Source: Halobacterium sp. CBA1132
GTDB taxonomy: Archaea > Halobacteriota > Halobacteria > Halobacteriales > Halobacteriaceae
DNA: 64,000 nucleotides
Reading direction: 5' to 3'
Assembly: GCF_001485535.1 (NCBI RefSeq)
Contig: NZ_BCMZ01000001.1
Span: forward strand, 124,001-188,000
Positions 1 through 64,000 of the stretch are shown here, one piece after another. Both the position numbers and the translations under genes were made by a program. Position 1 is the stretch's first letter. Each line of letters opens with the position of its first letter. Under the pieces are notes generated by a model. That model saw only the letters and a list, made by a program, of their open reading frames with translations. It was not told the origin of the DNA and searched no databases.

Positions 1-1566
1 GCGGCCGCCGCCCTTCCCGATGACGTGGCTGATCTCGTCGTCGGAGACGTACACCACGGCCTCGTTCGGGCCGCGGATGTCCACCTCCACGGGGCCACGG
101 GTCGCGGCCTGAATCTCGCGTTCGACCTCCTGTTTCGCGAGTTTGTCGACGCCGGACTCGGGGGCCTCCTCGGTCTCCTCGAGTGGGACCGTGACGACCT
201 GCCGGTTGAACGTGTAAATCTCGTAGGCGGGCGTCCCGGTCGCGAAGTCACGCACTTGGATGACCGGGCGCGCGAGGTCCTCCTCCATGAGACCCTCGGG
301 TACCTTCACCTCCGTCGTCACGTCGTAGACGGTCTCCACGTCGCCCTCCTCGATGTAGACGACGGTGTCCACGATTTGCGGAATCATCCCCAACTCGACG
401 CGGCCGACGAGCCGCTGGAGCGCGTCGATGGGGCGCGTGGCGTGGACGACGCCGACCATCCCGACGCCCGCCAGCCGCATGTCCGCGAACACCTCGAAGT
501 CGTCGGTCTTCCGCACCTCGTCGTAGATGGTGTAGTCGGGCCGCACCATCAGCAGCGAGTCGGCGGTCTTGGACATCTCGCCGCCCAGCTCCGTGTACTG
601 GGTGACCTCCTCGCCGACCTGCAGGTCGCGGGGCTTCTCCATTGTCTTCACGACGTTGTCGTGGTCGGAGAGGAACTCCGCGACCGCTTGCGCGAACGTC
701 GACTTCCCGGCGCCCGGCGCGCCCGCGATGAGCACACCGCGGTCCCGCTCGAGCAGCCGCTCGCGGAGTTCGTCGGCGTGCTCGTAGTCCTCCATCGTCG
801 TCTTCACGATGGGGCGCACGGCCGTGATTTCGACGGCCTCCGAGAACGGCGGTCGCGAGATGGCGATGCGCATGTCCCGCACCTGCGCGATGGTCATCCC
901 CTCCTCGGAGAGCTCGACGAACGCGTCGTCGTCCCGTTTCGCGGTCGTGACGACTTCGTTGGCGTACTCCTCGATGGTGTCGATGTCCAGTTCCTCGTCG
1001 CCCGCCGGCTGGTACTCGATTTCGCCGACCTCGCCGCGCTTGACCATCGGCACCACGCCCTCCTTGAGGTGGACGCTCATCGTCTGCTCGTCGAAGTACC
1101 GTTCGAGGCCGAGTTCGCCGAGTTCGCGTTCGAGCGGTTCGAGGTACTCCACGTCGATGCCCTTCCCCTTCGCGACTTCCGCCTGCACGATGTCGCTGGT
1201 GAGCAGGCGCGCGTCGTACTCCATCGCCACGTCCCGGATGATGGCGTCGATGGCGCCCGCCGCCGCGCGCTGAATGTCCTCCTCGCCGGCGCGCTCGCCG
1301 ACGTACTTCACTTCTATCGTCCCGTCGTCGGCGAGTTCGACGAGCCGCTGCAGTTCCTCCAAGGCGTCCCAGCCGGTCTGTCGACCGCTGTTCGCCTGCG
1401 CTTCGACCTCACCGACGACCGCCTCCGGAACGTAGACGGTGTCGCCCTCGTACTCGCCGTCGCCGGACGACGTCCGGCTGCTCGAGGAGCTCCGCTCCTC
1501 GCTGTCTTCGACCCGCTGAGAGATGCGGCCGTCGACGACGACGCTCGTGTCGGGCACGATGTTCAT
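1..1566 (-). CDS. PIN-ATPase-KH domain protein (3' end cut by window)
   Basis: Reads inward from an ATG at 1566 and runs off the window start, so the C-terminal tail is missing. The translation begins MNIVPDTSVVVDGR, a PIN-domain start with early Asp residues. After about residue 250 it carries a VirB11/PilT-type ATPase with Walker A GAPGAGKST. The last visible residues, SDDEISHVIGKGGGR, look like a KH-type RNA-binding GxxG loop. This PIN-ATPase-KH order is a known archaeal family thought to act on RNA; the substrate is unknown. A box A (cccttatcc, about 1595-1603) about 30 bp before the ATG suggests a leaderless transcript. The opposite strand is also open over this span, but only the minus frame has these motifs. 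Confidence 0.9.
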   Translation of the reverse strand, partial: MNIVPDTSVVVDGRISQRVEDSEERSSSSSRTSSGDGEYEGDTVYVPEAVVGEVEAQANSGRQTGWDALEELQRLVELADDGTIEVKYVGERAGEEDIQRAAAGAIDAIIRDVAMEYDARLLTSDIVQAEVAKGKGIDVEYLEPLERELGELGLERYFDEQTMSVHLKEGVVPMVKRGEVGEIEYQPAGDEELDIDTIEEYANEVVTTAKRDDDAFVELSEEGMTIAQVRDMRIAISRPPFSEAVEITAVRPIVKTTMEDYEHADELRERLLERDRGVLIAGAPGAGKSTFAQAVAEFLSDHDNVVKTMEKPRDLQVGEEVTQYTELGGEMSKTADSLLMVRPDYTIYDEVRKTDDFEVFADMRLAGVGMVGVVHATRPIDALQRLVGRVELGMIPQIVDTVVYIEEGDVETVYDVTTEVKVPEGLMEEDLARPVIQVRDFATGTPAYEIYTFNRQVVTVPLEETEEAPESGVDKLAKQEVEREIQAATRGPVEVDIRGPNEAVVYVSDDEISHVIGKGGGR

Positions 1567-1748
1567 GTTACCTCGGCGTAGTCGCGGCGCACGGATAAGG
1601 GTATTTGCCTGGCATCGCTGCCGTCTCCGTACTGGATTCCGTTACACGAGTCTCGCTGGGAGCGGGCATCCGACATCTTCGTCTCGTCCCGTTCATGGCC
1701 CCGTTTCCACCAATAACTATTTCAGCAGACACGCTCGTACAGTCTGCC

Positions 1749-1847
1749 ATGGGAATGGACTGGGAGGCTGAACGGGATATGGCCCGTGACGTCGAAGAGA
1801 ACGAGGAACTCTACGAAGCACTCGCTGACGACTCTACTGGCGAGTAA
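1749..1847 (+). CDS. Possible small acidic protein, 32 aa
   Basis: A short ORF starting ATG GGA ATG GAC encodes MGMDWEAERDMARDVEENEE and ends STGE. It is strongly acidic like other haloarchaeal proteins. A candidate box A (caataactatt, 1711-1721) lies at the distance expected for a leaderless start. It converges with the Doc-like gene, its stop lying 4 bp before that gene's stop. No family was recognised. It may be a real microprotein or a chance ORF. Confidence 0.4.
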   Translation: MGMDWEAERDMARDVEENEELYEALADDSTGE

Positions 1848-1851
1848 CAGT

Positions 1852-2358
1852 TCACTCCGGTACGACTTCCAGTTCGTCTTCGAAGAACTCGAACCAAACA
1901 GCGTGCAGCTCGTCCTCACGGTATAGGTCGGACATCGTTACGACATCTATCTCCTGTCGAATTTGGTGGGACGTCTTTCGCGCTTCCTGTAGCCGTTGGA
2001 AGTCCCACTCCTTCCAGACAATCTGGTTTTCGCGCATCAGACGCCGGAGCGTCGCTGCCGCTGTTCGGTGGTTCGCATCCGGGAAGAAGTGAACACCGAC
2101 CATCGCGTGCATCCAGTGAGCGCACTGCTTGCGGAGCGGCTCGTCACGTGGGAACTGCCGCATCAATTTTCGCAAGTCGCCGTTCCGCGTGTTCCATGTT
2201 TTCCGACGAAGTTCACTCTCGGACAATCCCCAACCGACCTCGTAGGGGTGATTGTCGTCTGCGAGGAACGCAGTGTTCCGGTACTTGATGTTCTCCGGCG
2301 AAAGCACAGATAGGTCCGTAATTCTCGGCCAGTCTGCCGGATTGTCCGGAACGCTCAT
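1852..2358 (-). CDS. Doc-like Fic-domain protein
   Basis: A 168-residue protein with the motif HFFPDANHRTA at residues 90-100. This matches the Doc variant of the Fic motif (HxFxDANKR): catalytic-type His90, acidic Asp94, Asn96 and Arg98. Fic enzymes transfer nucleotides to hydroxyl groups; Doc toxins phosphorylate elongation factor Tu. Lys is His in the ANKR part here, so the exact activity is uncertain. No Phd-like antitoxin lies next to it on the same strand. A box A (ttaatt, about 2381-2388) sits about 27 bp before the ATG, indicating a leaderless transcript. Confidence 0.8.
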   Translation of the reverse strand: MSVPDNPADWPRITDLSVLSPENIKYRNTAFLADDNHPYEVGWGLSESELRRKTWNTRNGDLRKLMRQFPRDEPLRKQCAHWMHAMVGVHFFPDANHRTAAATLRRLMRENQIVWKEWDFQRLQEARKTSHQIRQEIDVVTMSDLYREDELHAVWFEFFEDELEVVPE

Positions 2359-2494
2359 CTCGTCGACAGTAATCGCCCAATTGAATTAACGTCGTTGTTC
2401 GCGGATACGACAATTTCCCGTCCTAGCGAGCGCGGAGCGTATGTCGGTGGTGCGAGCGGTACTGCTATTCCACAGGCAGACGACACGCCACCTG

Positions 2495-3625
2495 ATGGGC
2501 GAACTCCGCGACCTCACGGAACGCCTCGTGTCGATTCCGAGCCACGACGACGAGACTGCCGCTGGCGACGCCATCGCGTCGTGGCTCCGCGAGGAGACCG
2601 ACGCCGACGTGGAGCGCGACGACGCCGGGAACGTCATCGCGTGGCGCAACCCGGACGCTGACGGTGACAGCCTCGCGCTCGTCGGCCACCACGATGTCGT
2701 GCCGCCGGACGAATCCCAGGTGGACGACGGCGTTGCGACGCAGTCGCAACGAGACGGAGGCGGTGAAACCGCCGCTGGCGAGTACGTCGTCTACGAGGAC
2801 GAGGGCCGCCTCTACGGCCGCGGCACGGCAGACATGAAGGGCGCGGTCGCCGCGATGCTGCTGGCGTTCCGGGACGCAGACCCGGAGGCTCCGCTCGCGT
2901 TCGCGTCGTTCGCCGGCGAGGAGTTGGGCGGCGTGGGCGCCCAGCACGCCATCGACGACGGCTTCGCGCCCGACTACGCCGTCGTCGGCGAGGGGTCGAC
3001 GGGGTACTCCGAGTCGGGCGTACTCGACGTCGCCGTCGCGCACAAGGGTCGCCGTGCGATCACCGTCACCGCCGAGGGAGAGGCCGCCCACGCCAGCGAG
3101 GTCGGCGAGGGCGTCAACGCCGTCTATCGCGCCTGCGACGCCGTGGACGTGCTCCGTGACGTGGACGCGCCCGACGCGGACGTGCTCGGCCAACACCTCT
3201 CGGGGAGCGTCGCGGTCACGGAAATCGAGGGCGGGTCGGCGTGGAACGTGATTCCCGAGTCCTGTGCAGTTACGGTGGACGAGCGCACTGTTCCGGGCGA
3301 GCGTGCGGACGTCGGCGCGGTCGAAGCCGTCGACGGCGTCTCGTGGACGGTCGACCAGGACCTCCCGCCGATGGCCTGCGACGACTCCGCGTTCGCCAAC
3401 AGCGTCCTCGACGCCGTGCAGGGCGTACAGGACGGCGACGGCGAGCACGTCGCGAAGCCTCACGCGACTGACGCGGGCTGGCTCGCGGCCGCTGGGACGA
3501 CGTGTTTGGTCTGCGGGCCGGCCGAACGCGGTGAAGCGCACACCGCCGACGAGAGCGTCTCGCTGGACGTGCTCGCGCGCTGCCGCCGCGTCTACGGTCG
3601 CGTCGCGGGTGCGTGGCCGGCCTGA
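2495..3625 (+). CDS. M20 family metallopeptidase (ArgE/DapE type)
   Basis: A zinc-dependent amidohydrolase of the M20 family, which removes acyl groups or cleaves small peptides (desuccinylase, deacetylornithinase or LysW-hydrolase type). Metal-site motifs are visible: GHHDVVPPDE early on, then GRGTADMKG, then the catalytic GEELGG. The Met at 2495 (MGELRDLTERLVSIPS) fits the family start and gives 376 residues; an in-frame ATG at 2441 would add 18 residues without family resemblance. An acidic insertion follows the first metal motif. The substrate cannot be assigned from sequence. It stands alone, with M32 carboxypeptidase next on the same strand. Confidence 0.85.
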   Translation: MGELRDLTERLVSIPSHDDETAAGDAIASWLREETDADVERDDAGNVIAWRNPDADGDSLALVGHHDVVPPDESQVDDGVATQSQRDGGGETAAGEYVVYEDEGRLYGRGTADMKGAVAAMLLAFRDADPEAPLAFASFAGEELGGVGAQHAIDDGFAPDYAVVGEGSTGYSESGVLDVAVAHKGRRAITVTAEGEAAHASEVGEGVNAVYRACDAVDVLRDVDAPDADVLGQHLSGSVAVTEIEGGSAWNVIPESCAVTVDERTVPGERADVGAVEAVDGVSWTVDQDLPPMACDDSAFANSVLDAVQGVQDGDGEHVAKPHATDAGWLAAAGTTCLVCGPAERGEAHTADESVSLDVLARCRRVYGRVAGAWPA

Positions 3626-3693
3626 CGCGGAACCCCCACGAGCGGCATTCTGGGAGGGCAATCCTGATAGGCCGCGGTGCGCACGCCTAGGAT

Positions 3694-5205
3694 ATGTCGA
3701 CGCAGGCCACTGAAGAGGCCCCCGACGCCTACGAGGCGCTCCTCGACCACTACGAACAGCTCTCGAACGTCAACGCCGCGAACAGCCTGCTCTCCTGGGA
3801 CCAGGAAGTGATGATGCCCGAGGGCGGCACGCCCGCCCGCTCGAAGCAGAAATCCGCGCTCTCGGAGCTGTCCCACGACCTGCTCACCGAGGAACAGGTC
3901 GGCGAGTGGCTGGCCGAACTCGAGGACGCCGACCTCACCGACGAACAGGCGTCCGTCGTCCGGGAGATTCGACGCCAGTACGAGCGCGCCGACCGCGTGC
4001 CCGGCGACCTCGTCGCGGAAATCTCGGAGACGACCTCCGCGGCGCTCCCGAAGTGGAAGGAGGCCCGCGAGGAGGACGACTTCTCCATCTTCGCGCCGAT
4101 TCTCGAGGACCTCATCGAACTGAAGAAGGAGTACGCCGAGCACATCGACCCCGACAAGCCCGCCTACGAGGTGCTGTTCGCGGACTACGAGCCGTACCTC
4201 GACCTCGACACCGCCGAGCGCGTGCTCGAACGCCTCCGCGAGGAACTCGTGCCGCTCATCGAGGACGTCCGCGAGAGCGACGCGGAACTCGCGGACCCCT
4301 TCCAAGGCAACTTCGACGTGGACACGCAGGAGGACCTCGCGCGCGACGTGCTGGACACGCTCGGGTACGACTTCGAGCACGGCCGCGTCGACACCGCGCC
4401 GCACCCGTTCTCCACCGGGAACCAGTTCGACGCGCGCGTCACCACGCGATTCAGCGAGGACGACCCTGTGGACGCGTTGATGTCGACGATTCACGAGTTC
4501 GGGCACGCCCGCTACACGCTCGGTCTACCCCGGGAGCAGTACGGTAACCCGCTCGGGGAGTCCCGCGACCTCACCGTTCACGAGTCCCAGAGCCGCCTCT
4601 GGGAGAATCACGTCGGGCGCTCGCGGGTGTTCTGGGAGAAGTTCCTGCCCGCGATGAAAGAGCGCTTCCCGCAAATCGAGGACGCCACCCCCGAGGAGGC
4701 GTACGAGGCCGCCAACGAGGTGTACGAGGACAACCTCATCCGGGTCGAAGCGGACGAGCTCACCTACCACATGCACATCATCGTGCGCTTCGAAATCGAG
4801 CGCGAACTCATCGAGGGCGACCTCGACGTCGAGGACGTGCCCGAGCGCTGGAACGACAAGTACGAGGAGTACCTCGGTATCCGCCCCGACACCGACGCGG
4901 AGGGCTGCCTGCAGGACATCCACTGGAGCCACGGCTCGTTCGGCTACTTCCCGACGTACTCGCTGGGGAGCGTGCTCGCCGCCCAGATTTACGACGCGCT
5001 CGAAGCCGACGTCGGCGATGTCGACGAGAAGGTGCGCAACGGGAACTTCGACGTCATCGCCGACTGGCTCGAAGCGAACGTCCACCAGCACGGCGCGCGC
5101 TACACGACGCCCGAACTCGTCGAGGAGGCGACCGGCGAGGCGTACAACGCCGACCACTTCGTCGACTACGTCACCGAGAAGTACACCGGACTGTACGACC
5201 TCTGA
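3694..5205 (+). CDS. Carboxypeptidase Taq family (M32) metallocarboxypeptidase
   Basis: A 503-residue cytosolic zinc carboxypeptidase, the usual length for family M32, which trims residues from peptide C termini. The catalytic HEXXH is HEFGH at about residues 267-271, followed by ARYTLGLP. Downstream motifs typical of the family include HESQSRLWENHVGRS and the late block DIHWSHGSFGYFPTYSLGS. The start, ATG at 3694, follows the preceding gene by 68 bp. The sequence is complete with no sign of truncation. It probably works in peptide turnover along with the M20 enzyme upstream. Confidence 0.95.
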   Translation: MSTQATEEAPDAYEALLDHYEQLSNVNAANSLLSWDQEVMMPEGGTPARSKQKSALSELSHDLLTEEQVGEWLAELEDADLTDEQASVVREIRRQYERADRVPGDLVAEISETTSAALPKWKEAREEDDFSIFAPILEDLIELKKEYAEHIDPDKPAYEVLFADYEPYLDLDTAERVLERLREELVPLIEDVRESDAELADPFQGNFDVDTQEDLARDVLDTLGYDFEHGRVDTAPHPFSTGNQFDARVTTRFSEDDPVDALMSTIHEFGHARYTLGLPREQYGNPLGESRDLTVHESQSRLWENHVGRSRVFWEKFLPAMKERFPQIEDATPEEAYEAANEVYEDNLIRVEADELTYHMHIIVRFEIERELIEGDLDVEDVPERWNDKYEEYLGIRPDTDAEGCLQDIHWSHGSFGYFPTYSLGSVLAAQIYDALEADVGDVDEKVRNGNFDVIADWLEANVHQHGARYTTPELVEEATGEAYNADHFVDYVTEKYTGLYDL

Positions 5206-5298
5206 GGCCCCACCCCGAGACCAGCGACCGCGCGCTCGGTTCCGGCGAGGCCGTCGCCGGCCGGGTGGCTTTTTCCGCGCTGCGGACGCAGTGAGCGT

Positions 5299-6339
5299 AT
5301 GCGCGCAGCAATCTATCGGGGTCCCGGCGACATCGCCGTCGAGGACGTCCCGAAGCCGGAAGTCGAGTCGCCCAGCGACGCCGTCATCCGAGTCACACAC
5401 ACCGCTGTCTGCGGGTCTGACCTCTGGTTCTACCGGGGGGACAGCGACCGCGAGGAGGGGTCGCGCGTCGGCCACGAGCCGATGGGTATCGTCGAGGAAG
5501 TCGGCGAGGACGTGACCTCCGTCCAGCCCGGTGACCGCGTGCTCGCGCCGTTCGCCATTTCGTGTGGGGAGTGCGAGTTCTGCCGGAAGGGCCTGTACAC
5601 GTCCTGCGTCGAAGACGAGTCGTGGAGCGGCGAGAACGGCGGCGGGCAGGGCGAGTACGTGAAGTGCCCGCACGCGGACGGCACGCTCGTTCGGGTGCCC
5701 GACCGCTACGCCGACGACGAGGACACGCTCGAATCCCTGCTGCCGCTGACGGACGTGATGGGTACGGGCCACCACGCCGCGGTCAGCGCGGGCGTCGGCG
5801 AGGGCGACACGGCCGTCGTCATCGGGGACGGCGCGGTCGGCCTGTGCGGCGTGCTCGCCGCCCAGCGCCTCGGCGCGGAGCGCGTCATCGCGATGGGCCA
5901 CCACGAGGACCGCCTGGCACTCGCCGAGGAGTTCGGCGCCACGGACACTATCTCCGCCCGCGGCGACGAGGCAATCGAGCGCGCGACGGAACTCACGCAC
6001 GGCGGCGCGAACCACGTCATGGAGTGCGTCGGCGCGGCGTCCGCGATGGACACCGCTATCGCCGTCGCTCGTCCCGGCGGCACCGTCGGCTACGTCGGCG
6101 TGCCGTACGGCGTCACCGAGGAGGGACTGGACGTGTTCACGATGTTCAGCGACAACATCACGCTGAACGGCGGCGTCGCGCCGGTCCGCGCGTACGCGGA
6201 GGAACTGATGGACGATGTCCTGCAGGGAACGCTGGACCCGTCGCCAATCTTCACGAAGACCGTCGACCTCGAAGACGTGGACGAGGGCTACCGCGCGATG
6301 GACGAGCGCGAGGCCATCAAGGTGCTCGTGAAGGCCTGA
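5299..6339 (+). CDS. Zinc-dependent medium-chain alcohol dehydrogenase
   Basis: A 346-residue MDR-superfamily dehydrogenase. The catalytic zinc region shows VCGSDLWFYRG and GHEPMG. The structural zinc lobe is CGECEFCRKGLYTSC, with four cysteines in the usual spacing. A Rossmann NAD(P) site follows (VIGDGAVGLCGVLAAQRLGA). The protein is complete and cytosolic. The substrate (alcohol, sugar or glutathione adduct) cannot be decided. A single-gene unit between M32 peptidase and the small zinc-finger genes. Confidence 0.92.
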   Translation: MRAAIYRGPGDIAVEDVPKPEVESPSDAVIRVTHTAVCGSDLWFYRGDSDREEGSRVGHEPMGIVEEVGEDVTSVQPGDRVLAPFAISCGECEFCRKGLYTSCVEDESWSGENGGGQGEYVKCPHADGTLVRVPDRYADDEDTLESLLPLTDVMGTGHHAAVSAGVGEGDTAVVIGDGAVGLCGVLAAQRLGAERVIAMGHHEDRLALAEEFGATDTISARGDEAIERATELTHGGANHVMECVGAASAMDTAIAVARPGGTVGYVGVPYGVTEEGLDVFTMFSDNITLNGGVAPVRAYAEELMDDVLQGTLDPSPIFTKTVDLEDVDEGYRAMDEREAIKVLVKA

Positions 6340-6402
6340 CGTTGTACTCGGCTGTCACCTCGATACTTTCAAGTAGTGGTATGGCATAGCGTACCACGTA
6401 TC

Positions 6403-6579
6403 ATGTCGAGCGCATCGCCTCCGGACGACGACACGCTTCTGGACGAATTCCTCGAAGACCGCGGCCACGAGACACAGACGTGGGAGGAGAGCTATAACAA
6501 GAAGCAGTGTCCGGAGTGCGGTGGGCTCCACGACGGCAACGCGCGAACCTGCACAGTGTGTGGGTGGTCGCCGACGTAG
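6403..6579 (+). CDS. Small zinc-finger protein (HVO_0416-like)
   Basis: A 58-residue protein starting MSSASPPDDDTLLDEFLEDR. Its C-terminal half holds two CPxCG-type knuckles, QCPECGG and CTVCGW, that can bind one zinc. The pattern and the core YNKKQCPECGGLHD match, from memory, the haloarchaeal HVO_0416 zinc-finger family of unknown function. An in-frame start at 6376 is possible, but a box-A-like actttcaagt near 6363-6372 fits a leaderless start at 6403. Such micro-zinc-finger proteins often have regulatory phenotypes in Haloferax. Confidence 0.8.
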   Translation: MSSASPPDDDTLLDEFLEDRGHETQTWEESYNKKQCPECGGLHDGNARTCTVCGWSPT

Positions 6580-6644
6580 CCGTCGCGGTCGCTCGAACGG
6601 CCAGCACGCATAAGACAGGTCCTGAGAAAGGTTGTCGTGAAGCC

Positions 6645-6803
6645 ATGCCGGAGTGCCAGAACTGTGGGTCGTTCGTGACCGACGCCTACGCGAGAGTGTT
6701 CACGCCGAACGAACAAGGCGCCCCGCGCGTGTGTCCCAACTGCGAGGACAAGATTCGCGACGGCGCGGAGGTCAGGGAGGCGAGGTCTACTCGCCGCACG
6801 TAG
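6645..6803 (+). CDS. Small CxxC zinc-ribbon protein (DUF7563-like)
   Basis: A 52-residue protein, MPECQNCGSFVTDAYARVFT at its start and VCPNCEDKIRDGAEV later. Two CxxC pairs (CQNC and CPNC) make a treble-clef or zinc-ribbon fold likely. It closely resembles, from memory, the haloarchaeal family called DUF7563. A cataagac box A lies about 30-36 bp before the ATG. The function is unknown. Together with the preceding small zinc-finger gene it forms two adjacent micro-zinc-finger genes with separate promoters. Confidence 0.8.
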   Translation: MPECQNCGSFVTDAYARVFTPNEQGAPRVCPNCEDKIRDGAEVREARSTRRT

Positions 6804-6869
6804 GGATTCCTGTCCGCGTAGCAGAGAATTTCAAGCGGTTTATACCGTCTCGGTTCCTCTAGTTGTCTA

Positions 6870-8699
6870 ATGACGGACTCGGAGCCGGAAGTCACGCGGC
6901 TGTTCGGTGGTCCGGGGAGCGGGAAGACGACCGCGCTCCTCGACCACGTCGAGGAAATTCTGGAAGACGACGACGTGGAGGTACGCGACATCCTCGTCGT
7001 CTCGTACACGCGTGCCGCAGCGGCCGAGGTCCGCGAACGGCTCGCCGAGCGACTCGACGTCAACCCGCGCTCGCTGCGCGGGAACGTCGCGACGATGCAC
7101 GCGAAAGCCTACGAGCTGCTCGGGCTGTCGCGCGGCGACGTCGTCGGCGAGGACGACAAAGAGGAGTTCTGCGAGGAGTACGGCATCCCCTTCGAGGACG
7201 AGTACTCCTCGGGGTCGCGACGCACCGCGCGCTCGACGACACTCGGGAACAAGGTCATCGCGACCTCCCAGTGGCTCCAGCGCACCAGCCGCGATGTCGC
7301 GGACTGGTACGACGTCCCGTTCCGCTGGAACGACGAGGAAGTCCGACTGCCGCCGGAAATCGACGAGAACGCGCAGGTCGGCAACAAGTACACGCCGACG
7401 TGGCCGTCCAGCGACGAGCGCTACGACGTCCCCGAGGCGATTCGGGCGTGGCGCGCCTTCAAGGGCGAGAACGAACTCGTCGGCTTCGCGGACATGCTCG
7501 AACGCGTCGAGCAGCGCTCGCTGCTCCCCGACGTCGACTACCTCGTCATCGACGAGTTTCAGGACATCACCAGCCTCCAGTACGACGTCTACGAGGAGTG
7601 GCGTCCCCACATGGAGCGCGTGCTCATCGCGGGCGACGACGACCAGGTCGTCTACGCGTGGCAGGGCGCGGACCCCGAACTCCTCCTGAACACGAAAGTC
7701 ACCGACGACGTGGTGCTTCCGAACTCCTATCGCCTCCCGTCGGAAGTGCTGGAAGTCGTCCAGCAGGAGATTAGCCACATCGACACCCGCCAAGAGAAAG
7801 ACCTCGAACCCCGCAAGGAGGGCGGGAGCGTCGAGGCCGTCGAGAGCCCGTCGATGCTGGACCTCGTGCGGAACGTCCGCCGCACCGTCGAGGGCTCCGA
7901 CGACGAGACGGTGATGATTCTGTTCCGGGCGCGCTACCAGCTGTTCGACTTCGTCGACGAGTTCATCGGCGAAGGCATCCCGTTCAAGGCGCTGACTGAC
8001 CAGCGCCTCTGGACGGACCGCCTCCAGCAGTACATCTCCGCGGTCGAAGCCCTCGAACACGACGACCCCATCGACGGCCTGCAGGCGCGCCGCCTGATGG
8101 ACATGCTGCAGGACTCGGCGTTCGGCACCCGCGAGCGCAACGACCTCCGTGAGGCCATCGACGAGGCGCAGGGCGAGGACACCGACCTCACGGAACTCAC
8201 GTTCACCGCGGAGTTCATCCGCGACTACGTGCCGTTCGTGCCCGGGCCCTCGGCCGCCGCGGACATGCTCCGGAAGGTCACGCGCTACCAGCGCCAGAGC
8301 ATCGACGCGTACTTCCAGGGCGACTACCGCGGCATGGACCCCGACCGCGTGCGCGTCGGCACAATCCACTCCGCGAAGGGTCGCGAGGCCGACCACGTGT
8401 TCGTCTCCACGGACCTCACGGAGAAGGTCGTCGAGCAGATGGCGGCCACCGCGGACCCCGAGGACATCCCGGAGGGCATCGAGTTCACGTCCAAGACGAG
8501 CCCCGTCCCGATTCTGACGGACAACGAGCGCCGCGTGTTCTACGTCGGCATGAGCCGGGCGCGCGAACGCCTCGTGCTCCTCCAGAACCTCATCAACGGC
8601 GCCCCGACGCTCCCCATCGACGTGTTGCTGTACGGCGAGCAGACGGGCCAGACCCTCGACGACGCCCTCGAAGCCGACACGCCAGTCCACCTCCCGTGA
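6870..8699 (+). CDS. UvrD/Rep-type superfamily 1 DNA helicase
   Basis: A 609-residue SF1A helicase. Motif I is GGPGSGKTT at residues 13-21. Motif Ia-like SYTRAAAAEVRERL follows. Motif II is DEFQD near 228, motif III DDDQVVYAWQGA near 256, and motif V/VI includes GTIHSAKGREADHVFV and YVGMSRARERLVLL. It translocates 3'-5' on single-stranded DNA in repair or replication restart. A clear box A (gtttatacc, about 6838-6846) sits 27 bp before the ATG, so the mRNA is leaderless. The stop directly precedes the ATG of the M24-like gene, suggesting co-transcription. Confidence 0.93.
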   Translation: MTDSEPEVTRLFGGPGSGKTTALLDHVEEILEDDDVEVRDILVVSYTRAAAAEVRERLAERLDVNPRSLRGNVATMHAKAYELLGLSRGDVVGEDDKEEFCEEYGIPFEDEYSSGSRRTARSTTLGNKVIATSQWLQRTSRDVADWYDVPFRWNDEEVRLPPEIDENAQVGNKYTPTWPSSDERYDVPEAIRAWRAFKGENELVGFADMLERVEQRSLLPDVDYLVIDEFQDITSLQYDVYEEWRPHMERVLIAGDDDQVVYAWQGADPELLLNTKVTDDVVLPNSYRLPSEVLEVVQQEISHIDTRQEKDLEPRKEGGSVEAVESPSMLDLVRNVRRTVEGSDDETVMILFRARYQLFDFVDEFIGEGIPFKALTDQRLWTDRLQQYISAVEALEHDDPIDGLQARRLMDMLQDSAFGTRERNDLREAIDEAQGEDTDLTELTFTAEFIRDYVPFVPGPSAAADMLRKVTRYQRQSIDAYFQGDYRGMDPDRVRVGTIHSAKGREADHVFVSTDLTEKVVEQMAATADPEDIPEGIEFTSKTSPVPILTDNERRVFYVGMSRARERLVLLQNLINGAPTLPIDVLLYGEQTGQTLDDALEADTPVHLP

Positions 8700-9725
8700 A
8701 TGCGGCCCGCGGTGCTGGACAGCGCGCTCGCCGACGCGAGCGCTGACGCCTTCGTCGTCGTCGGCCCCGCCGACGACCCGCTCGTACGCGCCTTCAGCGG
8801 CGCCGCTCTCCCGTGCCGTGCGGCCGTCGTCTACGCCGGCCGCGTCGCCGTTGTCCCCGAGCGTCCGCTTCCCGACTACGTCACTGTCCGGGCCGACGTC
8901 TCTGTTCTCGACCCCGTAGCGACGCCCGCCGAGCGCCTCCCGGACCTCGTGGCCGACAGCGTGCTCGCTCCCCGCTCGCTCCCCCACGACGCCGCACTCT
9001 ACCTCGAAAACGCCGGCGTCGACGTGGCCTCCACGGACGCCCACCTGCGCGCGAGAGAACGGAAGACCGACGGCGAACTCGCCGCGCTCCGGGACGCGCA
9101 GGCCGCCGCCGAGGCCGGAGTGGCGGCGGCCGCGAAACTCCTCTCGGAGGCCGCTGACGACCCGCTCGCGGACGACGCGGGCGACGTGACTGCCGAGCGC
9201 GTGCGCCGCAGCGCGAACGCAGCGATGGCGCGGGCGGGCGCTGACCCCGAGACGGTCGTCGCGGCCGAGGGGTCGATTGGAGCCAGCGACCCCGTTCCGA
9301 TTCGCGTCACGCCCCGCGTTGACGACTACCACGGCTGTCTCGCGCGCACGTTCGTCGCGGACAGCGACGGCGGGTGGGAGCGCCGCGCGACGCTCGCCGG
9401 CGAGTACGCCGTCGACGCCGGCATCGACATCGTGGACATCGGGGAGACGACCGTCGCGGCGGCCGCGGAGGAAGTTACCGCAGAACTGGGGTCGTACGGG
9501 TTTCCGCCGACTGCGGGAACCGGCACAGTTCACGGCGTCGGCCTCGAACGCCGCGAGCGCCCCGAGAGCGAGGACGCAATCGAGGCGGGCGCGGTGCTGG
9601 CGGTTCGTGCAGAATTGGACGCCGAGAAGACGGTGTGGGTCGCGGACCTCGCGGTCGCCACCGAGGACGGCGTCGAGCGAGTCGGTGCCTTCCCGCGGTC
9701 GGTCGTCCCAAAGCCGGACTACTGA
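8700..9725 (+). CDS. M24-fold protein with degraded metal site
   Basis: A 341-residue pita-bread-fold (aminopeptidase P/creatinase) homologue that starts at the base after the helicase stop. The fold is recognisable from the N-terminal creatinase-like part and from GTGTVHGVGLERRERP, which keeps the His of the GHGxGL motif. Of the five M24 metal ligands only this His is evident: the DxxxxxxGYxxDxTR region reads RVTPRVDDYHGCLARTF, and the two Glu motifs read LAVRAEL and VWVADLAVATEDG. It is therefore probably not a classical dimetal peptidase. It could be a binding or pseudo-enzyme protein. Confidence 0.8.
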   Translation: MRPAVLDSALADASADAFVVVGPADDPLVRAFSGAALPCRAAVVYAGRVAVVPERPLPDYVTVRADVSVLDPVATPAERLPDLVADSVLAPRSLPHDAALYLENAGVDVASTDAHLRARERKTDGELAALRDAQAAAEAGVAAAAKLLSEAADDPLADDAGDVTAERVRRSANAAMARAGADPETVVAAEGSIGASDPVPIRVTPRVDDYHGCLARTFVADSDGGWERRATLAGEYAVDAGIDIVDIGETTVAAAAEEVTAELGSYGFPPTAGTGTVHGVGLERRERPESEDAIEAGAVLAVRAELDAEKTVWVADLAVATEDGVERVGAFPRSVVPKPDY

Positions 9726-9955
9726 TTTTCGTCGTCGGGGTCTTCGACGACCGCGTCCGTGGCTTTCTGTGCGGCGAGAATCGGAACGTCCGTCGGCATC
9801 GTCACGTACTGTTCGAAGGCGATGATGCCCGCGGCGAACCCGAGGAACACCCACCCGGTCGAGTCGCCCGCGAGCAGCGTTTCGACGCCGAACAGCGCGG
9901 CCGGCGCGGCGAACGCCACTGCCACAGCGAGCGTGATGGCGTCGAGGAGTTTCAC
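9719..9955 (-). CDS. Small membrane protein (DUF7533-like)
   Basis: A 78-residue protein with two predicted membrane segments (residues about 5-27, LDAITLAVAVAFAAPAALFG, and about 33-52, GWVFLGFAAGIIAFEQYVTM) and an acidic C-terminal tail ending DPDDENQ. It resembles, from memory, a haloarchaeal family of two-helix membrane proteins (DUF7533). The 3' end overlaps the end of the convergent M24-like gene by 7 bp. The function is unknown. Confidence 0.75.
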   Translation of the reverse strand: MKLLDAITLAVAVAFAAPAALFGVETLLAGDSTGWVFLGFAAGIIAFEQYVTMPTDVPILAAQKATDAVVEDPDDENQ

Positions 9956-10033
9956 AACTCCCCCTCGGCGCTCGCGTCACATAAGCCCGTCCGAAACCAC
10001 AGCGTTTTCGTTACGGATAACGAATCTGGTAGC

Positions 10034-10624
10034 GTGTTCACCGGCATCATCGAGGAGACCGGCACCGTCGAGCGCGTCGTCGACGAACCCGACGGCCGCC
10101 GCATCCGCATCGCGACGGGGGACCTGAGCGGCTTCCAGCACGGCGACAGCGTCAGCGTCGGCGGCGTCTGCCTCACTGTCGAGGAGTACGGAGATAATTG
10201 GTTCACCGCGTTCACCGCGACGGAGACGCTGGAAGCCACCACTCTCGACGAGGTCCGCGAGGGCGACGAAGTGAATCTCGAACGCGCGCTCCCTGCCGAG
10301 GGTCGCCTCGACGGCCACATCGTGCAGGGCCACGTCGACACCACCACCGAAGTCGTCGCCGTCGAGGAAGTCGGCGAGGACTGGACGTTCACGTTCGCGC
10401 TTCCGGACGGCCACGAGCAGTACGTCGCGCAGAAGGGCTCGATTACGCTCGACGGAATCAGCCTCACCGTCGCCGACGTCGACGACGAGAACGGGACGTT
10501 CTCGGTCGCGGTGGTGCCGACGACCTACGACCTCACGACGCTCTCCGAGCGGTCGCCCGGCGACCGCGTGAACGTCGAAGTCGACGTCGTCGCGAAGTAC
10601 GTCGAACGCCTCGATACCTACTAA
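10034..10624 (+). CDS. ribE: Riboflavin synthase alpha chain
   Basis: A 196-residue lumazine-binding protein that dismutates two 6,7-dimethyl-8-ribityllumazine molecules into riboflavin and a pyrimidine. The start is GTG at 10034, giving the hallmark MFTGIIEETGTVE; the longer frame upstream lacks similarity. Two homologous lumazine-binding halves are visible. The first has GDSVSVGGVCLTV and the second GSITLDGISLTV, joined by GRLDGHIVQGHVD. It overlaps the PrsW gene stop by 4 bp on the opposite strand. Box-A-like ttacggataacg lies about 20-25 bp upstream. Confidence 0.95.
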   Translation: MFTGIIEETGTVERVVDEPDGRRIRIATGDLSGFQHGDSVSVGGVCLTVEEYGDNWFTAFTATETLEATTLDEVREGDEVNLERALPAEGRLDGHIVQGHVDTTTEVVAVEEVGEDWTFTFALPDGHEQYVAQKGSITLDGISLTVADVDDENGTFSVAVVPTTYDLTTLSERSPGDRVNVEVDVVAKYVERLDTY

Positions 10625-11700
10625 CTACTGTCTTCGTCGTCGAGGCCGCTGACGAGGAAGTCCGCGTCTTCTCGCGTTCGCTCGCGTTCGCTCTCGTCGT
10701 AGCGGCCGGCGTCGGTTCGCTCGTAGGCCGCGCGGTACGCCACGAGTTTCCGGTAGAGCACGTAGAACAGCGTGCCGTCGTAGACGACGACGAACCCGAG
10801 GAACACCAGGCCTGGTGCGAGACCCAGCGTGTCCGTCACGATGCCGAGGTTCGTCACGACCGTGTTGTACGTCGCGTGGATGACCGCGGCGATGACGAGC
10901 CCCTTCACGATGATGGGGCCGGCGTCGTCGGGGTTGAACTTCGCGAGCCCGAGGTAGTAGCCCGCGAACGCCGAGTAGATGACGTGGCCGGGGCCCGCCA
11001 GCGTGCGCACGGCGGCGGTCTGGAGGCCGACATCGATGGCCGCGGTGGTGCCCGCGGCGCTGGCGGCCATCACCACCTCGCGGCCGATGTAGATGGCGTT
11101 CTCGATGGTCGCGAACCCGAGGCCGGCGACCGCGCCGTACACCGCGCCGTCGACCACCGCGTCGAAGCGGTCGCTGCGGAACGCGTACAGCCGAATCGCG
11201 AGCCACTTCACGGTCTCCTCGACCGGACCGACGATGAGGAAGTAGTACAGCGCGGGGGCCAGCACGGTCACCCACAGCGGCGCGTCCGCGGTCACCGACC
11301 CGAGGAACAGCCCCGAGAAGACGGTGTTCAGCACGGCCGCGAACCCCGCGAACAGGAACCCGAACGCGAACGTCACCACGACCAACTCCAGTGGCTCGCG
11401 TTTCGTGACGTCGGCCTTCCAGACGAACGCCGCCATCCCGAGCGCGGGCACCACCGACAGCAGCACGTACAGCGCGACGACCGGCCTGTCGACGAACACG
11501 AGGCCGAGCGCCGCCGCGAACTGCGCGAGAACGATGAGCACTGCGAGCGCGACGACGCTCGCACGCGCGCTCGTCACGATGCCGCCGTACAGCCACGACG
11601 AGAACCGGTCGAGCGTCGTGCGTGGCTCCCACGTCGCCACGTCGTAGAGGTCTTCGCCACCCTCGTTCGCGCGCTGGACTGGGTCCCGGTCAGTCGACAT
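10621..11700 (-). CDS. PrsW-family intramembrane metalloprotease
   Basis: A 359-residue polytopic membrane protein with a soluble acidic N terminus (MSTDRDPVQRANEGGEDLYD) and about eight hydrophobic segments. PrsW/CAAX-like motifs are present: GPVEETVKWLAIRLY (EExxK), then GFATIENAIYIG (ExxN), then GHVIYSAFAGYY and a late HATYNT. In bacteria PrsW cleaves anti-sigma factors; archaeal substrates are unknown. The ATG at 11700 was chosen because upstream codons lack similarity. The last few residues are acidic (GLDDEDSS). Convergent with ribE. Confidence 0.9.
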   Translation of the reverse strand: MSTDRDPVQRANEGGEDLYDVATWEPRTTLDRFSSWLYGGIVTSARASVVALAVLIVLAQFAAALGLVFVDRPVVALYVLLSVVPALGMAAFVWKADVTKREPLELVVVTFAFGFLFAGFAAVLNTVFSGLFLGSVTADAPLWVTVLAPALYYFLIVGPVEETVKWLAIRLYAFRSDRFDAVVDGAVYGAVAGLGFATIENAIYIGREVVMAASAAGTTAAIDVGLQTAAVRTLAGPGHVIYSAFAGYYLGLAKFNPDDAGPIIVKGLVIAAVIHATYNTVVTNLGIVTDTLGLAPGLVFLGFVVVYDGTLFYVLYRKLVAYRAAYERTDAGRYDESERERTREDADFLVSGLDDEDSS

Positions 11701-11819
11701 AGTGGCCTCCTTTCTCTGCCGCCCCCTTGAGTCTGTTCGCGGCGTCGCCGACCCTCCTTGTATGCTACTGACTACCTTAAGGGGCAGCCTTATCCGTGTT
11801 TCCGGGTTCCAGTGTGCGT

Positions 11820-11951
11820 ATGCCACACAGTCCCAGTCGAGGCCTGCTGTACTCCGCGCCGCCGACACCCGAGTCGAACCGACGAGACGACGCCGAAGCC
11901 GAGGAACCCGACGCGAGCGCCGAGCCGACGCCCGCCGCCGCCGACGACTGA
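11820..11951 (+). CDS. Possible small acidic protein, 43 aa
   Basis: An ORF too short for routine calling starts ATG CCA CAC AGT at 11820, encodes MPHSPSRGLLYSAPPTPESN and ends in an Asp/Glu/Ala/Pro-rich tail. A box A (ccttatccg, about 11789-11797) lies at leaderless distance. It lies in the 512-bp gap between the PrsW gene and the DUF gene at 12213. The acidic composition and promoter spacing support a real gene; no family was recognised. Confidence 0.45.
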   Translation: MPHSPSRGLLYSAPPTPESNRRDDAEAEEPDASAEPTPAAADD

Positions 11952-12020
11952 CGCCGCCTCGACTGCTACTGCGATTTCGACGGCCGGCAGCGACAGCGCC
12001 GACACTGCTGTCCTGGCGGA

Positions 12021-12128
12021 CGAAAGGGCGAGGGCGGCTCGCGTTCACTCGCTCGCTGCACGACCCCCTACCGCGAGCGCAGCGAGCGGTATGTCGTGCA
12101 GCGTGCGCGAGCCGCCCGAGGGCTTTCG
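12021..12128. repeat. Long nested inverted repeat (cruciform element)
   Basis: The outer arms are 12021-12043 and 12106-12128, pairing over ggctcgcg/cgcgagcc and gaaag/ctttc. A middle stem pairs cgctgcacgac (12054-12064) with gtcgtgcagcg (12092-12102). An inner hairpin at 12069-12091 has stem taccgc/gcggta around the loop gagcgcagcga. A related element with different stems but similar arms and loop lies at 38879-38985. The rest of the gap, up to the gene at 12213, shows nothing else I recognise. Confidence 0.8.
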
Positions 12129-12212
12129 AGACTGGCACGCCGATGGTCGTTCGCTCGGCAATTCGTTTTCCCGGGCGGCAACGCTGAAAACCCCGCACGC
12201 CGAAAGGCGAGT

Positions 12213-12605
12213 ATGCTCTTCGACCAGCGGACCCGGGCGGCGCTCCGGGACGCCGGACTCTCCCAGGACGACATCGCAGCCGTCGAGGACGACGTCGCCG
12301 CGCAGGCCCGCGAGGACGCCCGCAGCGTCGAGTCCTTCTTCGAGGGCCGCGCGGTCGTCTACTCGGACATGGACCTCACGCACTCGCGGTCGGACTACCC
12401 CGAACACGACCTCGACTACGTCGACCTGTTCACGCACAGCGAGGACGTGCGCGGGTTCGTGCGCTTCGAGACGTGGGGCGCGTACGTCGAGGGCGCGCGC
12501 GTCTTGGAGGAAGCAGACGGTGAGCCGACGGTCGTGGAACTGACCCTCGGGCCGACCGTCGACGCCCGCGTGCGGTTCGCCGGCGAACGGGGCCGCCTCG
12601 AATGA
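12213..12605 (+). CDS. Conserved haloarchaeal protein coupled to FAU-1
   Basis: A 130-residue soluble acidic protein starting MLFDQRTRAALRDAGLSQDD. The helical N terminus is followed by a core (AVVYSDMDLTHSRSDYPEHD) and a beta-rich C terminus. No catalytic motif is evident; it looks like an uncharacterised haloarchaeal family (possibly DUF7532, from memory). Its stop overlaps the ATG of the FAU-1 gene (ATGA), so the two are translationally coupled and probably function in the same RNA-related process. The ATG at 12213 follows a palindrome-rich gap. Confidence 0.8.
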   Translation: MLFDQRTRAALRDAGLSQDDIAAVEDDVAAQAREDARSVESFFEGRAVVYSDMDLTHSRSDYPEHDLDYVDLFTHSEDVRGFVRFETWGAYVEGARVLEEADGEPTVVELTLGPTVDARVRFAGERGRLE

Positions 12606-14026
12606 CTCGGGTTCGCGTCCGCGGCATCTACAGCACCGCGCTCACGCGCCGCCTGCTCGACGCGGGCTTCGACGTGGTGGACGCGTCGCCGCCGATTCGC
12701 GAGCGCTTCGACGCCGACTTCGAGGACGCCGCCTACGACGTCGACGTCTGGATGACGCCCGACCGGCAGGGCGTCGGCGTCTCCGGGAGTCAGGACGCCG
12801 CCAGCGACGTGCTCGCCGTCGTCAAGGACACCGGCATCGACACGTTCGTCTGGCCGGACCGCGCGGCCCGCGGCGCCATCTTCAACGGCGTCGTCGAGCG
12901 CACCGTCCGCGGCGGCGCCGTGGTCGCACTCGCGGACGACCACGAGGGATACCTGCCGTTCGACGCGGCCGACCAGCACGTCGAAGAGGGCGACCACGTC
13001 CGCGTGCAGGTCCACGACCCGAACCCGTGGTGGCTCGACGACCGCTCGGTCGTCGGCACGGACGTGCGCGCCATCGGCGGGCTCGCGAGCCTCGAACGCG
13101 GTGTGGACGCGCTCGTCGCCGGGACGCCGGACGGCTCCCGGAACCACGAACTCGCGCGCACCACGGAACTGCTCTCCGCCGACGTTCCCGACAAGTGGGG
13201 CGTCCAGTGGCACTACGCCGCGGACGGCGCGAGCATGGACGCGCTCGGGGACGCCCTCGACGACACCGTCTCACTGGCGAATCGGCTGGCGGACGCGCTC
13301 GCGGACGCGCCCGCACCCGGCGACACCGCACCCCACCGCGTCGCCGCGCCCGAGCGCACCGTTTGGACGTGGTTCGGTCGCGACTCGCGGTTCGCGCTCG
13401 ACGCCGCACGCCGCGAAGTCACGGAGACGATGGACGGCCACCACCGCGTCAAGGCCGGCAGCGAGGCCGCCAGCGGCGCCGTCGACTTCGCGGAGGCGCT
13501 CGGCGCGAGCACGGACGGCTTCCCGTTCGGCGCGGTCACTGACCAGTTCGGGCCGACCGAGGGCGACCTCGTCGCTATCGAGCACGGCAAGCCCGACGGC
13601 CGCCTCATCACCATCGGACGCGGCGAGGTCACGGACCGGGACCGCGACGCCGGCCGCGTCACTGTCCGCCGGGAGATGACCGCGGGCGGCGTCTACGACG
13701 AACTCGACGTCCCCCGCGAGGACGGCGACGTCGCCACGACGCGATTCACGGAAGGAAACTGGTGGTACCCGACCGTCTACGAGAGCGAGGACGGCGACGT
13801 CAAAGGCACGTATCTGAACGTCTCCACGCCCGTCGAGGTGTTCCCGGACGCGGTCCGGTACGTCGACCTCCACGTCGACGTCGTGAAACACGCCGACGGC
13901 ACGGTCGAAGTCGTCGACGAGGACGAACTCCGGGAGTGCGTGGACGCGGGGCTGGTCGGCGAAGACCTCTCGGAGAAAGCGCTCTCGGTCGCCGAACGCG
14001 TGCGCGCTGCGGTCAGCGACGACTAG
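12602..14026 (+). CDS. FAU-1-type RNA-binding protein / probable ribonuclease
   Basis: A 474-residue homologue of archaeal FAU-1, an AU-rich RNA-binding protein related to RNase E/G. The N-terminal half includes an S1-like strand region (FNGVVERTVRGGAVVALADD, EGDHVRVQVHDP). The C-terminal third is a DUF402-type domain (TVWTWFGRDSRFALDA through KGTYLNVSTPVEVFPDAVRYVDLHVD). It probably binds or processes rRNA precursors or AU-rich RNA. It overlaps the upstream gene by 4 bp (ATGA) and its stop overlaps that of the convergent NifU-type gene. Confidence 0.9.
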   Translation: MTRVRVRGIYSTALTRRLLDAGFDVVDASPPIRERFDADFEDAAYDVDVWMTPDRQGVGVSGSQDAASDVLAVVKDTGIDTFVWPDRAARGAIFNGVVERTVRGGAVVALADDHEGYLPFDAADQHVEEGDHVRVQVHDPNPWWLDDRSVVGTDVRAIGGLASLERGVDALVAGTPDGSRNHELARTTELLSADVPDKWGVQWHYAADGASMDALGDALDDTVSLANRLADALADAPAPGDTAPHRVAAPERTVWTWFGRDSRFALDAARREVTETMDGHHRVKAGSEAASGAVDFAEALGASTDGFPFGAVTDQFGPTEGDLVAIEHGKPDGRLITIGRGEVTDRDRDAGRVTVRREMTAGGVYDELDVPREDGDVATTRFTEGNWWYPTVYESEDGDVKGTYLNVSTPVEVFPDAVRYVDLHVDVVKHADGTVEVVDEDELRECVDAGLVGEDLSEKALSVAERVRAAVSDD

Positions 14027-14394
14027 AAGTGGGAGTCGGAGTCCGGGCTGCCTTCACCGCGGCCGCCGCGGCCGCCCTCGTTGCGGTCGACGCCCATGTA
14101 GCTCTCGGGCTGGTCGCCGCCCCAGCCGCCGCCGTCGCCGTCCGTGAACCGGACGACCACGTCGTCGATTTCGTCGAACTCGTCGGCGAGGTCCATCTTG
14201 ATGCGCTGGGCCGTACGGGGGCTGATGCCGCAGCCCGAACACGCGCCCCCGAGTTCGACGACGACCTCGCCGTCGGCGGGGTCGGCTTTCCGGACGGCGC
14301 TGGTGCCGCCGTGGCTCCGAATGATGGGCATCTGGGCGGTGAGCCACGTCTCGACGCGCTCGTGGAAGCTCCCCGCTCCCGCTGTCTCGCTCAT
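14023..14394 (-). CDS. NifU-type Fe-S scaffold domain protein
   Basis: A 123-residue protein corresponding to the NifU C-terminal domain. The cluster-binding motif is CSGCGISPRTA, a CxxC pair following VVVELGGA. A basic start (HERVETWLTAQMPIIRSHGG) matches the family. A Gly/Asp/Ser-rich C-terminal tail after GDGGGWGGDQPESYMG is typical of haloarchaeal extension. It is expected to carry or transfer a [4Fe-4S] cluster. The ATG at 14394 was chosen because upstream codons lack similarity. Convergent with the FAU-1 gene. Confidence 0.9.
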   Translation of the reverse strand: MSETAGAGSFHERVETWLTAQMPIIRSHGGTSAVRKADPADGEVVVELGGACSGCGISPRTAQRIKMDLADEFDEIDDVVVRFTDGDGGGWGGDQPESYMGVDRNEGGRGGRGEGSPDSDSHF

Positions 14395-14525
14395 AGTCGG
14401 GTCTTCGGGCTCCACGAGTGATGTACTTTCGGTTGGGACACTAGGCAACGTTCGTGTTGAACCCGTCCGTTTCGACTGGAACCACGGGAATTTTCGTCGT
14501 CGCCTCTCGTCTCGAAACGCCTGCG

Positions 14526-15953
14526 TCAGGCGTCGCTGTCCCGCTGCCACGCGGCGAGTGCGGCGGCCGAGACGCCCGCGAGCGCGGCGAGCGCGCCAAA
14601 CCCGGGGACGCCACCTCCGGACTCGTCGGTCGTCGTGGTCTCGGTCGCCGTCGGCGCCGTCGTCGTCGCCGTGGTCGTCTCGGTCGCCGTCTCCGTGCTC
14701 GTCGCAACTGTCGTCGTCTCCAGCGTCGGCGGGTCGGGCTGCTCGCCCGCGCGGTTCGGGAACGTGTAGACGCCCGCCGGATACCCGTCTCCGCCCATGC
14801 TGCTCGCGACGAACGCCTCGTCGGTCGCGTACTGCGCGGTCCAGAACCGCGCCTCCTCGGGCCGGCGCCACCACGCAATCTCCTCCGGATTCGCGGGGTC
14901 GCTGACGTCGTGAATCTTCACGCCGCCCTGATACCACGACGTGTACAGTCGGTCGCCGTGGAACTCGAAGTTGTGACTGGTCGTCCACGTCCCGTACCGG
15001 GTGCCGTCGGGCGTCGGCGGCGGCGCGATGAACGACAACTTCTCGGGGTTCTGCGGGTCTGCGATGTCCCAGAGGTCGATGCCGCCCTGCCCCGGGTCGG
15101 CGTCGTCGGTGTCGACGTCCCACGCCTCCGCACCCGTCGCGAGCACGGACGCGCCCTCGTTCACCGCGACGTAGTGGGCGTTCCCCGGGACCGAGAGACT
15201 CTCTGCGCGCGCCTCGCCCGAGGGGACGTTCTGTAACTCCTCGACATCGTAGTGTCCGAAGTGATTGACGTACTCGGGGTCGGCGGGGTCGCTGACATCC
15301 ACCAGCCACGTGCCCGCGTCCCAGTACGCGATGTACAGCGTGTCGTCGTGGACGTAGAGGTCGTGGCACGTCCGCAGCCCTGCGCGAACGTCCCGCCAGC
15401 GCTCGTCGTGGTCGACGTTCGACCACCGCCCGACCTCCTCGGTGGTGTCCCCGGAGACGTCGACGAAGACGGCGGGGTTCTTCGCCCAGTCGTTGGCCGT
15501 CAGGTACGCCACGCCGTCCTGCAGGTAGGCGTTGTGAATCGGGAACGATGTCTCGTGGAACGCCGTCTGCCGGGGGTTGGCGGGGTCGTTGACGTCGAAG
15601 ACGACGACGCCCCGTAGGTCCCCTCGGTTCGCCGGACCGACCGCAATCAGGGTGTCGCCGTCGACTTTCACGTCGTAGACCTCCCCCATCGGGCCGTCCT
15701 CGCGGTCGTCCAGCAGCGGTGCTACGCCCGCGAGCTGTTCGGGGTTCGACGGGTCCGAGATGTCAACGGTCGCGATACCGTCGGTCGTCGCCACGTACGC
15801 CGTCTCACCGGCGTCGCCGACGACGACTTCCTTCGTTCCGTCGAGGTCGAGGACGCCCAGCGGCTCGAACGACTGCTGGGCGCTGACTGTCGCGCTCGCG
15901 AACGGGAGGGCGGCCGCAGCGGCACTCGCACGGAGCACGTCTCGTCGTCGCAT
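14526..15953 (-). CDS. Tat-exported LVIVD-repeat surface protein with PGF-CTERM tail
   Basis: A 475-residue secreted protein. The N terminus has a twin-arginine signal (MRRRDVLRASAAAAALPF). The body holds LVIVD beta-propeller repeats, each ending in lines such as VDISDPSNPEQL, FDVNDPANPRQT, VDVSDPADPEYV and HDVSDPANPEEI. A Thr-rich glycosylation-type linker follows. The C terminus is a PGF-CTERM signal: PGFG at VPGFGALAALAG, a hydrophobic helix, then WQRDSDA. Archaeosortase A recognises such tails, and an artA gene lies at 36951 in this window. The ligand or function of the propeller is unknown. Confidence 0.9.
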   Translation of the reverse strand: MRRRDVLRASAAAAALPFASATVSAQQSFEPLGVLDLDGTKEVVVGDAGETAYVATTDGIATVDISDPSNPEQLAGVAPLLDDREDGPMGEVYDVKVDGDTLIAVGPANRGDLRGVVVFDVNDPANPRQTAFHETSFPIHNAYLQDGVAYLTANDWAKNPAVFVDVSGDTTEEVGRWSNVDHDERWRDVRAGLRTCHDLYVHDDTLYIAYWDAGTWLVDVSDPADPEYVNHFGHYDVEELQNVPSGEARAESLSVPGNAHYVAVNEGASVLATGAEAWDVDTDDADPGQGGIDLWDIADPQNPEKLSFIAPPPTPDGTRYGTWTTSHNFEFHGDRLYTSWYQGGVKIHDVSDPANPEEIAWWRRPEEARFWTAQYATDEAFVASSMGGDGYPAGVYTFPNRAGEQPDPPTLETTTVATSTETATETTTATTTAPTATETTTTDESGGGVPGFGALAALAGVSAAALAAWQRDSDA

Positions 15954-16037
15954 ACGCTCCCTCCGGCGGTTGCGTGGAAAAGTCCTGCGGGGATTCGCTC
16001 GGGCTGAGTTATCGGAAGTCGAACGAAGAGTGTCTCG

Positions 16038-17006
16038 TTACGCCGTCCGCTCGCCGGTGCCGCCGGTGATGGCGGAGGCGACGGCGCCGTGGAGCACGAC
16101 GTCGTCGCCCAGCGAGGTCAGCCGAATCTCGGGGACGTTGTTGAACACGCCGTCGTCGAGGTACTCGCGGATGGGGTCGAGTACTTTGTCGGGGTTATTG
16201 AGCGCCACTGCCCCGCCGACGTACACCACGAGGGGCGCGTACGACTGCACGAGGTTCGTGACGCCCATCGCGTTCCAGAACCCGACTTGGTCGACGACGT
16301 GGCTGGCGAACTCGTCGGTGCCCGCGTGCTCGAAGACGTGCTTCGCGGAGAAGTCGGCGTCGTCCAGCGGGAGCGCGGTTTCGACGCCGCCGTCCTCCTC
16401 GGCGAGCATGCGGGCGTACTCGGGGATGTTGTTCCCCGAGCAGTACGCCTCCCAGTGGCCGTCGCGGCCGCAGCCACACGTCCGCCGGCCCTGCGGGTCG
16501 ACGAGCATGTGCCCGAGTTCCCCGGCGTTGCCGTCCCAGCCCTCCAGGACGTTGCCGTCGACGGCGACGCCCGCGCCGATGCCCGAGGAGATGGTGACGT
16601 ACGCCATGTCGTCGGGGTTGCTGTCGGCGTGGAAGCGCTCGCCGATGACGCCCGCGACGGTGTCGTTGTGGAGGTAGACGCGCTCGGAGTCGATGAGGTT
16701 CGAAATCGGGCCGACCAGCGGGACCGTCCCCACCGAGTCCGGGAGGTTCGCGGGGCCGTCGATGGTGCCGTCTGCGAGGTCGAGTGGGCCGATGCTGCCG
16801 ACGCCGGCGGCCCGCACCGCCGCGGGGTCGACGCCGGCGTCCTCGCAGGCCGCGCGCACGGCGTCGAGGACGGCTTCGGTGACGTGAATCCCCGTCGGCC
16901 CGCGGGGCGTCGGCCGCTTGTCAGTGGCGAGGACAGTCGCGTCGTCGTTCGCGACGGCGGCGCGCAGGTTCGTCGCGCCGAGGTCAACGCCGACGTAGTA
17001 CGGCAT
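16038..17006 (-). CDS. ROK-family sugar kinase (glucokinase-like)
   Basis: A 322-residue ROK protein. The phosphate-binding loop is GVDLGATNLRAA near residues 6-17. The ROK signature region includes GNAGELGHMLVDPQGRR followed by the zinc-site segment CGCGRDGHWEAYCSG. In many bacterial ROK proteins the third zinc ligand is Cys in GxxGC; here it is His, a form I associate with archaeal members. Probable role: phosphorylation of glucose or a related hexose. It has no DNA-binding domain, so it is a kinase and not a NagC-type repressor. Monocistronic. Confidence 0.88.
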   Translation of the reverse strand: MPYYVGVDLGATNLRAAVANDDATVLATDKRPTPRGPTGIHVTEAVLDAVRAACEDAGVDPAAVRAAGVGSIGPLDLADGTIDGPANLPDSVGTVPLVGPISNLIDSERVYLHNDTVAGVIGERFHADSNPDDMAYVTISSGIGAGVAVDGNVLEGWDGNAGELGHMLVDPQGRRTCGCGRDGHWEAYCSGNNIPEYARMLAEEDGGVETALPLDDADFSAKHVFEHAGTDEFASHVVDQVGFWNAMGVTNLVQSYAPLVVYVGGAVALNNPDKVLDPIREYLDDGVFNNVPEIRLTSLGDDVVLHGAVASAITGGTGERTA

Positions 17007-17063
17007 CTACATCCAGTGGGGGAGCCCTGGCACTTAACTACACAGTTTTCACTCGGAGCCGCG

Positions 17064-17675
17064 TTAGTTCGTCGCTCCGGGCGCGGGCCGCGTCGCCGTC
17101 CAGACGGTCGCCGGCCCGCGAATCCGACACACCGGCGCGGCGTCCTCGACGGCGCCGACGCGCTCGACTGAGACTGCCGCATCAACGTCGAACGCGACGA
17201 CGTTCGCGGCCGCGACGACGCGCTCCTCGCCCTCCGAAACGCGAACGCGCTCGACTCGCCCGCGGCCCGACAGATACGCGGTGCCGCTACCGGCGACCGT
17301 CGTGAGGAAGAGGCCGCTGCCGCGAGCGGGCGCGTCCCCGACGCGGTCGGCGCCCACGCTGGTGTTGTCGGTCGCCGCGACGAACGACTCTCGCGTCGCC
17401 GCCACGCCGTCGCTGTCGAGGTCCGCGGCGACGACGCAGCCATGGTGCGACGGCGCGAACCGCACGGTCGTCTCCGCGTTGGCGGTCACGCGAACCGGCG
17501 TGCGCTTGCGCTCTCGCGCGTTCGCCACCGACCGGAGCACGCCCTCGCGAGCGCGCTCCACGCGAAGGTCGCCGACGTAGTCCACGAGCGTGCCCGACGC
17601 CGCGAGCACGGACTCCCCGGCGTCCAGCGTCACGACGAGCAGGCCGTCGGCGCCGTCCTCGACGGTCGCGTCCAT
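17064..17675 (-). CDS. AIM24-family protein
   Basis: A 203-residue all-beta protein of the AIM24 (former DUF124) family. Features include the glycine-rich strands SGLFLTTVAGSGTAYLSGRG and VVAAANVVAFDVD, which are characteristic of the family, and a tail RIRGPATVWTATRPAPG. The molecular function in archaea is unknown; the yeast relative is mitochondrial. No signal peptide is visible. Its ATG lies 1 bp from the stop of the universal stress gene on the same strand, so they are probably co-transcribed, with the stress gene first. Confidence 0.85.
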   Translation of the reverse strand: MDATVEDGADGLLVVTLDAGESVLAASGTLVDYVGDLRVERAREGVLRSVANARERKRTPVRVTANAETTVRFAPSHHGCVVAADLDSDGVAATRESFVAATDNTSVGADRVGDAPARGSGLFLTTVAGSGTAYLSGRGRVERVRVSEGEERVVAAANVVAFDVDAAVSVERVGAVEDAAPVCRIRGPATVWTATRPAPGATN

Positions 17676-17676
17676 C

Positions 17677-18129
17677 TCAGTGGTCGCTGCGCACGAACGT
17701 CACCGGGCACGGCGCCGACAGCAACACCGTCTGCGCGGTGCTGCCGAAGACGGCTTTCCCGGTGGGCGAGCGCTTCCGGCCGCCGACGACCGCGATGTCG
17801 GCGTCCACGCTGTCTGCGAGCGAGACGATGCTCTCGCCGTGCCCGCCGACGTGCCCGCGCACGTCGTAGTCCACGCCGGCGTCGTCGAGGTGGTCGCCGA
17901 GGTCGCGAATCGTCGCGTGGCGGCGCGCCACGTCGTCGGCGGTCACCTCGTCGCCCTCCCCGAAGCCGAGGCGTTCGGCGGTGTCGTCGAACTCCTCGCG
18001 CGTGAAGACGTGCGCGAGCGTCACCGTCGCGCCCGCCGGCCCGGCGATGTCCGTGGCGGTGCGCGCCATCGGCGAGATTCGTTCGTCGTCCGACGGTCCG
18101 ACAGCCAGCAGCAGATTCTCGATGGCCAT
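17677..18129 (-). CDS. Universal stress protein (UspA family)
   Basis: A 150-residue UspA-fold protein. It begins MAIENLLLAVGPSDDERISP, typical of the first strand and ATP loop. Near the C terminus it carries VVGGRKRSPTGKAVFGSTAQ, the G-2x-G-9x-G(S/T) ATP-binding motif. A start 27 bp upstream is possible but unlike the family. It is likely a nucleotide-binding stress-response protein. Placed directly upstream of the AIM24 gene and divergent from the SDR gene, with a 60-bp shared promoter region. Confidence 0.9.
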   Translation of the reverse strand: MAIENLLLAVGPSDDERISPMARTATDIAGPAGATVTLAHVFTREEFDDTAERLGFGEGDEVTADDVARRHATIRDLGDHLDDAGVDYDVRGHVGGHGESIVSLADSVDADIAVVGGRKRSPTGKAVFGSTAQTVLLSAPCPVTFVRSDH

Positions 18130-18189
18130 GTCACCGGCGTCTGCTGGCAACCCCATAAGAATATCCCGCGCGGCCGGCGACTACGACGC

Positions 18190-18930
18190 GTGCTCGCTCC
18201 CGACCTCACCGACCGCACCGCGCTCGTCACCGGCGGCGCGACGGGGCTGGGCCGCGCGCTCTGCCTGTCGCTGGCCGACTGCGGCGCCAGCGTCGCCGTC
18301 CACTACCACTCCAGCGCCGACGCCGCCCGCGTCACCGCCGCCGACGCCCGCGACCGCGGCGCTCCCGACGCTGCACCCGTGCAGGGCGACGTAACCACTC
18401 CCGAGAGCGTCGACGGCATCTTCGACGCGGCGGAAGCCGAACTCGGCGCCGTGGACGTACTCGTGAACAACGTCGGCGACTTCGCGCCCGGTCACTGGGC
18501 GGGCCTCGATTTCGAGACGTGGAACCGCGTCCTCCACACGAACCTCACGGGGACGTACCTCTGCTCGAAGCGCGCGCTCCCCGGGATGCGCGACCAGCAG
18601 TGGGGCCGCATCGTCAACATCGGCTACGCGTCCGCCGAGAAGGGCATGGTCTCCCCGAAGAACTTCCCGTACTTCGCCGCGAAACAGGGCGTGCTCATGT
18701 TCACGCGGATGCTCGCCGCGGACACCCAAGACGACGGCATCACGGTCAACGCCGTCTCACCGTACGTCGTCGAGACCTCGGACGAGTTCCCCGAGGACGC
18801 CCCGCGCGGCCGCTGGGCTTCGACCGACGACATCGCGCAGGCAGTCCGGTTCTTCTGCGACGAGAACTCCGACTACATCTCCGGCGAGAACGTCGAAGTT
18901 GACGGCGGATGGTTGCCAGAGGACGTGTAA
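18190..18930 (+). CDS. Short-chain dehydrogenase/reductase
   Basis: A 246-residue classical SDR beginning at a GTG (18190). The cofactor motif is VTGGATGLGRAL. The NNVGDF segment corresponds to NNAG. The active site is YFAAK (YxxxK). The lysine and tyrosine are intact; the usual upstream Ser region reads NIGYASAEKG. The enzyme uses NAD(P)(H); family members often act as 3-oxoacyl-ACP reductases, but the substrate is unknown. The last codons, GGWLPEDV stop, are found again 228 bp downstream at 19129-19158 in a separate copy. Confidence 0.92.
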   Translation: MLAPDLTDRTALVTGGATGLGRALCLSLADCGASVAVHYHSSADAARVTAADARDRGAPDAAPVQGDVTTPESVDGIFDAAEAELGAVDVLVNNVGDFAPGHWAGLDFETWNRVLHTNLTGTYLCSKRALPGMRDQQWGRIVNIGYASAEKGMVSPKNFPYFAAKQGVLMFTRMLAADTQDDGITVNAVSPYVVETSDEFPEDAPRGRWASTDDIAQAVRFFCDENSDYISGENVEVDGGWLPEDV

Positions 18931-19128
18931 CGCTGTTCGGCATCCACGAGCGAAGCGAGTGGTTCGCTGCCGGAGCGGGGCGAAGCCCCGCGAAGGCAGG
19001 GGTTTTTAGCGTAGATTTTTGCGAGGAGTGGTCGCCGGAGGCGACCCGACATGGTTCGAGAGGCGCTTTGCGCCTCTCGTCATGCCGAGACGGCTTCGCC
19101 GTCTCGTATCAAAGTAAAAAGGTACGTG
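18931..19128. repeat. Modular palindromic element between the two SDR 3' ends
   Basis: About 200 bp packed with hairpins. At 18944-18962 the stem ccac/gtgg encloses the loop gagcgaagcga. At 19002-19028 lies a 27-nt AT-rich core that occurs once more, inverted, at 55317-55343 with one mismatch. Further hairpins are gtcgcc/ggcgac (19031-19045), cgagaggcgc/gcgcctctcg (19057-19079) and cgagacggc/gccgtctcg (19086-19106). The element ends with aagtaaaaaggtac (19112-19125), whose reverse complement lies directly after the fusA stop codon at 55272. No protein is encoded. Confidence 0.75.
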
Positions 19129-19158
19129 TACGGCGGGTGGCTACCCGAGGACGTGTAG
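19129..19158 (+). pseudogene. Detached second copy of the SDR 3' end
   Basis: The 30 nt read Tyr-Gly-Gly-Trp-Leu-Pro-Glu-Asp-Val-stop, against Asp-Gly-Gly-Trp-Leu-Pro-Glu-Asp-Val-stop at the end of the intact SDR gene (18901-18930). 24 of 30 bases match. The differences inside the shared residues are synonymous (gga/ggg, ttg/cta, cca/ccc), so both copies once evolved as coding sequence. The palindromic element at 18931-19128 separates them. Confidence 0.7.
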
Positions 19159-19170
19159 CGTGAGGTCCAT

Positions 19171-19389
19171 TCATTCCGACTCTCGACCCAGCCACCACGC
19201 GAGCCCGATGCTCGCGACGAGGAGCGTCACGGAGCCGTAGAGGATGGCGGTCCCACGGGTCAAGGAACTACGGTCGACGGCGCGCAGCAGCGTCCGCCCG
19301 ACCCAGAACAGCACGGCGCCGGCGACGACGAGCTTGAACAACAGGAACTCGTATTCGAGCCACGTCGTGAATCCGTCCCACGAAGCCAT
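19171..19389 (-). CDS. Small two-helix membrane protein
   Basis: A 72-residue protein. Two hydrophobic segments are visible (about residues 15-36, LLFKLVVAGAVLFWVGRTLL, and about 46-66, TAILYGSVTLLVASIGLAWW), with a short acidic end RESE. The first helix is preceded by WDGFTTWLEYE. No family was recognised and no catalytic residues are evident. It lies upstream of and on the same strand as nothing obvious; 46 bp separate it from the next small membrane protein gene, which is on the same strand and upstream. Confidence 0.65.
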   Translation of the reverse strand: MASWDGFTTWLEYEFLLFKLVVAGAVLFWVGRTLLRAVDRSSLTRGTAILYGSVTLLVASIGLAWWLGRESE

Positions 19390-19435
19390 GGATTAAATTC
19401 CGCGCGCTCGGGTAAGTATTTTCTCGCGTTCGGCG

Positions 19436-19627
19436 TCAGCTCTCGCTCCACGGCCCGACGCCGAAGACGTTCCCGGCTACCCAGCCGGCGGCGAACGGCG
19501 CGACGACGGCCAGACAGCCGAGGCCGACCCAGCGCGCGGGCGGCGGTTGGCTGGCGAGGTAGCCGAGGTACGCGATGCCCGCGACGGGGAGCAGGCGGGC
19601 CAGCACCGAGTTCGACTGCGCGCTCAT
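19436..19627 (-). CDS. Small two-helix membrane protein
   Basis: A 63-residue protein starting MSAQSNSVLARLLPVAGIAY with two hydrophobic stretches (about 10-26 and 33-54) separated by ASQPPPARW. The ATG at 19627 was preferred over one 63 bp upstream, because the added segment is not hydrophobic or conserved-looking. The function is unknown. It may be co-transcribed with the small membrane protein gene that follows at 19389-19171. Confidence 0.65.
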   Translation of the reverse strand: MSAQSNSVLARLLPVAGIAYLGYLASQPPPARWVGLGCLAVVAPFAAGWVAGNVFGVGPWSES

Positions 19628-19720
19628 GGCTCGGGATTCGCCGCTCGCACGGAAGAACCCACCTCTCCGCGGTTGCGGGGAGCGGTACACCTTTGCTGTC
19701 GCGTTCGGTTACGGCGGGTA

Positions 19721-20191
19721 ATGCACGAGCGAGCGGCGGAGTTCGTCGAGCGGGCCCGGGAGGAGTACGGCGTCGACGTGGACGTCCACGAGTTCGACGA
19801 GGGAACGAAGACGGCGGCGGACGCGGCGGACGCGGTGGGCTGTGACGTCGCGCAAATCGCGTCGAGCATCGTCGTGGTCGCGGACGACGAGCCGGTGGTC
19901 GTCGTGACGAGCGGCGCGAACCGCGTGGACCTCTCGAAGGTCGCAGTCTACCGGGACGCCAGCGACGCGCGGATGGCCGAAGCGGACGAGGTGAAGGAGG
20001 CGACGGGCTGGAGTATCGGCGGCGTGCCGCCCATCTGCCACGCGACGGACGTGCCCGTCCTGCTGGACGATACGCTCCTCGACCACGACGGCGTGTGGGC
20101 CGCAGCCGGCACGCCGACCGCGGTCTGGCCCATCGAGCCCGAGCGCCTGCGCGACCTCGCGAACGCCGAGCCAGTCGACGTCGCGGAGTGA
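19721..20191 (+). CDS. YbaK/EbsC-family aminoacyl-tRNA deacylase
   Basis: A 156-residue YbaK-domain protein starting MHERAAEFVERAREEYGVDV. Family features are visible: SSIVVVADDEPVVVVTSGANRVD, the K(E)ATGWSIGGVPP loop that lines the active site, and the final GTPTAVWPIEPERL. These enzymes hydrolyse mischarged tRNA such as Cys-tRNAPro or Ala-tRNAPro. The upstream frame is open further, but the ATG at 19721 matches the family start. Monocistronic. Confidence 0.9.
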   Translation: MHERAAEFVERAREEYGVDVDVHEFDEGTKTAADAADAVGCDVAQIASSIVVVADDEPVVVVTSGANRVDLSKVAVYRDASDARMAEADEVKEATGWSIGGVPPICHATDVPVLLDDTLLDHDGVWAAAGTPTAVWPIEPERLRDLANAEPVDVAE

Positions 20192-20240
20192 GGGCTGCCG
20201 GCAGCCCGGCTTTTTTGCTGCCGTCACGCGACTGTCACGT

Positions 20241-21179
20241 ATGGACGAGATGCATCCGGAGGCGCGGGCGGCGATGGAGCGCCGCGAGAAGCTCCCGGTG
20301 TCGCTGCGGACTGTCGGCGCGCGCCCGCTGCGGCTGCTGGAGCGCGCGACGAGCTGGTGGCAGAACCGCAACCCCCCGGAAGTGGGTCGCGTCGTCGACC
20401 GCACGATTCCCGGCCCTGTTGGTGACCTCCCTGTGCGGCTCTACCGCCCCGAGGGCGACGGCCCGTTCCCGACGGTCGTGTTCTACCACGGTGGGGGGTT
20501 CGTGATGGGGAGTCTGGAGACGCACGACCTGTTCTGCCGCCACCTCACGCGCGAGAGCGACTGCGTCGTGGTGTCCGTGGACTACCGGCTCGCGCCCGAG
20601 CACCCGTTCCCGGCAGCCGTCGAGGACGCGTACGCCGCGCTGGAGTGGGCGGCGGACAACCCCGACGCGCTCGCCAGCACGGGCGACCTCGCGGTCGTCG
20701 GGGACTCCGCAGGCGGGAACCTCGCGGCCGTCGTCGCGCTGATGGCCGCCGAGCGCGACGGTCCGGACGTCGACTACCAGTACCTCCTCTATCCGGGCGT
20801 CGGCATCGAGGAAGACCACGAGTCGGTCCGCGAGCACGCCGGGAAGGTGCTCAGCGAGGACGACCTCTGGTGGTTCCGGGAGTGCTACTACGGCTCCGAG
20901 ATTCACGAGCGCAACCCCTACGGCGATCCCACGAACGCCTGCGACCTCTCCGGGGTCGCGCCCGCGACCGTGCTCACGGCGGGCTTCGACCCGCTCCGGG
21001 ACGGCGGCCGAAGGTACGCCGCCCAGCTCGCCGCGGACGGCGTGCCGACGCGCCACGTCGAGTACGAGGACGTGATTCACGGGTTCGCGACGATGCTGTC
21101 CTCGCCGGACCTCGACCGCGCGCACGAGGCAGTCGCGGACGTCGCCGGCGACCTTCGCGAGGCGTTCGACGACGCGTAA
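20241..21179 (+). CDS. Alpha/beta hydrolase, HSL-type esterase
   Basis: A 312-residue carboxylesterase of the hormone-sensitive-lipase group. The oxyanion-hole motif is HGGGFVMGS. The nucleophile elbow is GDSAGGN. The catalytic Asp is in the GFDPLRDGG block and the His in VIHGFATML. It has no signal peptide and is expected to be cytosolic, hydrolysing short acyl esters. All catalytic residues are present. Its stop touches the stop of the convergent LURP-one gene. Confidence 0.93.
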   Translation: MDEMHPEARAAMERREKLPVSLRTVGARPLRLLERATSWWQNRNPPEVGRVVDRTIPGPVGDLPVRLYRPEGDGPFPTVVFYHGGGFVMGSLETHDLFCRHLTRESDCVVVSVDYRLAPEHPFPAAVEDAYAALEWAADNPDALASTGDLAVVGDSAGGNLAAVVALMAAERDGPDVDYQYLLYPGVGIEEDHESVREHAGKVLSEDDLWWFRECYYGSEIHERNPYGDPTNACDLSGVAPATVLTAGFDPLRDGGRRYAAQLAADGVPTRHVEYEDVIHGFATMLSSPDLDRAHEAVADVAGDLREAFDDA

Positions 21180-21755
21180 TCACTCGTTTTCGAGTGCGTC
21201 CAGGACGCAGGCGGCGGCGATGACGGCCTCCTTAGGTACGTCGCTGGCGTCGTCGATGGTGACGGTGTAGGCGTCCCGCAGCGAGAACTTCCCGCTGACG
21301 TCGCCGACGTGGTCGCCCTCGGCATCGAATATCTCGTAACGGTTCGGGACCAAGTTCGCGAAGCCGACGAGGTGGCGGAGCGCCGAGAGGAGCTTGCTCT
21401 TCGAGCGAATCGTCGCCAGCGTCTCGCCCGTTTCGGGGTCCCGGACCGTCCAGTTCTCCACGAACAGCGAGAGGTCCTCGTCGAGCACGACGACCTCCTC
21501 GCCAGTGCCGGCGTCGGTAATCGTGTAGTTGCCCGCGACATCCATGATGCCCCCGGCCTTCACGGTGAACGCGTCCTCGCCGTCGCCGGTGACGAACGGG
21601 AACTCCTCTTTCATCTTGAACATCTTCTGCTTGCCGCGCAGGACGACGCTGCCGCCGCTGTCGCGGACGGCGTACTTGTTCCGAATCAGGGACTGCCGGA
21701 CTTCGTAGCGGTCGTCGTCGAGGTCGACCGTGGAGATGTCGTACGTGGCGGGCAT
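21180..21755 (-). CDS. LURP-one-related / scramblase-like beta-barrel protein
   Basis: A 191-residue LURP-one family protein with the tubby-like beta-barrel fold. It begins MPATYDISTVDLDDDRYEVR. The repeating strands (SLIRNKYAVRDSGGSVVLRG, SLFVENWTVRDPETGETLAT, NRYEIFDAEGDHVGDVSGKF) are typical of the family, which may bind membrane lipids. The ATG at 21755 was chosen over an upstream one that lies inside IS-flanking sequence. The IS pair begins 59 bp upstream of this start, so the promoter may have been altered by the insertion. Confidence 0.85.
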   Translation of the reverse strand: MPATYDISTVDLDDDRYEVRQSLIRNKYAVRDSGGSVVLRGKQKMFKMKEEFPFVTGDGEDAFTVKAGGIMDVAGNYTITDAGTGEEVVVLDEDLSLFVENWTVRDPETGETLATIRSKSKLLSALRHLVGFANLVPNRYEIFDAEGDHVGDVSGKFSLRDAYTVTIDDASDVPKEAVIAAACVLDALENE

Positions 21756-21813
21756 CGGTGTGCGTTCGGGTGCGTCGCCTTCCAGTAAAAGGGTTCGCAC
21801 GGTCACCGGCATC

Positions 21814-22501
21814 GTGTTTAGTTTAGCGAGTTCCACCAGACGGCGAAGGCTTGCAACCACGATTCCGCTGTTGTTGGCTCGACGTGGCTGAAACTATTAC
21901 TGAACGAGGAAGTCCGTCGTTTTATCTCTCTAAAAACACGTTCGACAGCATTCCGATTCCCATGACGAACGGTTTGGAATCGGAGCCCGACTCGCTGGAG
22001 TGCTGTTTTGAGGTGCTGGGCGTGATCAACTAGAAACACGGCATCTTCGACGTCGTGTTTCTCGCGTAATTCCTGCAGAAATCGTTCAGTCAACGCCGTT
22101 GTTGTCGTCGGAAACAGCCGTATATGCAGGAATCTGTTCGAGGCTGGATTGATGGCAGCGTACAGCCAGTACTGCTGGCCGTCGATGCGGATCACCGTTT
22201 CGTCAACCGCAATCTGATCCGGACTAGCGTTGCTGGCGGGCTGTAGATCAGCTTTCTGTACCCAATCATGGACCGCTTTTCGCGAGCGTTGGACACCGAA
22301 CTTCTCAAGTTCTTTTATTGTATTCGAAAGTGAGAGACCAGCCAAATGAAGTCGAATACCAAGCTGCATCAGCTCGCTCGGTGTCCGCTCTCGCTCCACA
22401 AAATCTAACTCGATCCAGTCGCTACAGCCACTGAGGCGAGTGATTTCAGCCATAGACAGCAGAAATCACTCTCGCCTCACTTTTCAGTCTTAACTAAACA
22501 C
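21814..22501. mobile_element. IS6-type insertion sequence, copy 1
   Basis: A 688-bp element with terminal inverted repeats gtgtttagtt (left, 21814) and aactaaacac (right, ending 22501), extended imperfectly inward. It contains a single transposase gene on the minus strand. Both the size and the single DDE transposase fit haloarchaeal IS6-family elements (ISH14/ISH15 type, from memory). The left flanking octamer is ccggcatc and the right flanking octamer gaccgtca, so no target duplication is visible for this copy alone. Confidence 0.9.
21818..22453 (-). CDS. IS6-family transposase, copy 1
   Basis: A 211-residue DDE transposase beginning MAEITRLSGCSDWIELDFVE. An N-terminal helix-turn-helix (FGVQRSRKAVHDWVQKADLQ) precedes the catalytic core: first Asp in AVDETVIRI, second Asp in VFLVDHAQHL, and Glu in NAVERVFREIKRR. 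The sequence is full length and appears intact. It is nearly identical to the second copy next to it. Confidence 0.93.
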   Translation of the reverse strand: MAEITRLSGCSDWIELDFVERERTPSELMQLGIRLHLAGLSLSNTIKELEKFGVQRSRKAVHDWVQKADLQPASNASPDQIAVDETVIRIDGQQYWLYAAINPASNRFLHIRLFPTTTTALTERFLQELREKHDVEDAVFLVDHAQHLKTALQRVGLRFQTVRHGNRNAVERVFREIKRRTSSFSNSFSHVEPTTAESWLQAFAVWWNSLN

Positions 22502-22517
22502 GACCGTCACCGGCATC
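22502..22517. repeat. 16-bp junction between the two IS copies
   Basis: The junction reads gaccgtcaccggcatc. Its second half, gtcaccggcatc, equals the left flank of copy 1. Its first half, gaccgtca, closely matches the right flank of copy 2 (gacccgtca). The join lies in shared gtca. This is what a tandem duplication of one IS with recombination between its right and left flanks would leave. Confidence 0.7.
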
Positions 22518-23207
22518 GTGTTTAGTTTAGCGAGTTCCACCAGACGGCGAAGGCTTGCAACCACGATTCCGCTGTTGTTGGCTCGACGTGGCTGAAACTA
22601 TTACTGAACGAGGAAGTTCGACGTTTTATCTCTCTAAAAACACGTTCGACAGCATTCCGATTCCCATGACGAACGGTCTGGAATCGAAGCCCGACTCGTT
22701 GGAGTGCTGTTTTGAGATGCTGGGCGTGATCAACCAGAAACACTGCGTCTTCAACGTCGTGTTTCTCGCGTAACTCCTGCAGAAACCGTTCAGTCAACGC
22801 CGTTGTTGTCGTCGGAAACAGCCGTACGTGCAGGAATCTGTTCGAATTAGGATTGACGGCAGCGTACAGCCAGTACTGCTGGCCGTCGATGCGGATCACC
22901 GTTTCGTCAACCGCAACCTGATCCGGACTAGCGTCGCTGGCGGGCTGTAGATCAGCTTTCTGCACCCAGTCATGGATGGCTTTCCGCGAGCGTTTGACAC
23001 CGAACTTCTCAAGTTCTTTGACGGTATTCGAAAGTGAGAGTCCAGCCAGATGGAGTCGAATACCAAGACGCATCAGCTCGCTCGGTGTCCGCTCTCGCTC
23101 CACAAAATCTAACTCAAGCCAGTCGCTACAGCCACTGAGGCGGGTGATTTCTGCCATGAACCAGCTGAAAATCACTTCCGCCTCACTTTTCAGCCTTAAC
23201 TAAACAC
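22518..23207. mobile_element. IS6-type insertion sequence, copy 2
   Basis: A 690-bp element with the same terminal repeats as copy 1 (gtgtttagtt at 22518, aactaaacac ending 23207) and the same orientation. It differs from copy 1 by scattered substitutions, so the duplication is not brand new or the copies arrived separately. No cargo lies between the copies, so this is not a working composite transposon. Confidence 0.9.
22522..23157 (-). CDS. IS6-family transposase, copy 2
   Basis: A 211-residue DDE transposase starting MAEITRLSGCSDWLELDFVE, with the same helix-turn-helix and D-D-E residues as copy 1 (AVDETVIRI, FLVDHAQHL, NAVERVFREIKRR). An in-frame start 18 bp upstream exists, but the Met at 23157 corresponds to the start of copy 1. 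Replacements against copy 1 include Ile to Leu near residue 14 and changes in the NPNSNRFLHVRL stretch. Confidence 0.93.
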   Translation of the reverse strand: MAEITRLSGCSDWLELDFVERERTPSELMRLGIRLHLAGLSLSNTVKELEKFGVKRSRKAIHDWVQKADLQPASDASPDQVAVDETVIRIDGQQYWLYAAVNPNSNRFLHVRLFPTTTTALTERFLQELREKHDVEDAVFLVDHAQHLKTALQRVGLRFQTVRHGNRNAVERVFREIKRRTSSFSNSFSHVEPTTAESWLQAFAVWWNSLN

Positions 23208-23299
23208 GACCCGTCAGAGCCGACGAAGAGAAAAACCAGTGGCGACTTCCAAAACCCTAACTCCGCGGTCTTTTACGTACGGGGCCGCTATACGCCACC

Positions 23300-23959
23300 A
23301 TGAGCGAAAACGTCGGGGAGCACGTCCCCTTCGAGTGTCCGTCGTGTTCGCCGGACCTCGAAACCGTCCACGAGGTACTCACCACGGGTGGCGGAGCGGC
23401 GACGGTGAAGTGTACCGACTGCGGCCACGTCCACAAGGAACCCGTCGAGGAGGAGACCACTGTCAGCGTCGACGTCGTCGTCTCGCAGGACGGCGAGTCC
23501 TTCACGGGGAGCGCGGCGTTCGACCCCGAGGAGACCATCTACGAGGGCGACGAGTTCGTCGTGGAGACCGAGGAAGTCATCGCGCAGGTGCGCGTGACCA
23601 GCATCGAGGTCGGTCCCGAGGACCGCACGACGCGCGCGGACGCCGCGGACATCGACACGGTGTGGGCGCGCGACGTGGGCAACGTCAGCGTCGACGTCAC
23701 CATCAACCCCAAGGAGGACAGCGAGGAGGGAAGCCGGAGCATCGAGGTCCACGTCCCCGGCGACTACGAGTTCGCGGTCGGGGAGACCGAGACGTTCGGT
23801 GAGGAGGAATTCACCATCACGGGCATCCACGTCCGGGAGAACGCGATTGACAGCTACAAGTTCCCGAAGCTCGGGGACGACGGCGACGTGGTGTTCGCGA
23901 AGGACGTCAAGCGCGTGTACGGCGACGACGAGACCAGCGGCGCGTGGTCCCCCTGGTAG
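23300..23959 (+). CDS. HVO_0476-like zinc-finger protein
   Basis: A 219-residue acidic protein. The N terminus carries two cysteine pairs, FECPSCSPDLETVHEV and VKCTDCGHVHKE, forming a likely zinc ribbon. The rest is a beta-rich region with several Glu/Asp-rich strands (EETIYEGDEFVVETEEVIAQ) and an ending DETSGAWSPW. It matches, from memory, the haloarchaeal HVO_0476 zinc-finger family of unknown function. It lies 17 bp upstream of the isoaspartyl methyltransferase gene on the same strand, an arrangement I expect in other haloarchaea. Confidence 0.82.
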   Translation: MSENVGEHVPFECPSCSPDLETVHEVLTTGGGAATVKCTDCGHVHKEPVEEETTVSVDVVVSQDGESFTGSAAFDPEETIYEGDEFVVETEEVIAQVRVTSIEVGPEDRTTRADAADIDTVWARDVGNVSVDVTINPKEDSEEGSRSIEVHVPGDYEFAVGETETFGEEEFTITGIHVRENAIDSYKFPKLGDDGDVVFAKDVKRVYGDDETSGAWSPW

Positions 23960-23976
23960 CCGACTGACCCAGAGTC

Positions 23977-24630
23977 ATGACCGACGACGACCCCGAGACT
24001 GAGGCCGTCGAACGCGACGAACTCGCGGACGCGCTCGCCAAGCGGCCGAACGTCACCGAGCGCGTCGCCGACGCGATTCGCGCGGTGCCCCGCCACGAGT
24101 TCGTCCCCGCAGACCAGCGCGACGCGGCCTACGACGACCGCCCGCTCCCAATCGGGGAGGGACAGACCGTCAGCGCGCCACACGTGGTCGCCATCATCGC
24201 GAACGAACTCGACCTCCGCGAGGGCGACCGCGTGCTCGAAATCGGAACGGGGTGTGGCTACCACGCCGCCGTCACCGCCGAACTCGTCGGCGCCGAGCTC
24301 GTCTACTCCGTCGAGTACGTCGAAGACCTCGCGGAGCAGGCACGCGAGAACCTCGAGCGCGCGGGCTACGGCGACGTGTCGGTCCGCCACGGCGACGGCC
24401 ACGACGGCTGGCCCGAGCACGCGCCCTACGACGCCGCGTATCTGACGTGTGCCGCGCCCGAGTTCCCGGATGCGGTCGTCGAGCAAGTGCGCGACGGCGG
24501 CCGGCTGGTCGGCCCGCTTGGAGACGCCAGCCAGCGCCTCGTCCGCGCCGAAAAGGACGAAGATGGCGGCCTCGTGGAGTCCGACGAGGGACCGGTGCGG
24601 TTCGTGCGGATGCAGGGCGGCAATTATTGA
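23977..24630 (+). CDS. pcm: Protein-L-isoaspartate O-methyltransferase
   Basis: A 217-residue SAM-dependent methyltransferase that starts repair of isoaspartyl residues in damaged proteins. Motif I is VLEIGTGCGYHAAV. The family start AIRAVPRHEFVPADQRDAAY and the substrate-loop PLPIGEGQTVSAPHVVAII are both present, as is the late GPLGDASQRLV. It is complete. It is a paralogue of the protein encoded at 26573, but closer to the standard sequence. Likely in an operon with the zinc-finger gene upstream. Confidence 0.93.
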   Translation: MTDDDPETEAVERDELADALAKRPNVTERVADAIRAVPRHEFVPADQRDAAYDDRPLPIGEGQTVSAPHVVAIIANELDLREGDRVLEIGTGCGYHAAVTAELVGAELVYSVEYVEDLAEQARENLERAGYGDVSVRHGDGHDGWPEHAPYDAAYLTCAAPEFPDAVVEQVRDGGRLVGPLGDASQRLVRAEKDEDGGLVESDEGPVRFVRMQGGNY

Positions 24631-24735
24631 TATCTTCCCCGTCCTGAAGCGCGGTCTTTCTTCTCGGTTTTCCGTGACCGAGGCCCCCTCACAGATTGGA
24701 ACCGCAGGGATTCTACAAAATCCCGCGTGATGGTT
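24631..24735. mobile_element. Possible relic of an IS200/IS605-type (IS1341) end
   Basis: Directly after the pcm stop codon the sequence atcttccccgtcctgaagcg followed by cggtctttcttctcgg, and further on the hairpin gggattctacaaaatccc (24713-24731), resemble the right end of TnpB-only elements common in haloarchaea, from memory. No tnpB or tnpA is present. The call rests on resemblance only. Confidence 0.3.
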
Positions 24736-24777
24736 CGGTGGCTAGACGGTGGCAGTTGCTCCAGTTAAGGTGCGGAC

Positions 24778-25245
24778 TCAGGTTCCGAGAAACTCGTTCA
24801 GTTCCCGGAATTCATCGGATGAGAGAATGACTTCGGTGTCGAACGCGTCGAATCGTTCGAAGTCGTCGTCGATCGTCAGGACGGTGTTCACCCCTTCGTC
24901 GGTCGCTACCTGCGCGTAGTACCCGTCCCAGCCGCCGACGTTTGCGTCACCCGCCTGAGAGAACCCACCCCGAACGACGGCTTCGTGCATCCCGTCGTAC
25001 CAGTGGATTCGTTTCGCGTCCATGAAGTTCCGGAGGAGCCGGGACGCGTTCGCGTTCGAATGCCCGTAGTACGTCGTGAGCACAGTGTGTGCGCCGACCA
25101 CGGCCGGGTACGGGACGACGGCGTCGATGTCGCCGGAGATCGCGTCCCGGACGTACGAGAGCGCAGCGTCACGAACCGGAGTCTCCGTGTGTGCGAGGGC
25201 GATGACGCCGACGTCGAATAGGTACGGGCCACCAGTGTCACTCAT
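24778..25245 (-). CDS. PIN-domain toxin (VapC-like)
   Basis: A 155-residue PIN-fold protein. It opens GGPYLFDVGVIALAHTETPV, with the first acidic residue of the active site, and the last acidic cluster is LTIDDDFERFDAFDTEV. It probably acts as a ribonuclease toxin. Its ATG overlaps the last 8 bp of the upstream AbrB-type antitoxin gene (ATGAGTGA), so translation is coupled. The pair forms a two-gene module with its own operator-like palindrome. Confidence 0.85.
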   Translation of the reverse strand: MSDTGGPYLFDVGVIALAHTETPVRDAALSYVRDAISGDIDAVVPYPAVVGAHTVLTTYYGHSNANASRLLRNFMDAKRIHWYDGMHEAVVRGGFSQAGDANVGGWDGYYAQVATDEGVNTVLTIDDDFERFDAFDTEVILSSDEFRELNEFLGT

Positions 25246-25522
25246 CGTGGTTGTTCTCTGCGCCCTCGCGAACAGCGTCCCGGTGCTTTCGAGCGATGGG
25301 GTTGGCGCCCTCGGTGTGTGGCTCTGTCCCCTCTCGCTCCGAAGCCGCTTCCGCGACGAGTTGTTCCATGCGGCCGATAACTTCCGCCGGGTCGTCTTCG
25401 GGTTCGACGACCGCCTTCCCGTCCTCTTCGCGGACTTCGACTTCGGTACCGGGAGCGATACCGAGCCGCTCCCGCAGTTCCTGCGGGAGGACGATTCGCC
25501 CTTTCGAATCTACCTTCGTCAT
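25238..25522 (-). CDS. AbrB/SpoVT-type antitoxin
   Basis: A 94-residue protein starting MTKVDSKGRIVLPQELRERL, a swapped-hairpin AbrB DNA-binding domain. The C-terminal part is an acidic, helical segment (EVIGRMEQLVAEAASEREGT) likely to bind the PIN toxin. It is first in the module, with an 8-bp overlap into the toxin gene. The 21-bp palindrome just before the ATG suggests autoregulation. Confidence 0.88.
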   Translation of the reverse strand: MTKVDSKGRIVLPQELRERLGIAPGTEVEVREEDGKAVVEPEDDPAEVIGRMEQLVAEAASEREGTEPHTEGANPIARKHRDAVREGAENNHDE

Positions 25523-25543
25523 GTTCCCACATAGAGTGGGAAC
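25523..25543. promoter_or_regulatory. Operator-like palindrome of AbrB/PIN module
   Basis: Perfect 8-bp arms gttcccac/gtgggaac with a 5-nt centre abut the antitoxin ATG. A box-A-like ggttatctt lies just beyond (25544-25552, reading toward the gene). A repressor bound here would block the transcription start. This fits autorepression by the AbrB protein. Confidence 0.65.
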
Positions 25544-25639
25544 GAAGATAACCGTTTTGGTCAGATTACGGGCGACACCCGCCAGTCCGAATCCGAAAAC
25601 CGTCGCTACTGTTATGCGCGGAGAGGGACACGCTGGCGT

Positions 25640-26551
25640 ATGGATCACCGCGAGCTGTTGCTGTTGCGGGCAGCCCGGGAGACGGGCATCCTCGACGCGC
25701 TCGTTTCGAACGCGTACACGGTCGAGGACGTGTCCCGGGAGGCGGACGTGACCGAGCGTGCTGCCCGCGTGACCGTGGACGCGCTGCTGGACATGGGCTT
25801 GCTGGAGGAAGTCGAGGAGGGCGTGGAGCCGACGAATCGAATGCTCGGGTTCGTGACGAAGACCGACGTGCGCTCTATCGGACGGCTGCCACACGACCTC
25901 GACACCGTGGAGGCGCTGGTCGACCTCCCGGAGACGATGCGGACCGGAGCCGTGCCGGAGCAGGTAGGTGACTGGACACAGAACCGGCTCGGGGCACAGG
26001 CCGCCGAGGACGACGCGAGCGTTCGCGCAGCCGTCACCGCAGCCGTGCGCGAGCACCCCGACGCGGAGGACGTGCTCGTGGTGGCGGACGGCCCGGGTCG
26101 GCACGCGGTGGAGTTCGCGCGCCGCGGATTCGACGCGACGCTGTTGGACGACCCCGAGGTCGTGGAAGCCGTCGACCCGCTGCTGGAGCGCGAGCGCGTC
26201 GACCTTGTCGCCGGAGACCCACTGGAGGGCGTAGACGGCGAGTTCGACATCGTCTTCCACGCGGGCGTGGCTCGCGAGTACGGCGTCGACGACAACCGCC
26301 GGCTGTTGGCCGCCGCCAGCGACGCCGCCGCTGAGGACGCGCTCGCGATGCACGTCGACGCGTTCCGGGACGGGACGCCGGACGCCGCGGTCGCCGCGGA
26401 GTTGCTCGCGACGACCGAGCAGGGGGCGTGCTACAAGGAGGGGGCGGTCGGCGAGTGGTTCGCGAACGCGGGGTTCGCGGACGTCCGCGCGGGCGACGTG
26501 CCCGGCACCGACTACCGGTTCGTCGCCGGCCGCAGGCGCGCAACTGAATAG
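25640..26551 (+). CDS. SAM-dependent methyltransferase with N-terminal winged helix
   Basis: A 303-residue O-methyltransferase-like protein. The N terminus is a winged-helix dimerisation domain (MDHRELLLLRAARETGILDA, then VTERAARVTVDALLDMGLLE). The second half has the Rossmann strands VLVVADGPGRHAVEFARRG and FDIVFHAGVAREYG. The motif I glycine pattern is looser than standard (DGPGRH), so activity is uncertain. The substrate is unknown. It lies 21 bp upstream of the second isoaspartyl methyltransferase gene on the same strand. Confidence 0.78.
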   Translation: MDHRELLLLRAARETGILDALVSNAYTVEDVSREADVTERAARVTVDALLDMGLLEEVEEGVEPTNRMLGFVTKTDVRSIGRLPHDLDTVEALVDLPETMRTGAVPEQVGDWTQNRLGAQAAEDDASVRAAVTAAVREHPDAEDVLVVADGPGRHAVEFARRGFDATLLDDPEVVEAVDPLLERERVDLVAGDPLEGVDGEFDIVFHAGVAREYGVDDNRRLLAAASDAAAEDALAMHVDAFRDGTPDAAVAAELLATTEQGACYKEGAVGEWFANAGFADVRAGDVPGTDYRFVAGRRRATE

Positions 26552-26572
26552 GCTGGGTGGCGAATCTCGGGT

Positions 26573-27304
26573 ATGGAGTTCGCGGCGTTCCGGGCGGAGA
26601 TGGTCGACAGCCTCGCACACGACACGAAGGCTGCCGTCCAGGCGAAGTCGACCGCGCGAGCGATGCGCGAGGTGCCCCGTCACGAGTTCGTGGACGAGGG
26701 GCGGCGCGCGTACACCGACCAGTCGCTGGAGCACCGCGGCACGCGCGTGCTCGCGCCGTCGACCGTGGGGCGGCTGGTGGACGCGCTCGCGCCCGAGGAC
26801 GGCGACAACGTGCTCGTTGTGGGTGCGGGTGTCGGGTACACGGCGGCCGTGCTCGCGGAGATCGTCGGCGCGGCGCGCGTCCACGCCGTCGACATCGACC
26901 GACAGGTCGTCTACGACGCGCGCTCGAACCTCGCGGACGCGGGCTACGGCGACGTGCTCGTGGACTGCCGGGACGGCGCGCGCGGGTTGGCGGAGTACGC
27001 GCCGTTCGACCGCGTGCTCGTGGAGGCGGCGGCCGTCGACCCGCCTGCGGCGCTGCTCGACCAGCTCGCCGCCGGGGGCCGGCTCGTCTATCCGGAGGGG
27101 ACGACCGACCAGCGACTCGTCGCGATAGAGGAGCGAGAGACGGTCTCGGTCCACGGCCCCGTCTCGTTCGCACCGCTGCTCGTCGACGGCGAGCAGACGA
27201 GTGCCATCGAGCGCAATCGGACCGTTCGCGAAGACCGCGAGCGCGCCGCCCAGGAAGCCCAGTCCCAGACGGGCTGGGAACAGGACTGGATCGACTGGGA
27301 CTAG
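26573..27304 (+). CDS. Protein-L-isoaspartate methyltransferase paralogue
   Basis: A 243-residue paralogue of the Pcm protein at 23977. Shared features are AMREVPRHEFVDEGRRAY, motif I VLVVGAGVGYTAAVLAEIVG and late LVYPEGTTDQRLVAIEE. In the substrate loop, GEGQTVSAPHV of the standard enzyme is replaced by EHRGTRVLAPSTV, so its substrate may differ. A Gln-rich tail (QEAQSQTGWEQDWIDWD) is extra. Probably in an operon with the methyltransferase before it. Confidence 0.85.
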   Translation: MEFAAFRAEMVDSLAHDTKAAVQAKSTARAMREVPRHEFVDEGRRAYTDQSLEHRGTRVLAPSTVGRLVDALAPEDGDNVLVVGAGVGYTAAVLAEIVGAARVHAVDIDRQVVYDARSNLADAGYGDVLVDCRDGARGLAEYAPFDRVLVEAAAVDPPAALLDQLAAGGRLVYPEGTTDQRLVAIEERETVSVHGPVSFAPLLVDGEQTSAIERNRTVREDRERAAQEAQSQTGWEQDWIDWD

Positions 27305-27318
27305 ACTGGATCGACTGT

Positions 27319-27783
27319 CTAGTCGCGGACGACGAGTATCTCGGTGTTCTCGCGGCGGTCGGCGTAGTCCGACCCGGACGGCGGCTTCACCGAGATTTGG
27401 AGCGTGCCGTCGTCCTGATTCGGGCCGAGCTGTGGGTCGACGTCGAGCGTGGCAGTGCCGCCGTCGCCCGTGGTCGCGGTCGCGACGCCGTCGAGGTCCG
27501 CGGTGCCTGCTTTTATTACGACGGTCGCGCCCGCGACCGGGTCGCCGTCCGCGTCGACCGCGGTCACGTCGACGGACTGGTCGCCGGGCGTGACGACGTC
27601 CGGCTCGGGGCTGGCGTCGAGCTCGCTCACGGAGAGCGTGTCGACGCCCGAGACCATGCTGAGCATGACGCTGAGCACGGCGACGCCGACGACGAACGCG
27701 ATAACGAGCCGGACGGGCAGCCCCTCGATGGCGCGCTCGTCGCGCGCGAACTGGTCGAGCCGGAGCGCGGTGGAGTCGAACAC
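27319..27783 (-). CDS. Membrane-anchored protein with Ig-like domain
   Basis: A 154-residue protein starting at a GTG (27783): MFDSTALRLDQFARDERAIE, then one hydrophobic helix (LPVRLVIAFVVGVAVLSVML), then an extracellular all-beta domain (VDVTAVDADGDPVAGATVVI). The latter has the pattern of carboxypeptidase-regulatory or CNA-B-like Ig modules. It is likely an envelope protein with a single N-terminal anchor, of unknown function. The GTG start is preferred because upstream codons overlap the divergent ATPase region. It converges on the Pcm paralogue with 14 bp between. Confidence 0.72.
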   Translation of the reverse strand: MFDSTALRLDQFARDERAIEGLPVRLVIAFVVGVAVLSVMLSMVSGVDTLSVSELDASPEPDVVTPGDQSVDVTAVDADGDPVAGATVVIKAGTADLDGVATATTGDGGTATLDVDPQLGPNQDDGTLQISVKPPSGSDYADRRENTEILVVRD

Positions 27784-27858
27784 GCCGCGAGTTGGTCCCG
27801 GCTCCGCACTTGAATGCTCGGACGGGAGTTCATCCGGGAAGCCGAGCGAGAGCGTGGT

Positions 27859-28890
27859 ATGGACGTGCTCGGACGCGACGGTGTGGAGGAGGGCGGGAAT
27901 AGGTTTCACGGGCGCTTCGGCCGGTATCTCGCTGCGGACCGGAGCCTCGGCGCGCGCGTCAGCGTGGACTTCGCGGGACCGCACGCGGGTGTCGTCGTGG
28001 GCAAGCGCGGCAGCGGGAAGTCGTACACGCTCGGCGTGCTGGCGGAGGGACTGGCCGAGACGGCCGGCGTTTCGCCCGTAGTCGTCGACCCGATGGGCGC
28101 GTTCGGCGGGCTCGCAGCGGCCGGGGTGCCCGTCGTCGAGCCGCGCGTCCGGGCGAGCGCGCTGCCGCCGCGAGCGTGGTGCGAGCTGCTCGACCTCGAC
28201 CCGGCGAGCCCCGCGGGGACGCTCGTCTGGCGGGCTGCGACAGAATCGGAGACGCTCGACGCGATGCGGGCGTGGGTCGCGGACGCGGACGCTGCGGCCG
28301 CGGCGCGGCGGGCGGCCGCGAACCACCTCGCACTCGCCGACTCGTGGGGGTGTTTCGCGCCCGACGCGCCGACCGCGGTGGACTTGCTCGCGGACGGCGC
28401 GGTGCTCGACGGAACGGGCTTGGAGAGGGCGGCGTTGCAGGCGGTCGTCGCGGCCGTCGCGGCGGGGCTGTATCGCGCGGCGGTCGATGGGGTTGGGAAG
28501 CTCCCGTGGCTACTCGTGGACGAAGCGCACGCGTGCGCGAGCGGCGCGGCCGCGAAGGCCGTGGATACGTTGTACACGCGCGGTCGTGCGCCCGGCGCGA
28601 GCGTCGTCCTCGCGACCCAGCGCCCGAGCGCGCTGCCGGAGACCGCGATTTCGCAGTCGGATTTAGTGGTCGCGCATCGGCTCACCTCGCAGCGGGACGT
28701 AGACGCGTTGGCGGCGACGCGACCGACGTACCTCTCGGGGTCGGTCGGTGCGAAGTTGCCGTCGCGGACTGGGGACGCGTTGGTGGTGGACGACGCGACC
28801 GAGACGGTGTGTACGGTTCAGGTGCGGGAACGCTGGACGGAGCACGAGGGTGGGAGTCGCGTCATCGACCGAAGGGAGCCGACGGACTGA
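27859..28890 (+). CDS. HerA/DUF87-type P-loop ATPase
   Basis: A 343-residue ATPase. Walker A is GKRGSGKSYTLG and Walker B is LPWLLVDEAHACAS; sensor-like STQ region reads VVLATQRPSALPETAISQSD. This pattern matches HerA/FtsK-like ATPases (helicase HerA or VirB4-like DUF87), which pump or unwind DNA. It is shorter than HerA itself and has no obvious HAS-barrel. A start 45 bp upstream is possible. It is divergent from the Ig-like membrane protein gene and has no NurA partner next to it. Confidence 0.85.
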   Translation: MDVLGRDGVEEGGNRFHGRFGRYLAADRSLGARVSVDFAGPHAGVVVGKRGSGKSYTLGVLAEGLAETAGVSPVVVDPMGAFGGLAAAGVPVVEPRVRASALPPRAWCELLDLDPASPAGTLVWRAATESETLDAMRAWVADADAAAAARRAAANHLALADSWGCFAPDAPTAVDLLADGAVLDGTGLERAALQAVVAAVAAGLYRAAVDGVGKLPWLLVDEAHACASGAAAKAVDTLYTRGRAPGASVVLATQRPSALPETAISQSDLVVAHRLTSQRDVDALAATRPTYLSGSVGAKLPSRTGDALVVDDATETVCTVQVRERWTEHEGGSRVIDRREPTD

Positions 28891-28987
28891 GCGAGCAGTG
28901 AACGAAATGAGCCGTGAGCCGCGGGGCGGTGTGAAGCGAACGGCCAGCCGTGGAAACGTTTACGCGGAATCGAAGAGAACACGGCAT

Positions 28988-29263
28988 ATGTCCGAGGAGG
29001 TGACGATCGACGAAGATGCAAAGTCCCGGCTCGAAGAACTCCAAGACGAGATTCGTGCCGAGACAGGGCAGCTAGTCACGCAGCAGGAGATAGTCGGAGA
29101 GCTCATCAACGACGCCTACGAGAATACAGATGAAATCATCGACACGTTCCGGGAATCAACAGTGCCGCTCTCCAAGGCGGAAACGGAAGCGATGAGCCGT
29201 GGGCGGTTCAGTTCCGGCGTGGAGACTGACGAGGAGGACATCGACGAGATTCTGTACGGATGA
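28988..29263 (+). CDS. VapB-like antitoxin
   Basis: A 91-residue acidic protein starting MSEEVTIDEDAKSRLEELQD. It has a ribbon-helix-helix-like N terminus (LVTQQEIVGELINDAYENTD) and a C-terminal tail (SGVETDEEDIDEILYG) typical of haloarchaeal VapB. It overlaps the following PIN gene by 4 bp (ATGA). That toxin gene is broken, so this antitoxin is now orphaned. A box A acgtttacg lies about 30 bp upstream. Confidence 0.8.
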   Translation: MSEEVTIDEDAKSRLEELQDEIRAETGQLVTQQEIVGELINDAYENTDEIIDTFRESTVPLSKAETEAMSRGRFSSGVETDEEDIDEILYG

Positions 29264-29745
29264 CGGTGCTCGTCGACACCGGCGTCCTGTACGCGGACCA
29301 CGACACGGACGCAGCGAGACACGACGCTGCGAGCGACACGCTGGACGCCGTCTACGACGGCGAGTTCGGCCAGCCGTACGTCAGCGACTACGTCTACGAC
29401 GAGGCAGTGACATTGACGCTCGTACGTAGCGGGTTGTTCGCCGACGAAGCGCCTCGGTGAGCGGCTCTGCGGCGTTGACCCGGATCCGGACGCGCCCGAG
29501 TTGTGTCGCGTATCGAATGCGGTCTTCGACGACGCGGCTCGCGGGTCGGTCCTTCCCGCTCGCTACTTTCGTCGTCTGCCTCCGGTCAGCGACGCGGTCA
29601 AACGTTCGAGCGATACGATTATGGACTGCGTTTCACCGACGCGACGACTATCGCGCTCTGCGAGCCCACGGCATCGACGCCGTGCTGCGTTTCAGCGACG
29701 ACCTCGACGCGGTCGTCGAGCGGGTGGCCCCCTCGAAGTCGTCGA
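29260..29745 (+). pseudogene. Frameshifted VapC (PIN) toxin
   Basis: The start MTVLVDTGVLYADHDTDAAR is a normal PIN N terminus, but the frame ends at 29460. The rest of the protein is spread over other frames: RLGERLCGVDPDPDAPELCR then VSNAVFDDAA in a second frame, FERYDYGLRFTDATTIALCE back in the first, and HGIDAVLRFSDDLDAVVERV in a third. At least three frameshifts separate these pieces, all recognisable PIN segments in the right order. The toxin must be inactive. Confidence 0.8.
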
Positions 29746-29853
29746 ACGAGGTGAGACGACGGAGTGCGCCGTGAGCCACATCGTCGAGTGAAACGAAATC
29801 GGTGGGTGGCCTCACGAACGGTAATGAATATCTTGTGGCCGAACCGGGGCTAT

Positions 29854-30013
29854 TCCCGTATAAGCGCGAGCGAGAGACGCTAGAAACAGCCAGAAGACAT
29901 TTTCCGGTGAAGGAAAGCTAGTGGTAATACCCCTACCCACTGGTGCCAGCGTTCAGTACCGTCGCACCCGCGACGCGAACGACGTCGGTACCGAAATCGA
30001 GGATTACCAAACC
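29854..30013 (+). promoter_or_regulatory. Promoter and leader of S-layer gene 1
   Basis: A box-A-like gtataagc (29858-29865) lies in the upstream region. From 29929 to the ATG at 30014 a leader sequence follows that is nearly identical over its first 60 nt to the leader of the second S-layer gene (32888-32973). It contains the small hairpin gtcgc-accc-gcgac. A long leader is established for Halobacterium csg mRNA, so this conservation fits a regulatory or stabilising 5' UTR. Confidence 0.6.
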
Positions 30014-32596
30014 ATGACAAACAACACAGACAAGCTCCGCGCGGTCTTCCTGACTGCGCTGATGATCGGCAGCGTCTTCGCAGCCGGCATCGCGTTCACA
30101 GGCAGCGCCGCTGCGGGCACAAACGTCGACATCGGTCCTGGCACGAACGAGTCAGGCGCAACGGGTGTCACGTATACCGCAACAGGGACGACCGAGAACA
30201 GTAGTGACATGCAGTATCTCACCTTCTATCTGGAAGGTGTGAATCTCAGCAACGTCCAGAGCGAGGACGTCACGCTCACTACTGCCGATGGAGAGTACAG
30301 CAGCCAGATTACCGTCTCGAACGACGACGAGAACAACCTCTCGATTCAGCTCGCTGACTCCGAGGGCGTCCAAACTGACGAGAACGTGACGCTGGAAGTC
30401 ACGGGGCTCACGAATCCGACCGCGGGAACGTACGACGCATCCCTCGCTCTTGAGACCACTAGTGAGGGAAGTTCGTTCGACACGTTCAACGATACGTTCA
30501 GTATCAATCCGTCCGCCACCATCAACTCGGATAGAGTGTTCAACGACCGCGACGAACTCTCCGGATCGCTGGTCTTTCAGGGACAGACGTTTGCACTCGA
30601 TGTGTCGAATGCGAATCTCAGTAGTGGCGATAATGTCGTGTTGCGGCGCGTAACTGGATCAGATAGTTCGACGCCAGTTGCCAGTCAGCAGGTCGACGAC
30701 GACCTCTACGTCCAGTTCGACACGTCTAATCGTCAGACCTCAGATTACTTCCTTAGTGGAGGGGATCTCACCCGAAGTAACAGCCAGTTCGAGCTCGTCG
30801 AGCAGACGATTACCGCCGAGTTCGCAGAAGACACCGTCGACAACGGTGGCGAGACCGAGGTCAACTTCAGCGTCTCCTCGGAACTCCGCGCTGCTGACGA
30901 GTACAACGCGACCGTTACTGTCGAAGGCTTCAGCGCCGCCGACTTCGAACAGGTCTTCCCCACTATCAGCGAGAGCGACGTTGAGGAGGACGACGACGGT
31001 AACAACTACATCACGGTTGAGGACATCGACGCGGGCAGCCCGCACGTCCTCAACTTCAACGACATCGACGCAGGCAACTACACCTTCGACGTTGAGGTGA
31101 CGGACACGACGGCCTCCGACACTGCCAACATCACCGTCAACGAAGTCGGTGAAGGCAGCGTCTCCTTCGCACAGAACACGTACATCGAACAACAGGGCGA
31201 CGTCTTCAACATCACCATCGACCTGAGCGAGGCCGCCCAGTCCGGCACGCTCGTCATCGGTGACGAAGAAGACATCGGCTACCAAGCCAACGTCTCCTTC
31301 GAGGATACCAACGACGACGGCCAGGTTAGTGTCCTCTTCAACAGCTACGAAGCCGGTAACTACAACGGTGGCAGCGGTGCAGAAGTTGTCGAAGCCGCCG
31401 CAAACGAGGACACTCAGGACACCGTCTCCATGCTCGGCGAGACGGGCGGCATCGAGAGCATTCTCGAGCCTGGCGACTACGAGCTCGCAGTCAGCACCGA
31501 CAGCAGTAGTGACCGCGCACAGGCTACGCTCGATAACCCGAGCGCCCTCTCCGTCGCCGTCATCGAAGAGCGCTCGACGACCGGCGTCAACCTCTGGGTC
31601 GCCTCCGACAACACCGTTAGCGACATCGACTCCGCCGAGGACATCGCTGCCGGTGCCGGTACGAACATCACCGAGAGCGACACCGTCGCCTCCGGTGACA
31701 CCATCATCCACCAGTTCGAGGCCTCCGGCCTTACCGGCCTCCTCGACACGCAGGACGCCGACACGACCGCTGCGTTCAAGGCACTCCTCGACAACGAGAA
31801 CGTGACGGTCACGGTCAACCAGACCGAGGAGTCCACCCAAGCGAACCGCGAGCCGAAGACGCTCAACAACACGGAAGTTGCTAACGCCGTTACCGGTGTC
31901 TACCAGGACGGTGACACCTACTACGTCGTTACCAACACCAACGACCTCAACGACGAGGCCGACCGTAACTTCGCCGCGGAGGACGTGCTCAACGTCACCT
32001 TCACGGTCGAGGACCACCGCCTCCTCGACAGCACTAACAGCGAAGACTACCAGCACGTCTCTGACGAGATCGAGCTGGTCGAGCGTTCGGCTTCCTTCGA
32101 CTACGACGGTGACGAAATCACCGTCGAAGCCGCATCCGGCCAGGTCATCTCCGGTGACACGACGATCGCGCCCGGTAGCGAGTTCACGCTGCGCGTCCGT
32201 TCGACCGGCGACACGCAGCCGCGCTTCACCATGGGCCCCACCGTCACGGTCGCCGCTGATGGTACCTTCAGTCACGAGTTCGACTTCAGCGAGCGCTCGG
32301 TGAACGACACGTTCACCGCCTCGCTCTCCGGCGGTAACTTCGCCGAATCCGTCAGCGCTGACGGTGTTGTCGTCGAAGCCACCGCAACCGCCACGGCAAC
32401 CGCCACCTCGACGGGCACCGCCACCGCTACGGCCACCGAGACCGCTACGGCAACGGAAACCGCCACGGCCACGGAAACCGCTACGGCCACGGAAACGTCT
32501 GAAGACGAGTCCGGCGGCGGCATCCCCGGCTTCGGCATGGGCATCGCGCTCATCGCCGTCCTCGGTGCTGCCCTGCTGGCTCTCCGCCAGAACTAA
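30014..32596 (+). CDS. csg: S-layer glycoprotein 1
   Basis: An 860-residue cell-surface glycoprotein. It begins MTNNTDKLRAVFLTALMIGS, a Sec signal cleaved near AAA-GTN (residue 34), close to the known Halobacterium csg signal. The body has many N-x-S/T glycosylation sites and beta-rich domains. From about residue 258 it matches the second S-layer protein closely. A repeat stalk of the form TATATETATATE, for O-glycosylation, precedes the PGF-CTERM tail (GIPGFGMGIALIAVLGAALL then ALRQN). ArtA processing and lipid attachment of such tails is established in Haloferax. A strong terminator hairpin follows. Confidence 0.95.
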   Translation: MTNNTDKLRAVFLTALMIGSVFAAGIAFTGSAAAGTNVDIGPGTNESGATGVTYTATGTTENSSDMQYLTFYLEGVNLSNVQSEDVTLTTADGEYSSQITVSNDDENNLSIQLADSEGVQTDENVTLEVTGLTNPTAGTYDASLALETTSEGSSFDTFNDTFSINPSATINSDRVFNDRDELSGSLVFQGQTFALDVSNANLSSGDNVVLRRVTGSDSSTPVASQQVDDDLYVQFDTSNRQTSDYFLSGGDLTRSNSQFELVEQTITAEFAEDTVDNGGETEVNFSVSSELRAADEYNATVTVEGFSAADFEQVFPTISESDVEEDDDGNNYITVEDIDAGSPHVLNFNDIDAGNYTFDVEVTDTTASDTANITVNEVGEGSVSFAQNTYIEQQGDVFNITIDLSEAAQSGTLVIGDEEDIGYQANVSFEDTNDDGQVSVLFNSYEAGNYNGGSGAEVVEAAANEDTQDTVSMLGETGGIESILEPGDYELAVSTDSSSDRAQATLDNPSALSVAVIEERSTTGVNLWVASDNTVSDIDSAEDIAAGAGTNITESDTVASGDTIIHQFEASGLTGLLDTQDADTTAAFKALLDNENVTVTVNQTEESTQANREPKTLNNTEVANAVTGVYQDGDTYYVVTNTNDLNDEADRNFAAEDVLNVTFTVEDHRLLDSTNSEDYQHVSDEIELVERSASFDYDGDEITVEAASGQVISGDTTIAPGSEFTLRVRSTGDTQPRFTMGPTVTVAADGTFSHEFDFSERSVNDTFTASLSGGNFAESVSADGVVVEATATATATATSTGTATATATETATATETATATETATATETSEDESGGGIPGFGMGIALIAVLGAALLALRQN

Positions 32597-32606
32597 CCAC
32601 CACGAC

Positions 32607-32627
32607 TGACCGCCCGTAAGGCGGTCA
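32607..32627 (+). terminator. Hairpin after S-layer gene 1
   Basis: The stem tgaccgcc/ggcggtca (8 bp) with loop cgtaa lies 10 bp after the stop codon and is followed at 32650-32659 by a T-rich cctttcttt stretch. The same hairpin, with one stem change, follows S-layer gene 2. This fits a transcription terminator or a protective 3' end for abundant mRNA. Confidence 0.65.
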
Positions 32628-32973
32628 CACTACGCGGTACCCCAACCCGCCTTTCTTTCACGACGCCACAACCCGACAGTGGAAACACTGCGCTCGACAA
32701 TTCGGGCGCGTATCGACTATACTACTGTCTTAATATCTTGGTATTTGTTATCAAAGGGGTGTTTCGGAAAACCACCGAGTTACGCCCCAAACACCCCGAT
32801 ACCGTGTGAACCGCACACACAATTTCGCAGCAGAAGGGGGTGCATATAACAGAAAGTATTTACGGCCAACGAGGTACATATTGGAACACCCCTACCCACT
32901 GGTGCCAGCGTCCAGTACCGTCGCACCCGCGACGCGAACGACCTCGGTGCCGAACTGCAATCCAAAGCAAACC
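32628..32973 (+). promoter_or_regulatory. Intergenic region and leader of S-layer gene 2
   Basis: No gene is seen here. An AT-rich stretch at 32710-32760 (ttaatatcttggtatttgt region) and box-A-like gcatataac (32842-32850) and gtatttac (32856-32863) precede a leader at 32888-32973. The leader's first 60 nt are nearly identical to the leader of gene 1. The second box A is about 27 bp before the conserved leader start, suggesting transcription begins there. Confidence 0.55.
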
Positions 32974-35586
32974 ATGACAGAAAACACAAACAAGCTTCGC
33001 GCGGTCTTCCTGACTGCGCTGATGATCGGCAGCGTCTTCGCGGCCGGCATCGCGTTCACAGGAAGTGCTGCGGCGGACCTCAACACCACCAACGTAGAGG
33101 TTGGTGACAACACTACTGACGCTACTACCTACCACAACGTCAGTGGTAACCTTGCAAATCCGTCGGACAGTAGCATAGACAACATCACTGTGGACTATAG
33201 TGTCGGCGCTGAGGCGTCAGACGTCTCGAACGTCGGCCCCGGGAATGTCAACAGCGTTGTTGTTAATGGCACTACGGTAACTGTCGGCAGCGTTGATGGT
33301 AGCAACAACGGTGAAACCGCTACCTTCCAGTTCGACAGTAGCGTTAATGTGTCTGGTGGAGACGCCTTCCACCTGAACTACTCCAACGTTCAGAATCCCA
33401 GCAACGCCGGAGTTTACGACGTTAATGTATCCCTCGAAAACGGGAGTACTGCCGTCGATAGTGGCACACTCAGCTACGAGATTGTGTCCAGCTCCAGCGG
33501 CAGTAGTGCCGCTCCCGATGGCGTTGACGAGGTCTTCAACAGCCCGACGAACCTGTCGGAGCAGCTGATCTTCCAGGGTCAGACGATCGCAGTTGACGTC
33601 TCCGACTACGCCGATAACCAAACCTCGGTCTACCTCCGTCAGGGAGACGCTGAGGACTCCTCGGCCGTCGCTCAGGACACCGTTGAGGACGGCTGGGTCG
33701 TCTTCGACACCAGCAACCGCGAAACCGCCGACTACTTCCTGCGCGGTGGTACCCTGAACGCGAACAACAGCAGCTTCGAGCTCGTCGAGCAGACGATTAC
33801 CGCCGAGTTCGCAGAAGACACCGTCGACAACGGTGGCGAGACCGAGGTCAACTTCAGTGTCTCCTCGGAACTCCGCGCCGCTGACGAGTATAACGCGACC
33901 GTTACTGTCGAAGGCTTCAACGACGCTGACTTCGCGCAGGTCTTCAACGTCAGCGAAGACAACGTCAGCGAGAACGACGACGGCGTTCACTACATCGAGG
34001 TTGAGGACATCGACGCGGACAGCCCGCACGTCCTCGACTTCAACGACATCGACGCAGGCAACTACACCTTCGACGTTGAGGTGACGGACACGACGGCCTC
34101 CGACACCGCCAACGTCACCGTCAACGAAGTCGGTGAAGGCAGCGTCTCCTTCGCCGAGAACACCTACGTCGAACAGCAGGGCGACGTCTTCAACATCACC
34201 GTCGACCTGAGCGAGGCCGCTCAGTCCGGCACGCTCGTCATCGGTGACGAAGAAGACATCGGCTACCAAGCCAACGTCAAGTTCACCGACCAGAACGACG
34301 ACGGCCAGGTCCACGTCCTCTTCAACAGCTACGAAGCCGGCACCCACGGCTCCGGCGCTGAAGTCGTCGAAGCAGCCGAGAACGACGACACCCAGGACGA
34401 CGTCTCCCTGATCAACGAAACTGGTGACGTCGAGAGCATCCTCGAGTCTGGTGACTACGAGCTCGCAGTCAGCACCGACACCAGCAGTGACCGTATTTCG
34501 GAGACGCTCGATAACCCGAGCGCCCTCTCCGTCGCAGTCATCGAGGAGCGCGCCACCACTGGCGTCAACCTCTGGACCGCCTCCACTAACACCGTCAGCG
34601 ACCTCGACTCCGCCGAGGACATCGCTGCCGGTGCCGGTACGAACATCACCGAGAGCGACACCGTCGCCTCCGGTGACACCATCATCCACCAGTTCGAGGC
34701 CTCCGGCCTTACCGGCCTCCTCGACACGCAGGACGCCGACACGACCGCTGCGTTCAAGGCACTCCTCGACAACGAGAACGTGACGGTCACGGTCAACCAG
34801 ACCGAGGAGTCCACGCAGGCCAACCGCGAGCCGAAGACGCTCAACAACACGGAAGTTGCTAACGCCGTCACCGGTGTCTTCCAGGACGGTGACACCTACT
34901 ACGTCGTTACCAACACCAACGACCTCAACGACGAGGCCGACCGCAACTTCGCTGACGAGGACGTGCTGAACGTCACCTTCACGGTCGAGGACCACCGTCT
35001 CCTCGACAGCACGGACAGCGAAGACTACCAGCACGTCTCTGACGAGATCGAACTGGTCGAGCGTTCGGCTTCCTTCGACTACGATGGTGACGAGATCACC
35101 GTCGAAGCCGCATCCGGCCAGGTCATCTCCGGCGAAACCTCGATCGCGCCCGGTAGCGAGGTCACGCTGCGCGTTCGCTCGACTGGCGACACGCAGCCTC
35201 GCTTCACCATGGGCCCGACCGTCACGGTCGCCGCTGATGGCACCTTCAGTCACGAGTTCGACTTCAGCGAGCGCTCGGTGAACGACACGTTCACCGCATC
35301 GCTCTCCGGCGGTAACTTCGCCGAATCCGTCAGCGCTGACGGTACTGTCGTCGAATCCACCATGACGTCCACCACGGAAGCTCCGTCCACCACGGAAGCA
35401 CCGTCGACGACGGAAGCTCCGTCCACCACGGAAGCGCCGTCGACCACGGAAGCTCCGAGCACGACGGAAGCTCCGTCTACGACGGACGACAGCGGTTCCT
35501 CCGGTAGCGGCATCCCCGGCTTCGGCATGGGCATCGCGCTCGTCGCCGTGCTCGGTGCTGCCCTGCTGGCACTCCGCCAGAACTAA
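32974..35586 (+). CDS. csg: S-layer glycoprotein 2
   Basis: An 870-residue paralogue of the upstream S-layer protein. The signal peptide is almost the same (MTENTNKLRAVFLTALMIGS). The first 230 residues of the mature protein differ strongly from gene 1. From about residue 268 (FELVEQTITAEFAEDTV) the two run nearly identical, with about 209 bp of perfect nucleotide identity at 34606-34814. The stalk is replaced by a TTEAPS repeat. The PGF-CTERM tail is shared (GIPGFGMGIALVAVLGAALL). Both genes have the same terminator hairpin. They may be expressed alternately or together; the sequence does not show which. Confidence 0.95.
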   Translation: MTENTNKLRAVFLTALMIGSVFAAGIAFTGSAAADLNTTNVEVGDNTTDATTYHNVSGNLANPSDSSIDNITVDYSVGAEASDVSNVGPGNVNSVVVNGTTVTVGSVDGSNNGETATFQFDSSVNVSGGDAFHLNYSNVQNPSNAGVYDVNVSLENGSTAVDSGTLSYEIVSSSSGSSAAPDGVDEVFNSPTNLSEQLIFQGQTIAVDVSDYADNQTSVYLRQGDAEDSSAVAQDTVEDGWVVFDTSNRETADYFLRGGTLNANNSSFELVEQTITAEFAEDTVDNGGETEVNFSVSSELRAADEYNATVTVEGFNDADFAQVFNVSEDNVSENDDGVHYIEVEDIDADSPHVLDFNDIDAGNYTFDVEVTDTTASDTANVTVNEVGEGSVSFAENTYVEQQGDVFNITVDLSEAAQSGTLVIGDEEDIGYQANVKFTDQNDDGQVHVLFNSYEAGTHGSGAEVVEAAENDDTQDDVSLINETGDVESILESGDYELAVSTDTSSDRISETLDNPSALSVAVIEERATTGVNLWTASTNTVSDLDSAEDIAAGAGTNITESDTVASGDTIIHQFEASGLTGLLDTQDADTTAAFKALLDNENVTVTVNQTEESTQANREPKTLNNTEVANAVTGVFQDGDTYYVVTNTNDLNDEADRNFADEDVLNVTFTVEDHRLLDSTDSEDYQHVSDEIELVERSASFDYDGDEITVEAASGQVISGETSIAPGSEVTLRVRSTGDTQPRFTMGPTVTVAADGTFSHEFDFSERSVNDTFTASLSGGNFAESVSADGTVVESTMTSTTEAPSTTEAPSTTEAPSTTEAPSTTEAPSTTEAPSTTDDSGSSGSGIPGFGMGIALVAVLGAALLALRQN

Positions 35587-35597
35587 CGAATAACGAC

Positions 35598-35618
35598 TGA
35601 CCGCTCGTAAGGCGGTCA
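35598..35618 (+). terminator. Hairpin after S-layer gene 2
   Basis: The stem tgaccgct/ggcggtca with loop cgtaa lies 11 bp after the stop, followed by ctttctttcg at 35641-35650. It is the counterpart of the hairpin at 32607, with the innermost pair changed from C-G to T-G. Confidence 0.65.
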
Positions 35619-35689
35619 CACTACGCGGTACCCCACCCCACTTTCTTTCGCGCGCTACACTCCGACAGCGGCAGCGCTGTCCAACGTGA

Positions 35690-35812
35690 ACGCGGGTAGC
35701 CGACGAGACGAACGCTGTCGACGTCCTCTACTACGAGTGTGGCTGGGAAGCGTGGGAAATCGACAGTCGCCTGAAGCACTACGGAGATATCGAAGACCAC
35801 GACTGGGCGTAA
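35690..35812 (+). pseudogene. C-terminal fragment of an unidentified protein
   Basis: An open stretch without a start codon ends VDVLYYECGWEAWEIDSRLK then HYGDIEDHDWA and a stop. The codon choice and Trp/Tyr-rich composition look like real coding sequence. A stop at 35687 closes the frame upstream. I did not recognise the family. The rest of the 290-bp gap holds the S-layer terminator and the promoter of the HTH gene. Confidence 0.35.
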
Positions 35813-35845
35813 GGCCGAAGTTCGGCGCGAACACTGCTGCCCGCA

Positions 35846-35877
35846 CACTTATTGCGTTGTATTACGTTTCATTACAC
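35846..35877 (+). promoter_or_regulatory. Box A and tandem operator repeats of HTH/PemK module
   Basis: A box A (cacttattg) is followed by two adjacent 10-bp direct repeats, gttgtattac (35856-35865) and gtttcattac (35866-35875), just before the GTG start. They lie between box A and the start codon, where a bound autorepressor would block initiation. Confidence 0.55.
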
Positions 35878-36198
35878 GTGCCAATCGGAATTGACCGCTT
35901 CGAGGACGACCGAAGCGACGCGCTCGACGTCCGAGAAGGGACGCAGCCGCATCGAATCCTGCAGTTCCTCGCCGCGAACGACGACCAGGCGTTCACGCAG
36001 ACCGAAATCCACGAAGCGACGGGCATCAAGCGCGGGAGCGTCGGCGCCGCGCTGTCCCGACTCGAAGACCGTGGCCTCGTCCGCCACCGCGGGCGCTACT
36101 GGGCCATCGGGGACGACGACCGGCTCGCGTCGTACACCGCGCAGACCACAGCGAGCTCGACGTCGACGACCGACGACTACTACGGCGACGATGAGTGA
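35878..36198 (+). CDS. Winged-helix antitoxin/regulator
   Basis: A 106-residue protein starting at GTG with MPIGIDRFEDDRSDALDVRE. The winged-helix part spans residues about 20-80: HRILQFLAANDDQAFTQTEI, then ATGIKRGSVGAALSRLEDRG and LVRHRGRYWAI, as in MarR-type DNA-binding domains. The tail is Ser/Thr/Asp-rich. It overlaps the PemK-like toxin gene by 8 bp (ATGAGTGA). It is probably the antitoxin and autorepressor of this module. Confidence 0.83.
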   Translation: MPIGIDRFEDDRSDALDVREGTQPHRILQFLAANDDQAFTQTEIHEATGIKRGSVGAALSRLEDRGLVRHRGRYWAIGDDDRLASYTAQTTASSTSTTDDYYGDDE

Positions 36199-36526
36199 CG
36201 GTACCCGACGGGGCGCCGTCGTGAAAGGCCCCGATCTGTTTGCCGAGTACGACTACCGGCCGTACGTCCGACTCAGTGACGAGACACATCCGTTCAGCGA
36301 CGAAGAAGCGCTGTACGCCGCGGCGACGACAACCAGGCGTGCGGCTGCAGTACCCCTGACCGACGACGACTTCGAAACTGGCGGCCTCCCACGGGAGACG
36401 TACGTCAACCCGTGGACGGTCGTCTCGATTCGACACGCGGACGTCCACAAGACCGAGGGACAGCTCGTCGCCGAGACGATAGAACGAATCGCTGAGGACG
36501 CAGCCAGCTACATCGGGGTTCGATAG
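36191..36526 (+). CDS. PemK/MazF-family toxin
   Basis: A 111-residue protein with the PemK fold pattern: RGAVVKGPDLFAEYDYRPYV, then LSDETHPF, then TTRRAAAVPLTDDDFETGGL and the late NPWTVVSIRHADVHK. MazF-type toxins cleave mRNA. The usual R-P-V start of the substrate loop is kept (YRPYVRLSD). The protein is complete. Coupled by 8-bp overlap to the winged-helix gene. Confidence 0.83.
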   Translation: MSDGTRRGAVVKGPDLFAEYDYRPYVRLSDETHPFSDEEALYAAATTTRRAAAVPLTDDDFETGGLPRETYVNPWTVVSIRHADVHKTEGQLVAETIERIAEDAASYIGVR

Positions 36527-36606
36527 CGGTAGCGAACGCGTATTCGGCAGGTATCCCCTCGATTTCACGGGAAGAAGTTAGTGGTTTCACGACAATTACG
36601 GGTCAA

Positions 36607-36870
36607 ATGTCGCAGTCACTCGACGAGTACGGGCGCCTCTACCTCCCGAAGGATGTCCGCGAGCGGTTTGGAGAGACGTACCGCATCGTCGAACTCCCCA
36701 GCCACGTCGCGCTCTTCCCGGTTGACGAAGACCCACGAGAGGGCGCTCGTGCGGCTGTCAGTGAGGCCTTCGAGGGGGACGACATCGACGAGCTGAAAGA
36801 GTGCGCGCGGGCGTCCGTCGCCGAGTCCGTCCGCGAGGACGCCAGCCGGGCCGCAGACGACGACCGCTGA
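36607..36870 (+). CDS. AbrB/SpoVT-type antitoxin, orphan
   Basis: An 87-residue protein starting MSQSLDEYGRLYLPKDVRER, a swapped-hairpin AbrB domain, then an acidic helical tail (DDIDELKECARASVAESVRE). Such proteins are normally paired with PIN toxins, but no toxin gene follows: archaeosortase A starts 80 bp on. It may be a stand-alone regulator or a leftover antitoxin. A ttagtgg-like box lies about 30 bp upstream. Confidence 0.82.
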   Translation: MSQSLDEYGRLYLPKDVRERFGETYRIVELPSHVALFPVDEDPREGARAAVSEAFEGDDIDELKECARASVAESVREDASRAADDDR

Positions 36871-36950
36871 CCGTGTGCCGAAACCGACAACGCGAGTGAG
36901 ACCGACCGACACCAACACGCCTATACTCGCGACTCCCCTCCCGTCTCGTA

Positions 36951-37853
36951 ATGGTATCCGCGTTGACCGACACGCTCGCGTGGGTCGTCATCGCGGCGTT
37001 CGGGACGAGCGCCGTCCTCCAGGCCGACTACCGCCAGTACAGCCGGTACGCGGCGGTCGCGGCGTGGACGCTGTTCGCGGCGTTCTGGGGGCTGCTCGTG
37101 CCGTACTACTTCTTCGAGCACTTGAGCGTCATCGAGGGCGTGCTGAGCGCGGCCGCGGTGCCCGCGTGTCTGTACACCGCGTACCTCGTCGGCACGGGGA
37201 AGCGCCAACTGGAGACGCTGACGCGCTCGATCGCGATTATGGGGCTGTTGTTCCTGCCGTTCCAGACCATCGAGGCGACGCGGCAGTTCGCCATCGAGAC
37301 GGTCGCCCAGCAGGCCGAGTGGCTGATGGCGCAGTTCGGCTACTACCCGCCCGTCGTGGAGGGCGACCACGGCTACACGGCGAAATTCATGTTCACGGGC
37401 GAGCACGCCGTCACGGGCGAGTCGTGGAAGTTCCCGACGACGGTCCTGATGGCGTGTACGGGCATCGGCAGCATGTCCATCGTCGGCGGGCTCGCGCTCG
37501 CCGTGAAAGCGCCGTGGAAGCGCCGGCTACAGGCGCTGGCGGTCGCGCTCCCCGTCATCTACGGGCTGAACGTGATTCGCGTGGCGTTCATCGCCGTCGC
37601 GCACGGCGAGCAGTGGTTCCGCGGCGGCATCTACAAGACGCTCGCGTTCGCCGTGTTCCCCAGCAACGACCCGAATATGGTGTCGTATCTGTTCGCCGAC
37701 CGCATGCTCGCGCAGTCCGCGTCGGTCGTCGCGCTCGTCGTGTTGACGTTCGCGCTGCTCCGCATCGTCCCGGAGCTCGGCGGCGTCGTCGAGGACGTCG
37801 CGTACATCGCGACCGGCAACGAGTACGACATCACCGAGCGCTTCGCAGAGTAG
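36951..37853 (+). CDS. artA: Archaeosortase A
   Basis: A 300-residue membrane protein with about eight hydrophobic helices. The catalytic Cys lies in MACTGIGSMSI (Cys169), Arg210 in NVIRVAFIAVAHG and Arg251 in FADRMLAQS. This spacing matches Haloferax ArtA (Cys, Arg, Arg essential there). ArtA removes PGF-CTERM tails and couples the protein to a membrane lipid. Three such substrates are in this window: both S-layer proteins 1.4 kb upstream and the LVIVD protein at 14526. A diverged second copy of its last 45 bp lies 880 bp downstream, beyond the TumE module. Confidence 0.95.
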   Translation: MVSALTDTLAWVVIAAFGTSAVLQADYRQYSRYAAVAAWTLFAAFWGLLVPYYFFEHLSVIEGVLSAAAVPACLYTAYLVGTGKRQLETLTRSIAIMGLLFLPFQTIEATRQFAIETVAQQAEWLMAQFGYYPPVVEGDHGYTAKFMFTGEHAVTGESWKFPTTVLMACTGIGSMSIVGGLALAVKAPWKRRLQALAVALPVIYGLNVIRVAFIAVAHGEQWFRGGIYKTLAFAVFPSNDPNMVSYLFADRMLAQSASVVALVVLTFALLRIVPELGGVVEDVAYIATGNEYDITERFAE

Positions 37854-37897
37854 CATTCGGCCAAGAGAGTGAATAGCGGTCGTGCTAGCAACGACTG

Positions 37898-38365
37898 CTA
37901 GGCGGACGCCTGCGATTCCGCGCCACCGTCCCGAGACAGACCAAACTCGACTTCGAGCCGCACTGTGTCGTAGGGAACGTACGGCTTCTTCGCTCGCCCG
38001 GCTTCCTCGAAGTGAACGATGTCGTAGTCCGCGAGCAGATACAGGTCGTCGTGGACGTCGTGGACGTCGCGGTCGAGGCGGTCGGCCAGCGCGCGGATGC
38101 TGTCGGGGGGCCGCTCCATCACTTCTTCGAGCAGCTCCATCCGCCGGTTAGTGAGCAGTTCGCGCAGCTGCGCGCGGTCTTCGAAGTTCACGACGTGCGG
38201 GACTTCCGCACCGTTCTCCCACTGCTCGGCGCGCTCGAGCGCGGCGGCTTGCGCTTGCTCGGCGGGGAGCGCGGTGATTCGGAGCGTCGAGGGGTAGTCG
38301 ACCTCCTCGGGTCCGGGCGTGAATTCGTCGTGCGTGGGTTCGGTGTCAGTTGGTTCGTCGGGCAT
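37898..38365 (-). CDS. HVO_A0114-type DNA-binding protein (antitoxin of TumE pair)
   Basis: A 155-residue protein with a helix-turn-helix around residues 75-120 (LRELLTNRRMELLEEVMERP, then ALADRLDRDVHDVHDDLYLL). It belongs, from memory, to the HVO_A0114 family of putative DNA-binding proteins found beside TumE toxins. It starts 20 bp inside the end of the TumE-like gene. The HEPN/MNT-like activity of TumE pairs is known in few systems, so antitoxin function is inferred from the pairing. Confidence 0.8.
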   Translation of the reverse strand: MPDEPTDTEPTHDEFTPGPEEVDYPSTLRITALPAEQAQAAALERAEQWENGAEVPHVVNFEDRAQLRELLTNRRMELLEEVMERPPDSIRALADRLDRDVHDVHDDLYLLADYDIVHFEEAGRAKKPYVPYDTVRLEVEFGLSRDGGAESQASA

Positions 38366-38654
38366 AGATTTCGTTCACCTCGGTGTGGAACTGTTCGACG
38401 AGGTCGGGGAGCCCGGTAAAGTCGAGCGCCTCAATCTCGCCGTCGGGTGTGTGTCGGTGGTGTCGCCCTACGTCGAGGTGGTAGGGCGTGTTGTCGTACC
38501 GCAGGAGTGTGTCGCCGTCAGCGTCCATGTACTGGAAGCTGTATTTCAACCCCTGCGGGAACTCCTCGCTTTCCGGGACTTGCCACGCCTCCATCACGTA
38601 CCTGCTGCCGTCTGGCTTCGTGCTTTCGTCCCGATAAACGCGGTTTGCGCCCAT
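38346..38654 (-). CDS. TumE-family toxin
   Basis: A 102-residue protein starting MGANRVYRDESTKPDGSRYV. The core MEAWQVPESEEFPQGLKYSF, then RYDNTPYHLDVGRHHRHTPDG, is typical of the TumE family (DUF6516). Its ATG at 38654 is directly preceded by cggagg, a Shine-Dalgarno-like sequence too close to the ATG to be standard. It is first in the two-gene module, overlapping the HTH gene by 20 bp. The module lies between the artA stop and a second copy of artA's 3' end. Confidence 0.8.
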   Translation of the reverse strand: MGANRVYRDESTKPDGSRYVMEAWQVPESEEFPQGLKYSFQYMDADGDTLLRYDNTPYHLDVGRHHRHTPDGEIEALDFTGLPDLVEQFHTEVNEIYARRTN

Positions 38655-38663
38655 CCTCCGTAT

Positions 38664-38680
38664 GTTGGGTCTAGCACCCA
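38664..38680. promoter_or_regulatory. Operator-like palindrome of TumE module
   Basis: The sequence ttgggtctagcacccaa has perfect 6-bp arms around a ctagc centre. It lies between a box-A-like tgtttaac (38685-38692 on the minus strand) and the toxin ATG. This is the same layout as in the AbrB/PIN module. Confidence 0.6.
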
Positions 38681-38733
38681 ACGGTGTTAAACATTAGGCC
38701 TCGACGAGCAACTGGGGGTTGGAAGAAGACGTC

Positions 38734-38778
38734 GCGACCGGCAACGAGTACGAGATTACCGAGCGCTTCGCGACGTAG
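38734..38778 (+). pseudogene. Detached second copy of the artA 3' end
   Basis: The 45 nt encode ATGNEYEITERFAT and a stop, against ATGNEYDITERFAE and a stop at the true artA end (37809-37853). 40 of 45 bases match, the first 20 exactly. The upstream bases gaagaagacgtc correspond to gtcgaggacgtc of artA, with nine bases missing between. The TumE module fills the 880 bp separating the two copies. Confidence 0.8.
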
Positions 38779-38878
38779 CGCAGACTGACGGCTGCGCTAC
38801 GGCTCGTCTTTCACCTGCGGCTACCGACTCGAAGAACCACGAATATCAGCGAATGGCTACCCGGTAGCGGGTGGACTG

Positions 38879-38985
38879 AAAGGGGCGACGGGCTCGCGTC
38901 CAGTTTAGTCGTCTCGGGGACCACTATCTGTGAGCGTAGCGAACAGATATGTCCGCGAGCGACCGCGAGCCCGTCGGGGCTTTCG
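38879..38985. repeat. Long nested inverted repeat, second copy
   Basis: The outer arms pair cgacgggctcgcg (38886-38898) with cgcgagcccgtcg (38964-38976), flanked by gaaag and ctttc as in the element at 12021. The inner hairpin at 38925-38949 has stem tatctgt/acagata around loop gagcgtagcga. Its flanks (accNcta before, tatgtc after) are the same as in the first element, but the stem is different. The surrounding gap from 38779 to 39046 shows no gene. Confidence 0.75.
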
Positions 38986-39046
38986 AGGAAGTAACGACTA
39001 CGGGAGAAAACGCAGAGAGATTACTATCGAACGTAGCGTCGAAAGG

Positions 39047-39072
39047 AAAGCGCCCGGAGCGGGATTTGAACC
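39047..39072. repeat. Duplicate of tRNA-Asp 3' end (att-like)
   Basis: These 26 bp are identical to 39188-39213, which includes the last 21 nt of the tRNA-Asp gene plus its 3' flank. The sequences part at both ends. The two copies are 115 bp apart in direct orientation. This is the footprint of integration and loss at a tRNA 3' end, or of partial duplication. The spacer between copies has no gene. Confidence 0.75.
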
Positions 39073-39191
39073 GCCTGAACTTCGCTCCCGTTGGTCGCTC
39101 GTTCCCTGCTTCAAATCCCTACCGCGTTCACAACCGCGACAATCGCCTCGGGACAGAGCTGTCCCTCGGCGGATTGCGTCCGAAGAGAAAG

Positions 39192-39264
39192 CGCCCGGAG
39201 CGGGATTTGAACCCGCGTCACAACCGTGACAGGGTTGTATGATGGGCCACTACACCATCCGGGC
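39192..39264 (-). tRNA. tRNA-Asp (GTC)
   Basis: A 73-nt cloverleaf. The acceptor arms gcccgga and tccgggc pair fully, with G as discriminator. The anticodon stem caacc/ggttg encloses loop ctgtcac with anticodon GTC (Asp). The T arm is gcggg-ttcaaat-cccgc. No CCA is encoded. A box A (cttaagaata, about 39292-39301 on the minus strand) lies at the right distance. No intron is present. Confidence 0.95.
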
Positions 39265-39442
39265 TTGCTGCACTCATTCGTAGCCGGCTTGTATTCTTAA
39301 GACTTTCCAAACGGTGGGACGTGTGCGTCGTGGTGGCGTAACCCTCGACCCGAATCGTAGTTGACAAGACCTAAGTGCGCTGCGGGTGAATTGGCCTGTA
39401 GTATCTCGTGAGAGGTAGTTCTCCCCCCATCCAGGCACACCC

Positions 39443-39670
39443 ATGGTAGACGTAAGCCAACATGAACTCGTCCCCGAGCACACAGTTCTCGACGAGGATG
39501 AACTCGAGGACGTGCTCGTGGACTACGACATCGACCGGACGGACCTGCCGAAGATCAAACGGAAGGACCCTGCCCTGCCGGACGACGCGGAGGTCGGCGA
39601 CGTCGTCAAAATCGTGCGGGACTCGCGGACCACGGACAAAGCCATCGTGTACCGACTGGTGATCGAATAA
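39443..39670 (+). CDS. rpoH: RNA polymerase subunit H (Rpo5)
   Basis: A 75-residue subunit matching the C-terminal domain of eukaryotic RPB5. It begins [20 protein letters not shown] and ends [19 protein letters not shown], all characteristic of archaeal subunit H. It sits at the jaw of RNA polymerase near incoming DNA. It is the first gene of the RNA polymerase operon; its stop touches the ATG of rpoB''. A box A-like gacctaagtg lies at about 39365-39375, giving a leader of about 45 nt. Confidence 0.97.
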
Positions 39671-41233
39671 ATGCAAATCGAAGACCGACGTGAACTGTCG
39701 AGGGCGTATTTCTCGAAAGAACGACTCGCGGAACACCACTTCAGGTCGTTCAACTCGTTCCTGAAGCGCGGCATGCAGGACGTCGTCACCGAGAAGGAGC
39801 GCATCGAGACGGACATCGGTGACAAGGAAGACGAGGAGCCGGTGTGGGTCGAACTCGGCGACGTCCGCATCACCACGCCGCGCGTGCGGGAGGCGGACGG
39901 CTCCGAGGAGCTGCTGTACCCACAGGAAGCGCGACTGCGCAACATCACGTACTCCGCGCCGGTGTTCATGGAGATGAGCATCGTGCGCGGCGGCGAAGAG
40001 GAAGAAGAACGCGTGCTGGACACGACGGAGACGAAGGTCGGCCGGATGCCGATCATGGTCGGCTCCGACAAGTGCAACATCGCGGGCTTCTCCGAGGAGG
40101 AGCTCATCGAGATCGGCGAGGACCCCGCCGACCCCGGTGGGTACTTCATCGTGAACGGCAGCGAGCGCGTGCTGATGACCAGCGAGGACCTCGCGCCGAA
40201 CAAGATCCTCGCCGAGTACGACTCGAAGTACGGCGACGAGATTCAGGTCGCGAAGACGTTCAGCCAGCGCCGCGGCTACCGCGCGCTGGTGCTCGTCGAA
40301 CGCAACCGCGAGGGGCTCCTCGAGGTGTCGTTCCCCTCGGTCTCTGGGTCGATCAACTTCGTGACGCTGGTGCGGGCGCTCGGCCTCGAATCCGACGAGG
40401 AGATCGTCCACCGCGTCAGCGAGGACCCCGAGATTGTGAAGTTCATGCTGGAGAACCTGGAGGAGGCCGACGTCCAGACCCAAGAGGAGGCCATCGAGGA
40501 GCTCGGGCAGCGCGTCGCCTCCGGCCAGGGGAAGAACTACCAGCTGAAGCGCGCGAACTACGTCATCGACCGCTACCTCCTCCCGCACCTCCACGAGGAG
40601 GGCATCGAGGACGAGGAGACGCGCATCAACAAGTCCTACTACCTCTGTCGGATGGCCGAGGCGTGCTTCGAGCTCGCGCTCGACCGCCGCGAATCCGACG
40701 ACAAGGACCACTACGCGAACAAGCGCCTCAAAGTCTCCGGCGACCTGATGAAGGACCTGTTCCGGACGGCGCTGAACAAGCTGGCGCGCGACGTGAAGTA
40801 CCAGCTCGAACGCGCGAACATGCGTAACCGCGAACTCACCGTGAACACGGTGGTTCGCTCCGACGTGCTGACCGAGCGCCTCGAACACCCCATCGCGACC
40901 GGGAACTGGGTGGGCGGGCGCTCGGGCGTCAGCCAGCTCGTGGACCGGACGGACTTCATGGGCGTGCTCAGCCACCTGCGCCGGCTGCGCAGCCCGCTGA
41001 GCCGCTCGCAGCCCCACTTCGAGGCGCGTGACCTGCACGCGACCCAGTGGGGGCGCATCTGTCCCTCCGAGACGCCGGAGGGACCGAACTGTGGCCTCGT
41101 GAAGAACTTCGCGCAGGCGATGGAGCTCTCCCAGACCGTCGAGGACGAGCGCGAGTTGAAACGCGAACTCTCGTCGATGGGCGTCGAGGGCATCCCCGGA
41201 ATCAGTACGGAAGCGACACCAGCGGACGACTAA
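39671..41233 (+). CDS. rpoB2: RNA polymerase subunit B'' (Rpo2 N-terminal part)
   Basis: A 520-residue subunit equal to the N-terminal half of RPB2/bacterial beta. It begins [20 protein letters not shown]. Lobe and protrusion blocks are recognisable, such as [20 protein letters not shown]. The fork region reads [20 protein letters not shown] and then [20 protein letters not shown], one of the most conserved motifs of the subunit. The split from B' is normal in haloarchaea. The next gene starts 2 bp after its stop. Confidence 0.97.
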
Positions 41234-41234
41234 C

Positions 41235-43061
41235 ATGAGTACGGAACGAGAAGCGAAAGTCTACGTCAACGGCAGTCTCGTCGGGACCCACGAGGACCCC
41301 GAGGAGCTGGCAGCACAGATTCGGGAGGCGCGTCGCCGGGGGGAGGTCTCCGAGATGGTCAACGTCTCCGTGAAAGACCGGACGAACGAAGTCATCGTCA
41401 ACGCGGACGCGGGCCGAGCGCGGCGCCCGCTGCTCGTCGTCGAGGACGGCGAACCGCTCGTCACCGACGAGGAGATGGACGCCATCGAGAACGGCGACAT
41501 CGACTTCGAGGACCTCGTGCAGGCGGGGAAAGTCGAGTTCATCGACGCCGAAGAAGAGGAGGATATCCTCGTCGGCGTCGACAACGACGAACTCACCGAC
41601 AACCACACGCACCTCGAAATCGACCCGCAGCTCATCTTCGGTATCGGCGCGGGGATGATTCCGTACCCCGAGCACAACGCCAGCCCGCGGATTACGATGG
41701 GTGCGGGGATGATGAAACAGAGTCTGGGCCTGCCGGCGGCGAACTACCGCATCCGGCCGGACACCCGCCAGCACCTCCTGCACTACCCGCAGAAGGCGAT
41801 GGTGAACACCCAGACCACCGAACAGATCGGCTACGACGACCGGCCGGCCGGCCAGAACTTCGTCGTCGCCGTCATGTCCTACGAGGGCTTCAACATCGAG
41901 GACGCGCTCGTCATGAATCAGGGGTCGGTCGACCGCGCGCTCTCTCGCTCGCACTTCTTCCGCACGTACGAGGGCGAGGAGCGACGCTACCCCGGCGGTC
42001 AGGAGGACCGCTTCGAGATTCCGAGCGACGACGTGCGTGGCGGCCGCGGTGAGGACGCGTACACGCACCTCGACGACGACGGCATGGTCAACCCCGAGAC
42101 GCAGGTCGACGACTCCTCGGTGCTGCTCGGGAAGACGAGTCCGCCGCGGTTCCTCGAAGAACCCGAGGACATGGGCGGCCTCAGCCCGCAGAAGCGCCGC
42201 GAGACGAGCGTGACGATGCGCTCGGGCGAAGACGGCGTCGTCGACACGGTGACGCTGATGGAAGGCGAGGACGGCTCGAAGCTCGCGAAGGTCTCCGTTC
42301 GGGACGAACGAATCCCCGAACTCGGGGACAAGTTCGCGTCCCGCCACGGGCAGAAGGGCGTCGTCGGGCACCTCGCACCACACGAGGACATGCCGTTCAC
42401 GCAGGAGGGCGTCGTGCCCGACCTCGTGCTGAACCCGCACGCGCTGCCGTCCCGGATGACGGTCGGCCACGTGCTGGAGATGCTCGGCGGGAAAGCCGGC
42501 AGCCTCGAGGGGCGCTCCGTCGACGGCACGGCGTTCACCGGCGAGAACGAGGACGAGCTGCGCTCGACGCTGGAGGAACGCGGCTTCAAGTCCTCCGGCA
42601 AGGAAGTGCTGTACTCGGGCGTCTCCGGGGAGAAAATCGAGGCCGAGATTTTCGTCGGCACGATTTTCTACCACAAGCTCTACCACATGGTGTCGAACAA
42701 GCTCCACGCCCGCTCGAAGGGGCCGGTCCAGGTCCTCACGCGGCAGCCGACGGAGGGGCGCGCCCGCGAGGGCGGCCTCCGCGTCGGGGAGATGGAGCGC
42801 GACACCGTCATCGGCCACGGCGCCGCGATGGTGCTCAAAGAGCGCCTCCTGGACTCCTCCGACCGCGAGGAGATTCACGTCTGTGGCAACTGCGGCATGA
42901 CTGCCGTGGAGAACTACGAGCAGCGCCGCGTCTACTGTCCGAACTGTGAGGAGGAGACCGACGTGCACAGCCTCGAGATGAGTTACGCGTTCAAGCTCCT
43001 GCTCGACGAGATGAAAGCGCTCGGCATCGCGCCGCGACTCGAACTGGAGGACGCAGTATGA
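41235..43061 (+). CDS. rpoB1: RNA polymerase subunit B' (Rpo2 C-terminal part)
   Basis: A 608-residue subunit forming the C-terminal half of RPB2. Key blocks include [40 protein letters not shown] and the catalytic [14 protein letters not shown] zinc ribbon near the C terminus has CGNCGM and CPNCEEE. The last residues, [20 protein letters not shown], match the clamp-anchoring end. It overlaps rpoA' by 4 bp (ATGA), so they are coupled. Confidence 0.97.
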
Positions 43062-45970
43062 GCACAGGACAATCACCCAAGGAGATCGGGGAAATCAGCT
43101 TCGGGCTGATGGACCCGGAGGAGTACCGGGACATGTCCGCGACGAAAGTCATCACCGCGGACACGTACGACGACGACGGCTTCCCCATCGACATGGGGCT
43201 GATGGACCCGCGACTGGGCGTCATCGACCCCGGCCTGGAGTGCAAGACGTGCGGCCAGCGCTCCGGGAGCTGTAACGGCCACTTCGGCCACATCGAGCTG
43301 GCGGCGCCCGTCATCCACGTCGGGTTCGCGAAGCTCATCCGCCGGCTGCTGCGCGGGACGTGTCGGGACTGCGCGCGCCTCCTGCTCACCGAGGAGGAGA
43401 AAGAGGAGTACCGCGAGGACTTAGACCGCACGCGCAGCCTCCGCGAGGACGTCTCCGACGTCACGAAGGACGCCATCCGGGAGGCCCGCAAGAAGGACCA
43501 CTGCCCGCACTGCGGGGAAGTCCAGTACGACGTCAAACACGAGAAGCCGACGACGTACTACGAGGTCCAGCAGGTGCTCGCCAGCGACTACAGCGAGCGC
43601 ATCGCGGCCGCGATGCAGCCCGACCCCGACGAGGACGACTCGGGCATCAGCCCGCAGGACCTCGCCGAGCAGACGGACATCGAGATCAGCCGCATCAACG
43701 ACATCCTCTCCGGGGAGTTCCGGCCGCGCCGCGAGGACCGCGAAGCCATCGAGGCCGCCATCGGCGCGGACCTCACCACCGAGGACATGAACAAGCTGAT
43801 GCCCTCGGACATCCGCGACTGGTTCGAGGACATCCCCGGCGAGGACCTCGCCGTGCTCGGCATCGACCCCGAGAAGAGCCGGCCGGAGTGGATGATTCTG
43901 ACCGTCCTCCCCGTGCCGCCGGTGACCGCTCGGCCGTCGATTACGCTCGACAACGGCCAGCGCAGCGAGGACGACCTCACGCACAAGCTCGTGGACATCA
44001 TCCGCATCAACCAGCGGTTCATGGAGAACCGCGAGGCTGGTGCGCCCCAGCTCATCATCGAGGACCTCTGGGAGCTGCTGCAGTACCACGTCACGACGTT
44101 CATGGACAACGAGATTTCGGGGACGCCGCCCGCCCGCCACCGTTCGGGCCGCCCCCTGAAGACGCTCTCCCAGCGCCTCAAGGGCAAGGAGGGCCGGTTC
44201 CGCGGCTCGCTGTCCGGGAAGCGCGTGAACTTCTCCGCGCGGACCGTCATCAGTCCGGACCCGACGCTGTCGCTGAACGAGGTCGGCGTCCCCGACCGCG
44301 TGGCGACGGAGATGACCCAGACGATGGTCGTCAACGAGCAGAACGTCGAACGCGCCCGCACGTACGTCCGGAACGGCCCCGAAGGCCACCCGGGCGCGAA
44401 CTACGTCACGCGACCCGACGGCCGCCGCGTCCGCGTCACCGAGAAGGTCTGCGAGGAGCTCGCCGAGCGCGTCGAGCCCGGCTGGGAGGTCCAACGCCAC
44501 CTCATCGACGGCGACATCATCATCTTCAACCGGCAGCCGTCGCTGCACCGGATGTCCATCATGGCCCACGAGGTCGTGGTGATGCCGTACAAGACCTTCC
44601 GCCTGAACACCGTCGTCTGTCCGCCGTACAACGCCGACTTCGACGGCGACGAGATGAACATGCACGCCCTCCAGAACGAGGAGGCGCGTGCCGAGGCGCG
44701 CGTGCTGATGCGCGTCCAAGAGCAGATCCTCTCGCCGCGCTTCGGTGAGAACATCATCGGCGCGATTCAGGACCACATCAGCGGGACGTACCTGCTCACG
44801 CACGACAACCCGCAGTTCAACGAGACGCAGGCCTCGGACCTGCTCCGGCAGACCAGCATCGACGAACTCCCCGAGCCCGCCGGCACCGAGGACGGCGAGC
44901 CGTACTGGGAGGGACGCCAGATTTTCAGTGAACTGCTGCCCGACGACCTCAACCTCGACTTCACGGGGACGGTCGGCGAGCCGGTCGTCATCGAGAACGG
45001 TCAACTGCTCGAAGGCACCATCGCCGAGGGCGAAATCGGTGGGTTCGGCGGCGAGATCGTCGACACCATCGCGAAAGTCCACGGGAAGACCCGCGCGCGC
45101 ATCTTCATCAACGAAGTCGCGTCGCTGGCGATGCGCTCGATCATGCACTTCGGGTTCTCCATCGGTATCGACGACGAGACCGTCTCCACGGAGGCCCGCG
45201 AGCGCATCGACGAGGCCATCGGGTCCGCCTACGACCGTGTGCAGGAACTCATCGAGACCTACGAGAACGGCGACCTCGAATCCCTGCCCGGCCGTACGGT
45301 CGACGAGACGCTCGAGATGAAAATCATGCAGACGCTCGGGAAGGCCCGCGACTCCGCCGGCGACGTCGCCGCGGAGAACTTCGACTCGGACAACCCCGCA
45401 GTCGTCATGGCCGACTCCGGCGCGCGTGGGTCGATGCTGAACCTCACGCAGATGGCCGGCTGCGTCGGCCAGCAGGCGGTTCGCGGCGAGCGCATCAACC
45501 GCGGTTACGAGGACCGCACGCTCAGCCACTTCGAGCCCAACGACCTCTCCAGTGAGGCCCACGGCTTCGTGGAGAACTCCTACACGAGCGGGCTGACGCC
45601 CAAGGAGTTCTTCTTCCACGCCATGGGTGGCCGCGAGGGGCTGGTGGACACGGCAGTGCGTACCTCGAAGTCCGGGTACCTCCAGCGCCGCCTCATCAAC
45701 GCGCTCTCCGAGTTGGAGACCCAGTACGACGGCACGGTCCGCGACACCAGCGACACCATCGTCCAGTTCGAGTTCGGCGAGGACGGCACGTCGCCCGTCG
45801 AAGTGTCCTCCAACGAGGAGGTCGACATCGACGTCGAACACATCGCCGACCGCATCGTCGAGTCCGAGTTCGACAGCACCGAGGAGAAAGAAGCGTTCCT
45901 CGGCGTCCAAGAGCCGCCGACGAACCTCTCCGAGCACGGCGCGTCCTGGGAGGTGGAATCCGATGATTGA
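43058..45970 (+). CDS. rpoA1: RNA polymerase subunit A' (Rpo1 N-terminal part)
   Basis: A 970-residue catalytic subunit. The clamp has zinc sites [17 protein letters not shown] and [10 protein letters not shown]. The active site is [12 protein letters not shown], whose three Asp residues bind the catalytic Mg. The bridge-helix region reads [20 protein letters not shown] followed by [16 protein letters not shown] roughly 70-residue insertion near residues 190-260 ([20 protein letters not shown]) is seen in archaeal A'. The protein ends where archaeal Rpo1 is normally split. Confidence 0.97.
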
Positions 45971-46022
45971 ACTCCGTTCAATCGGGCTCACAGCCGTTAC
46001 CACGGAGGTGAACGATGACTAA
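45963..46022 (+). CDS. Possible 19-aa bridging ORF between rpoA' and rpoA''
   Basis: An ATG inside the end of rpoA' starts an ORF encoding [19 protein letters not shown]. It overlaps the last 8 bp of rpoA' and the first 8 bp of rpoA''. A strong Shine-Dalgarno lies inside it, just before rpoA''. It would allow ribosomes to bridge the 44-bp gap by termination and reinitiation. It may instead be chance. Confidence 0.3.
46004..46011 (+). promoter_or_regulatory. Shine-Dalgarno of rpoA''
   Basis: The sequence ggaggtga is complementary to the 3' end of archaeal 16S rRNA and lies 3 nt before the rpoA'' ATG. Strong Shine-Dalgarno sites are uncommon in this window, where most first genes look leaderless and internal genes overlap. 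Confidence 0.7.
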
Positions 46023-48678
46023 GATCACGCCCGCGATTCGCGACCACGTCGAGGAGTCGGAACTCCCGCGCCGCCTCAAGGAACGCGTCTTCGACGCCAT
46101 CGAGGCCCGCGAGGATGTCACCATCCCGGAAGCGAAAGACATCGCGACCGCCGTCGAGTCCCAGTACCTCGACACGCGCGTCGACCCCCTCGAACCCGTG
46201 GGGACCGTCTCCGCGCAGTCAATCGGGGAGCCGGGGACGCAGATGAGCGTTCCGCACGACGAACGCGTTGTCGTTCGGCGCGACGGCGAAACCGAAGTCG
46301 TCGAAATCGGGCCCCTCGTGGACGAAATCGTGGAGCGGCGAGAGAGCCGCACCATCGACGACCACGAGGTCGCGCTCGCCCCCGACAACCTCGAAGTTCC
46401 AAGCCTCCGCAGTGACGAAGGCGTTGAGTGGAAGCCAATCGAGGAAGTCAGCCGCCACGACGCACCCGATGAGCTGCTGGAGTTCACACTGGAATCCGGC
46501 CGCTCAATTCGTGCGACGAAGGCACACTCGTTCGTCACGCGACGCGACAACGAGGTCGTCCCGGTTGCTGGCGACGCCCTTGATGAGGGCGACTGGCTCC
46601 CGGTCGTCGACGATCTCAGCGTCGACGCCGGGACGACGACACTTGACCTGAAAGACGTCCTCTCCCACGAGGACTACTGGTTCACGTCCGCACTGACTGA
46701 CGGTGGTGCGGCTTCGTTCCCCGCCAGCGACCAGCAAGTCCAAAACAAGCGTGACGCCCTGGAGAGCGGTGACATCGACGGTGAAACAGCATATCCTGTA
46801 GGTGGGACCGTCGGCCTACCCGAGCAGTTCCCGCTCGACGAAGAGACCGGATTCTTCGTCGGTGCGTGGCTTGCGGAAGGCTCGCTCACTGACGGATACG
46901 TTTCGGTTTCGAACGTCGATGAAGCGTTCCAGAACCGCATTCGAGAGTTCGCGGATCGGTTCGACCTCTCAGTCAACGAGTACGAGAACGAAAGCGGATT
47001 CGCCACCGGCTACGACATCCGCGTCAACGGAACCGTGCTCGCTGACGTGCTCCGTGAAACCTGCATCGAGAACGGGGCGAAGGTCGTTCCCGGGTTCGCG
47101 CTCGGCGCTGACGAGCAGTTCGTCACCGGGCTTCTCACTGGGTACTTCAGCGGCGACGGCAACGTCAGTGAGTCTGCAGTCCGCGCGAGCTCGACGTCGA
47201 GCCGACTAACTGTCGGGATCGCACTCCTGTTGTCTCGCGTCGGCGTCTACGCGACGTTCGGCGAACAGGACGACTCGAAGACACTACGCATCCCGAAGAA
47301 GCACGTCCCCCGGTTCGAGGCTCGCGTCGGGATGGTCGGCGAGCGCGGCGACAAACTGTCCTCGCTTGCGGCCAGCATCGATAGCGATGGACCCGACACT
47401 ACCGACCAGATTCCGAACTTCGGAGATGCGCTCGCGGAAGCCGCAAGCGCAGCCGGGATTCCGTCCCGGCAGGTGAACTCTGCGACCGACCGTCAGCGCA
47501 TCGGTCGGACGCGACTCGCGGCACTCGTCGACGAGATTGAGCAGAAGACGGACGAGCGTCCGCCCGAGCTCGACGCGCTCGAACGGGCAGTTGCAGGTGA
47601 CGTCGTCTGGGAACGCATCCAGTCTATCGACGCCGTCGAGACGGAGTACGATTCCGTGTACGACTTCTCTGTCGCCGGACTGGAGACGTTCACGACAGCG
47701 GAGGGCGTCGTGACGCACAACACGATGAACACGTTCCACTACGCGGGCGTCGCGGAGATGGACGTGACACAGGGCCTGCCGCGGCTCATCGAGCTCGTCG
47801 ACGCCCGGAAGACCCCGGACACGCCGATCATGACGGTGTACCTCGAAGACGAGTACGCCGAGGAGCGCGAGCGCGCCCACGAGGTCGTGTGGAACATCGA
47901 GGCGACGAAGATTCTCGCGCTCGGTGACATCTCCACGAACGTCGCCGACATGGTCGTCCAAATCGACCTCAACGACGACACCCTGCAGGAGCGGTGGCCG
48001 CTGATGAACAACACCACCGAGATTGCGGGCGAGATCGCCGAAACCATCGAGGGCAGCCTCGGCGTGCAGGTCACCCAGCAGGGGACCGTCCTCGAGTTCG
48101 GCCCGAGCGAGCCGTCGTACCGCGAGCTCCTGCAGCTCGTCGAGCAGCTCCGCGACATCGTGTTCAAGGGCATCGAGGACGTCTCCCGCGTCGTCATCCG
48201 CCGCGAGGAGACCGAGAGCGGCGAGGAGTTCGTCCTCTACACCGAGGGGTCGGCGTTCAAGAAGGCGCTCAGCATCGAGGGCGTCGACGCCTCCCGCACG
48301 TCGTGTAACAACATCCACGAGGTCCACAAGACCCTCGGTATCGAGGCCGCCCGCGAGGCCATCATCGAGGAGACGATGACCACGCTCGAAGAGCAGGGCC
48401 TCGACGACGTGAACATCCGCCACCTGATGTTGGTCGCGGACATCATGACCAACGACGGCACCATCCAGTCCATCGGCCGGCACGGCATCTCCGGGAACAA
48501 GGACTCCGTGCTCGCCCGTGCAGCGTTCGAGGTCACCGTCAGCCACCTCCTCGACGCCGCCATCTACGGCGAAGCCGACGACCTCGACGGCGTCATCGAG
48601 AACGTCATCGTCGGGAAGCCGGTCCAGCTCGGCACCGGCGACGTCGACCTCCGGATGGGCGCCAGCAAGTCCGACTGA
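46015..48678 (+). CDS. rpoA2: RNA polymerase subunit A'' (Rpo1 C-terminal part) with intein
   Basis: The 887-residue precursor is the C-terminal part of Rpo1 interrupted by an intein at residues 78-569. Without it the subunit is 395 residues, the usual length. The N-extein ends [10 protein letters not shown] and the C-extein resumes [15 protein letters not shown], together the trigger loop that closes on the incoming nucleotide. Cleft and jaw parts follow ([40 protein letters not shown]). It overlaps nusA by 1 bp. It needs splicing to be active. Confidence 0.95.
46246..47721 (+). other. Intein with LAGLIDADG endonuclease in RpoA'' trigger loop
   Basis: A 492-residue intein. Block A starts with Ser ([15 protein letters not shown]) and not the commoner Cys. 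Block B is [10 protein letters not shown]. Two LAGLIDADG-like blocks are present, [16 protein letters not shown] and [14 protein letters not shown], so the homing endonuclease looks largely intact. Block F/G reads [21 protein letters not shown], ending His-Asn, with Thr as the first C-extein residue. All splice-junction residues needed for self-splicing (Ser, His-Asn, Thr) are in place. Lower GC codons than the surrounding gene suggest separate origin. Confidence 0.95.
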
Positions 48679-49103
48679 TGACAGTCACGCTCTCCGACGA
48701 GGCGCGCCGCCTCATCGCCGCGTTCGAGGACGAGACCGACGCCAGCGCCGTCGACTGCGTCGTCGACGACGAACGCGACCGCGTCATCTTCGTCGTCGCC
48801 GCCGGCGAGATGGGGTCGGCTATCGGCCCCGGCGGCAGCCGCGTCGAAGAGCTCGAAGCGAAACTCGGCCGCGACGTGATGCTCGTCGAGGACGCACCGA
48901 CGCCGGAGGGCTTCGTCGCGAACTCGCTCTCCCCGGCGGCCGTCTACAACGTCACCATCAGCGAGAACGACACCACGGTCGCGTACGCCGAAGTCGCCCA
49001 CGAGGACAAGGGCGTCGCCATCGGCACCGAAGGCAGGAACATCGAAGCCGCCAAACTGCTCGCCGAACGGCACTTCGATGTCGACGACATTCAGCTCACC
49101 TGA
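48678..49103 (+). CDS. nusA: NusA-like KH-domain transcription factor
   Basis: A 141-residue archaeal NusA homologue, reduced to two KH domains. GxxG loops are visible in EMGSAIGPGGSRVEELEAKL and in KGVAIGTEGRNIEAAKLLAE. It lacks the bacterial N-terminal polymerase-binding domain, as is normal in archaea. It is thought to bind nascent RNA or help termination. It overlaps rpoA'' by 1 bp and is followed by a 470-bp palindrome-rich gap before rpsL. Confidence 0.93.
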   Translation: MTVTLSDEARRLIAAFEDETDASAVDCVVDDERDRVIFVVAAGEMGSAIGPGGSRVEELEAKLGRDVMLVEDAPTPEGFVANSLSPAAVYNVTISENDTTVAYAEVAHEDKGVAIGTEGRNIEAAKLLAERHFDVDDIQLT

Positions 49104-49540
49104 GGCGCACTTTTTGCGCTGCGGGGGTCGCCTACGGCGACCCCCTCGGCAAAAACTTGCGGAAAAAGCACTCCTCCTTCATGGTCCGAGAGACGCCATA
49201 GGCGTCTCTCGTCATCACGAGAGAGCTTTGCTCTCTCGAACGACTTCGCGCCTACGGCGCTCCGTTCAGTCGTCGGCCCGAGCGCTCACTGCGTTCGCGC
49301 TCGGTGAACCGCGACCCTCGACCTCTTCGAGGTACTCGGGTCGCGGATGCTCTCAAACAAATTGATTCGCCGGCTGTCAAGCATCCGGCGACCGAGTGGT
49401 CCGTCAGGACCCGGAAGGTCGCCGGTCCGCCGCGCCGTCAGGCGCGGGCGCCGAGGACCCCCGGTAGGGGGTCCGACGGCGCTTTTGGCCGAGCTTTTGC
49501 CGAGCGAGCGGCCCTTGGCCGCGAGCGCAGCGCAAAAGGT
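49104..49540. repeat. Palindrome-rich element between nusA and rpsL
   Basis: About 440 bp of stacked hairpins with no gene. Visible stems: gggggtcgcc/ggcgaccccc (49124-49145), a two-hairpin module at 49187-49211 and 49218-49238 that matches one at 19057-19106 with compensatory stem changes, and ccgagcgc/gcgctcgg (49278-49304) around the loop tcactgcgttc. In other haloarchaea these two genes usually lie close together, so the gap looks like an insertion into the operon. The box A of rpsL (gcttaagt) lies just after it. Confidence 0.75.
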
Positions 49541-49574
49541 CGAGCTTAAGTGTCTCCGCTGGGTAAACGGCTGT
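49540..49574 (+). promoter_or_regulatory. Promoter of rpsL
   Basis: The box-A-like gagcttaagtg (49540-49550) lies about 27-30 bp before the rpsL ATG. This would let rpsL-rpsG be transcribed without the upstream RNA polymerase genes, needed if the palindromic gap stops transcripts coming from nusA. Confidence 0.6.
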
Positions 49575-50003
49575 ATGTCGAACGGCAAGTACGCCGCTCG
49601 GAAACTGAAGAAGGACCGCCAACAGCGCCGGTGGTCCGACTCGGAGTACGCGCGGCGAGAACGGGGGCTCGGCAAAGAGTCCGACCCCCTCGAGGGTGCG
49701 CCGCAGGGTCGCGGCATCGTCCTCGAGAAGGTAGGTATCGAAGCGAAACAGCCCAACTCCGCGATTCGGAAGTGCGTGCGGGTGCAGCTCATCAAGAACG
49801 GGAAGCAGGTCACCGCGTTCTGTCCCGGTGACGGCGCTATCTCGTTCATCGACGAGCACGACGAAGTCACCATCGCCGGTATCGGCGGTGCGAAGGGTCG
49901 TGCGATGGGCGACCTCTCGGGCGTGAACTACAAGGTCGAGAAGGTCAACGGCGTGAGCCTCATCGAACTGGTCCGCGGGAACGCCGAAAAGCCGGTGCGA
50001 TAA
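49575..50003 (+). CDS. rpsL: 30S ribosomal protein S12
   Basis: A 142-residue ribosomal protein starting [20 protein letters not shown]. The decoding-centre loop [15 protein letters not shown] is intact, as is the second loop region [20 protein letters not shown]. The frame is open further upstream, but the ATG at 49575 fits both the family and the promoter. It lies 2 bp upstream of rpsG in the standard S12-S7 order. Confidence 0.97.
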
Positions 50004-50005
50004 TT

Positions 50006-50620
50006 ATGAGCGAGGAAGAAGCCCCCGAACCCGACGCGCCCGCTGGCACCGACGAAGACGACGTGAACGCGAAGCTCTTCGGCAAGTGGGAGGTCTCGGA
50101 CATCCAGTACCGCGACCCGAGCACGCGCCGCTATCTCTCCGTGACGCCCATCGCGCACACGATGGGGCGCCACGCCTCCAAGCAGTTCAAGAAGAGCGAG
50201 ATCAGCGTCGTCGAACGCCTCGCGAACCGCCTGATGAAGACGGGCGCGAACGCGGGCAAGAAGCAGCAGGCGCTCGGTATCGTCCGTGACGCCTTCGACA
50301 TCGTCCACGAGCGCACCGAGGAGAACCCGATTCAGGTGCTCGTGCGTGCCGTCGAGAACTCCGCGCCCCGAGAGGAGACCGTCCGCCTGAAGTACGGTGG
50401 CATCTCCGTCCCGAAAGCCGTCGACGTCGCGCCCCAGCGCCGCGTCGACCAGGCGCTGAAGTTCATCGCCGACGGCGCTCACTCGTCGTCGTTCAAGACG
50501 CCCGTCGACGCCGCCGAGGCGCTGGCGAACCAGCTCATCGGCGCCGCCGACTACGACGTGCAGACGTACTCGGTCGGCCAGAAAGAAGAGAAGGAACGCG
50601 TGGCGGCCGCGGCCCGCTAA
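50006..50620 (+). CDS. rpsG: 30S ribosomal protein S7
   Basis: A 204-residue ribosomal protein with the acidic N-terminal extension of haloarchaea (MSEEEAPEPDAPAGTDEDDV). The core has TPIAHTMGRHASKQFKKSEI and VVERLANRLMKTGANAGKKQ, and late GAHSSSFKTPVDAAEALANQ. S7 organises the 3' major domain of 16S rRNA near the exit site. The last residues, KEERVAAAAR, contact mRNA. No terminator hairpin with a T-run is evident after it. Confidence 0.97.
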   Translation: MSEEEAPEPDAPAGTDEDDVNAKLFGKWEVSDIQYRDPSTRRYLSVTPIAHTMGRHASKQFKKSEISVVERLANRLMKTGANAGKKQQALGIVRDAFDIVHERTEENPIQVLVRAVENSAPREETVRLKYGGISVPKAVDVAPQRRVDQALKFIADGAHSSSFKTPVDAAEALANQLIGAADYDVQTYSVGQKEEKERVAAAAR

Positions 50621-50738
50621 CGCGGTTCCGCACAGTCCGGTTCTGCGAATCTTTTCTCCAGTTTCCAGCGGTGCCGTTTCGTCGCTGCGAGTCGTAATAC
50701 CTGAAAGCAGTTAACCCTGGATTCCGCAAGCAGCAGGT

Positions 50739-52151
50739 ATGCGATGTAACCGCCGTGAGTTCCTCGCTGCCACAGGTCTGGCTGGCGTCGCCGGACTCGC
50801 CGGCTGTACGTCACCCGACGAACCGAGTGACACGACTACCTCCACCGAAGCACCGCCGGTCACGACCGTCGACGATCCGTCGTACGACCTCGGCGTGACC
50901 CACGACATCGAGAACTGGGCAGAGTACGACCCCGACTGGTCGCATCCGACGGCCGCCCCGAACCTCGACGTGACGACCGAAACCGTCGTCGAGGGGCTCA
51001 AAATCCCGTGGGATCTGGCGTTCGCGCCGAACGGCGACCTGTTCATCAGCGAGCGCGTTGGGCGAATATCGCGGTACCGCTCCGACGACCTGGAGACCGT
51101 CGCGTCCCCGGACGTGATCGATCACGCCGACTCGATTGCGCCCGGCGAGGACGGCAACTGGTGGGCGGCCGGCAGCGAGGGCGGCCTGATGGGGCTGGCG
51201 GTCCACCCGAACTACCCGGACGTCCCGCTCGTGTACGCCATCTACACCCGCAAGGACGAGCCCGCTGTCTCCGGCGGCGACCCCTTCGTCAATCGGCTCT
51301 CGTACTTCGACGTCTCCGCGGATGACCCCGCCGACAACGAGACGGTCGTGATCGACGACATCCCCGGGAACGAGATCATCCACAACGGCGCGCGACTCAC
51401 GTTCGGTCCCGAGAACTACCTGTGGGTGACCACGGGCGACGCCGCGTCGGTCAACCCGGAACTCGGGACGAACCAGCCGCTCCCCCAGATGCCCTCCTCG
51501 CTCGCGGGGAAGGTCCTCCGGGTCGAGCCGGACGGAGGCGCACCGGAGGATAACCCCGACCTCGGTGGCGACCCGCGCGTGTTCACCTACGGCCACCGGA
51601 ACCCCCAGGGCATCACGTTCCTGCCGGACGGGACGCCCGTGGAGAACGAGCACGGGCCGTCGGCCCACGACGAGGTGAACGTGCTGGAAGCCGGGGGGAA
51701 CTACGGGTGGGGGCCCGAGGGCGAGCGCGCGCGCACGGCGGAGACGTACCGCGGCACCGACTACGCGCGCCCGGTCGTGAACACCGAGGAGACGTGGGCG
51801 CCGCCGGGGTCGGTGTTCTACACGGCGGACGCGGTGCCGTCGTGGCAGAATCGGCTCGTCATCGGCGGCCTGTATTCCCAACGCATCAACCTCGTCACCA
51901 TCTATCCGACGGACGGCGAACCGGCGTCCGCCGAGAACGGCGGCACGCGCTACGACGCGGACTGGATGAATTCCGACTACAGCGCGGTCCACCACGTCGC
52001 ACTCGAAGACGAACTCGGCCGCATCCGGCACGTCGAGCAAGGACCAGACGGCGCGCTGTACGCGGTGACATCGAACCGCGACGGCCGCGCGCAGGGCGAA
52101 CAGTTCCCGCGAGAAGGCGACGACCGCCTCGTCCGCATCACGCCCGCCTAG
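50739..52151 (+). CDS. PQQ-dependent sugar dehydrogenase, Tat lipoprotein
   Basis: A 470-residue soluble-type (GDH-B-like) quinoprotein. The N terminus is MRCNRREFLAATGLAGVAGL and ends in lipobox LAGC, so it is exported by Tat and lipid-anchored. A Thr/Ser linker precedes the six-bladed propeller. Conserved pieces include GLKIPWDLAFAPNGDLFISE, GGLMGLAVHPNYP, TTGDAASVNPEL, YGHRNPQGITFLPDGT and EAGGNYGWGPEGE. It is a periplasmic-side oxidase of sugars. It lies between ribosomal gene rpsG and fusA, unrelated to translation. Confidence 0.88.
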   Translation: MRCNRREFLAATGLAGVAGLAGCTSPDEPSDTTTSTEAPPVTTVDDPSYDLGVTHDIENWAEYDPDWSHPTAAPNLDVTTETVVEGLKIPWDLAFAPNGDLFISERVGRISRYRSDDLETVASPDVIDHADSIAPGEDGNWWAAGSEGGLMGLAVHPNYPDVPLVYAIYTRKDEPAVSGGDPFVNRLSYFDVSADDPADNETVVIDDIPGNEIIHNGARLTFGPENYLWVTTGDAASVNPELGTNQPLPQMPSSLAGKVLRVEPDGGAPEDNPDLGGDPRVFTYGHRNPQGITFLPDGTPVENEHGPSAHDEVNVLEAGGNYGWGPEGERARTAETYRGTDYARPVVNTEETWAPPGSVFYTADAVPSWQNRLVIGGLYSQRINLVTIYPTDGEPASAENGGTRYDADWMNSDYSAVHHVALEDELGRIRHVEQGPDGALYAVTSNRDGRAQGEQFPREGDDRLVRITPA

Positions 52152-52916
52152 TCAGTCCGCGGCTGGACCTGTCGTCGTCTCTTGGGCGTCGACGTACGTG
52201 CGGATGGTGTCGACGAGGCCACGGCGGCAGTCGCTCTCGTCGGGGTCGGCGGTGAGGTCCGCGAACCGCTCCCGAAAGGATTCGACATCGATTTCGGGGG
52301 CGTCCTCGCCCGCGGCGTGCGCGAGGTCGTAGATGCGGTGGTCGTCGGTGACCGCGTCGTGGCGTTCGAGGAGCGCGAGCGCGAACGCGGCGTTGACGGC
52401 GGTCATCGAGGGGTCCGCGCCCGCGGTGAGTCGCTGGCCGACGGACGGGCCGGCGGCCGGCTGGTCGGCGACGGCGGCCGCGAGTTCGGATTCGAGGAAC
52501 GCGACGAGTTTGTCGGTCGGGCCGACCGAGAGCGTGATGTCGTCGGCGTAGATGTCCTTGACGTGGTTGGCAATCTGGTAGCAGTGCGTGAGCACCCGGC
52601 GTTCGACGCTGCGGCCCGTCAGCGCCAAGAAGAGGATTTCGTCCATCGAGAAGACGTGGCTCGGGTGGTCGTGTTCGTGGCGCAGCATGTGGGAGAACTC
52701 GTGGAGCGCGAGTTCGCGGGCCATCACGGACGTGGCGGCCTGCTGGGAGATGTTGAGAACGTGGTGGTCGTCGTAGTGGCCGGCCCACGTCCGTTCGTCG
52801 GGGTTCTCTCGGATGCGTACCTCGACGGGCTGTTCGAGGTCGTGTTCGGTCTCGAAGACGTCGCGGGCGCCGAGAAACGGTTCGGCGGGCCCCCCACTCG
52901 TCACGCGCAACTCCAT
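52152..52916 (-). CDS. DUF5781-type predicted metallopeptidase
   Basis: A 254-residue soluble protein with the zinc-peptidase motif HEFSHMLRHEHDHPSH (HEXXH) near residues 92-107 and an upstream VLNISQQAATSVMARELALH. The N terminus is MELRVTSGGPAEPFLGARDV. The family is known as DUF5781 in haloarchaea and usually sits near fusA. Whether it is an active protease is not known. Convergent with the PQQ dehydrogenase, divergent from fusA. Confidence 0.85.
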   Translation of the reverse strand: MELRVTSGGPAEPFLGARDVFETEHDLEQPVEVRIRENPDERTWAGHYDDHHVLNISQQAATSVMARELALHEFSHMLRHEHDHPSHVFSMDEILFLALTGRSVERRVLTHCYQIANHVKDIYADDITLSVGPTDKLVAFLESELAAAVADQPAAGPSVGQRLTAGADPSMTAVNAAFALALLERHDAVTDDHRIYDLAHAAGEDAPEIDVESFRERFADLTADPDESDCRRGLVDTIRTYVDAQETTTGPAAD

Positions 52917-53081
52917 GGTATTTATTCACACGGTGTTCGCGACAAAGACTCTTTCGCCCACGGCAGCCACCACGGGCGTCGAGCACAATCAGACGAGTCG
53001 GCGGCTACGCCTCGTGTTCCGGCGTACCGCACTCCCGGCAAAACACTATCCTTTTGAACCCGCTAGCAGTATGAATGGCTA

Positions 53082-55271
53082 ATGGGCCGACGCAAGAAGA
53101 TTGTCGAGAAGTGCGAACGGCTGATGGACCAGCCGGAGCAGATCCGGAACATCGCCATCGCCGCGCACGTCGACCACGGTAAGACCACGCTGACCGACAA
53201 CCTGCTGGCCGGCGCCGGCATGATTTCCGAGGACACCGCCGGCGAGCAGCTGGCGATGGACACCGAGGAGGACGAACAGGAACGCGGCATCACCATCGAC
53301 GCCGCGAACGTCTCCATGACCCACGAGTACGAGGGCGAAGACCACCTCATCAACCTCATCGACACGCCCGGCCACGTCGACTTCGGTGGCGACGTGACGC
53401 GTGCGATGCGCGCCGTCGACGGCGCGCTCGTCGTGGTGGACGCCGTCGAGGGCGCCATGCCCCAGACGGAGACAGTGCTCCGGCAGGCGCTCCGAGAGGG
53501 CGTCAAGCCGACGCTGTTCATCAACAAAGTCGACCGCCTCATCTCCGAACTGCAGGAGGGTCCCGAGGAGATGCAGGAGCGGCTCCTGAGCGTCATCCGC
53601 GAGGTCAACGAGCTCATCCGCGGGATGACCGAGGAGATGGACGACATCACCGAGGACTGGACGGTCTCCGTCGAGGGCGGCACCGTCGGCTTCGGCTCCG
53701 CGCTCTACAAGTGGGGCGTCTCGATGCCGTCGATGCAGCGCACCGGCATGGACTTCGGCGACATCATGGAGCTGGAGCGCTCGGACAAGCGCCAGGAGCT
53801 CCACGAGCGCACGCCCCTGTCGGACGTCGTCCTCGACATGGTCTGTGAGCACTTCCCGGACCCCATCGAGGCCCAGCCCCACCGCATTCCGCGCATCTGG
53901 CGGGGCGACGCGGACTCCGAAATCGCGGACACGATGCGGATGGTCAACGAGGACGGCGAAGTCGTCCTGATGGTCACCGACATCGGCATCGACCCGCACG
54001 CCGGCGAAATCGCCGCGGGTCGCGTGTTCTCCGGCACACTCGAGAAGGGCCAAGAGCTGTACGTCTCCGGGACCGCGGGCAAGAACCGCATCCAGAGCGT
54101 CGGCATCTACATGGGCGGCGAGCGCGAGGAAGTCGACGAGGTTCCCGCAGGGAACATCGCCGCCGTCACCGGCCTCAAGGACGCCATCGCCGGGTCCACG
54201 GTTTCCAGCGTCGAGATGACGCCGTTCGAGTCCATCGAACACATCTCGGAGCCGGTCATCACGAAGTCCGTCGAGGCGCAGAACATGGACGACCTGCCGA
54301 AGCTCATCGAGACGCTCCAGCAGGTCGCCAAGGAAGACCCGACCATCCAGATCGAGATCAACGAGGACACCGGCGAGCACCTCATCTCCGGGCAGGGTGA
54401 ACTCCACCTCGAAGTCATCACCCAGCGCATCGAGCGCAACCAGGGCATCCCCGTGAACACCGGCGAACCCATCGTCGTGTTCCGCGAGTCCCCGACCAGC
54501 GACTCCCGCGAGGTCGAGGGCGTCTCCCCGAACCGCCACAACAAGTTCTACATCACCATCGAGCAGCTCGACGACGACGTCCTCGAGCAGCTCCGCCTCG
54601 GCGAAGTGTCGATGGACATGCCCGAACAGGAGCGCCGCGAAGCGCTCCAGGACGCCGGCATGGACAAGGACACCTCGCAGAGCGTCGAGAACATCATCGG
54701 GAAGAACATCTTCATCGACGACACGAAGGGTATCCAGCACCTCAACGAGACGATGGAACTCGTCGTCGAGGGCCTCGAAGAGGCGCTCGGTGACGGTCCG
54801 CTGGCCGCCGAACCCGTCGAGGGTGCGCTCATCCGACTCCACGATGCGCGCCTCCACGAGGACGCCATCCACCGCGGTCCCGCGCAGGTCATCCCCGCCG
54901 TCCGCGACGCCGTCCACCGCGGCCTCATGGACGCCGAGATTCGCCTGCTCGAACCGATTCAGGACGTCCGTATCGACGTTCCCTCCGAGCACATGGGCGC
55001 CGCGTCCGGCGAGATTCAGGGACGCCGCGGCCGCGTCGACGACATGTACCAAGAGGGCGGCATGATGGTCGTCGAGGGCATCGCGCCCGTCGAAGAGATG
55101 ATTGGCTTCTCCAGTGACATCCGCTCGGCCACCGAGGGCCGCGCGTCCTGGAACACGGAGAACGCCGGCTTCCGCGTCATGGCCGACAACCTCCAGCCCG
55201 AAATCATCAAGCAGATTCGAGAGCGCAAGGGCATGAAGACCGAGCTGCCCGAGCAGATCGGTTACTTCTAA
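53082..55271 (+). CDS. fusA: Translation elongation factor EF-2
   Basis: A 729-residue translocase. The GTPase motifs are AHVDHGKTT (residues 28-36), DTPGHVD and NKVD. The switch I region [13 protein letters not shown] is intact. Domain IV carries the diphthamide His in [20 protein letters not shown]. It moves tRNA and mRNA after peptide bond formation. The stop codon is followed at once by gtacctttttactt, part of a repeat element (see 55272). Confidence 0.97.
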
Positions 55272-55395
55272 GTACCTTTTTACTTCGTCGGGTGCGCTCG
55301 CTTCACTCGCGCACCGCTCCTCGCAAAAAGCTACGCTAAAAACTTCCTGCGCTCACTTCGTTCGCGCAGTGAAACGCGCGGCGGAGCCGCGCGTA
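55272..55395. repeat. Modular palindromic element after fusA
   Basis: It begins with gtacctttttactt (55272-55285), exact reverse complement of 19112-19125. Then follow the hairpin ggtgcgc/gcgcacc around loop tcgcttcactc (55291-55315), the 27-nt core (55317-55343, one mismatch to the complement of 19002-19028), the hairpin ctgcgc/gcgcag around loop tcacttcgttc (55347-55369), and cgcgcggc/gccgcgcg (55375-55393). It is the same element as at 18931-19128 in the other orientation, without the two-hairpin module. Beyond it, up to 55607, lies the promoter of the ACT gene (gcttatagcg near 55468). Confidence 0.8.
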
Positions 55396-55607
55396 TGCTG
55401 TCTTCTCGACAGCGGTGGCCATCCCCGCACACGTCCCGTCAATCGGTAGGATTTGTGCGGGCCGAAGGCTTATAGCGCGAACGTCCCCCAGTGAGAATGT
55501 ATGCACGCAGGCAGACGCGCCCGGCGTGGTATCGGCACGGAGCGACAGCACTCGCGCTCGCAGCCGACAACAACAGCCGGGGCGTCGCCGACAACGGGTG
55601 GTCGACA

Positions 55608-56129
55608 GTGAGCGAAGCAGACGACCGCGCGCACACGCTCCGCCTGGAGCTCGTCGACGAGCCCGGGGAGCTGTTGCGCGCGCTCTCCCCGATCTCGGAA
55701 CACGGCGGCAACCTCCTCTCGATCTTCCACGAGCGGGGGTCGCTGACGCCGCGGGGCCACATCCCAGTGGAGGTGGACTTGGAGTGTTCGCCCGAGCGCT
55801 TCGAGCGCATCGTTGAGGCGCTCCGGGATGCCGGCGTCACCATCATCCAAGCCGACTCCGAGCGGTACGGGGAGGCGCTCAGCGTTCTGCTGGTCGGTGA
55901 CCTCGTCGACACGGACCTCTCGGACACGCTCGCGGAACTGGAGGACTGCGGGAGCGCGACGGTCGCGGACTTCTCGCTGACCACCGAGAAGGGTACCGAG
56001 GGCGTCTCCAGCGCCCGCGTCCGACTGGCAATCGAGTCCGGCAGCACGGAGCGCGCGCTCGAACAAGTCCGGTCGGTGGCGTCACAGAAAGACCTCTCTG
56101 TCGTCGAACCGCTCGTGGGGGAACTATGA
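55608..56129 (+). CDS. ACT-domain amino-acid-binding protein
   Basis: A 173-residue protein with two ACT domains. The first reads RLELVDEPGELLRALSPISE and GGNLLSIFHERG, the usual ligand loop; the second is VLLVGDLVDTDLSDTLAELE. The GTG at 55608 (MSEADDRAHTLRLEL) fits the family. The frame is open further upstream and the box A at about 55468 would fit a start near 55497, so a longer product cannot be excluded. It overlaps the homoserine dehydrogenase gene by 4 bp and probably regulates it by binding threonine or a related amino acid. Confidence 0.85.
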   Translation: MSEADDRAHTLRLELVDEPGELLRALSPISEHGGNLLSIFHERGSLTPRGHIPVEVDLECSPERFERIVEALRDAGVTIIQADSERYGEALSVLLVGDLVDTDLSDTLAELEDCGSATVADFSLTTEKGTEGVSSARVRLAIESGSTERALEQVRSVASQKDLSVVEPLVGEL

Positions 56130-57067
56130 GACTGGCAGTGATGGGCGCCGGCGACGTCGGCCGCGCGGTCGCGGACCTCGCCGGCGAGTACGGCCACACG
56201 GTGACGGCGTTCGCCGACTCGGCGAGCGCCATCGTCGACCCCGACGGCATCGACGTCGACGCTGCACTCGACCACAAGAAGAACGTCGGCACCGTCGGCG
56301 AGGGCGACCCCGCGGACGCGCTCGGCGCCGACTACGACGCGCTCGTGGAGGCGACGCCGACGACGCTCGGGGACGCCCACCCGGGCTTCGAGCACGTGCG
56401 CGCGGCGCTGGAGACCGACCGACACGTCGTCCTCGCGAACAAGGGGCCGGTCGCCGAGCGCTACGACGACCTCCGAGGGCTGGAAGCCGACAGCGCGGGG
56501 TCGATTCGGTTCGAAGCGACTGTCGCCGGCGCCATCCCGGCGCTGTCGACCATCGACGGCATCGGTGCCGAGCGCGTGACCGCCGCGCGCGGCGTGCTCA
56601 ACGGCACGGCGAACTTCATCCTGACGCGGATGGCCGCGGACGGCCTCGACTACGAACACGTGCTCGCGGAAGCCCAAGACCTCGGCGTCGCGGAAGCGGA
56701 CCCGACGTTCGACGTCGAGGGGACGGACGCGGCGCTGAAGTGCGCGATTCTCGCGAACGTCATCCACGGCGGCGGCTACTCGCTGTCCGACGTCGACGTC
56801 GAGGGCATCACGGACGTCCCGCCGTCGGCGCTGGACCTCGCCTCGGAGGACGGCCGGACGGTTCGCCTCATCGGCGAGGTGACCGAGGACGGCGCCCGCG
56901 TGGGGCCGCGCCTCGTCCCGGAGAACCACACGCTCGCGGTGTCCGGGACGATGAACATCGTCCAACTGGAGACCGAACACGCCGGCCGCCTGAACCTCTC
57001 GGGGCGAGGCGCCGGCGGTCCCGAGACGGCAACGGCCGTGCTGGGCGACGTCGGCCGGCTGGAGTAG
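56126..57067 (+). CDS. hom: Homoserine dehydrogenase
   Basis: A 313-residue enzyme reducing aspartate semialdehyde to homoserine, on the way to threonine and methionine. The NAD(P) loop is MGAGDVGRAVADLAG. The catalytic domain shows HVVLANKGPVAERY and the signature GVLNGTANFILTRM. Its own ACT domain is absent; the upstream gene supplies two, an arrangement common in haloarchaea. Coupled by ATGA overlap to that gene. Confidence 0.93.
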   Translation: MRLAVMGAGDVGRAVADLAGEYGHTVTAFADSASAIVDPDGIDVDAALDHKKNVGTVGEGDPADALGADYDALVEATPTTLGDAHPGFEHVRAALETDRHVVLANKGPVAERYDDLRGLEADSAGSIRFEATVAGAIPALSTIDGIGAERVTAARGVLNGTANFILTRMAADGLDYEHVLAEAQDLGVAEADPTFDVEGTDAALKCAILANVIHGGGYSLSDVDVEGITDVPPSALDLASEDGRTVRLIGEVTEDGARVGPRLVPENHTLAVSGTMNIVQLETEHAGRLNLSGRGAGGPETATAVLGDVGRLE

Positions 57068-57206
57068 CGGGCGCCGCCGATTCGTGTGGCGTGTTGCCAC
57101 AAACCCCGAGCATGCGTCGGGGTGGCGCTGAGTGCGTACCGAAATGGTTTTAGTGCGAACTGCCGAATGATTCCCACAGAGCGCGCCTTTCGCGCGATAC
57201 TAGACA

Positions 57207-58472
57207 ATGAGCGACGAACGACACCAGAACCTGGCCGTCATTGGCCACGTCGACCACGGCAAGAGCACGATGGTCGGGCGCCTCCTCTACGAAACGGGGA
57301 GCGTTCCCGAGCACGTCATTGAACAGCACAAAGAAGAAGCCGAGGAGAAGGGCAAGGGCGGCTTCGAGTTCGCCTACGTCATGGACAACCTCGCCGAAGA
57401 GCGTGAGCGCGGGGTCACCATCGACATCGCCCACCAGGAATTCAGCACCGACGAGTACGAGTTCACTATCGTCGACTGTCCTGGCCACCGCGACTTCGTG
57501 AAGAACATGATTACGGGTGCGTCCCAGGCGGACAACGCCGTCCTCGTCGTCGCCGCCGACGACGGTGTCGCGCCCCAGACCCGCGAGCACGTGTTCCTCT
57601 CGCGGACGCTCGGCATCGACGAACTCATCGTCGCTGTCAACAAGATGGACATCGTCGACTACGACGAGTCCAAGTACAACCAGGTTGTCTCCGACGTCAA
57701 GGACCTGTTCGGTCAGGTCGGCTTCGCGACGGAGGACGCCTCGTTCATCGCGACGTCCGCCTTCGAAGGCGACAACGTCTCCGAGCACTCCGAGAACACT
57801 CCCTGGTACGACGGCCCGACACTGCTGGAGGCCCTCAACGACCTCCCGGCGCCGTCCCCGCCGACGGACACCGACCTCCGTCTCCCCATCCAGGACGTCT
57901 ACACCATCTCCGGCATCGGTACCGTCCCCGTCGGACGTATCGAGACCGGTGTGATGAACATGGGCGACAACGTCAGCTTCCAGCCGTCTGACGTCGGTGG
58001 CGAGGTCAAGACCATCGAGATGCACCACGAGGAAGTCGACAAGGCCGAGCCCGGTGACAACGTCGGGTTCAACGTCCGCGGCATCGGCAAGGACGACATC
58101 CGTCGCGGTGACGTCTGTGGTCCGGCCGACGACCCGCCGACGGTCGCCGAGACGTTCACGGCGCAGGTCGTCGTGATGCAGCACCCGTCCGTCATCACGG
58201 CGGGCTACACGCCGGTCTTCCACGCCCACACGGCGCAGGTCGCGTGTACCATCGAGTCCATCGACAAGAAGATGGACCCCTCCTCGGGCGAGACCCAGGA
58301 GGAGAACCCGGACTTCATCCAGTCCGGCGACGCAGCGGTCGTCACCGTGCGCCCGCAAAAGCCCCTCAGCATCGAGCCGTCCTCCGAGATTCCGGAGCTC
58401 GGCTCGTTCGCCGTCCGCGACATGGGTCAGACCATCGCCGCCGGCAAAGTCCTGGACGTCAACGAAGCCTAA
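57207..58472 (+). CDS. tuf: Translation elongation factor EF-1 alpha
   Basis: A 421-residue GTPase that brings aminoacyl-tRNA to the ribosome. GTPase motifs are GHVDHGKST (residues 13-21), [12 protein letters not shown] and NKMD. The switch region [15 protein letters not shown] is intact. Domains 2 and 3 contain [19 protein letters not shown] and [18 protein letters not shown] box-A-like ggttttagtg lies about 57143-57152, leaving a leader of about 35 nt. rpsJ follows after 3 bp, the usual archaeal pairing. Confidence 0.97.
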
Positions 58473-58475
58473 TCC

Positions 58476-58784
58476 ATGCAGCAGGCACGCGTTCGTCTCG
58501 CCGGCGTCAATCCCGACGACCTCGACAACATCTGCGACGACGTCCGAGAGATCGCGGACAAGACCGGCGTGAAGCTCAGTGGGCCGGTCCCGCTCCCGAC
58601 GAAGACTCTCGAAGTCCCCTCGCGGAAGTCCCCCGACGGCGAAGGGACGGCCACGTGGGAGCACTGGGAGATGCGCGTCCACAAGCGTCTCATCGACATC
58701 GATGCGGACGAACGCGCGCTCCGCCAGCTGATGCGGATTCAGGTGCCCAACGAAGTCAGCATCGAGATCGTTCTCGAAGACTGA
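58476..58784 (+). CDS. rpsJ: 30S ribosomal protein S10
   Basis: A 102-residue ribosomal protein starting [20 protein letters not shown]. The conserved middle [20 protein letters not shown] and the end [20 protein letters not shown] are characteristic of archaeal S10. It lies 3 bp after tuf and is co-transcribed with it. About 130 bp without a gene follow before tRNA-Ala. Confidence 0.97.
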
Positions 58785-58917
58785 CGCGGGCGACGACACC
58801 GCCTTCCTCACTTATTCACGCCGCGTAGCTGTGGCTCCGCGACGCCGTGCGTGAGTCGTTGACTGGCGGCTCACGAAACAGAAGTCTGAAATACGTCCGT
58901 CGACTTCGATTGGGTGC

Positions 58918-58989
58918 GGGCTCGTAGATCAGTGGTAGATCGCTTCCTTCGCAAGGAAGAGGCCCTGGGTTCAAATCCCAGCGAGTCCA
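58918..58989 (+). tRNA. tRNA-Ala (CGC)
   Basis: A 72-nt cloverleaf. Acceptor gggctcg pairs with cgagtcc, with A as discriminator. The D arm is gatc-agtggta-gatc. The anticodon stem cttcc/ggaag encloses ttcgcaa with anticodon CGC, reading GCG alanine codons. The T arm is ctggg-ttcaaat-cccag. No intron and no encoded CCA. Several copies of its 3' end follow. Confidence 0.95.
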
Positions 58990-59330
58990 CTTCTCCAACT
59001 CTCGACCGCGAAGCGACTGGTGTGTCGCTTCGCGTCGACACGGTGTATTGGACGAGTCGGGATTTGAAGCCCTACGAGACTCGCTACGCTCGTCTCGTTC
59101 CGGGTTCAAATCCCGGCAGACTCGCGTCGCGAGTCTGCCGACCTTCGCGAAACCGTCGGTTTCGCTCAGTCCCAGCGAGTCCATTCCTTCGCTCACTTCG
59201 TTCGCTTCGTCATTCCCTCGCTGACTGTTCGCTCGCTACGCTCGCGTGAGCGAAGCGAACGCGGGCTCGAAAGAACTCGTTCTTTCGGCGCTCGCGAGAA
59301 TCCCAGCGGGTCCTGTACCCGAGTACGCAA
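58990..59330. repeat. Cluster of tRNA 3'-end remnants and hairpins
   Basis: The 16-nt end of tRNA-Ala (58974-58989) recurs at 59168-59183 with one mismatch and at 59299-59314 with two. A separate tRNA-like T arm (ccggg-ttcaaat-cccgg) is at 59100-59116. Between them are loop-conserved hairpins at 59075-59097 (cgagac/gtctcg around tcgctacgctc) and 59243-59263 (cgcgt/acgcg around gagcgaagcga), and an 11-bp stem cgcgaagcgac/gtcgcttcgcg near 59008-59035. No protein gene is credible here. This marks a worn integration site. Confidence 0.75.
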
Positions 59331-59370
59331 CGACCGACAGTCGTTTGTGGGTATCCAGTTGCGTTCCCCC

Positions 59371-59410
59371 TAGTTTCAATAGCCTGACTCACCCCCTCTA
59401 CGGCATCACG
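59371..59410 (+). promoter_or_regulatory. Promoter of the type IIG enzyme
   Basis: Box-A-like gtttcaatag (about 59373-59382) lies about 30 bp before the ATG at 59411, consistent with a leaderless transcript. It supports this ATG over the longer open frame that extends back into the tRNA-remnant region. Confidence 0.5.
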
Positions 59411-62400
59411 ATGAGTCAATCGACACTCGGTTCTACCCCCTACCAGAACTCGAATCTCTTCTCCGGCTACTACCTCGACGAGCGCATCTACGACCTCGAC
59501 GGCTGGGACTGCGACGAGGACGCGCGAGTGGCCTTCGAGGACCTCAAAACGCTCTGGGAGTTGGAGGGCGGCCTCGTGGACTCCTACAAGGAGGACGAGC
59601 TACTCGACGAGTGGATCGACGAGGTGCTGGATGTCCTCGGGTTCGGAACGAAGTCCGAGGCGACGCTCCCGGACAGCGGCGGGTACAACGACCGCCTGCT
59701 GTTCACCTCCGACGGAGAACGTCGCGACGCTGCACAGCGCGTCGCCGACGGTGAGGACGACGCCGACTACAAGCTCGCATCGGCGGTTCTCGAAGCCAAA
59801 CAATGGGACGCCGACTTCAGCGCCCGGTTCAGTGAAGCTCGTTCGTACCGGGACGCCTCACACCAAATCAAGTACTATCTCGAACACACGCCCGAGAACC
59901 TCAAGTGGGGCATCCTCACTGACGGGAAGAAGTGGCGACTGTACGGCACGAAAGACTACGCGACCGAGATCTACTACGAGGTCGACCTCCCCGAACTGCT
60001 CGCGACCGGCACGCTCGAACAGTTCAAGTACTTCTACGCGTTCTTCCGGCCCGACGCGTTCCGCGAGACCGCGGGCACGTCGTTCCTCGATACGGTGTGG
60101 AACGAGAGCGAGACCGCCGCCCAAGAACTCGGCGAAGACCTCCAGGACAACGTCTTCACGGCGCTGCGCGTCCTCGGCGAGGGGTTCGTGCACTCGAACG
60201 ACTTGGACATCGACCCCGACGACGAGGACGCGCGAGCGGAACTGAAAGAGCAGTCGCTGGTGTTGCTCTACCGCTTGATGTTCGTGCTGTACGCGGAGTC
60301 CCGGGGGTTGATTCACCCGGACGACGCCGACGACGAGGCGGAGTACCGCGAGCACTTCAGCCTCGACGAACTGCGCGCAGACATCCACGAGGACATCCAA
60401 GACGGCGATACCTACGAGGACTACAGCGGGTACTCGACGCAGATGTGGAGCCGGCTGCAGGACCTCTTTGGGCTCATCGATGCGGGCGAGGAGTCGTTGG
60501 ACATCCCGGCGTACAACGGCGGGCTCTTCGACGACGAGGAACACGAGTTCCTCGCGGAGAACGAGGTCGCGGACCGCTACATCGCGGAAGTCATCCACCG
60601 CCTCGGAACGACACTCGACGACGACGGGAAGTACGTCCTCGCGGACTACGCGGACTTGGACACGCGCCACCTCGGGTCGATTTACGAGGGACTGCTCGAA
60701 CACGAGTTCCGCATCGCGGGCGAACAGTACGCAGCGGTGTCGGCGGACGGCGGACAGGTGTGGCAGCCCGCGACAGAGGTGAGCGTCGCCGACGCAATCG
60801 AGACTGTCGAGGAGGGCGAACTCTACGTGGTGAACGACGACGGCGAGCGGAAAGCCACGGGCGCGTACTACACGCCGGATTACGTCGTCTCGTACATCGT
60901 CGAGGAGACCATCGACCCGCTGCTCGACGACATCAAAGCGGAGTTGGAGGCGGACGGTTTGGAGCCGTCGGAGCCGGAGTACTTCCGGCGGTTCTGGCAG
61001 TCGGTGCTCGATTTGAAGGTGTTGGACCCGGCGATGGGGTCGGCGCACTTCCTGACGAGCGCGACGGGCTACCTCACCGAGCAAGTGATGGAGGTGGTTC
61101 GCGAGCAGGAGATTCAGGGCTACGACGAGCAACACCTCCGCCGCGACATCGCCAAGGAGTGCATCTACGGCGTCGACATCAACGGAATGGCCGTCGAACT
61201 CGGGAAGCTCTCGATGTGGCTGGAGACGCTCGCCGCCGACCAGCCCCTCGCCTTCCTCGACCACCACCTCAAGGACGGGAATTCACTCGTCGGGTCGGAC
61301 ATCACGGACGTGCTCTCGGACGACGTCGACGATGACGGCGGCCAACTCACGCTGATGCAGGCGGCGGCGCGCGCCCGCAAGAACACGCTGGAGCACGTGA
61401 TGGAACTGATGCAGGAGTTGCTGGCGATGGACAACGAGTCCCTCGACGACATCAAGTCGATGGAGGACCTCTACGACGAGATTCGCGACGACCCGCTCTA
61501 CGGGCGGCTGTTCGAGATTGCGAACGTCCACACCGCCGAGGAGTTCGGTCTGGACGTCCCCGAAGGCGTCTACGAGGAGATGGCCGGCGCCATCGAGGAC
61601 GAAGACGAGTGGGCGGAGATTCGTGGCGAGGACTGGTTCGAGTCGGCGCAGGAGATGGCCGACGAGGAGGACTTCTTCCACTGGGAATTGGAGTATCCAG
61701 AGGTGTTCTTCGGGGAGGATGGGGAGAAGCGGGACGATGCAGGGTTTGACGCGGTTATTGGGAATCCGCCGTACGTGGAGATTAGTGGAAATATCGAACA
61801 GTACCTACGTACCCAATACGATGTCACCGAATATTTTGTCGATTTGTTCCACGGATTTATAGAACGAGCTATCGATCTGAACCGCCCTAATGGACAATTT
61901 AGTTATATTCTTCCAGAACCGTGGCTGACGATTGAAAACCGGGAGAAACTCCGCCACCATGTATTGGAAAATACAAACCTAAGGAAAATACTCAGAATCG
62001 AACAAGGCGTATTTCAAGATGCTACTGTTGACTCAATCATAGTCGTGGCGACAAAGGGAAGAGGAAACGATGATATCGACATCCTCGAATTAGGCGGGAC
62101 AGGATACCAAGAAACCCAGCATACTGTTTCACTTAACCAGGAGAGAATTTTGGAGAGTGATACATGCCGGATAGAAGTGGAACAAACAGCGGAGACAAAG
62201 GAGATATTTGATAAAATTCAGTCTGTATCAGTTCCGCTCCAAGACGTCGCCGAACTTGCTATTGGTGTACAGGCATATAATTCATCAAAGCATTCTAAAG
62301 AACAGATCGAAAATAGAGTTTTCCACTCCGATATAAAGAAGTCGGAAGAATATCTACCGGAAATAGCGGGAAATGATGTTTCTAGATATAACATATCATT

Positions 62401-63472
62401 TGACGGGAATAGTTGGATAAAATACGGAGATCACTTACACGACAAACGTGAATTCAGGTATCTTTCAGAGCCTAGGATATTGGTTCGCCAAATTCCCGGC
62501 AGTGGACGATATAAGATTCATGCAACGTATACTGAGAAGACATACTGCAATTACAACACAATCCTCAACGTATTACAAGATGGGGAGTACGATCTAAAGT
62601 ATATTTTAGCTTTGGTTAATTCTTCACTCATGTCTTGGGTATTTCCCAAGTTAGCGAATAGCGTTGTTAGCAATAACTTCCCAAAACTATCCGTAGTTGA
62701 CTTAGAACGACTCCCAATCAGAAAAATTGATTTCCAAAAACGGAGTGTTGCTACGCACTCTAATATTGAGGGGCAACTCAAAAACGGAAATATCGACGCA
62801 ACGAGAGATACGCATGAATCTCTTTCAAAATTGGCTGATAAGCGAATGGAGCTAGAAAGTCAACTGGGCAACTTAAACCTGTCTTTGAAAGATCACTTCG
62901 GGAACTATTCAGAAGGTTCCACTCTCGCTACAGTTGGATTCACTCAACCTCCGAAGGATTTGGCAGACTCTATTCTCCAACAAACGACCAAGGAAAAGCC
63001 AAACCTCCGAGTGGGCGAGGCTACTGTCGAGCGTGAATCCCCAAACACAGTCGAAATTAGACTGACCGCGCGTTACAAGCCCGACGAGGAGGACAAATAC
63101 GAGACTGATCAGTGGGGGTACACAGAGACTGAGCCATTACCAGCGCTCCGCATCACCGACCTCACGGAGTCTGAAGCTGACCTTGCCGAGGTGTTTATTC
63201 CAGTGGCTGTTGACGAGGCTAACGGATTCGCAAACTTCCGTGAGACCGCGACAAAAACCAACTCGCTCGTGGATAGGCTGCGAAAGCTTACTCTCCCCCG
63301 TGTCGATGACATCCGTGAAGGTCTGGAAAGTTATACCGAGACGAAAGAACGCGCCGAAGACCTGAAGGAGAAAATCGAGCGTACGGACGACCTCATCGAT
63401 AAAACCGTCTATAATCTATACGAACTAACCGATGAAGAAATTGAAATAGTTGAGGAAACGTTTGCGGACTAG
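59411..63472 (+). CDS. Type IIG restriction-modification enzyme (Eco57I-like)
   Basis: A 1353-residue fused enzyme. The N terminus has a nuclease-like PD-(D/E)xK pattern with VLEAKQW near residues 126-132. The N6-adenine methylase part shows RKATGAYYTPDYVVSYIVEE, motif I VLDPAMGSAHFLTS near 537, and motif IV NPPY near 784. The C-terminal third should hold the target-recognition domain. Such enzymes methylate and cut DNA from one chain. From about 61770 base composition turns AT-rich and uses AGA and ATA codons rare upstream, so the recognition part looks acquired separately. It lies next to a tRNA integration site. Confidence 0.9.
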   Translation: MSQSTLGSTPYQNSNLFSGYYLDERIYDLDGWDCDEDARVAFEDLKTLWELEGGLVDSYKEDELLDEWIDEVLDVLGFGTKSEATLPDSGGYNDRLLFTSDGERRDAAQRVADGEDDADYKLASAVLEAKQWDADFSARFSEARSYRDASHQIKYYLEHTPENLKWGILTDGKKWRLYGTKDYATEIYYEVDLPELLATGTLEQFKYFYAFFRPDAFRETAGTSFLDTVWNESETAAQELGEDLQDNVFTALRVLGEGFVHSNDLDIDPDDEDARAELKEQSLVLLYRLMFVLYAESRGLIHPDDADDEAEYREHFSLDELRADIHEDIQDGDTYEDYSGYSTQMWSRLQDLFGLIDAGEESLDIPAYNGGLFDDEEHEFLAENEVADRYIAEVIHRLGTTLDDDGKYVLADYADLDTRHLGSIYEGLLEHEFRIAGEQYAAVSADGGQVWQPATEVSVADAIETVEEGELYVVNDDGERKATGAYYTPDYVVSYIVEETIDPLLDDIKAELEADGLEPSEPEYFRRFWQSVLDLKVLDPAMGSAHFLTSATGYLTEQVMEVVREQEIQGYDEQHLRRDIAKECIYGVDINGMAVELGKLSMWLETLAADQPLAFLDHHLKDGNSLVGSDITDVLSDDVDDDGGQLTLMQAAARARKNTLEHVMELMQELLAMDNESLDDIKSMEDLYDEIRDDPLYGRLFEIANVHTAEEFGLDVPEGVYEEMAGAIEDEDEWAEIRGEDWFESAQEMADEEDFFHWELEYPEVFFGEDGEKRDDAGFDAVIGNPPYVEISGNIEQYLRTQYDVTEYFVDLFHGFIERAIDLNRPNGQFSYILPEPWLTIENREKLRHHVLENTNLRKILRIEQGVFQDATVDSIIVVATKGRGNDDIDILELGGTGYQETQHTVSLNQERILESDTCRIEVEQTAETKEIFDKIQSVSVPLQDVAELAIGVQAYNSSKHSKEQIENRVFHSDIKKSEEYLPEIAGNDVSRYNISFDGNSWIKYGDHLHDKREFRYLSEPRILVRQIPGSGRYKIHATYTEKTYCNYNTILNVLQDGEYDLKYILALVNSSLMSWVFPKLANSVVSNNFPKLSVVDLERLPIRKIDFQKRSVATHSNIEGQLKNGNIDATRDTHESLSKLADKRMELESQLGNLNLSLKDHFGNYSEGSTLATVGFTQPPKDLADSILQQTTKEKPNLRVGEATVERESPNTVEIRLTARYKPDEEDKYETDQWGYTETEPLPALRITDLTESEADLAEVFIPVAVDEANGFANFRETATKTNSLVDRLRKLTLPRVDDIREGLESYTETKERAEDLKEKIERTDDLIDKTVYNLYELTDEEIEIVEETFAD

Positions 63473-63534
63473 CCCTAATTAGACATTTAGTAGTCGGTGA
63501 AAGAAGAACGAGCTTAGTTGTTGGTGGGGTAAAG

Positions 63535-64000
63535 TCACGCATATATGTTCGGGGTTTTTGATTCTTGGCAAAGGTGAATGATGGCAGATTTAGCGGTTTT
63601 CCGATCAGTTGTTCCCCCAATAGTGACTTTCCCGCTGGAAAATATTATGAGCGTAGTCTCGAATTGAGGAGGACGATAAATCAGACCTGGGAATTGTTCA
63701 GGTTCGTACTCTATGTTCTCAAGCCCAAGAGTGAGGGCTAGTTCCTCCAGGTTCACCTCACGACCGAGATCTTCTACAAATACAGAAGTGGCTTGTGTGA
63801 AGTTAGGTTCAGATACATCCAACCCTATATCAGCAAGTACTCTCTCAAATTGCTGGAAGGATTGCATCAAAGAAGTTCTATCCTCTGCACCTCGAATCTG
63901 AAAAGCACCCGTCCGATAAGTTGTATACGCCGGTCCGCCCTCTTCTAATCGAACCGTGACCATTCCGGAACCGTTGAAATCCGGTTCAACTACATCACCA
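63535..64000 (-). CDS. Divergent TATA-binding-protein homologue (5' end cut by window)
   Basis: The second half reads DLGREVNLEELALTLGLENI and then EYEPEQFPGLIYRPPQFETT and IIFSSGKVTIGGTTDR, an almost standard second TBP repeat. The first repeat is degraded: VVEPDFNGSGMVTVRLEEGG stands where EPEQFPGLVYRL is expected. The reading frame continues past the window edge without an evident start, so the N terminus is missing here. It converges on the type IIG enzyme with 62 bp between. It may be an accessory TBP, or a protein using the TBP fold for another purpose. Confidence 0.82.
   Translation of the reverse strand, partial: GDVVEPDFNGSGMVTVRLEEGGPAYTTYRTGAFQIRGAEDRTSLMQSFQQFERVLADIGLDVSEPNFTQATSVFVEDLGREVNLEELALTLGLENIEYEPEQFPGLIYRPPQFETTLIIFSSGKVTIGGTTDRKTAKSAIIHLCQESKTPNIYA

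Follow-up and report, generated by a model that had tools for sequence, protein, structure and literature searches.

A candidate mobile hairpin element with terminator-like ends lies between two copies of a gene end in Halobacterium

Why should the last codons of a gene that is itself complete be present a second time a short way downstream, on the far side of a palindromic segment? A first-pass annotation had noticed this arrangement behind a gene of the SDR dehydrogenase family in a stretch of 64,000 nucleotides of Halobacterium sp. CBA1132 (hereafter the window; the genome is G000). The features of the locus, with positions counted from the first letter of the window, are the following:

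18190..18930, plus strand: SDR-family dehydrogenase gene, the target gene, with a GTG start and 246 aa (Pfam adh_short_C2, 2.6e-48; adh_short, 6.1e-45)
18902..18932, plus strand: first copy of the duplicated end (direct repeat D1), consisting of the real SDR 3' end and 2 nt
18942..18999, no strand: left hairpin modules, CCACGAGCGAAGCGAGTGG at 18944-18962 and CTGCCGGAGCGGGGCGAAGCCCCGCGAAGGCAG at 18967-18999
19003..19020, plus strand: left end motif TTTTTAGCGTAGATTTTT, with T-tracts facing the SDR transcript (window expectation 0.00)
19030..19106, no strand: three internal hairpins (19030-19046, 19057-19079 and 19086-19106), from sequence, fold and species comparison
19116..19125, plus strand: right end AAAAAGGTAC, which pairs with the left end (GTA/TAC closing stem) and reads GTACCTTTTT on the other strand
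19130..19160, plus strand: second SDR gene-end copy, non-coding, with GGWLPEDV and the stop still readable, from sequence, repeat search and species comparison

The SDR end, GGCGGATGGTTGCCAGAGGACGTGTAA (18904-18930, GGWLPEDV plus stop), is present again as GGCGGGTGGCTACCCGAGGACGTGTAG (19132-19158), within a direct repeat of 31 nt that has 84% identity and a spacing of 228 bp, in agreement with what had been read from the sequence. The differences between the two copies, five within 27 nt, are indeed all synonymous or stop-to-stop. Because the first copy is under coding constraint, this pattern is no proof of the earlier conclusion, by which the second copy comes from an already diverged gene. 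When the differences were polarized against the SDR genes of nine other Halobacterium genomes, three of the five (18909 A, 18913 T and 18918 A) proved to be strain-specific states of the intact gene, the one at 19143 (A) is probably a change in the second copy, and the stop codon difference is ambiguous. The second copy is close to the genus consensus. With at least three of the five differences arisen in the intact gene, an origin of the second copy in a gene that diverged first is unsupported. Nor does the downstream copy belong to some other conserved ORF, since the 84-aa ORF that overlaps it is mechanical and the next gene lies on the opposite strand. A small membrane-protein-like ORF of 72 aa (19171-19389, minus strand) adjoins the second copy and is absent from this position in G005.

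The DNA between the copies consists almost wholly of hairpins, as first described, and its RNA fold is far more stable than that of shuffled versions (z -4.84; none of 200 shuffles reached its stability). No known RNA family in Rfam was matched up to E 0.1 in 18700-19500. The segment has the layout of a family: a T-tract left end (TTTTTAGCGTAGMTTTTT), variable hairpins and, paired with the left end, a right end (AAAAAGGTAC). The number of internal modules differs between species, and the second left module (CTGCCGGAGCGGGGCGAAGCCCCGCGAAGGCAG) is common to copies at other loci (L019, L121, L026, L034 and L133). In the inner halves of the ends T5GC pairs with GCA5 and GM stands opposite GG; the closing triplet comes next. 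The triplets covary while remaining fully complementary: most copies have GTA/TAC, subfamily A has GCA/TGC and a third subfamily CGA/TCG. As terminal inverted repeats, GTAGMTTTTTGC and GCAAAAAGGTAC are complementary at 10-11 of 12 positions. This covariation supports the view that the two ends would function as a pair.

The SDR locus is present in 10 of the 13 Halobacterium genomes and was compared among them. A single gene end without the element is found in G004, G007, G008 and G009, and the order gene end, element, gene end in G000, G002, G003 and G005. G010 has a gene end, a subfamily A element, a second gene end, a subfamily B element and a third gene end, while G012 carries a subfamily A element and a second SDR gene end. 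The empty site of G009 aligns with the last copy of G010 and its flank. Species comparison thus supports the proposal that the palindromic element is an insertion that splits two SDR-end copies; the last copy is contiguous with the native downstream DNA, and insertion at this locus has occurred repeatedly. In a tree of SDR and artA, G000, G002, G005, G009 and G010 form a clade with G003 outside, and subfamily B has because of this either entered early and been lost several times or entered the SDR site repeatedly; recombination from repeat to repeat would allow several losses.

We favor, at a probability of roughly 55%, the reading of the element as a mobile, terminator-like hairpin whose insertion, behind stop codons, duplicates the end of the gene. 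The SDR segment would belong to a haloarchaeal group of hairpin elements, about 50-250 bp long and non-autonomous, whose ends are predicted to form one stem (xyz-GM-T5GC ... GCA5-GG-z'y'x') with further hairpins inserted into it. It would have inserted directly behind the SDR stop codon and copied the 3' end of its own target over some 27-35 nt, keeping the SDR gene intact and leaving a second, non-coding gene end on its far side. We infer that insertion and duplication are one event. The features seen are T-tracts, hairpins and a place behind stop codons, and the T-tracts on both strands make the element a plausible bidirectional transcription terminator, a putative function; T stretches are proven transcription terminators in Haloferax (PMC7237163).

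The extra SDR ends of G010 and G012 are nearest to the gene of their own species (0-2 differences, as against 2-9 to other species), which indicates that the duplication was made from the target and not imported. The second copies in G000, G002, G003 and G005, on the other hand, are no closer to their own gene than to those of other species, which counts against the insertion reading. The opposite proposal, a version of the first-pass annotation's claim, is that the second (or the first) copy came in with the element from a homologous gene that had diverged. In this strain the two copies differ at 5 of 27 sites, and AT-ending codons are clustered at the SDR end (18895-18930), where the final 12 codons hold 5 of the 21 (P 0.0015, post hoc), a cluster that lowers the identity to the second copy; the codon counts of G004, taken in a wrong frame, were left aside. 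We consider such an import very improbable, as most differences are states of the intact gene copy only and the second copy is near the genus consensus, and the own-gene match of the extra copies in G010 and G012 contradicts it.

The element is dispersed, and its left motif occurs in 14 copies in G000 (0 with a reversed control pattern) and in about 117 copies in the 13 Halobacterium genomes, where the reversed pattern has 1 match in the genus. The element was found in 12 of these 13 genomes, with 16 copies in G010. Among genomes sampled from the order, exact copies are present in 42 of 146, representing 16 of 56 genera (reversed control 0). The window holds a second member:

55267..55342, minus strand: element copy with its right end at the stop codon of the EF-2 gene (53082-55271, plus strand), without duplication

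We infer that mobilization depends on an enzyme supplied in trans. A search for Y1_Tnp in the 13 genomes found it in 7 and none in G003, G004, G006 and G010, which carry the element; Y1/RAYT was rejected as the present-day mobiliser since it is absent from several carriers, including G010 with its 16 copies. Integration by a casposase or Cas1-like enzyme that duplicates its target and favors EF-2 and tRNA ends would recall casposons, which target EF-2 and can sit in tandem (PMC6563490), and the neighbors of the element include EF-2, tRNA-Leu, tRNA-Ser and tRNA-Arg. Yet a Cas1-family gene is absent from G000 and from 9 of the other 12 Halobacterium genomes, although nearly all of the 13 carry the element, and the copy beside EF-2 in the window is unduplicated, so that we give this explanation hardly any credence. 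The absence of Y1 transposases from several carriers, and of Cas1 from G000, also weighs against the insertion reading.

The family has a strict polarity. The right end lies at the stop codon of a gene that faces it in 95 of 122 copies (-6 to +20 nt), the most frequent position being that in which the element's last base completes the stop codon, and none of these 95 is duplicated. Of the remaining 26, half (13 copies) are followed, immediately past the right end, by a repeated gene end (Fisher 1e-10); among them are SDR (five species), an EtfA-like gene (two species), a tandem case, L151, one tRNA-Leu copy and L271. The duplications begin 0-6 nt past GGTAC at SDR, the EtfA-like gene (L021 and L103), the tandem L007, L151 and L271, the last of which has a different element family, a 90-nt duplication and a gene end resembling that of L151. 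They are 14-90 nt long over the 13 copies. The 14-nt repeat at L002, which is included in the tally, may be an attachment site, as an integrase match lies about 0.5 kb away. Some of the unduplicated remainder face a tRNA or a gene end that was altered by a second insert, and because of these the share of duplications in the gene-to-left-end orientation exceeds 13 of 26. At L052 and L152 a second small palindromic insert adjoins the element, and copies of the facing gene end (ATGATG-stop) lie on both sides of this insert. Under the insertion reading, stop-facing copies would mostly be resident terminator-like elements of conserved genes, and copies in the opposite orientation would be insertions that duplicated a gene end.

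Variable duplication length (about 22 to 90 nt) counts against insertion, since a typical transposase would leave a short target duplication of fixed size. It would suit template switching during replication or break repair, in which synthesis through the gene end switches to a hairpin element elsewhere and resumes upstream of the point of departure, duplicating a stretch of gene end of no fixed size; palindromic modules, and element ends that coincide with the base of the stem, agree with such a jump. Returns past the stop codon, with no duplication or a small deletion, should however be frequent, whereas most intact cases in the orientation concerned are duplicated. The joints have little microhomology by eye, and the fixed right end is not easily explained by such a process. 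Template switching therefore appears improbable to us.

Gene-end duplications were also surveyed in G000 with a 30-nt gene-end probe at an identity of at least 24/30 within 1.5 kb downstream, for 396 genes in 464 kb of chromosome, the survey drawing on a 400 kb sample of chromosome stretches. Three genes gave a match, and none did with mid-gene control probes, so that the SDR repeat is more than a chance similarity; the three are SDR, a gene with tandem elements at G000:C1:274.7 kb, and aspS. The tandem locus (L201, about 14700-14980; G000:C1:274.7-275.0 kb) reads gene end, 50-bp element, gene end, identical element, gene end. At aspS (G000:C1, about 321.7-321.95 kb, in L204) the 3' end is found again about 241 bp downstream, behind a palindromic insert without the T5 motif. 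A fourth case, below the threshold of the survey, lies at artA in the window:

37804..37854, plus strand: artA 3' end, first copy (repeat D17), followed by a toxin-antitoxin-like insert in place of the element
38729..38779, plus strand: artA 3' end, second copy (repeat D17), 925 bp downstream

The likeness to artA that the first-pass annotation had drawn holds for the duplicated gene end (51 nt, 88%) but not for what separates the copies, a toxin-antitoxin-like pair without the palindromic element. This insert of about 870 bp encodes an HVO_A0114-family protein (37898-38365, minus strand) and a TumE-family toxin (38346-38681, minus strand); duplication and insert are also present in G005, and G011 has the empty site. 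Elsewhere in the window, two tandem, near-identical IS240-type DDE transposase genes (96%, spacing 704) occupy 21799-22802, and 29926-35644 holds two large paralogous regions at a distance of about 2.98 kb, whose gene ends and flanks are nearly identical (92-94%). At the tRNA-Leu locus (L232-L244, 13 species), tandem copies of about 25 nt of the tRNA 3' end alternate with unrelated palindromic spacers, and two units stand in swapped order in G010 and G002. In these two genomes the element appears to stand beside an older spacer, and the tRNA end may thus have been duplicated before the element arrived.

Duplications without the element (artA, aspS and some tRNA-Leu units) count against the insertion reading and lead to its strongest rival, an attachment-site scar. 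In this explanation the SDR 3' end served as attB for a tyrosine-integrase element and an internal deletion left the hairpin between attL and attR, and the artA insert and the tRNA-Leu arrays would be like scars. It is common for integrative elements of archaea to use the 3'-distal parts of tRNA genes and protein-coding genes (PMC6563490), this genome has integrase genes, and the direct repetition of a gene 3' end on both sides, as in such elements, is what is seen at SDR. The variable repeat length fits as well, as do the tRNA-Leu arrays with their unrelated spacers in most species, which in G000 and G005 are followed by a gene resembling a tyrosine integrase (by eye). Against it, the ends of one and the same element are flanked by the ends of different genes, each its own target, so that an att site carried on the element fails as an explanation; the right end adjoins the repeat within the same few nucleotides every time, and neither an integrase nor a larger element is found at the SDR locus in 10 species. 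We regard a scar as fairly unlikely, and retain insertion of a mobile hairpin as the preferred reading.

How does the element compare with known systems? It resembles REPs, BIMEs and GTAG-tagged REPs (PMC3733652) in being short, modular, intergenic, hairpin-forming and often placed behind genes, and in its main subfamily it has a GTAG tetranucleotide at one stem end (AGC-GTAG-M-TTTTTGC). However, its tag varies (GTAG, GCAG or CGAG) and the first three letters pair with the other end, its stem is longer and interrupted by modules whereas GTAG stands at the end of a 20-40 bp palindrome in those REPs, and it has built-in T-tracts and gene-end duplications, while Y1/RAYT-type genes are missing in several carriers. 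The PATEs (palindrome-associated transposable elements) of Haloquadratum are likewise haloarchaeal, non-autonomous and palindromic. They have no terminal inverted repeats and no target duplications (PMC3119063), and identity with these IS605-derived elements is contradicted by the 14-90 nt duplications at 13 copies and by the covarying paired ends. With the Halobacterium MITEs (MITEHsal2 and others) the element shares non-autonomy, terminal inverted repeats and target duplication, but the duplications listed for MITEHsal2 are 6-8 bp (PMC10264941), whereas those of the element are 22-90 nt, variable in length, restricted to gene ends and lacking at 95 copies. Archaeal integrative elements in tRNA and protein gene 3' ends also leave the gene end intact and present twice; at SDR, unlike in these, there is neither integrase nor cargo, and one element is found at the ends of several unrelated genes. 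Archaeal T-tract terminators (PMC7237163) share the T stretch behind a stop codon and nearby hairpins, but the element belongs to a dispersed family of repeats whose two ends pair and whose modules change. A literature search, with most subscription journals outside its scope, found no description of this hairpin family. The element is best described as a palindromic mobile repeat with an unusual polar gene-end duplication.

Its recurrence at SDR and at other genes in related species makes a general way of inserting behind gene ends likely. A broader and rather speculative extension would be that mobile terminator hairpins copy the 3' end of their target, perhaps via the transcript, behind stop codons and tRNA ends alike, and that repeats of this process build arrays of gene ends and hairpins. 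Small palindromic repeats are abundant in prokaryotes and how they spread is mostly unknown; long gene-end duplications in one orientation are a clear mark by which an insertion can be dated and a mechanism tested. The finding suggests that terminators themselves may move between genes, which would change the view of 3'-end evolution in highly expressed genes.

Follow-up and report, generated by a model that had tools for sequence, protein, structure and literature searches.

S-layer proteins form the only wall of haloarchaea and act as receptor for several of their viruses, and S-layer variation in archaea has been little studied. It is already known that S-layer genes vary and recombine between haloarchaeal strains (PMC4535781, PMC3119063, PMC5867893), and that one strain can carry two of them. 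S-layer glycoproteins have been described from Hrr. lacusprofundi and Hfx. gibbonsii (PMC10544981, PMC9973310). Hrr. lacusprofundi has two different S-layer glycoprotein genes per genome, as does the strain studied here, and the escape mutations known from it lie in the N-terminal part or in a Thr-rich motif, which may be compared with the variable N-terminal part and stalk of the present genes. However, the Hrr. lacusprofundi pair is only 41% identical, whereas the two genes described here stand in tandem, with near-identical cores and an apparently converted tract.

Divergent S-layer genes at a conserved locus are likewise found as the variants of genomic island 1 in Haloquadratum walsbyi, where an unrelated N-terminal extension, an S-layer recombination event of ~250 bp and Thr-rich repeats have also been reported (PMC4535781, PMC3119063). 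That variation lies between strains, whereas here two copies within a single genome differ from each other, and the variation extends across species of Halobacterium. Similarly, intragenic recombination takes place within S-layer clades of Haloferax S-layer glycoprotein genes, in a study that compares strains, apparently not tandem copies (PMC5867893). The general plan of the proteins resembles that of H. volcanii csg, with a signal peptide, an Ig-like array, a divergent D1, a Thr spacer and a lipid anchor (PMC8640222, PMC3225822). In the open-access literature searched, no description was found of tandem copies that carry a conversion tract and have exchanged stalks between S-layer families. 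The locus, which belongs to a species close to H. noricense, offers a case of probable recombination within one genome between coat genes in tandem; its breakpoints are mapped, and the exchange is directly testable.

Two tandem S-layer glycoprotein genes near artA

In the window, i.e. the whole stretch of 64,000 nt from Halobacterium sp. CBA1132 that was analysed, two intact ORFs (genes A and B, Table 1) lie in tandem 1.4 kb upstream of artA, a gene which the locus comparison places close to an S-layer gene in most Halobacterium species. Both products exceed the cut-off of the signal peptide model halo_sig_pep (TIGR04207; 46 and 51 bits for A and B vs 24.6), both match the BGTF surface domain (halo_surf_dom), and both score above cut-off for PGF-CTERM (TIGR04126, PF18204), of which the product of the artA gene present in this genome is the expected processor. 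In addition, the two proteins are acidic (~18% Asp+Glu, 2.5% Lys+Arg), contain 20 and 27 N-glycosylation sequons, respectively, and have a Thr-rich stalk ahead of the anchor. Judged by these sequence features, A and B would be ArtA-dependent haloarchaeal S-layer glycoproteins. They are not filed under the NCBIfam equivalog NF041335, since they score 286 and 272 bits (A and B) where at least 1100 bits are needed, a threshold reached in none of the 26 genomes of the family. No relative with a solved structure was found in the PDB by sequence search, and the AlphaFold model of B (pLDDT 40.5, pTM 0.27) was too poor for a fold search.

The original prediction had described tandem S-layer genes with a common signal peptide, central and C-terminal domains, PGF-CTERM, leader and terminator, which differ in the first ~230 mature residues and in the stalk (TATATE versus TTEAPS). 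This architecture is borne out by the model matches in both intact ORFs, the common leader and 3' hairpin, the divergent N-terminal parts of ~224 residues in A and ~233 in B, and the two stalk types confirmed from the sequence. The prediction had passed over the neighbouring artA, the differing promoters of A and B, the RNA structure of the leader and a third S-layer gene elsewhere in the genome.

A small winged-helix (MarR-like) gene lies between B and artA (window positions 35858-36198), and stretches akin to it sit elsewhere at the locus in relatives. Meanwhile, at the end of the window (62001-64000) the GC content falls to 0.41-0.48 vs ~0.65 elsewhere, which suggests a foreign insert.

Table 1. 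Features of the tandem S-layer locus and their positions in the window.
Feature	Position	Strand	Description	Basis
Gene A	30014..32596	+	S-layer glycoprotein, 860 aa, TATATE-type stalk	Intact ORF; halo_sig_pep, halo_surf_dom, PGF_CTERM, partial NF041335
Gene B	32974..35586	+	S-layer glycoprotein, 870 aa, TTEAPS-type stalk	Intact ORF; domain matches as gene A
artA	36951..37853	+	Archaeosortase A	TIGR04125, E 5e-95
TATA-like element of A	29898..29904	+	CATTTTC, 30 to 24 nt before leader start; diverged type common to H. noricense
TATA-like element of B	32857..32863	+	TATTTAC, spacing as in A; usual form of the genus	Upstream-region comparison
Structured 5' leader of A	29928..30013	+		CM match 92.5 bits; folding energy z -4.0; covariation in relatives
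Structured 5' leader of B	32887..32973	+		CM match 90.5 bits; folding energy z -3.2
Variable N-terminal segment of A	30116..30787	+	dS ~2.7 vs B; GC3 0.61-0.72 vs 0.84 in core
Variable N-terminal segment of B	33076..33774	+	dS ~2.7 vs A; GC3 0.61 in residues 35-170
211-bp tract in A	31626..31836	+	Identical to 34604-34814	Permutation test; comparison with H. noricense
211-bp tract in B	34604..34814	+	Identical to 31626-31836	Permutation test; comparison with H. noricense
Stalk of A	32378..32512	+	TATATE; nearest are H. noricense (G005), 87% nt over 126, and G002_1
Stalk of B	35356..35502	+	TTEAPS; nearest is this genome's third S-layer gene (contig C3), 87% nt over 135
3' hairpin of A	32607..32627	+	TGACCGCCCGTAAGGCGGTCA, terminator-like
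3' hairpin of B	35598..35618	+	TGACCGCTCGTAAGGCGGTCA

Mosaic divergence and an identical tract

In the codon alignment, A and B are 94% identical in the signal peptide, and identity drops to 27% in domain 1 and 49% in the initial part of domain 2; the core reaches 85-100%, the stalk 46% and the C-terminus 93%. The dS values are ~2.7 (near saturation) in the first ~225 mature residues, 0.20 in the core and 0.02 in the tract, and the best segmentation of the silent differences places breaks at ~30100, ~30780 and 32385-32450. Uniform divergence with no conversion tract, the outcome that the original prediction had named as counting against it, is contradicted by these sharp silent-site breaks and by a 211-bp identical tract.

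The N-terminal parts are 38% identical in amino acids between A and B, and 39% and 38% identical to the genes of H. bonnevillei and the relative G004. Since their dS is saturated, their dN/dS (~0.27) is below 1 and their mutual distance is about the same as that to the genes of other species, these segments resemble old alleles that recombination has moved, not freshly diversified sequence, and the earlier view of an outer domain and stalk in the course of diversification is not upheld. The low GC3 of residues 35-170 is seen across the genus Halobacterium.

Over the 1569 bases of the core, A and B differ at 130. An identity of ~209 bp had been proposed (31628-31836 and 34606-34814); the identity stands, and its measured extent is slightly different, 211 bp. 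When the 130 core differences were placed at random 20,000 times, and when codons were shuffled 5,000 times, no run of this length arose; with silent differences alone the test gives p = 0.004, a modest value because codon bias depresses silent divergence throughout. Among all pairs of 19 Halobacterium S-layer genes it is the longest exact match, the next being 91 bp, and it provides a tract without silent differences between paralogues, one of the features of antigenic variation by gene conversion.

A wider mosaic across Halobacterium

Relatives were located by a DNA pattern in genome contigs; peptide patterns gave none that was confirmed. In nearby species the flanking genes are 88-96% identical, whereas the S-layer gene is not. 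The core tree groups A, B and H. noricense (G005) with support of 100/100. The tree of domain 2 groups A and B with H. bonnevillei (G001) and G004, also with support of 100/100; this domain rejects the grouping of A and B with H. noricense (AU p 2e-116), and the AU test against A and B as sisters in domain 2 gives a p of only 0.067.

The promoter and stalk have partners of their own. The upstream region of A is 84% identical to that of H. noricense (G005) over 308 nt, and the stalk and C-terminus of B are 90% identical over 264 nt to those of a further S-layer gene, the third in this genome. The latter is located on another contig (C3, 121 kb; L066:7481-10417), belongs to an H. salinarum-like family, has a leader of a different kind and, beyond the stalk, shows only ~30% protein identity to B. 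Near it is a sot0042-like RNA (L066:6004-6184) that scores below the Rfam gathering score. Plasmid-borne S-layer genes are also present in H. noricense, Haloarcula and Haloplanus.

Other arrangements of S-layer genes are found among the relatives. G002 and G012 possess other tandem S-layer pairs, whose 3' ends are identical within each genome. A TnpB-like ORF lies ahead of the G002 pair (L050:5130-6404), and a link between S-layer gene mobility and IS200/IS605 is possible. In G011, the artA locus has a decayed S-layer gene (L061, about 9576-10570), and another S-layer-like gene (L062:349-3006) has a signal peptide of a different type.

Origin of the two genes

Taken together, we consider it probable that A and B, both standing at the conserved artA locus, are functional S-layer genes that serve as alternative coat subunits, and that they were built by homologous recombination, which exchanged outer parts and stalks and homogenised the cores. 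The two subunits would have the lattice-building core and the membrane anchor in common and would differ in the outer N-terminal part and the O-glycosylation stalk. The near-identical ends (leader, signal peptide and PGF-CTERM) and the core would supply the homology for recombination; outer domains and stalks would be swapped with paralogues and foreign S-layer genes, and the cores of A and B would be homogenised, most recently over a tract of at least 211 bp. Polyploid haloarchaea convert genes very efficiently between their chromosome copies, although the tracts there are longer (PMC8223754). The intact reading frames and the differing TATA elements suggest that both genes are made into coat and that they are used differently.

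In the S-layer of H. volcanii, the D1-D2 dome points away from the membrane, with D1 as the domain that diverges (PMC8640222); the prediction that the variable domain is the outermost one agrees with this if the fold is alike. A varied coat might help cells to withstand viruses whose receptors are S-layer proteins, and by analogy virus pressure is a plausible driver. A viral S-layer homologue was looked for, with no match in phage records and none confirmed in viral contigs.

A possible but less likely history is a recent tandem duplication, after which a foreign N-terminal part, stalk and promoter entered one copy, without repeated conversion between A and B. It would account for the A and B cores being 92% identical in nucleotides and closer to each other than to any other gene, for the single S-layer gene that H. 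noricense has at the artA locus, and for the low GC3 of the N-terminal parts, as in imported DNA. However, a single date of duplication predicts neither the uneven dN within the core (0.099 before the tract, 0 inside and 0.016 after) nor the 211-bp identical run.

It is much less probable that the pair is a phase-variation switch like pilE/pilS or vlp, with a single expressed locus to which the other supplies sequence. Homologues arranged in tandem, with variable middles between conserved ends, in polyploid haloarchaea with very efficient gene conversion (PMC8223754), would suit such a switch, but A and B each have a separate promoter, leader and terminator. Moreover, no silent donor cassette was found in the strain's own genome, which lacks a further N-terminal cassette and where the N-terminal parts of A and B match A and B only; the search for invertible repeats returned chance-level and paralogue matches, with no inverted repeats pointing to an invertible promoter. 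That two alleles of one locus were set side by side by the assembly is very improbable: haloarchaea are polyploid and the genome is known from its assembly alone, but A and B lie on a single 2.59-Mb contig with unique sequence between and around them, their promoters and stalks differ, and tandem pairs also occur in G002 and G012.

Purifying selection alone, which would keep the cores alike with no recombination, is hardly credible even with the strong codon bias, a conserved S-layer core fold and a core dN/dS of ~0.28, because silent sites change abruptly at fixed points, segment trees conflict, and the segment identical in the paralogues is poorly kept between species (the tract is only 59% identical in amino acids and 73% in nucleotides to the H. 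noricense (G005) orthologue, no better than the remaining core); selection on the core was rejected for this last reason. Recombination or conversion of the core, as proposed originally, finds good support in the silent-site breaks, the dS of 0.20 vs ~2.7, the conflicting trees and the tract itself. In this one genome, the likeness of the cores may reflect true gene conversion or a recent partial duplication, with exchange in either direction.

A conserved structured leader

Both genes are preceded by a leader of 86-87 nt, composed of an outer stem (TGGTGCC/GGTRCCG) and an inner hairpin. Pairing holds in 96% of the cells across 11 Halobacterium leaders, and both sides have changed in two pairs of the hairpin (C-G to U-A and C-G to G-C). 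A covariance model built from Halobacterium leaders and run on 116 Halobacteriales genomes matched 37 of them, mostly once per genome, in 15 of 48 genera. Where the surroundings were read, 38 of 39 matches directly precede a gene with an S-layer-type signal peptide, the sole exception being the weakest, partial match. The outer stem of 29 sequence-anchored leaders has 29 doubly changed paired cells, a number that none of 500 shuffles reached (16 in shuffles) and that compares with no more than 9 in slid controls; the count leans slightly toward structure, as the 3' arm was picked by pairing where several CCG motifs were present. The single-sequence folding energy is strong for A, B and close relatives but weak in the full set (mean z -1.4), so the case for the leader rests on covariation and genomic position. 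The consensus start of the leader presumably matches the 111-nt H. salinarum csg leader.

A search of Rfam 15 with positions 29700-35800 gave no match up to E = 1, and leaders of other genera likewise had no Rfam match. The leader is a conserved and covarying RNA structure before S-layer genes across Halobacteriales, newly recognised here and absent from Rfam. Whether it represents a so far undescribed class of cis-regulatory RNA on the S-layer mRNAs of Halobacteriales, perhaps for autogenous or growth-phase control of coat translation, and kept on both genes while they swap outer domains, stalks and promoters, we regard as evenly balanced; if so, two interchangeable archaeal coat subunits would be under one RNA control. 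In stationary phase, H. volcanii represses the translation of its csg mRNA (PMC3225822), which makes a control function plausible by analogy; a structured leader could explain this so far unexplained repression, for which the leader found here is a concrete candidate.

The S-layer genes of H. salinarum type (family II) have another conserved hairpin leader, CACCGTTTCGGCGGAATCAGG, with CCCCTACCC as its first letters as well (L050, L056, L058, L064).

Follow-up and report, generated by a model that had tools for sequence, protein, structure and literature searches.

The tRNA-end repeats behind tRNA-Ala(CGC) in this stretch of Halobacterium DNA are one case of a family of hairpin-bearing inserts, ~100–200 bases in length, that lie directly behind haloarchaeal tRNAs. 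The inserts carry a copy of the end of their own host tRNA and usually, in addition, a rough mirror copy of it, and these host-matched ends suggest small mobile DNA tailored to its insertion site. Here we describe the anatomy of the units, their association with tRNA genes, the match between their arms and the host tRNA, the DNA-type covariation of their stem, their presence or absence as whole units, and the changes in their order and copy number between genomes. Our favored reading, which we put somewhat above even, is that the units are non-autonomous mobile DNA located at the 3′ ends of tRNAs, with tyrosine recombinases probably moving them in trans.

Results

Anatomy of the tRNA-Ala(CGC) array

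The window, by which we mean the whole 64-kb stretch of Halobacterium chromosome that was analysed (G000:C1:124001-188000), encodes a ribosomal protein S10 that is 100% identical to the S10 of Halobacterium sp. KA-4, and tRNA-Ala(CGC) lies 3′ of the S10 gene. The tail 14-mer of this tRNA, TCCCAGCGAGTCCA, is found within the tRNA itself at 58976, exactly at 59170, and with two mismatches at 59301. Over the entire window, four matches with at most two mismatches were found versus 0.80 expected, the fourth (58247) being an unrelated match at chance level. The original prediction was that the tRNA end recurs twice in degraded form; both recurrences are present, but the first is exact and is split by a 55-bp twin-hairpin insert. 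The features of the array, in window positions, are as follows.

58918–58990, + strand: tRNA-Ala(CGC), the host gene (ARAGORN); its 3′ end, 58967–58989, is the segment that recurs
58990–59183, + strand: type A unit, inserted at the tRNA 3′ end (anatomy; match to model R1, described below, at genome positions 183060–183114)
59007–59034, + strand: hairpin H1, CGCGAAGCGAC / GTCGCTTCGCG (sequence anatomy)
59049–59071, + strand: inverted copy of the tRNA 3′ end, the left arm (five mismatches to the reverse complement of the tRNA end)
59073–59098, + strand: inner hairpin H2 (DNA fold; family covariation)
59102–59114, + strand: T-arm copy GGGTTCAAATCCC, the right arm (repeat comparison)
59115–59169, + strand: twin-hairpin insert, 55 bp, between the T-arm and acceptor copies (second repeat family, conserved GACCYTCGC...GCTCAGTCCC)
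59170–59183, + strand: first tRNA 3′ tail copy, exact (repeat comparison)
59184–59314, + strand: second module (P), with the second tail copy at its end (59301–59314)

The type A unit thus runs from the trailer CTTCT through H1, the inverted tRNA end, H2, and the T-arm copy to the twin-hairpin insert and the acceptor copy. The inverted partner of the T-arm copy, GGGATTTGAAGCC, lies at 59059–59071, and the 56-nt stretch from GGGATTTGAAGCC through GGGTTCAAATCCC is predicted to fold as one DNA hairpin (z = -5.6). A separate tRNA-like T arm had been proposed in between; the hairpin found between the tRNA and its first tail copy is instead an inverted copy of the tRNA end. The twin-hairpin insert is a second, partly independent repeat family, since it is also present at a locus of the same genome (L009) where no tRNA was found nearby. 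The conserved GACCYTCGC...GCTCAGTCCC pattern was noted at L009 and L007, and the loci examined contain 26 distinct matches to it, of which one or two are probably due to chance and at least one (L009) lies away from any tRNA found.

A unit family behind haloarchaeal tRNAs

Repeats of this kind are found behind many tRNAs of the genome. When the 12-base tail of each tRNA was sought in the 700 bases downstream with at most two mismatches, own-tail copies were found behind 28 of 44 tRNAs, versus 100 of 1760 in a control with the tails of other tRNAs; in the congener G093 the count was 20 of 41. Similarly, when the last 28 bases of each tRNA were compared with its own 600 downstream bases, about half of 41 tRNAs scored well above the flanks of other tRNAs. 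Among the first 30 tRNA loci one architecture recurred downstream, on each occasion with the end of the tRNA in question: trailer and H1, inverted tRNA 3′ end, imperfect hairpin H2, and tRNA 3′-end copy. These units, roughly 100–200 bp long, hold no gene and no integrase of their own.

An alignment (A1) of 30 units from this genome and named relatives, out of 39 found, was used to build a 71-position model, R1. In this genome R1 gave 37 matches, or 35 once opposite-strand duplicates were removed, of which 32 follow a tRNA of the same strand at a distance of 24–959 bases. In all, 23 of 43 tRNAs are matched. Random placement put a mean of 0.25 matches within 1 kb behind a tRNA, with a maximum of 3 in 2000 trials. 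The three remaining matches have no tRNA nearby, and all are weak or partial. Many tRNAs have no unit behind them, and presence varies between species.

Beyond this genome, R1 matches were found in 287 of 292 Halobacteria genomes and in 74 of 77 genera (E of 0.01 or better). Most of the five genomes of the class that lack a match had low candidate counts, and our guess is that these genomes are AT-rich. In a sample of 148 genomes from the phylum (E of 0.001 or better), 22 of 24 genomes of the same order were matched, and none of 124 genomes from other classes, which double as a negative control for R1 that takes no account of base composition. For 37 of 38 loci of matches from the class and family searches, a tRNA lies no more than 0.5 kb away on the matching side; the sole exception, in G012, is accounted for by a 2-kb tyrosine-recombinase element that sits between tRNA-Val(CAC) and its array. 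Finally, of 80 loci picked by means of S10, 53 had a usable tRNA hit (two of these, L072 and L116, being probably false tRNA calls), and 25 of the 53 reached a score of at least 13 for a tail copy. One region of another genome (G420:C1:229003-229533) holds five tRNA-like matches in 530 bp, perhaps a virus-borne tRNA cluster.

The original prediction treated the array as serial remnants of repeated integration at one tRNA. The presence of the same compact unit behind 23 of 43 tRNAs, and in 287 of 292 genomes of the class, gives no support to remnants peculiar to this locus, and a defined element family explains the array better than decayed islands do. In the general form of this explanation, large integrative elements would have entered each tRNA and decayed to stacked att fragments. 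It is true that integrative elements bearing tyrosine recombinases occupy tRNA ends in this genus and push older tails aside, and a Haloferax gibbonsii genome carries partial tRNAs next to full copies (PMC7921747, in excerpt). However, the unit has the same compact anatomy whatever the tRNA, genus, or family and has a covarying inner stem, random decay would not yield fragments that fit the same 71-position model, and, as described below, exactly one unit separates empty from occupied sites. The serial-remnant reading is already weakened by these data, and we regard it as unlikely.

Gain, loss, and order of units between genomes

Two pairs of sites allow an occupied and an empty tRNA end to be compared directly. 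At tRNA-Asp there is a unit in this genome and none in G093, and the flank past the unit aligns with the flank behind the G093 tRNA. At tRNA-Ala, KA-4 has a single unit that the twin-hairpin insert divides, and no unit is present in G066; the flanks of the two genomes can be aligned over the T-arm, the trailer, and H1. In the unit-free G066, the trailer and H1 still lie directly behind the tRNA, and the unit accordingly includes a second trailer and H1. The duplication is ~28 bp long and extends from the T-arm into the trailer. Both pairs show a tRNA 3′ end that differs by one whole unit, either gained or lost. As in a site-specific element of tRNA genes, a direct repeat restores the tRNA 3′ end, and occupied as well as empty sites exist.

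Across 13 Halobacterium genomes, the tRNA-Ala locus has an R1 match in 10 and none in 3 (G066, G419, and G018). The modules follow the order A-P in the window and P-A in CBA1126 and G421, and TGN-42 and G023 have A and P along with an incomplete additional A. The view of the locus as a layered att region produced by repeated integration is therefore partly right: it contains layered tRNA-end duplications of the integration type, and their copy number and order differ between species.

Match between the arms and the host tRNA

The left arms follow the host. Over 15 tRNA names, the summed score of left arm against host tRNA end was 147, compared with 102.6 (SD 8.1) for permuted hosts, and none of 5000 permutations scored as high. 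The input consisted of 23 model hits (the best 20 of 37 and three checked orphans), reduced to one per tRNA name, and the underlying model was trained mostly on units picked for matching their own tRNA. tRNA-Pro(CGG), which is absent from the R1 training set, has an unusual T-arm that its unit matches. The match between arm and tRNA is often poor outside the T-arm and is weak in several units. Right arms read GTTCAAA or variants of it.

A non-mobile origin has also to be weighed, in which the tRNA end is copied in both orientations when replication switches template, palindrome correction keeps the arms matched, and tandem exchange multiplies the units. This scheme accommodates arms that match the local tRNA, and palindrome correction is compatible with stems made of Watson-Crick pairs only. 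In addition, some tandem copies are exact, such as those at tRNA-Glu, which are 114 bp apart; these could come from duplication alone and count against a mobile reading. In contrast, the H2 core AGTCGCGCGCAGCG...GAGCGAGCACGTCT is common to different tRNAs and genera, being found at tRNA-Val here and at tRNA-Ala of Halosegnis, which calls for transfer and not local copying. Moreover, the units at L030, L164, and L168 have an extra T-loop base in the right-arm copy (TTCACAATCC or TTCAATATTC) that the left arm does not have, and thus the two arms are not kept alike by simple mutual correction. On these grounds we consider the non-mobile scheme improbable.

Covariation of the inner stem

RNAalifold assigned seven pairs to the inner stem, six of them with compensatory changes on both sides. 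In 110 distinct units the inner pairs comprise 705 Watson-Crick, 3 G-T, 6 A-C, and 25 other combinations, whereas 56 tRNAs of this genome and G093 have, in their acceptor and T stems, 24 G-T and no A-C (Fisher p = 8e-5, a guide only because the units are related by descent). The outer arms are mixed, with 61 G-T and 36 A-C pairs. RNA under selection should tolerate G-U but not A-C. As G-T and A-C are equally rare in the inner stem, unlike in the tRNA stems, the stem appears from its sequence to covary as DNA would, not RNA.

This pattern bears on the notion that the tRNA trailer contains a structured RNA that is transcribed and acts in the processing or decay of tRNA. Such an RNA would fit with units that are mostly on the same strand as the tRNA, close by, and stably folded. 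It would not account for the rarity of G-T relative to tRNA stems or for units that are missing behind many tRNAs and vary between species, and at the four loci that were searched against Rfam (L018, L022, L030, and L040), tRNA alone passed the thresholds, with no other family reported. A trailer RNA is thus very unlikely to explain the units.

The adjoining restriction segment

Two genes that adjoin the array on its right, outside the unit, had been named in the original prediction as a type IIG gene and a TBP homologue, and both identifications proved sound.

59411–63472, + strand: type IIG restriction-modification gene (Eco57I, TaqI_C; PADLOC REase_MTase_IIG, DrmMI)
63535–63999 and past the window edge (into L011), - strand: TATA-binding-protein homologue (Pfam TBP)

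Compared with G093, G066, and KA-4, the window has ~6 kb extra between the array and the conserved right flank, which begins at ~65.4 kb in window coordinates. The extra segment contains the type IIG gene, the TBP homologue, and a NAD-binding gene, the last named by eye. It is a separate, strain-specific 6-kb insert. In the comparison of content between strains that the original prediction proposed, the IIG/TBP segment is absent from relatives with otherwise syntenic flanks. Synteny of the right-hand genes in most haloarchaea would have spoken against the prediction; the genes beyond the segment are syntenic, but for IIG/TBP no convincing homologue was found in 80 named loci with flanks of up to 10 kb, one weak partial match of 106 amino acids aside.

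The prediction of a distal att copy and an integrase fared less well. In 84 kb to the right, copies of the tRNA-Ala end (at most 3 mismatches in 14 or 6 in 23) occurred only at chance level beyond the array, and no integrase was recognised by eye among ORFs of at least 120 amino acids in the first 20 kb. The segment consequently cannot be called an integrase island, and a restriction island with its boundary at the tRNA-Ala(CGC) array is unproven.

The IIG gene looks chimeric (window 61500-64000 and L011:1-574), with a GC-rich front and an AT-rich specificity and C-terminal part. GC content drops to 0.41–0.53 from ~61.5 kb to 64.25 kb, and the C-terminal 92 amino acids of the IIG protein are duplicated with 82% identity at 64299–64574, ~0.8 kb past the stop codon and beyond the TBP gene. 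The GC drop and the second C-terminal copy suggest that the specificity end was swapped for incoming DNA that brought the TBP gene too.

Discussion

The favored mobile reading can be put as a model. Insertion of a unit would leave the T-arm and acceptor end of the host tRNA duplicated at the unit's far side, and since the copy lies there, the tRNA would remain intact and its site open to another unit. The unit carries an imperfect DNA hairpin whose outer arms are inverted and direct copies of the host tRNA end, and these copies would serve as attachment cores for a recombinase. The units are most likely moved in trans by a virus- or plasmid-encoded tyrosine recombinase that targets tRNAs. This enzyme, and a circular or single-stranded intermediate, we infer.

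Elements that carry such recombinases do occur at the same sites. At L170 (G000:C1:726300-742800), a 13.3-kb element with a tyrosine recombinase gene sits at tRNA-Ala(GGC), and the old tail repeats of this tRNA are displaced beyond the far end of the element. The 2-kb element of G012 (L260:804-2015, L262), between tRNA-Val(CAC) and a type A unit, holds little besides a tyrosine recombinase; it ends in a 28-bp T-arm/acceptor copy, and an inverted acceptor copy lies near the same end. The recombinase family P0001 has matches in 178 of 194 genomes of the class. An inverted-arm layout at the tRNA end near the gene was found at 1 of 30 loci of recombinase relatives, that of G012, and the inverted copy there could belong to a unit that was already present when the element inserted next to it; the identity of the enzyme therefore stays a matter of inference. 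We do not claim a link of the units to P0001 as the one integrase family, given the inverted layout at 1 of 30 loci. Three exact patterns found no units in viral contigs, and a 301-bp query had no match in phage records. The same 301-bp query gave one match among plasmids, on a Natronorubrum replicon of 828 kb, where it follows a tRNA-Val-like sequence. With the viral and phage searches empty and the sole plasmid match beside a tRNA-like sequence, no free or vector-borne form was seen.

A bolder version of the model, which we think doubtful, is an integron-like archaeal system in which the cassettes would be bare DNA hairpins and every tRNA gene a landing site. The inverted and direct arms of the folded strand would rebuild the double-stranded attachment site recognised by a tyrosine recombinase that targets tRNAs, the unit would enter as a hairpin, and retargeting would proceed via arms that derive from the new host tRNA or are selected for their fit to it.

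If the mobile reading is right, almost all of the class Halobacteria carries a family of small mobile elements at the 3′ ends of its tRNAs, and this family would be unnamed in the part of the literature covered by our searches, whose titles and abstracts contain no description of it. The family would explain the partial tRNAs of haloarchaeal genomes, its units would mark entry sites of proviruses and defence genes, and it would offer a natural system for studying how elements match their ends to targets. Tandem tRNA ends behind haloarchaeal tRNAs are, by themselves, no proof of past islands.

Several known systems share features with the units. The single strand of an integron attC site folds as an imperfect hairpin in which the outer arms pair and mismatches lie inside; the site has GTTRRRY core boxes and occurs in tandem arrays of changing order by a fixed site. 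By this general description, the units resemble attC sites in their imperfect hairpin, paired outer arms, tandem arrays, and changing order. The likeness extends to covarying, DNA-like stems but is one of form only: the right arms do not have GTTRRRY boxes, the arms are tRNA T-arm sequence and not an integron core, the units have no cassette gene, and no integron recombinase was identified.

Within the Halobacteria, integrated elements with XerC/D-type or SNJ2-type tyrosine recombinases are located at tRNA 3′ ends, and a repeat of 13 bp has been reported for one SNJ2 relative (PMC8371274; PMC7921747, both in excerpt). Like the elements in these excerpts, the units sit at the 3′ end of a tRNA that stays intact and have a far-side direct repeat of the tRNA end. 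Unlike them, the units are ~100–200 bp long and geneless, have a repeat of ~28 bp (T-arm into trailer) versus 13 bp, and possess an inverted, host-matched arm and the H2 core. Haloquadratum walsbyi has PATEs, MITEs, and SMRs, as well as partial tRNAs tied to prophages; PATEs and SMRs make no target duplication, and the MITEs have terminal repeats like those of known transposons (PMC3119063, 2011, in excerpt). Judged by that excerpt, the units are likewise short, non-coding, hairpin-bearing haloarchaeal repeats without an enzyme of their own, but their ends copy the host tRNA and their target is the tRNA 3′ end. Because the outer arms follow the host tRNA, they do not represent the terminal inverted repeats of a known transposase family, as expected for MITEs, and the ~28-bp duplication from T-arm to trailer sets the units apart from PATE or IS605-type elements. 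Lastly, 11 partial tRNAs are reported for Haloferax gibbonsii LR2-5, and several of them directly adjoin a full copy (PMC7921747). The unit, the hairpin, the inverted arm, and a class-wide family are absent from that account as excerpted, and the partial tRNAs of H. gibbonsii, viewed there as remnants, are probably the same phenomenon that is described here.
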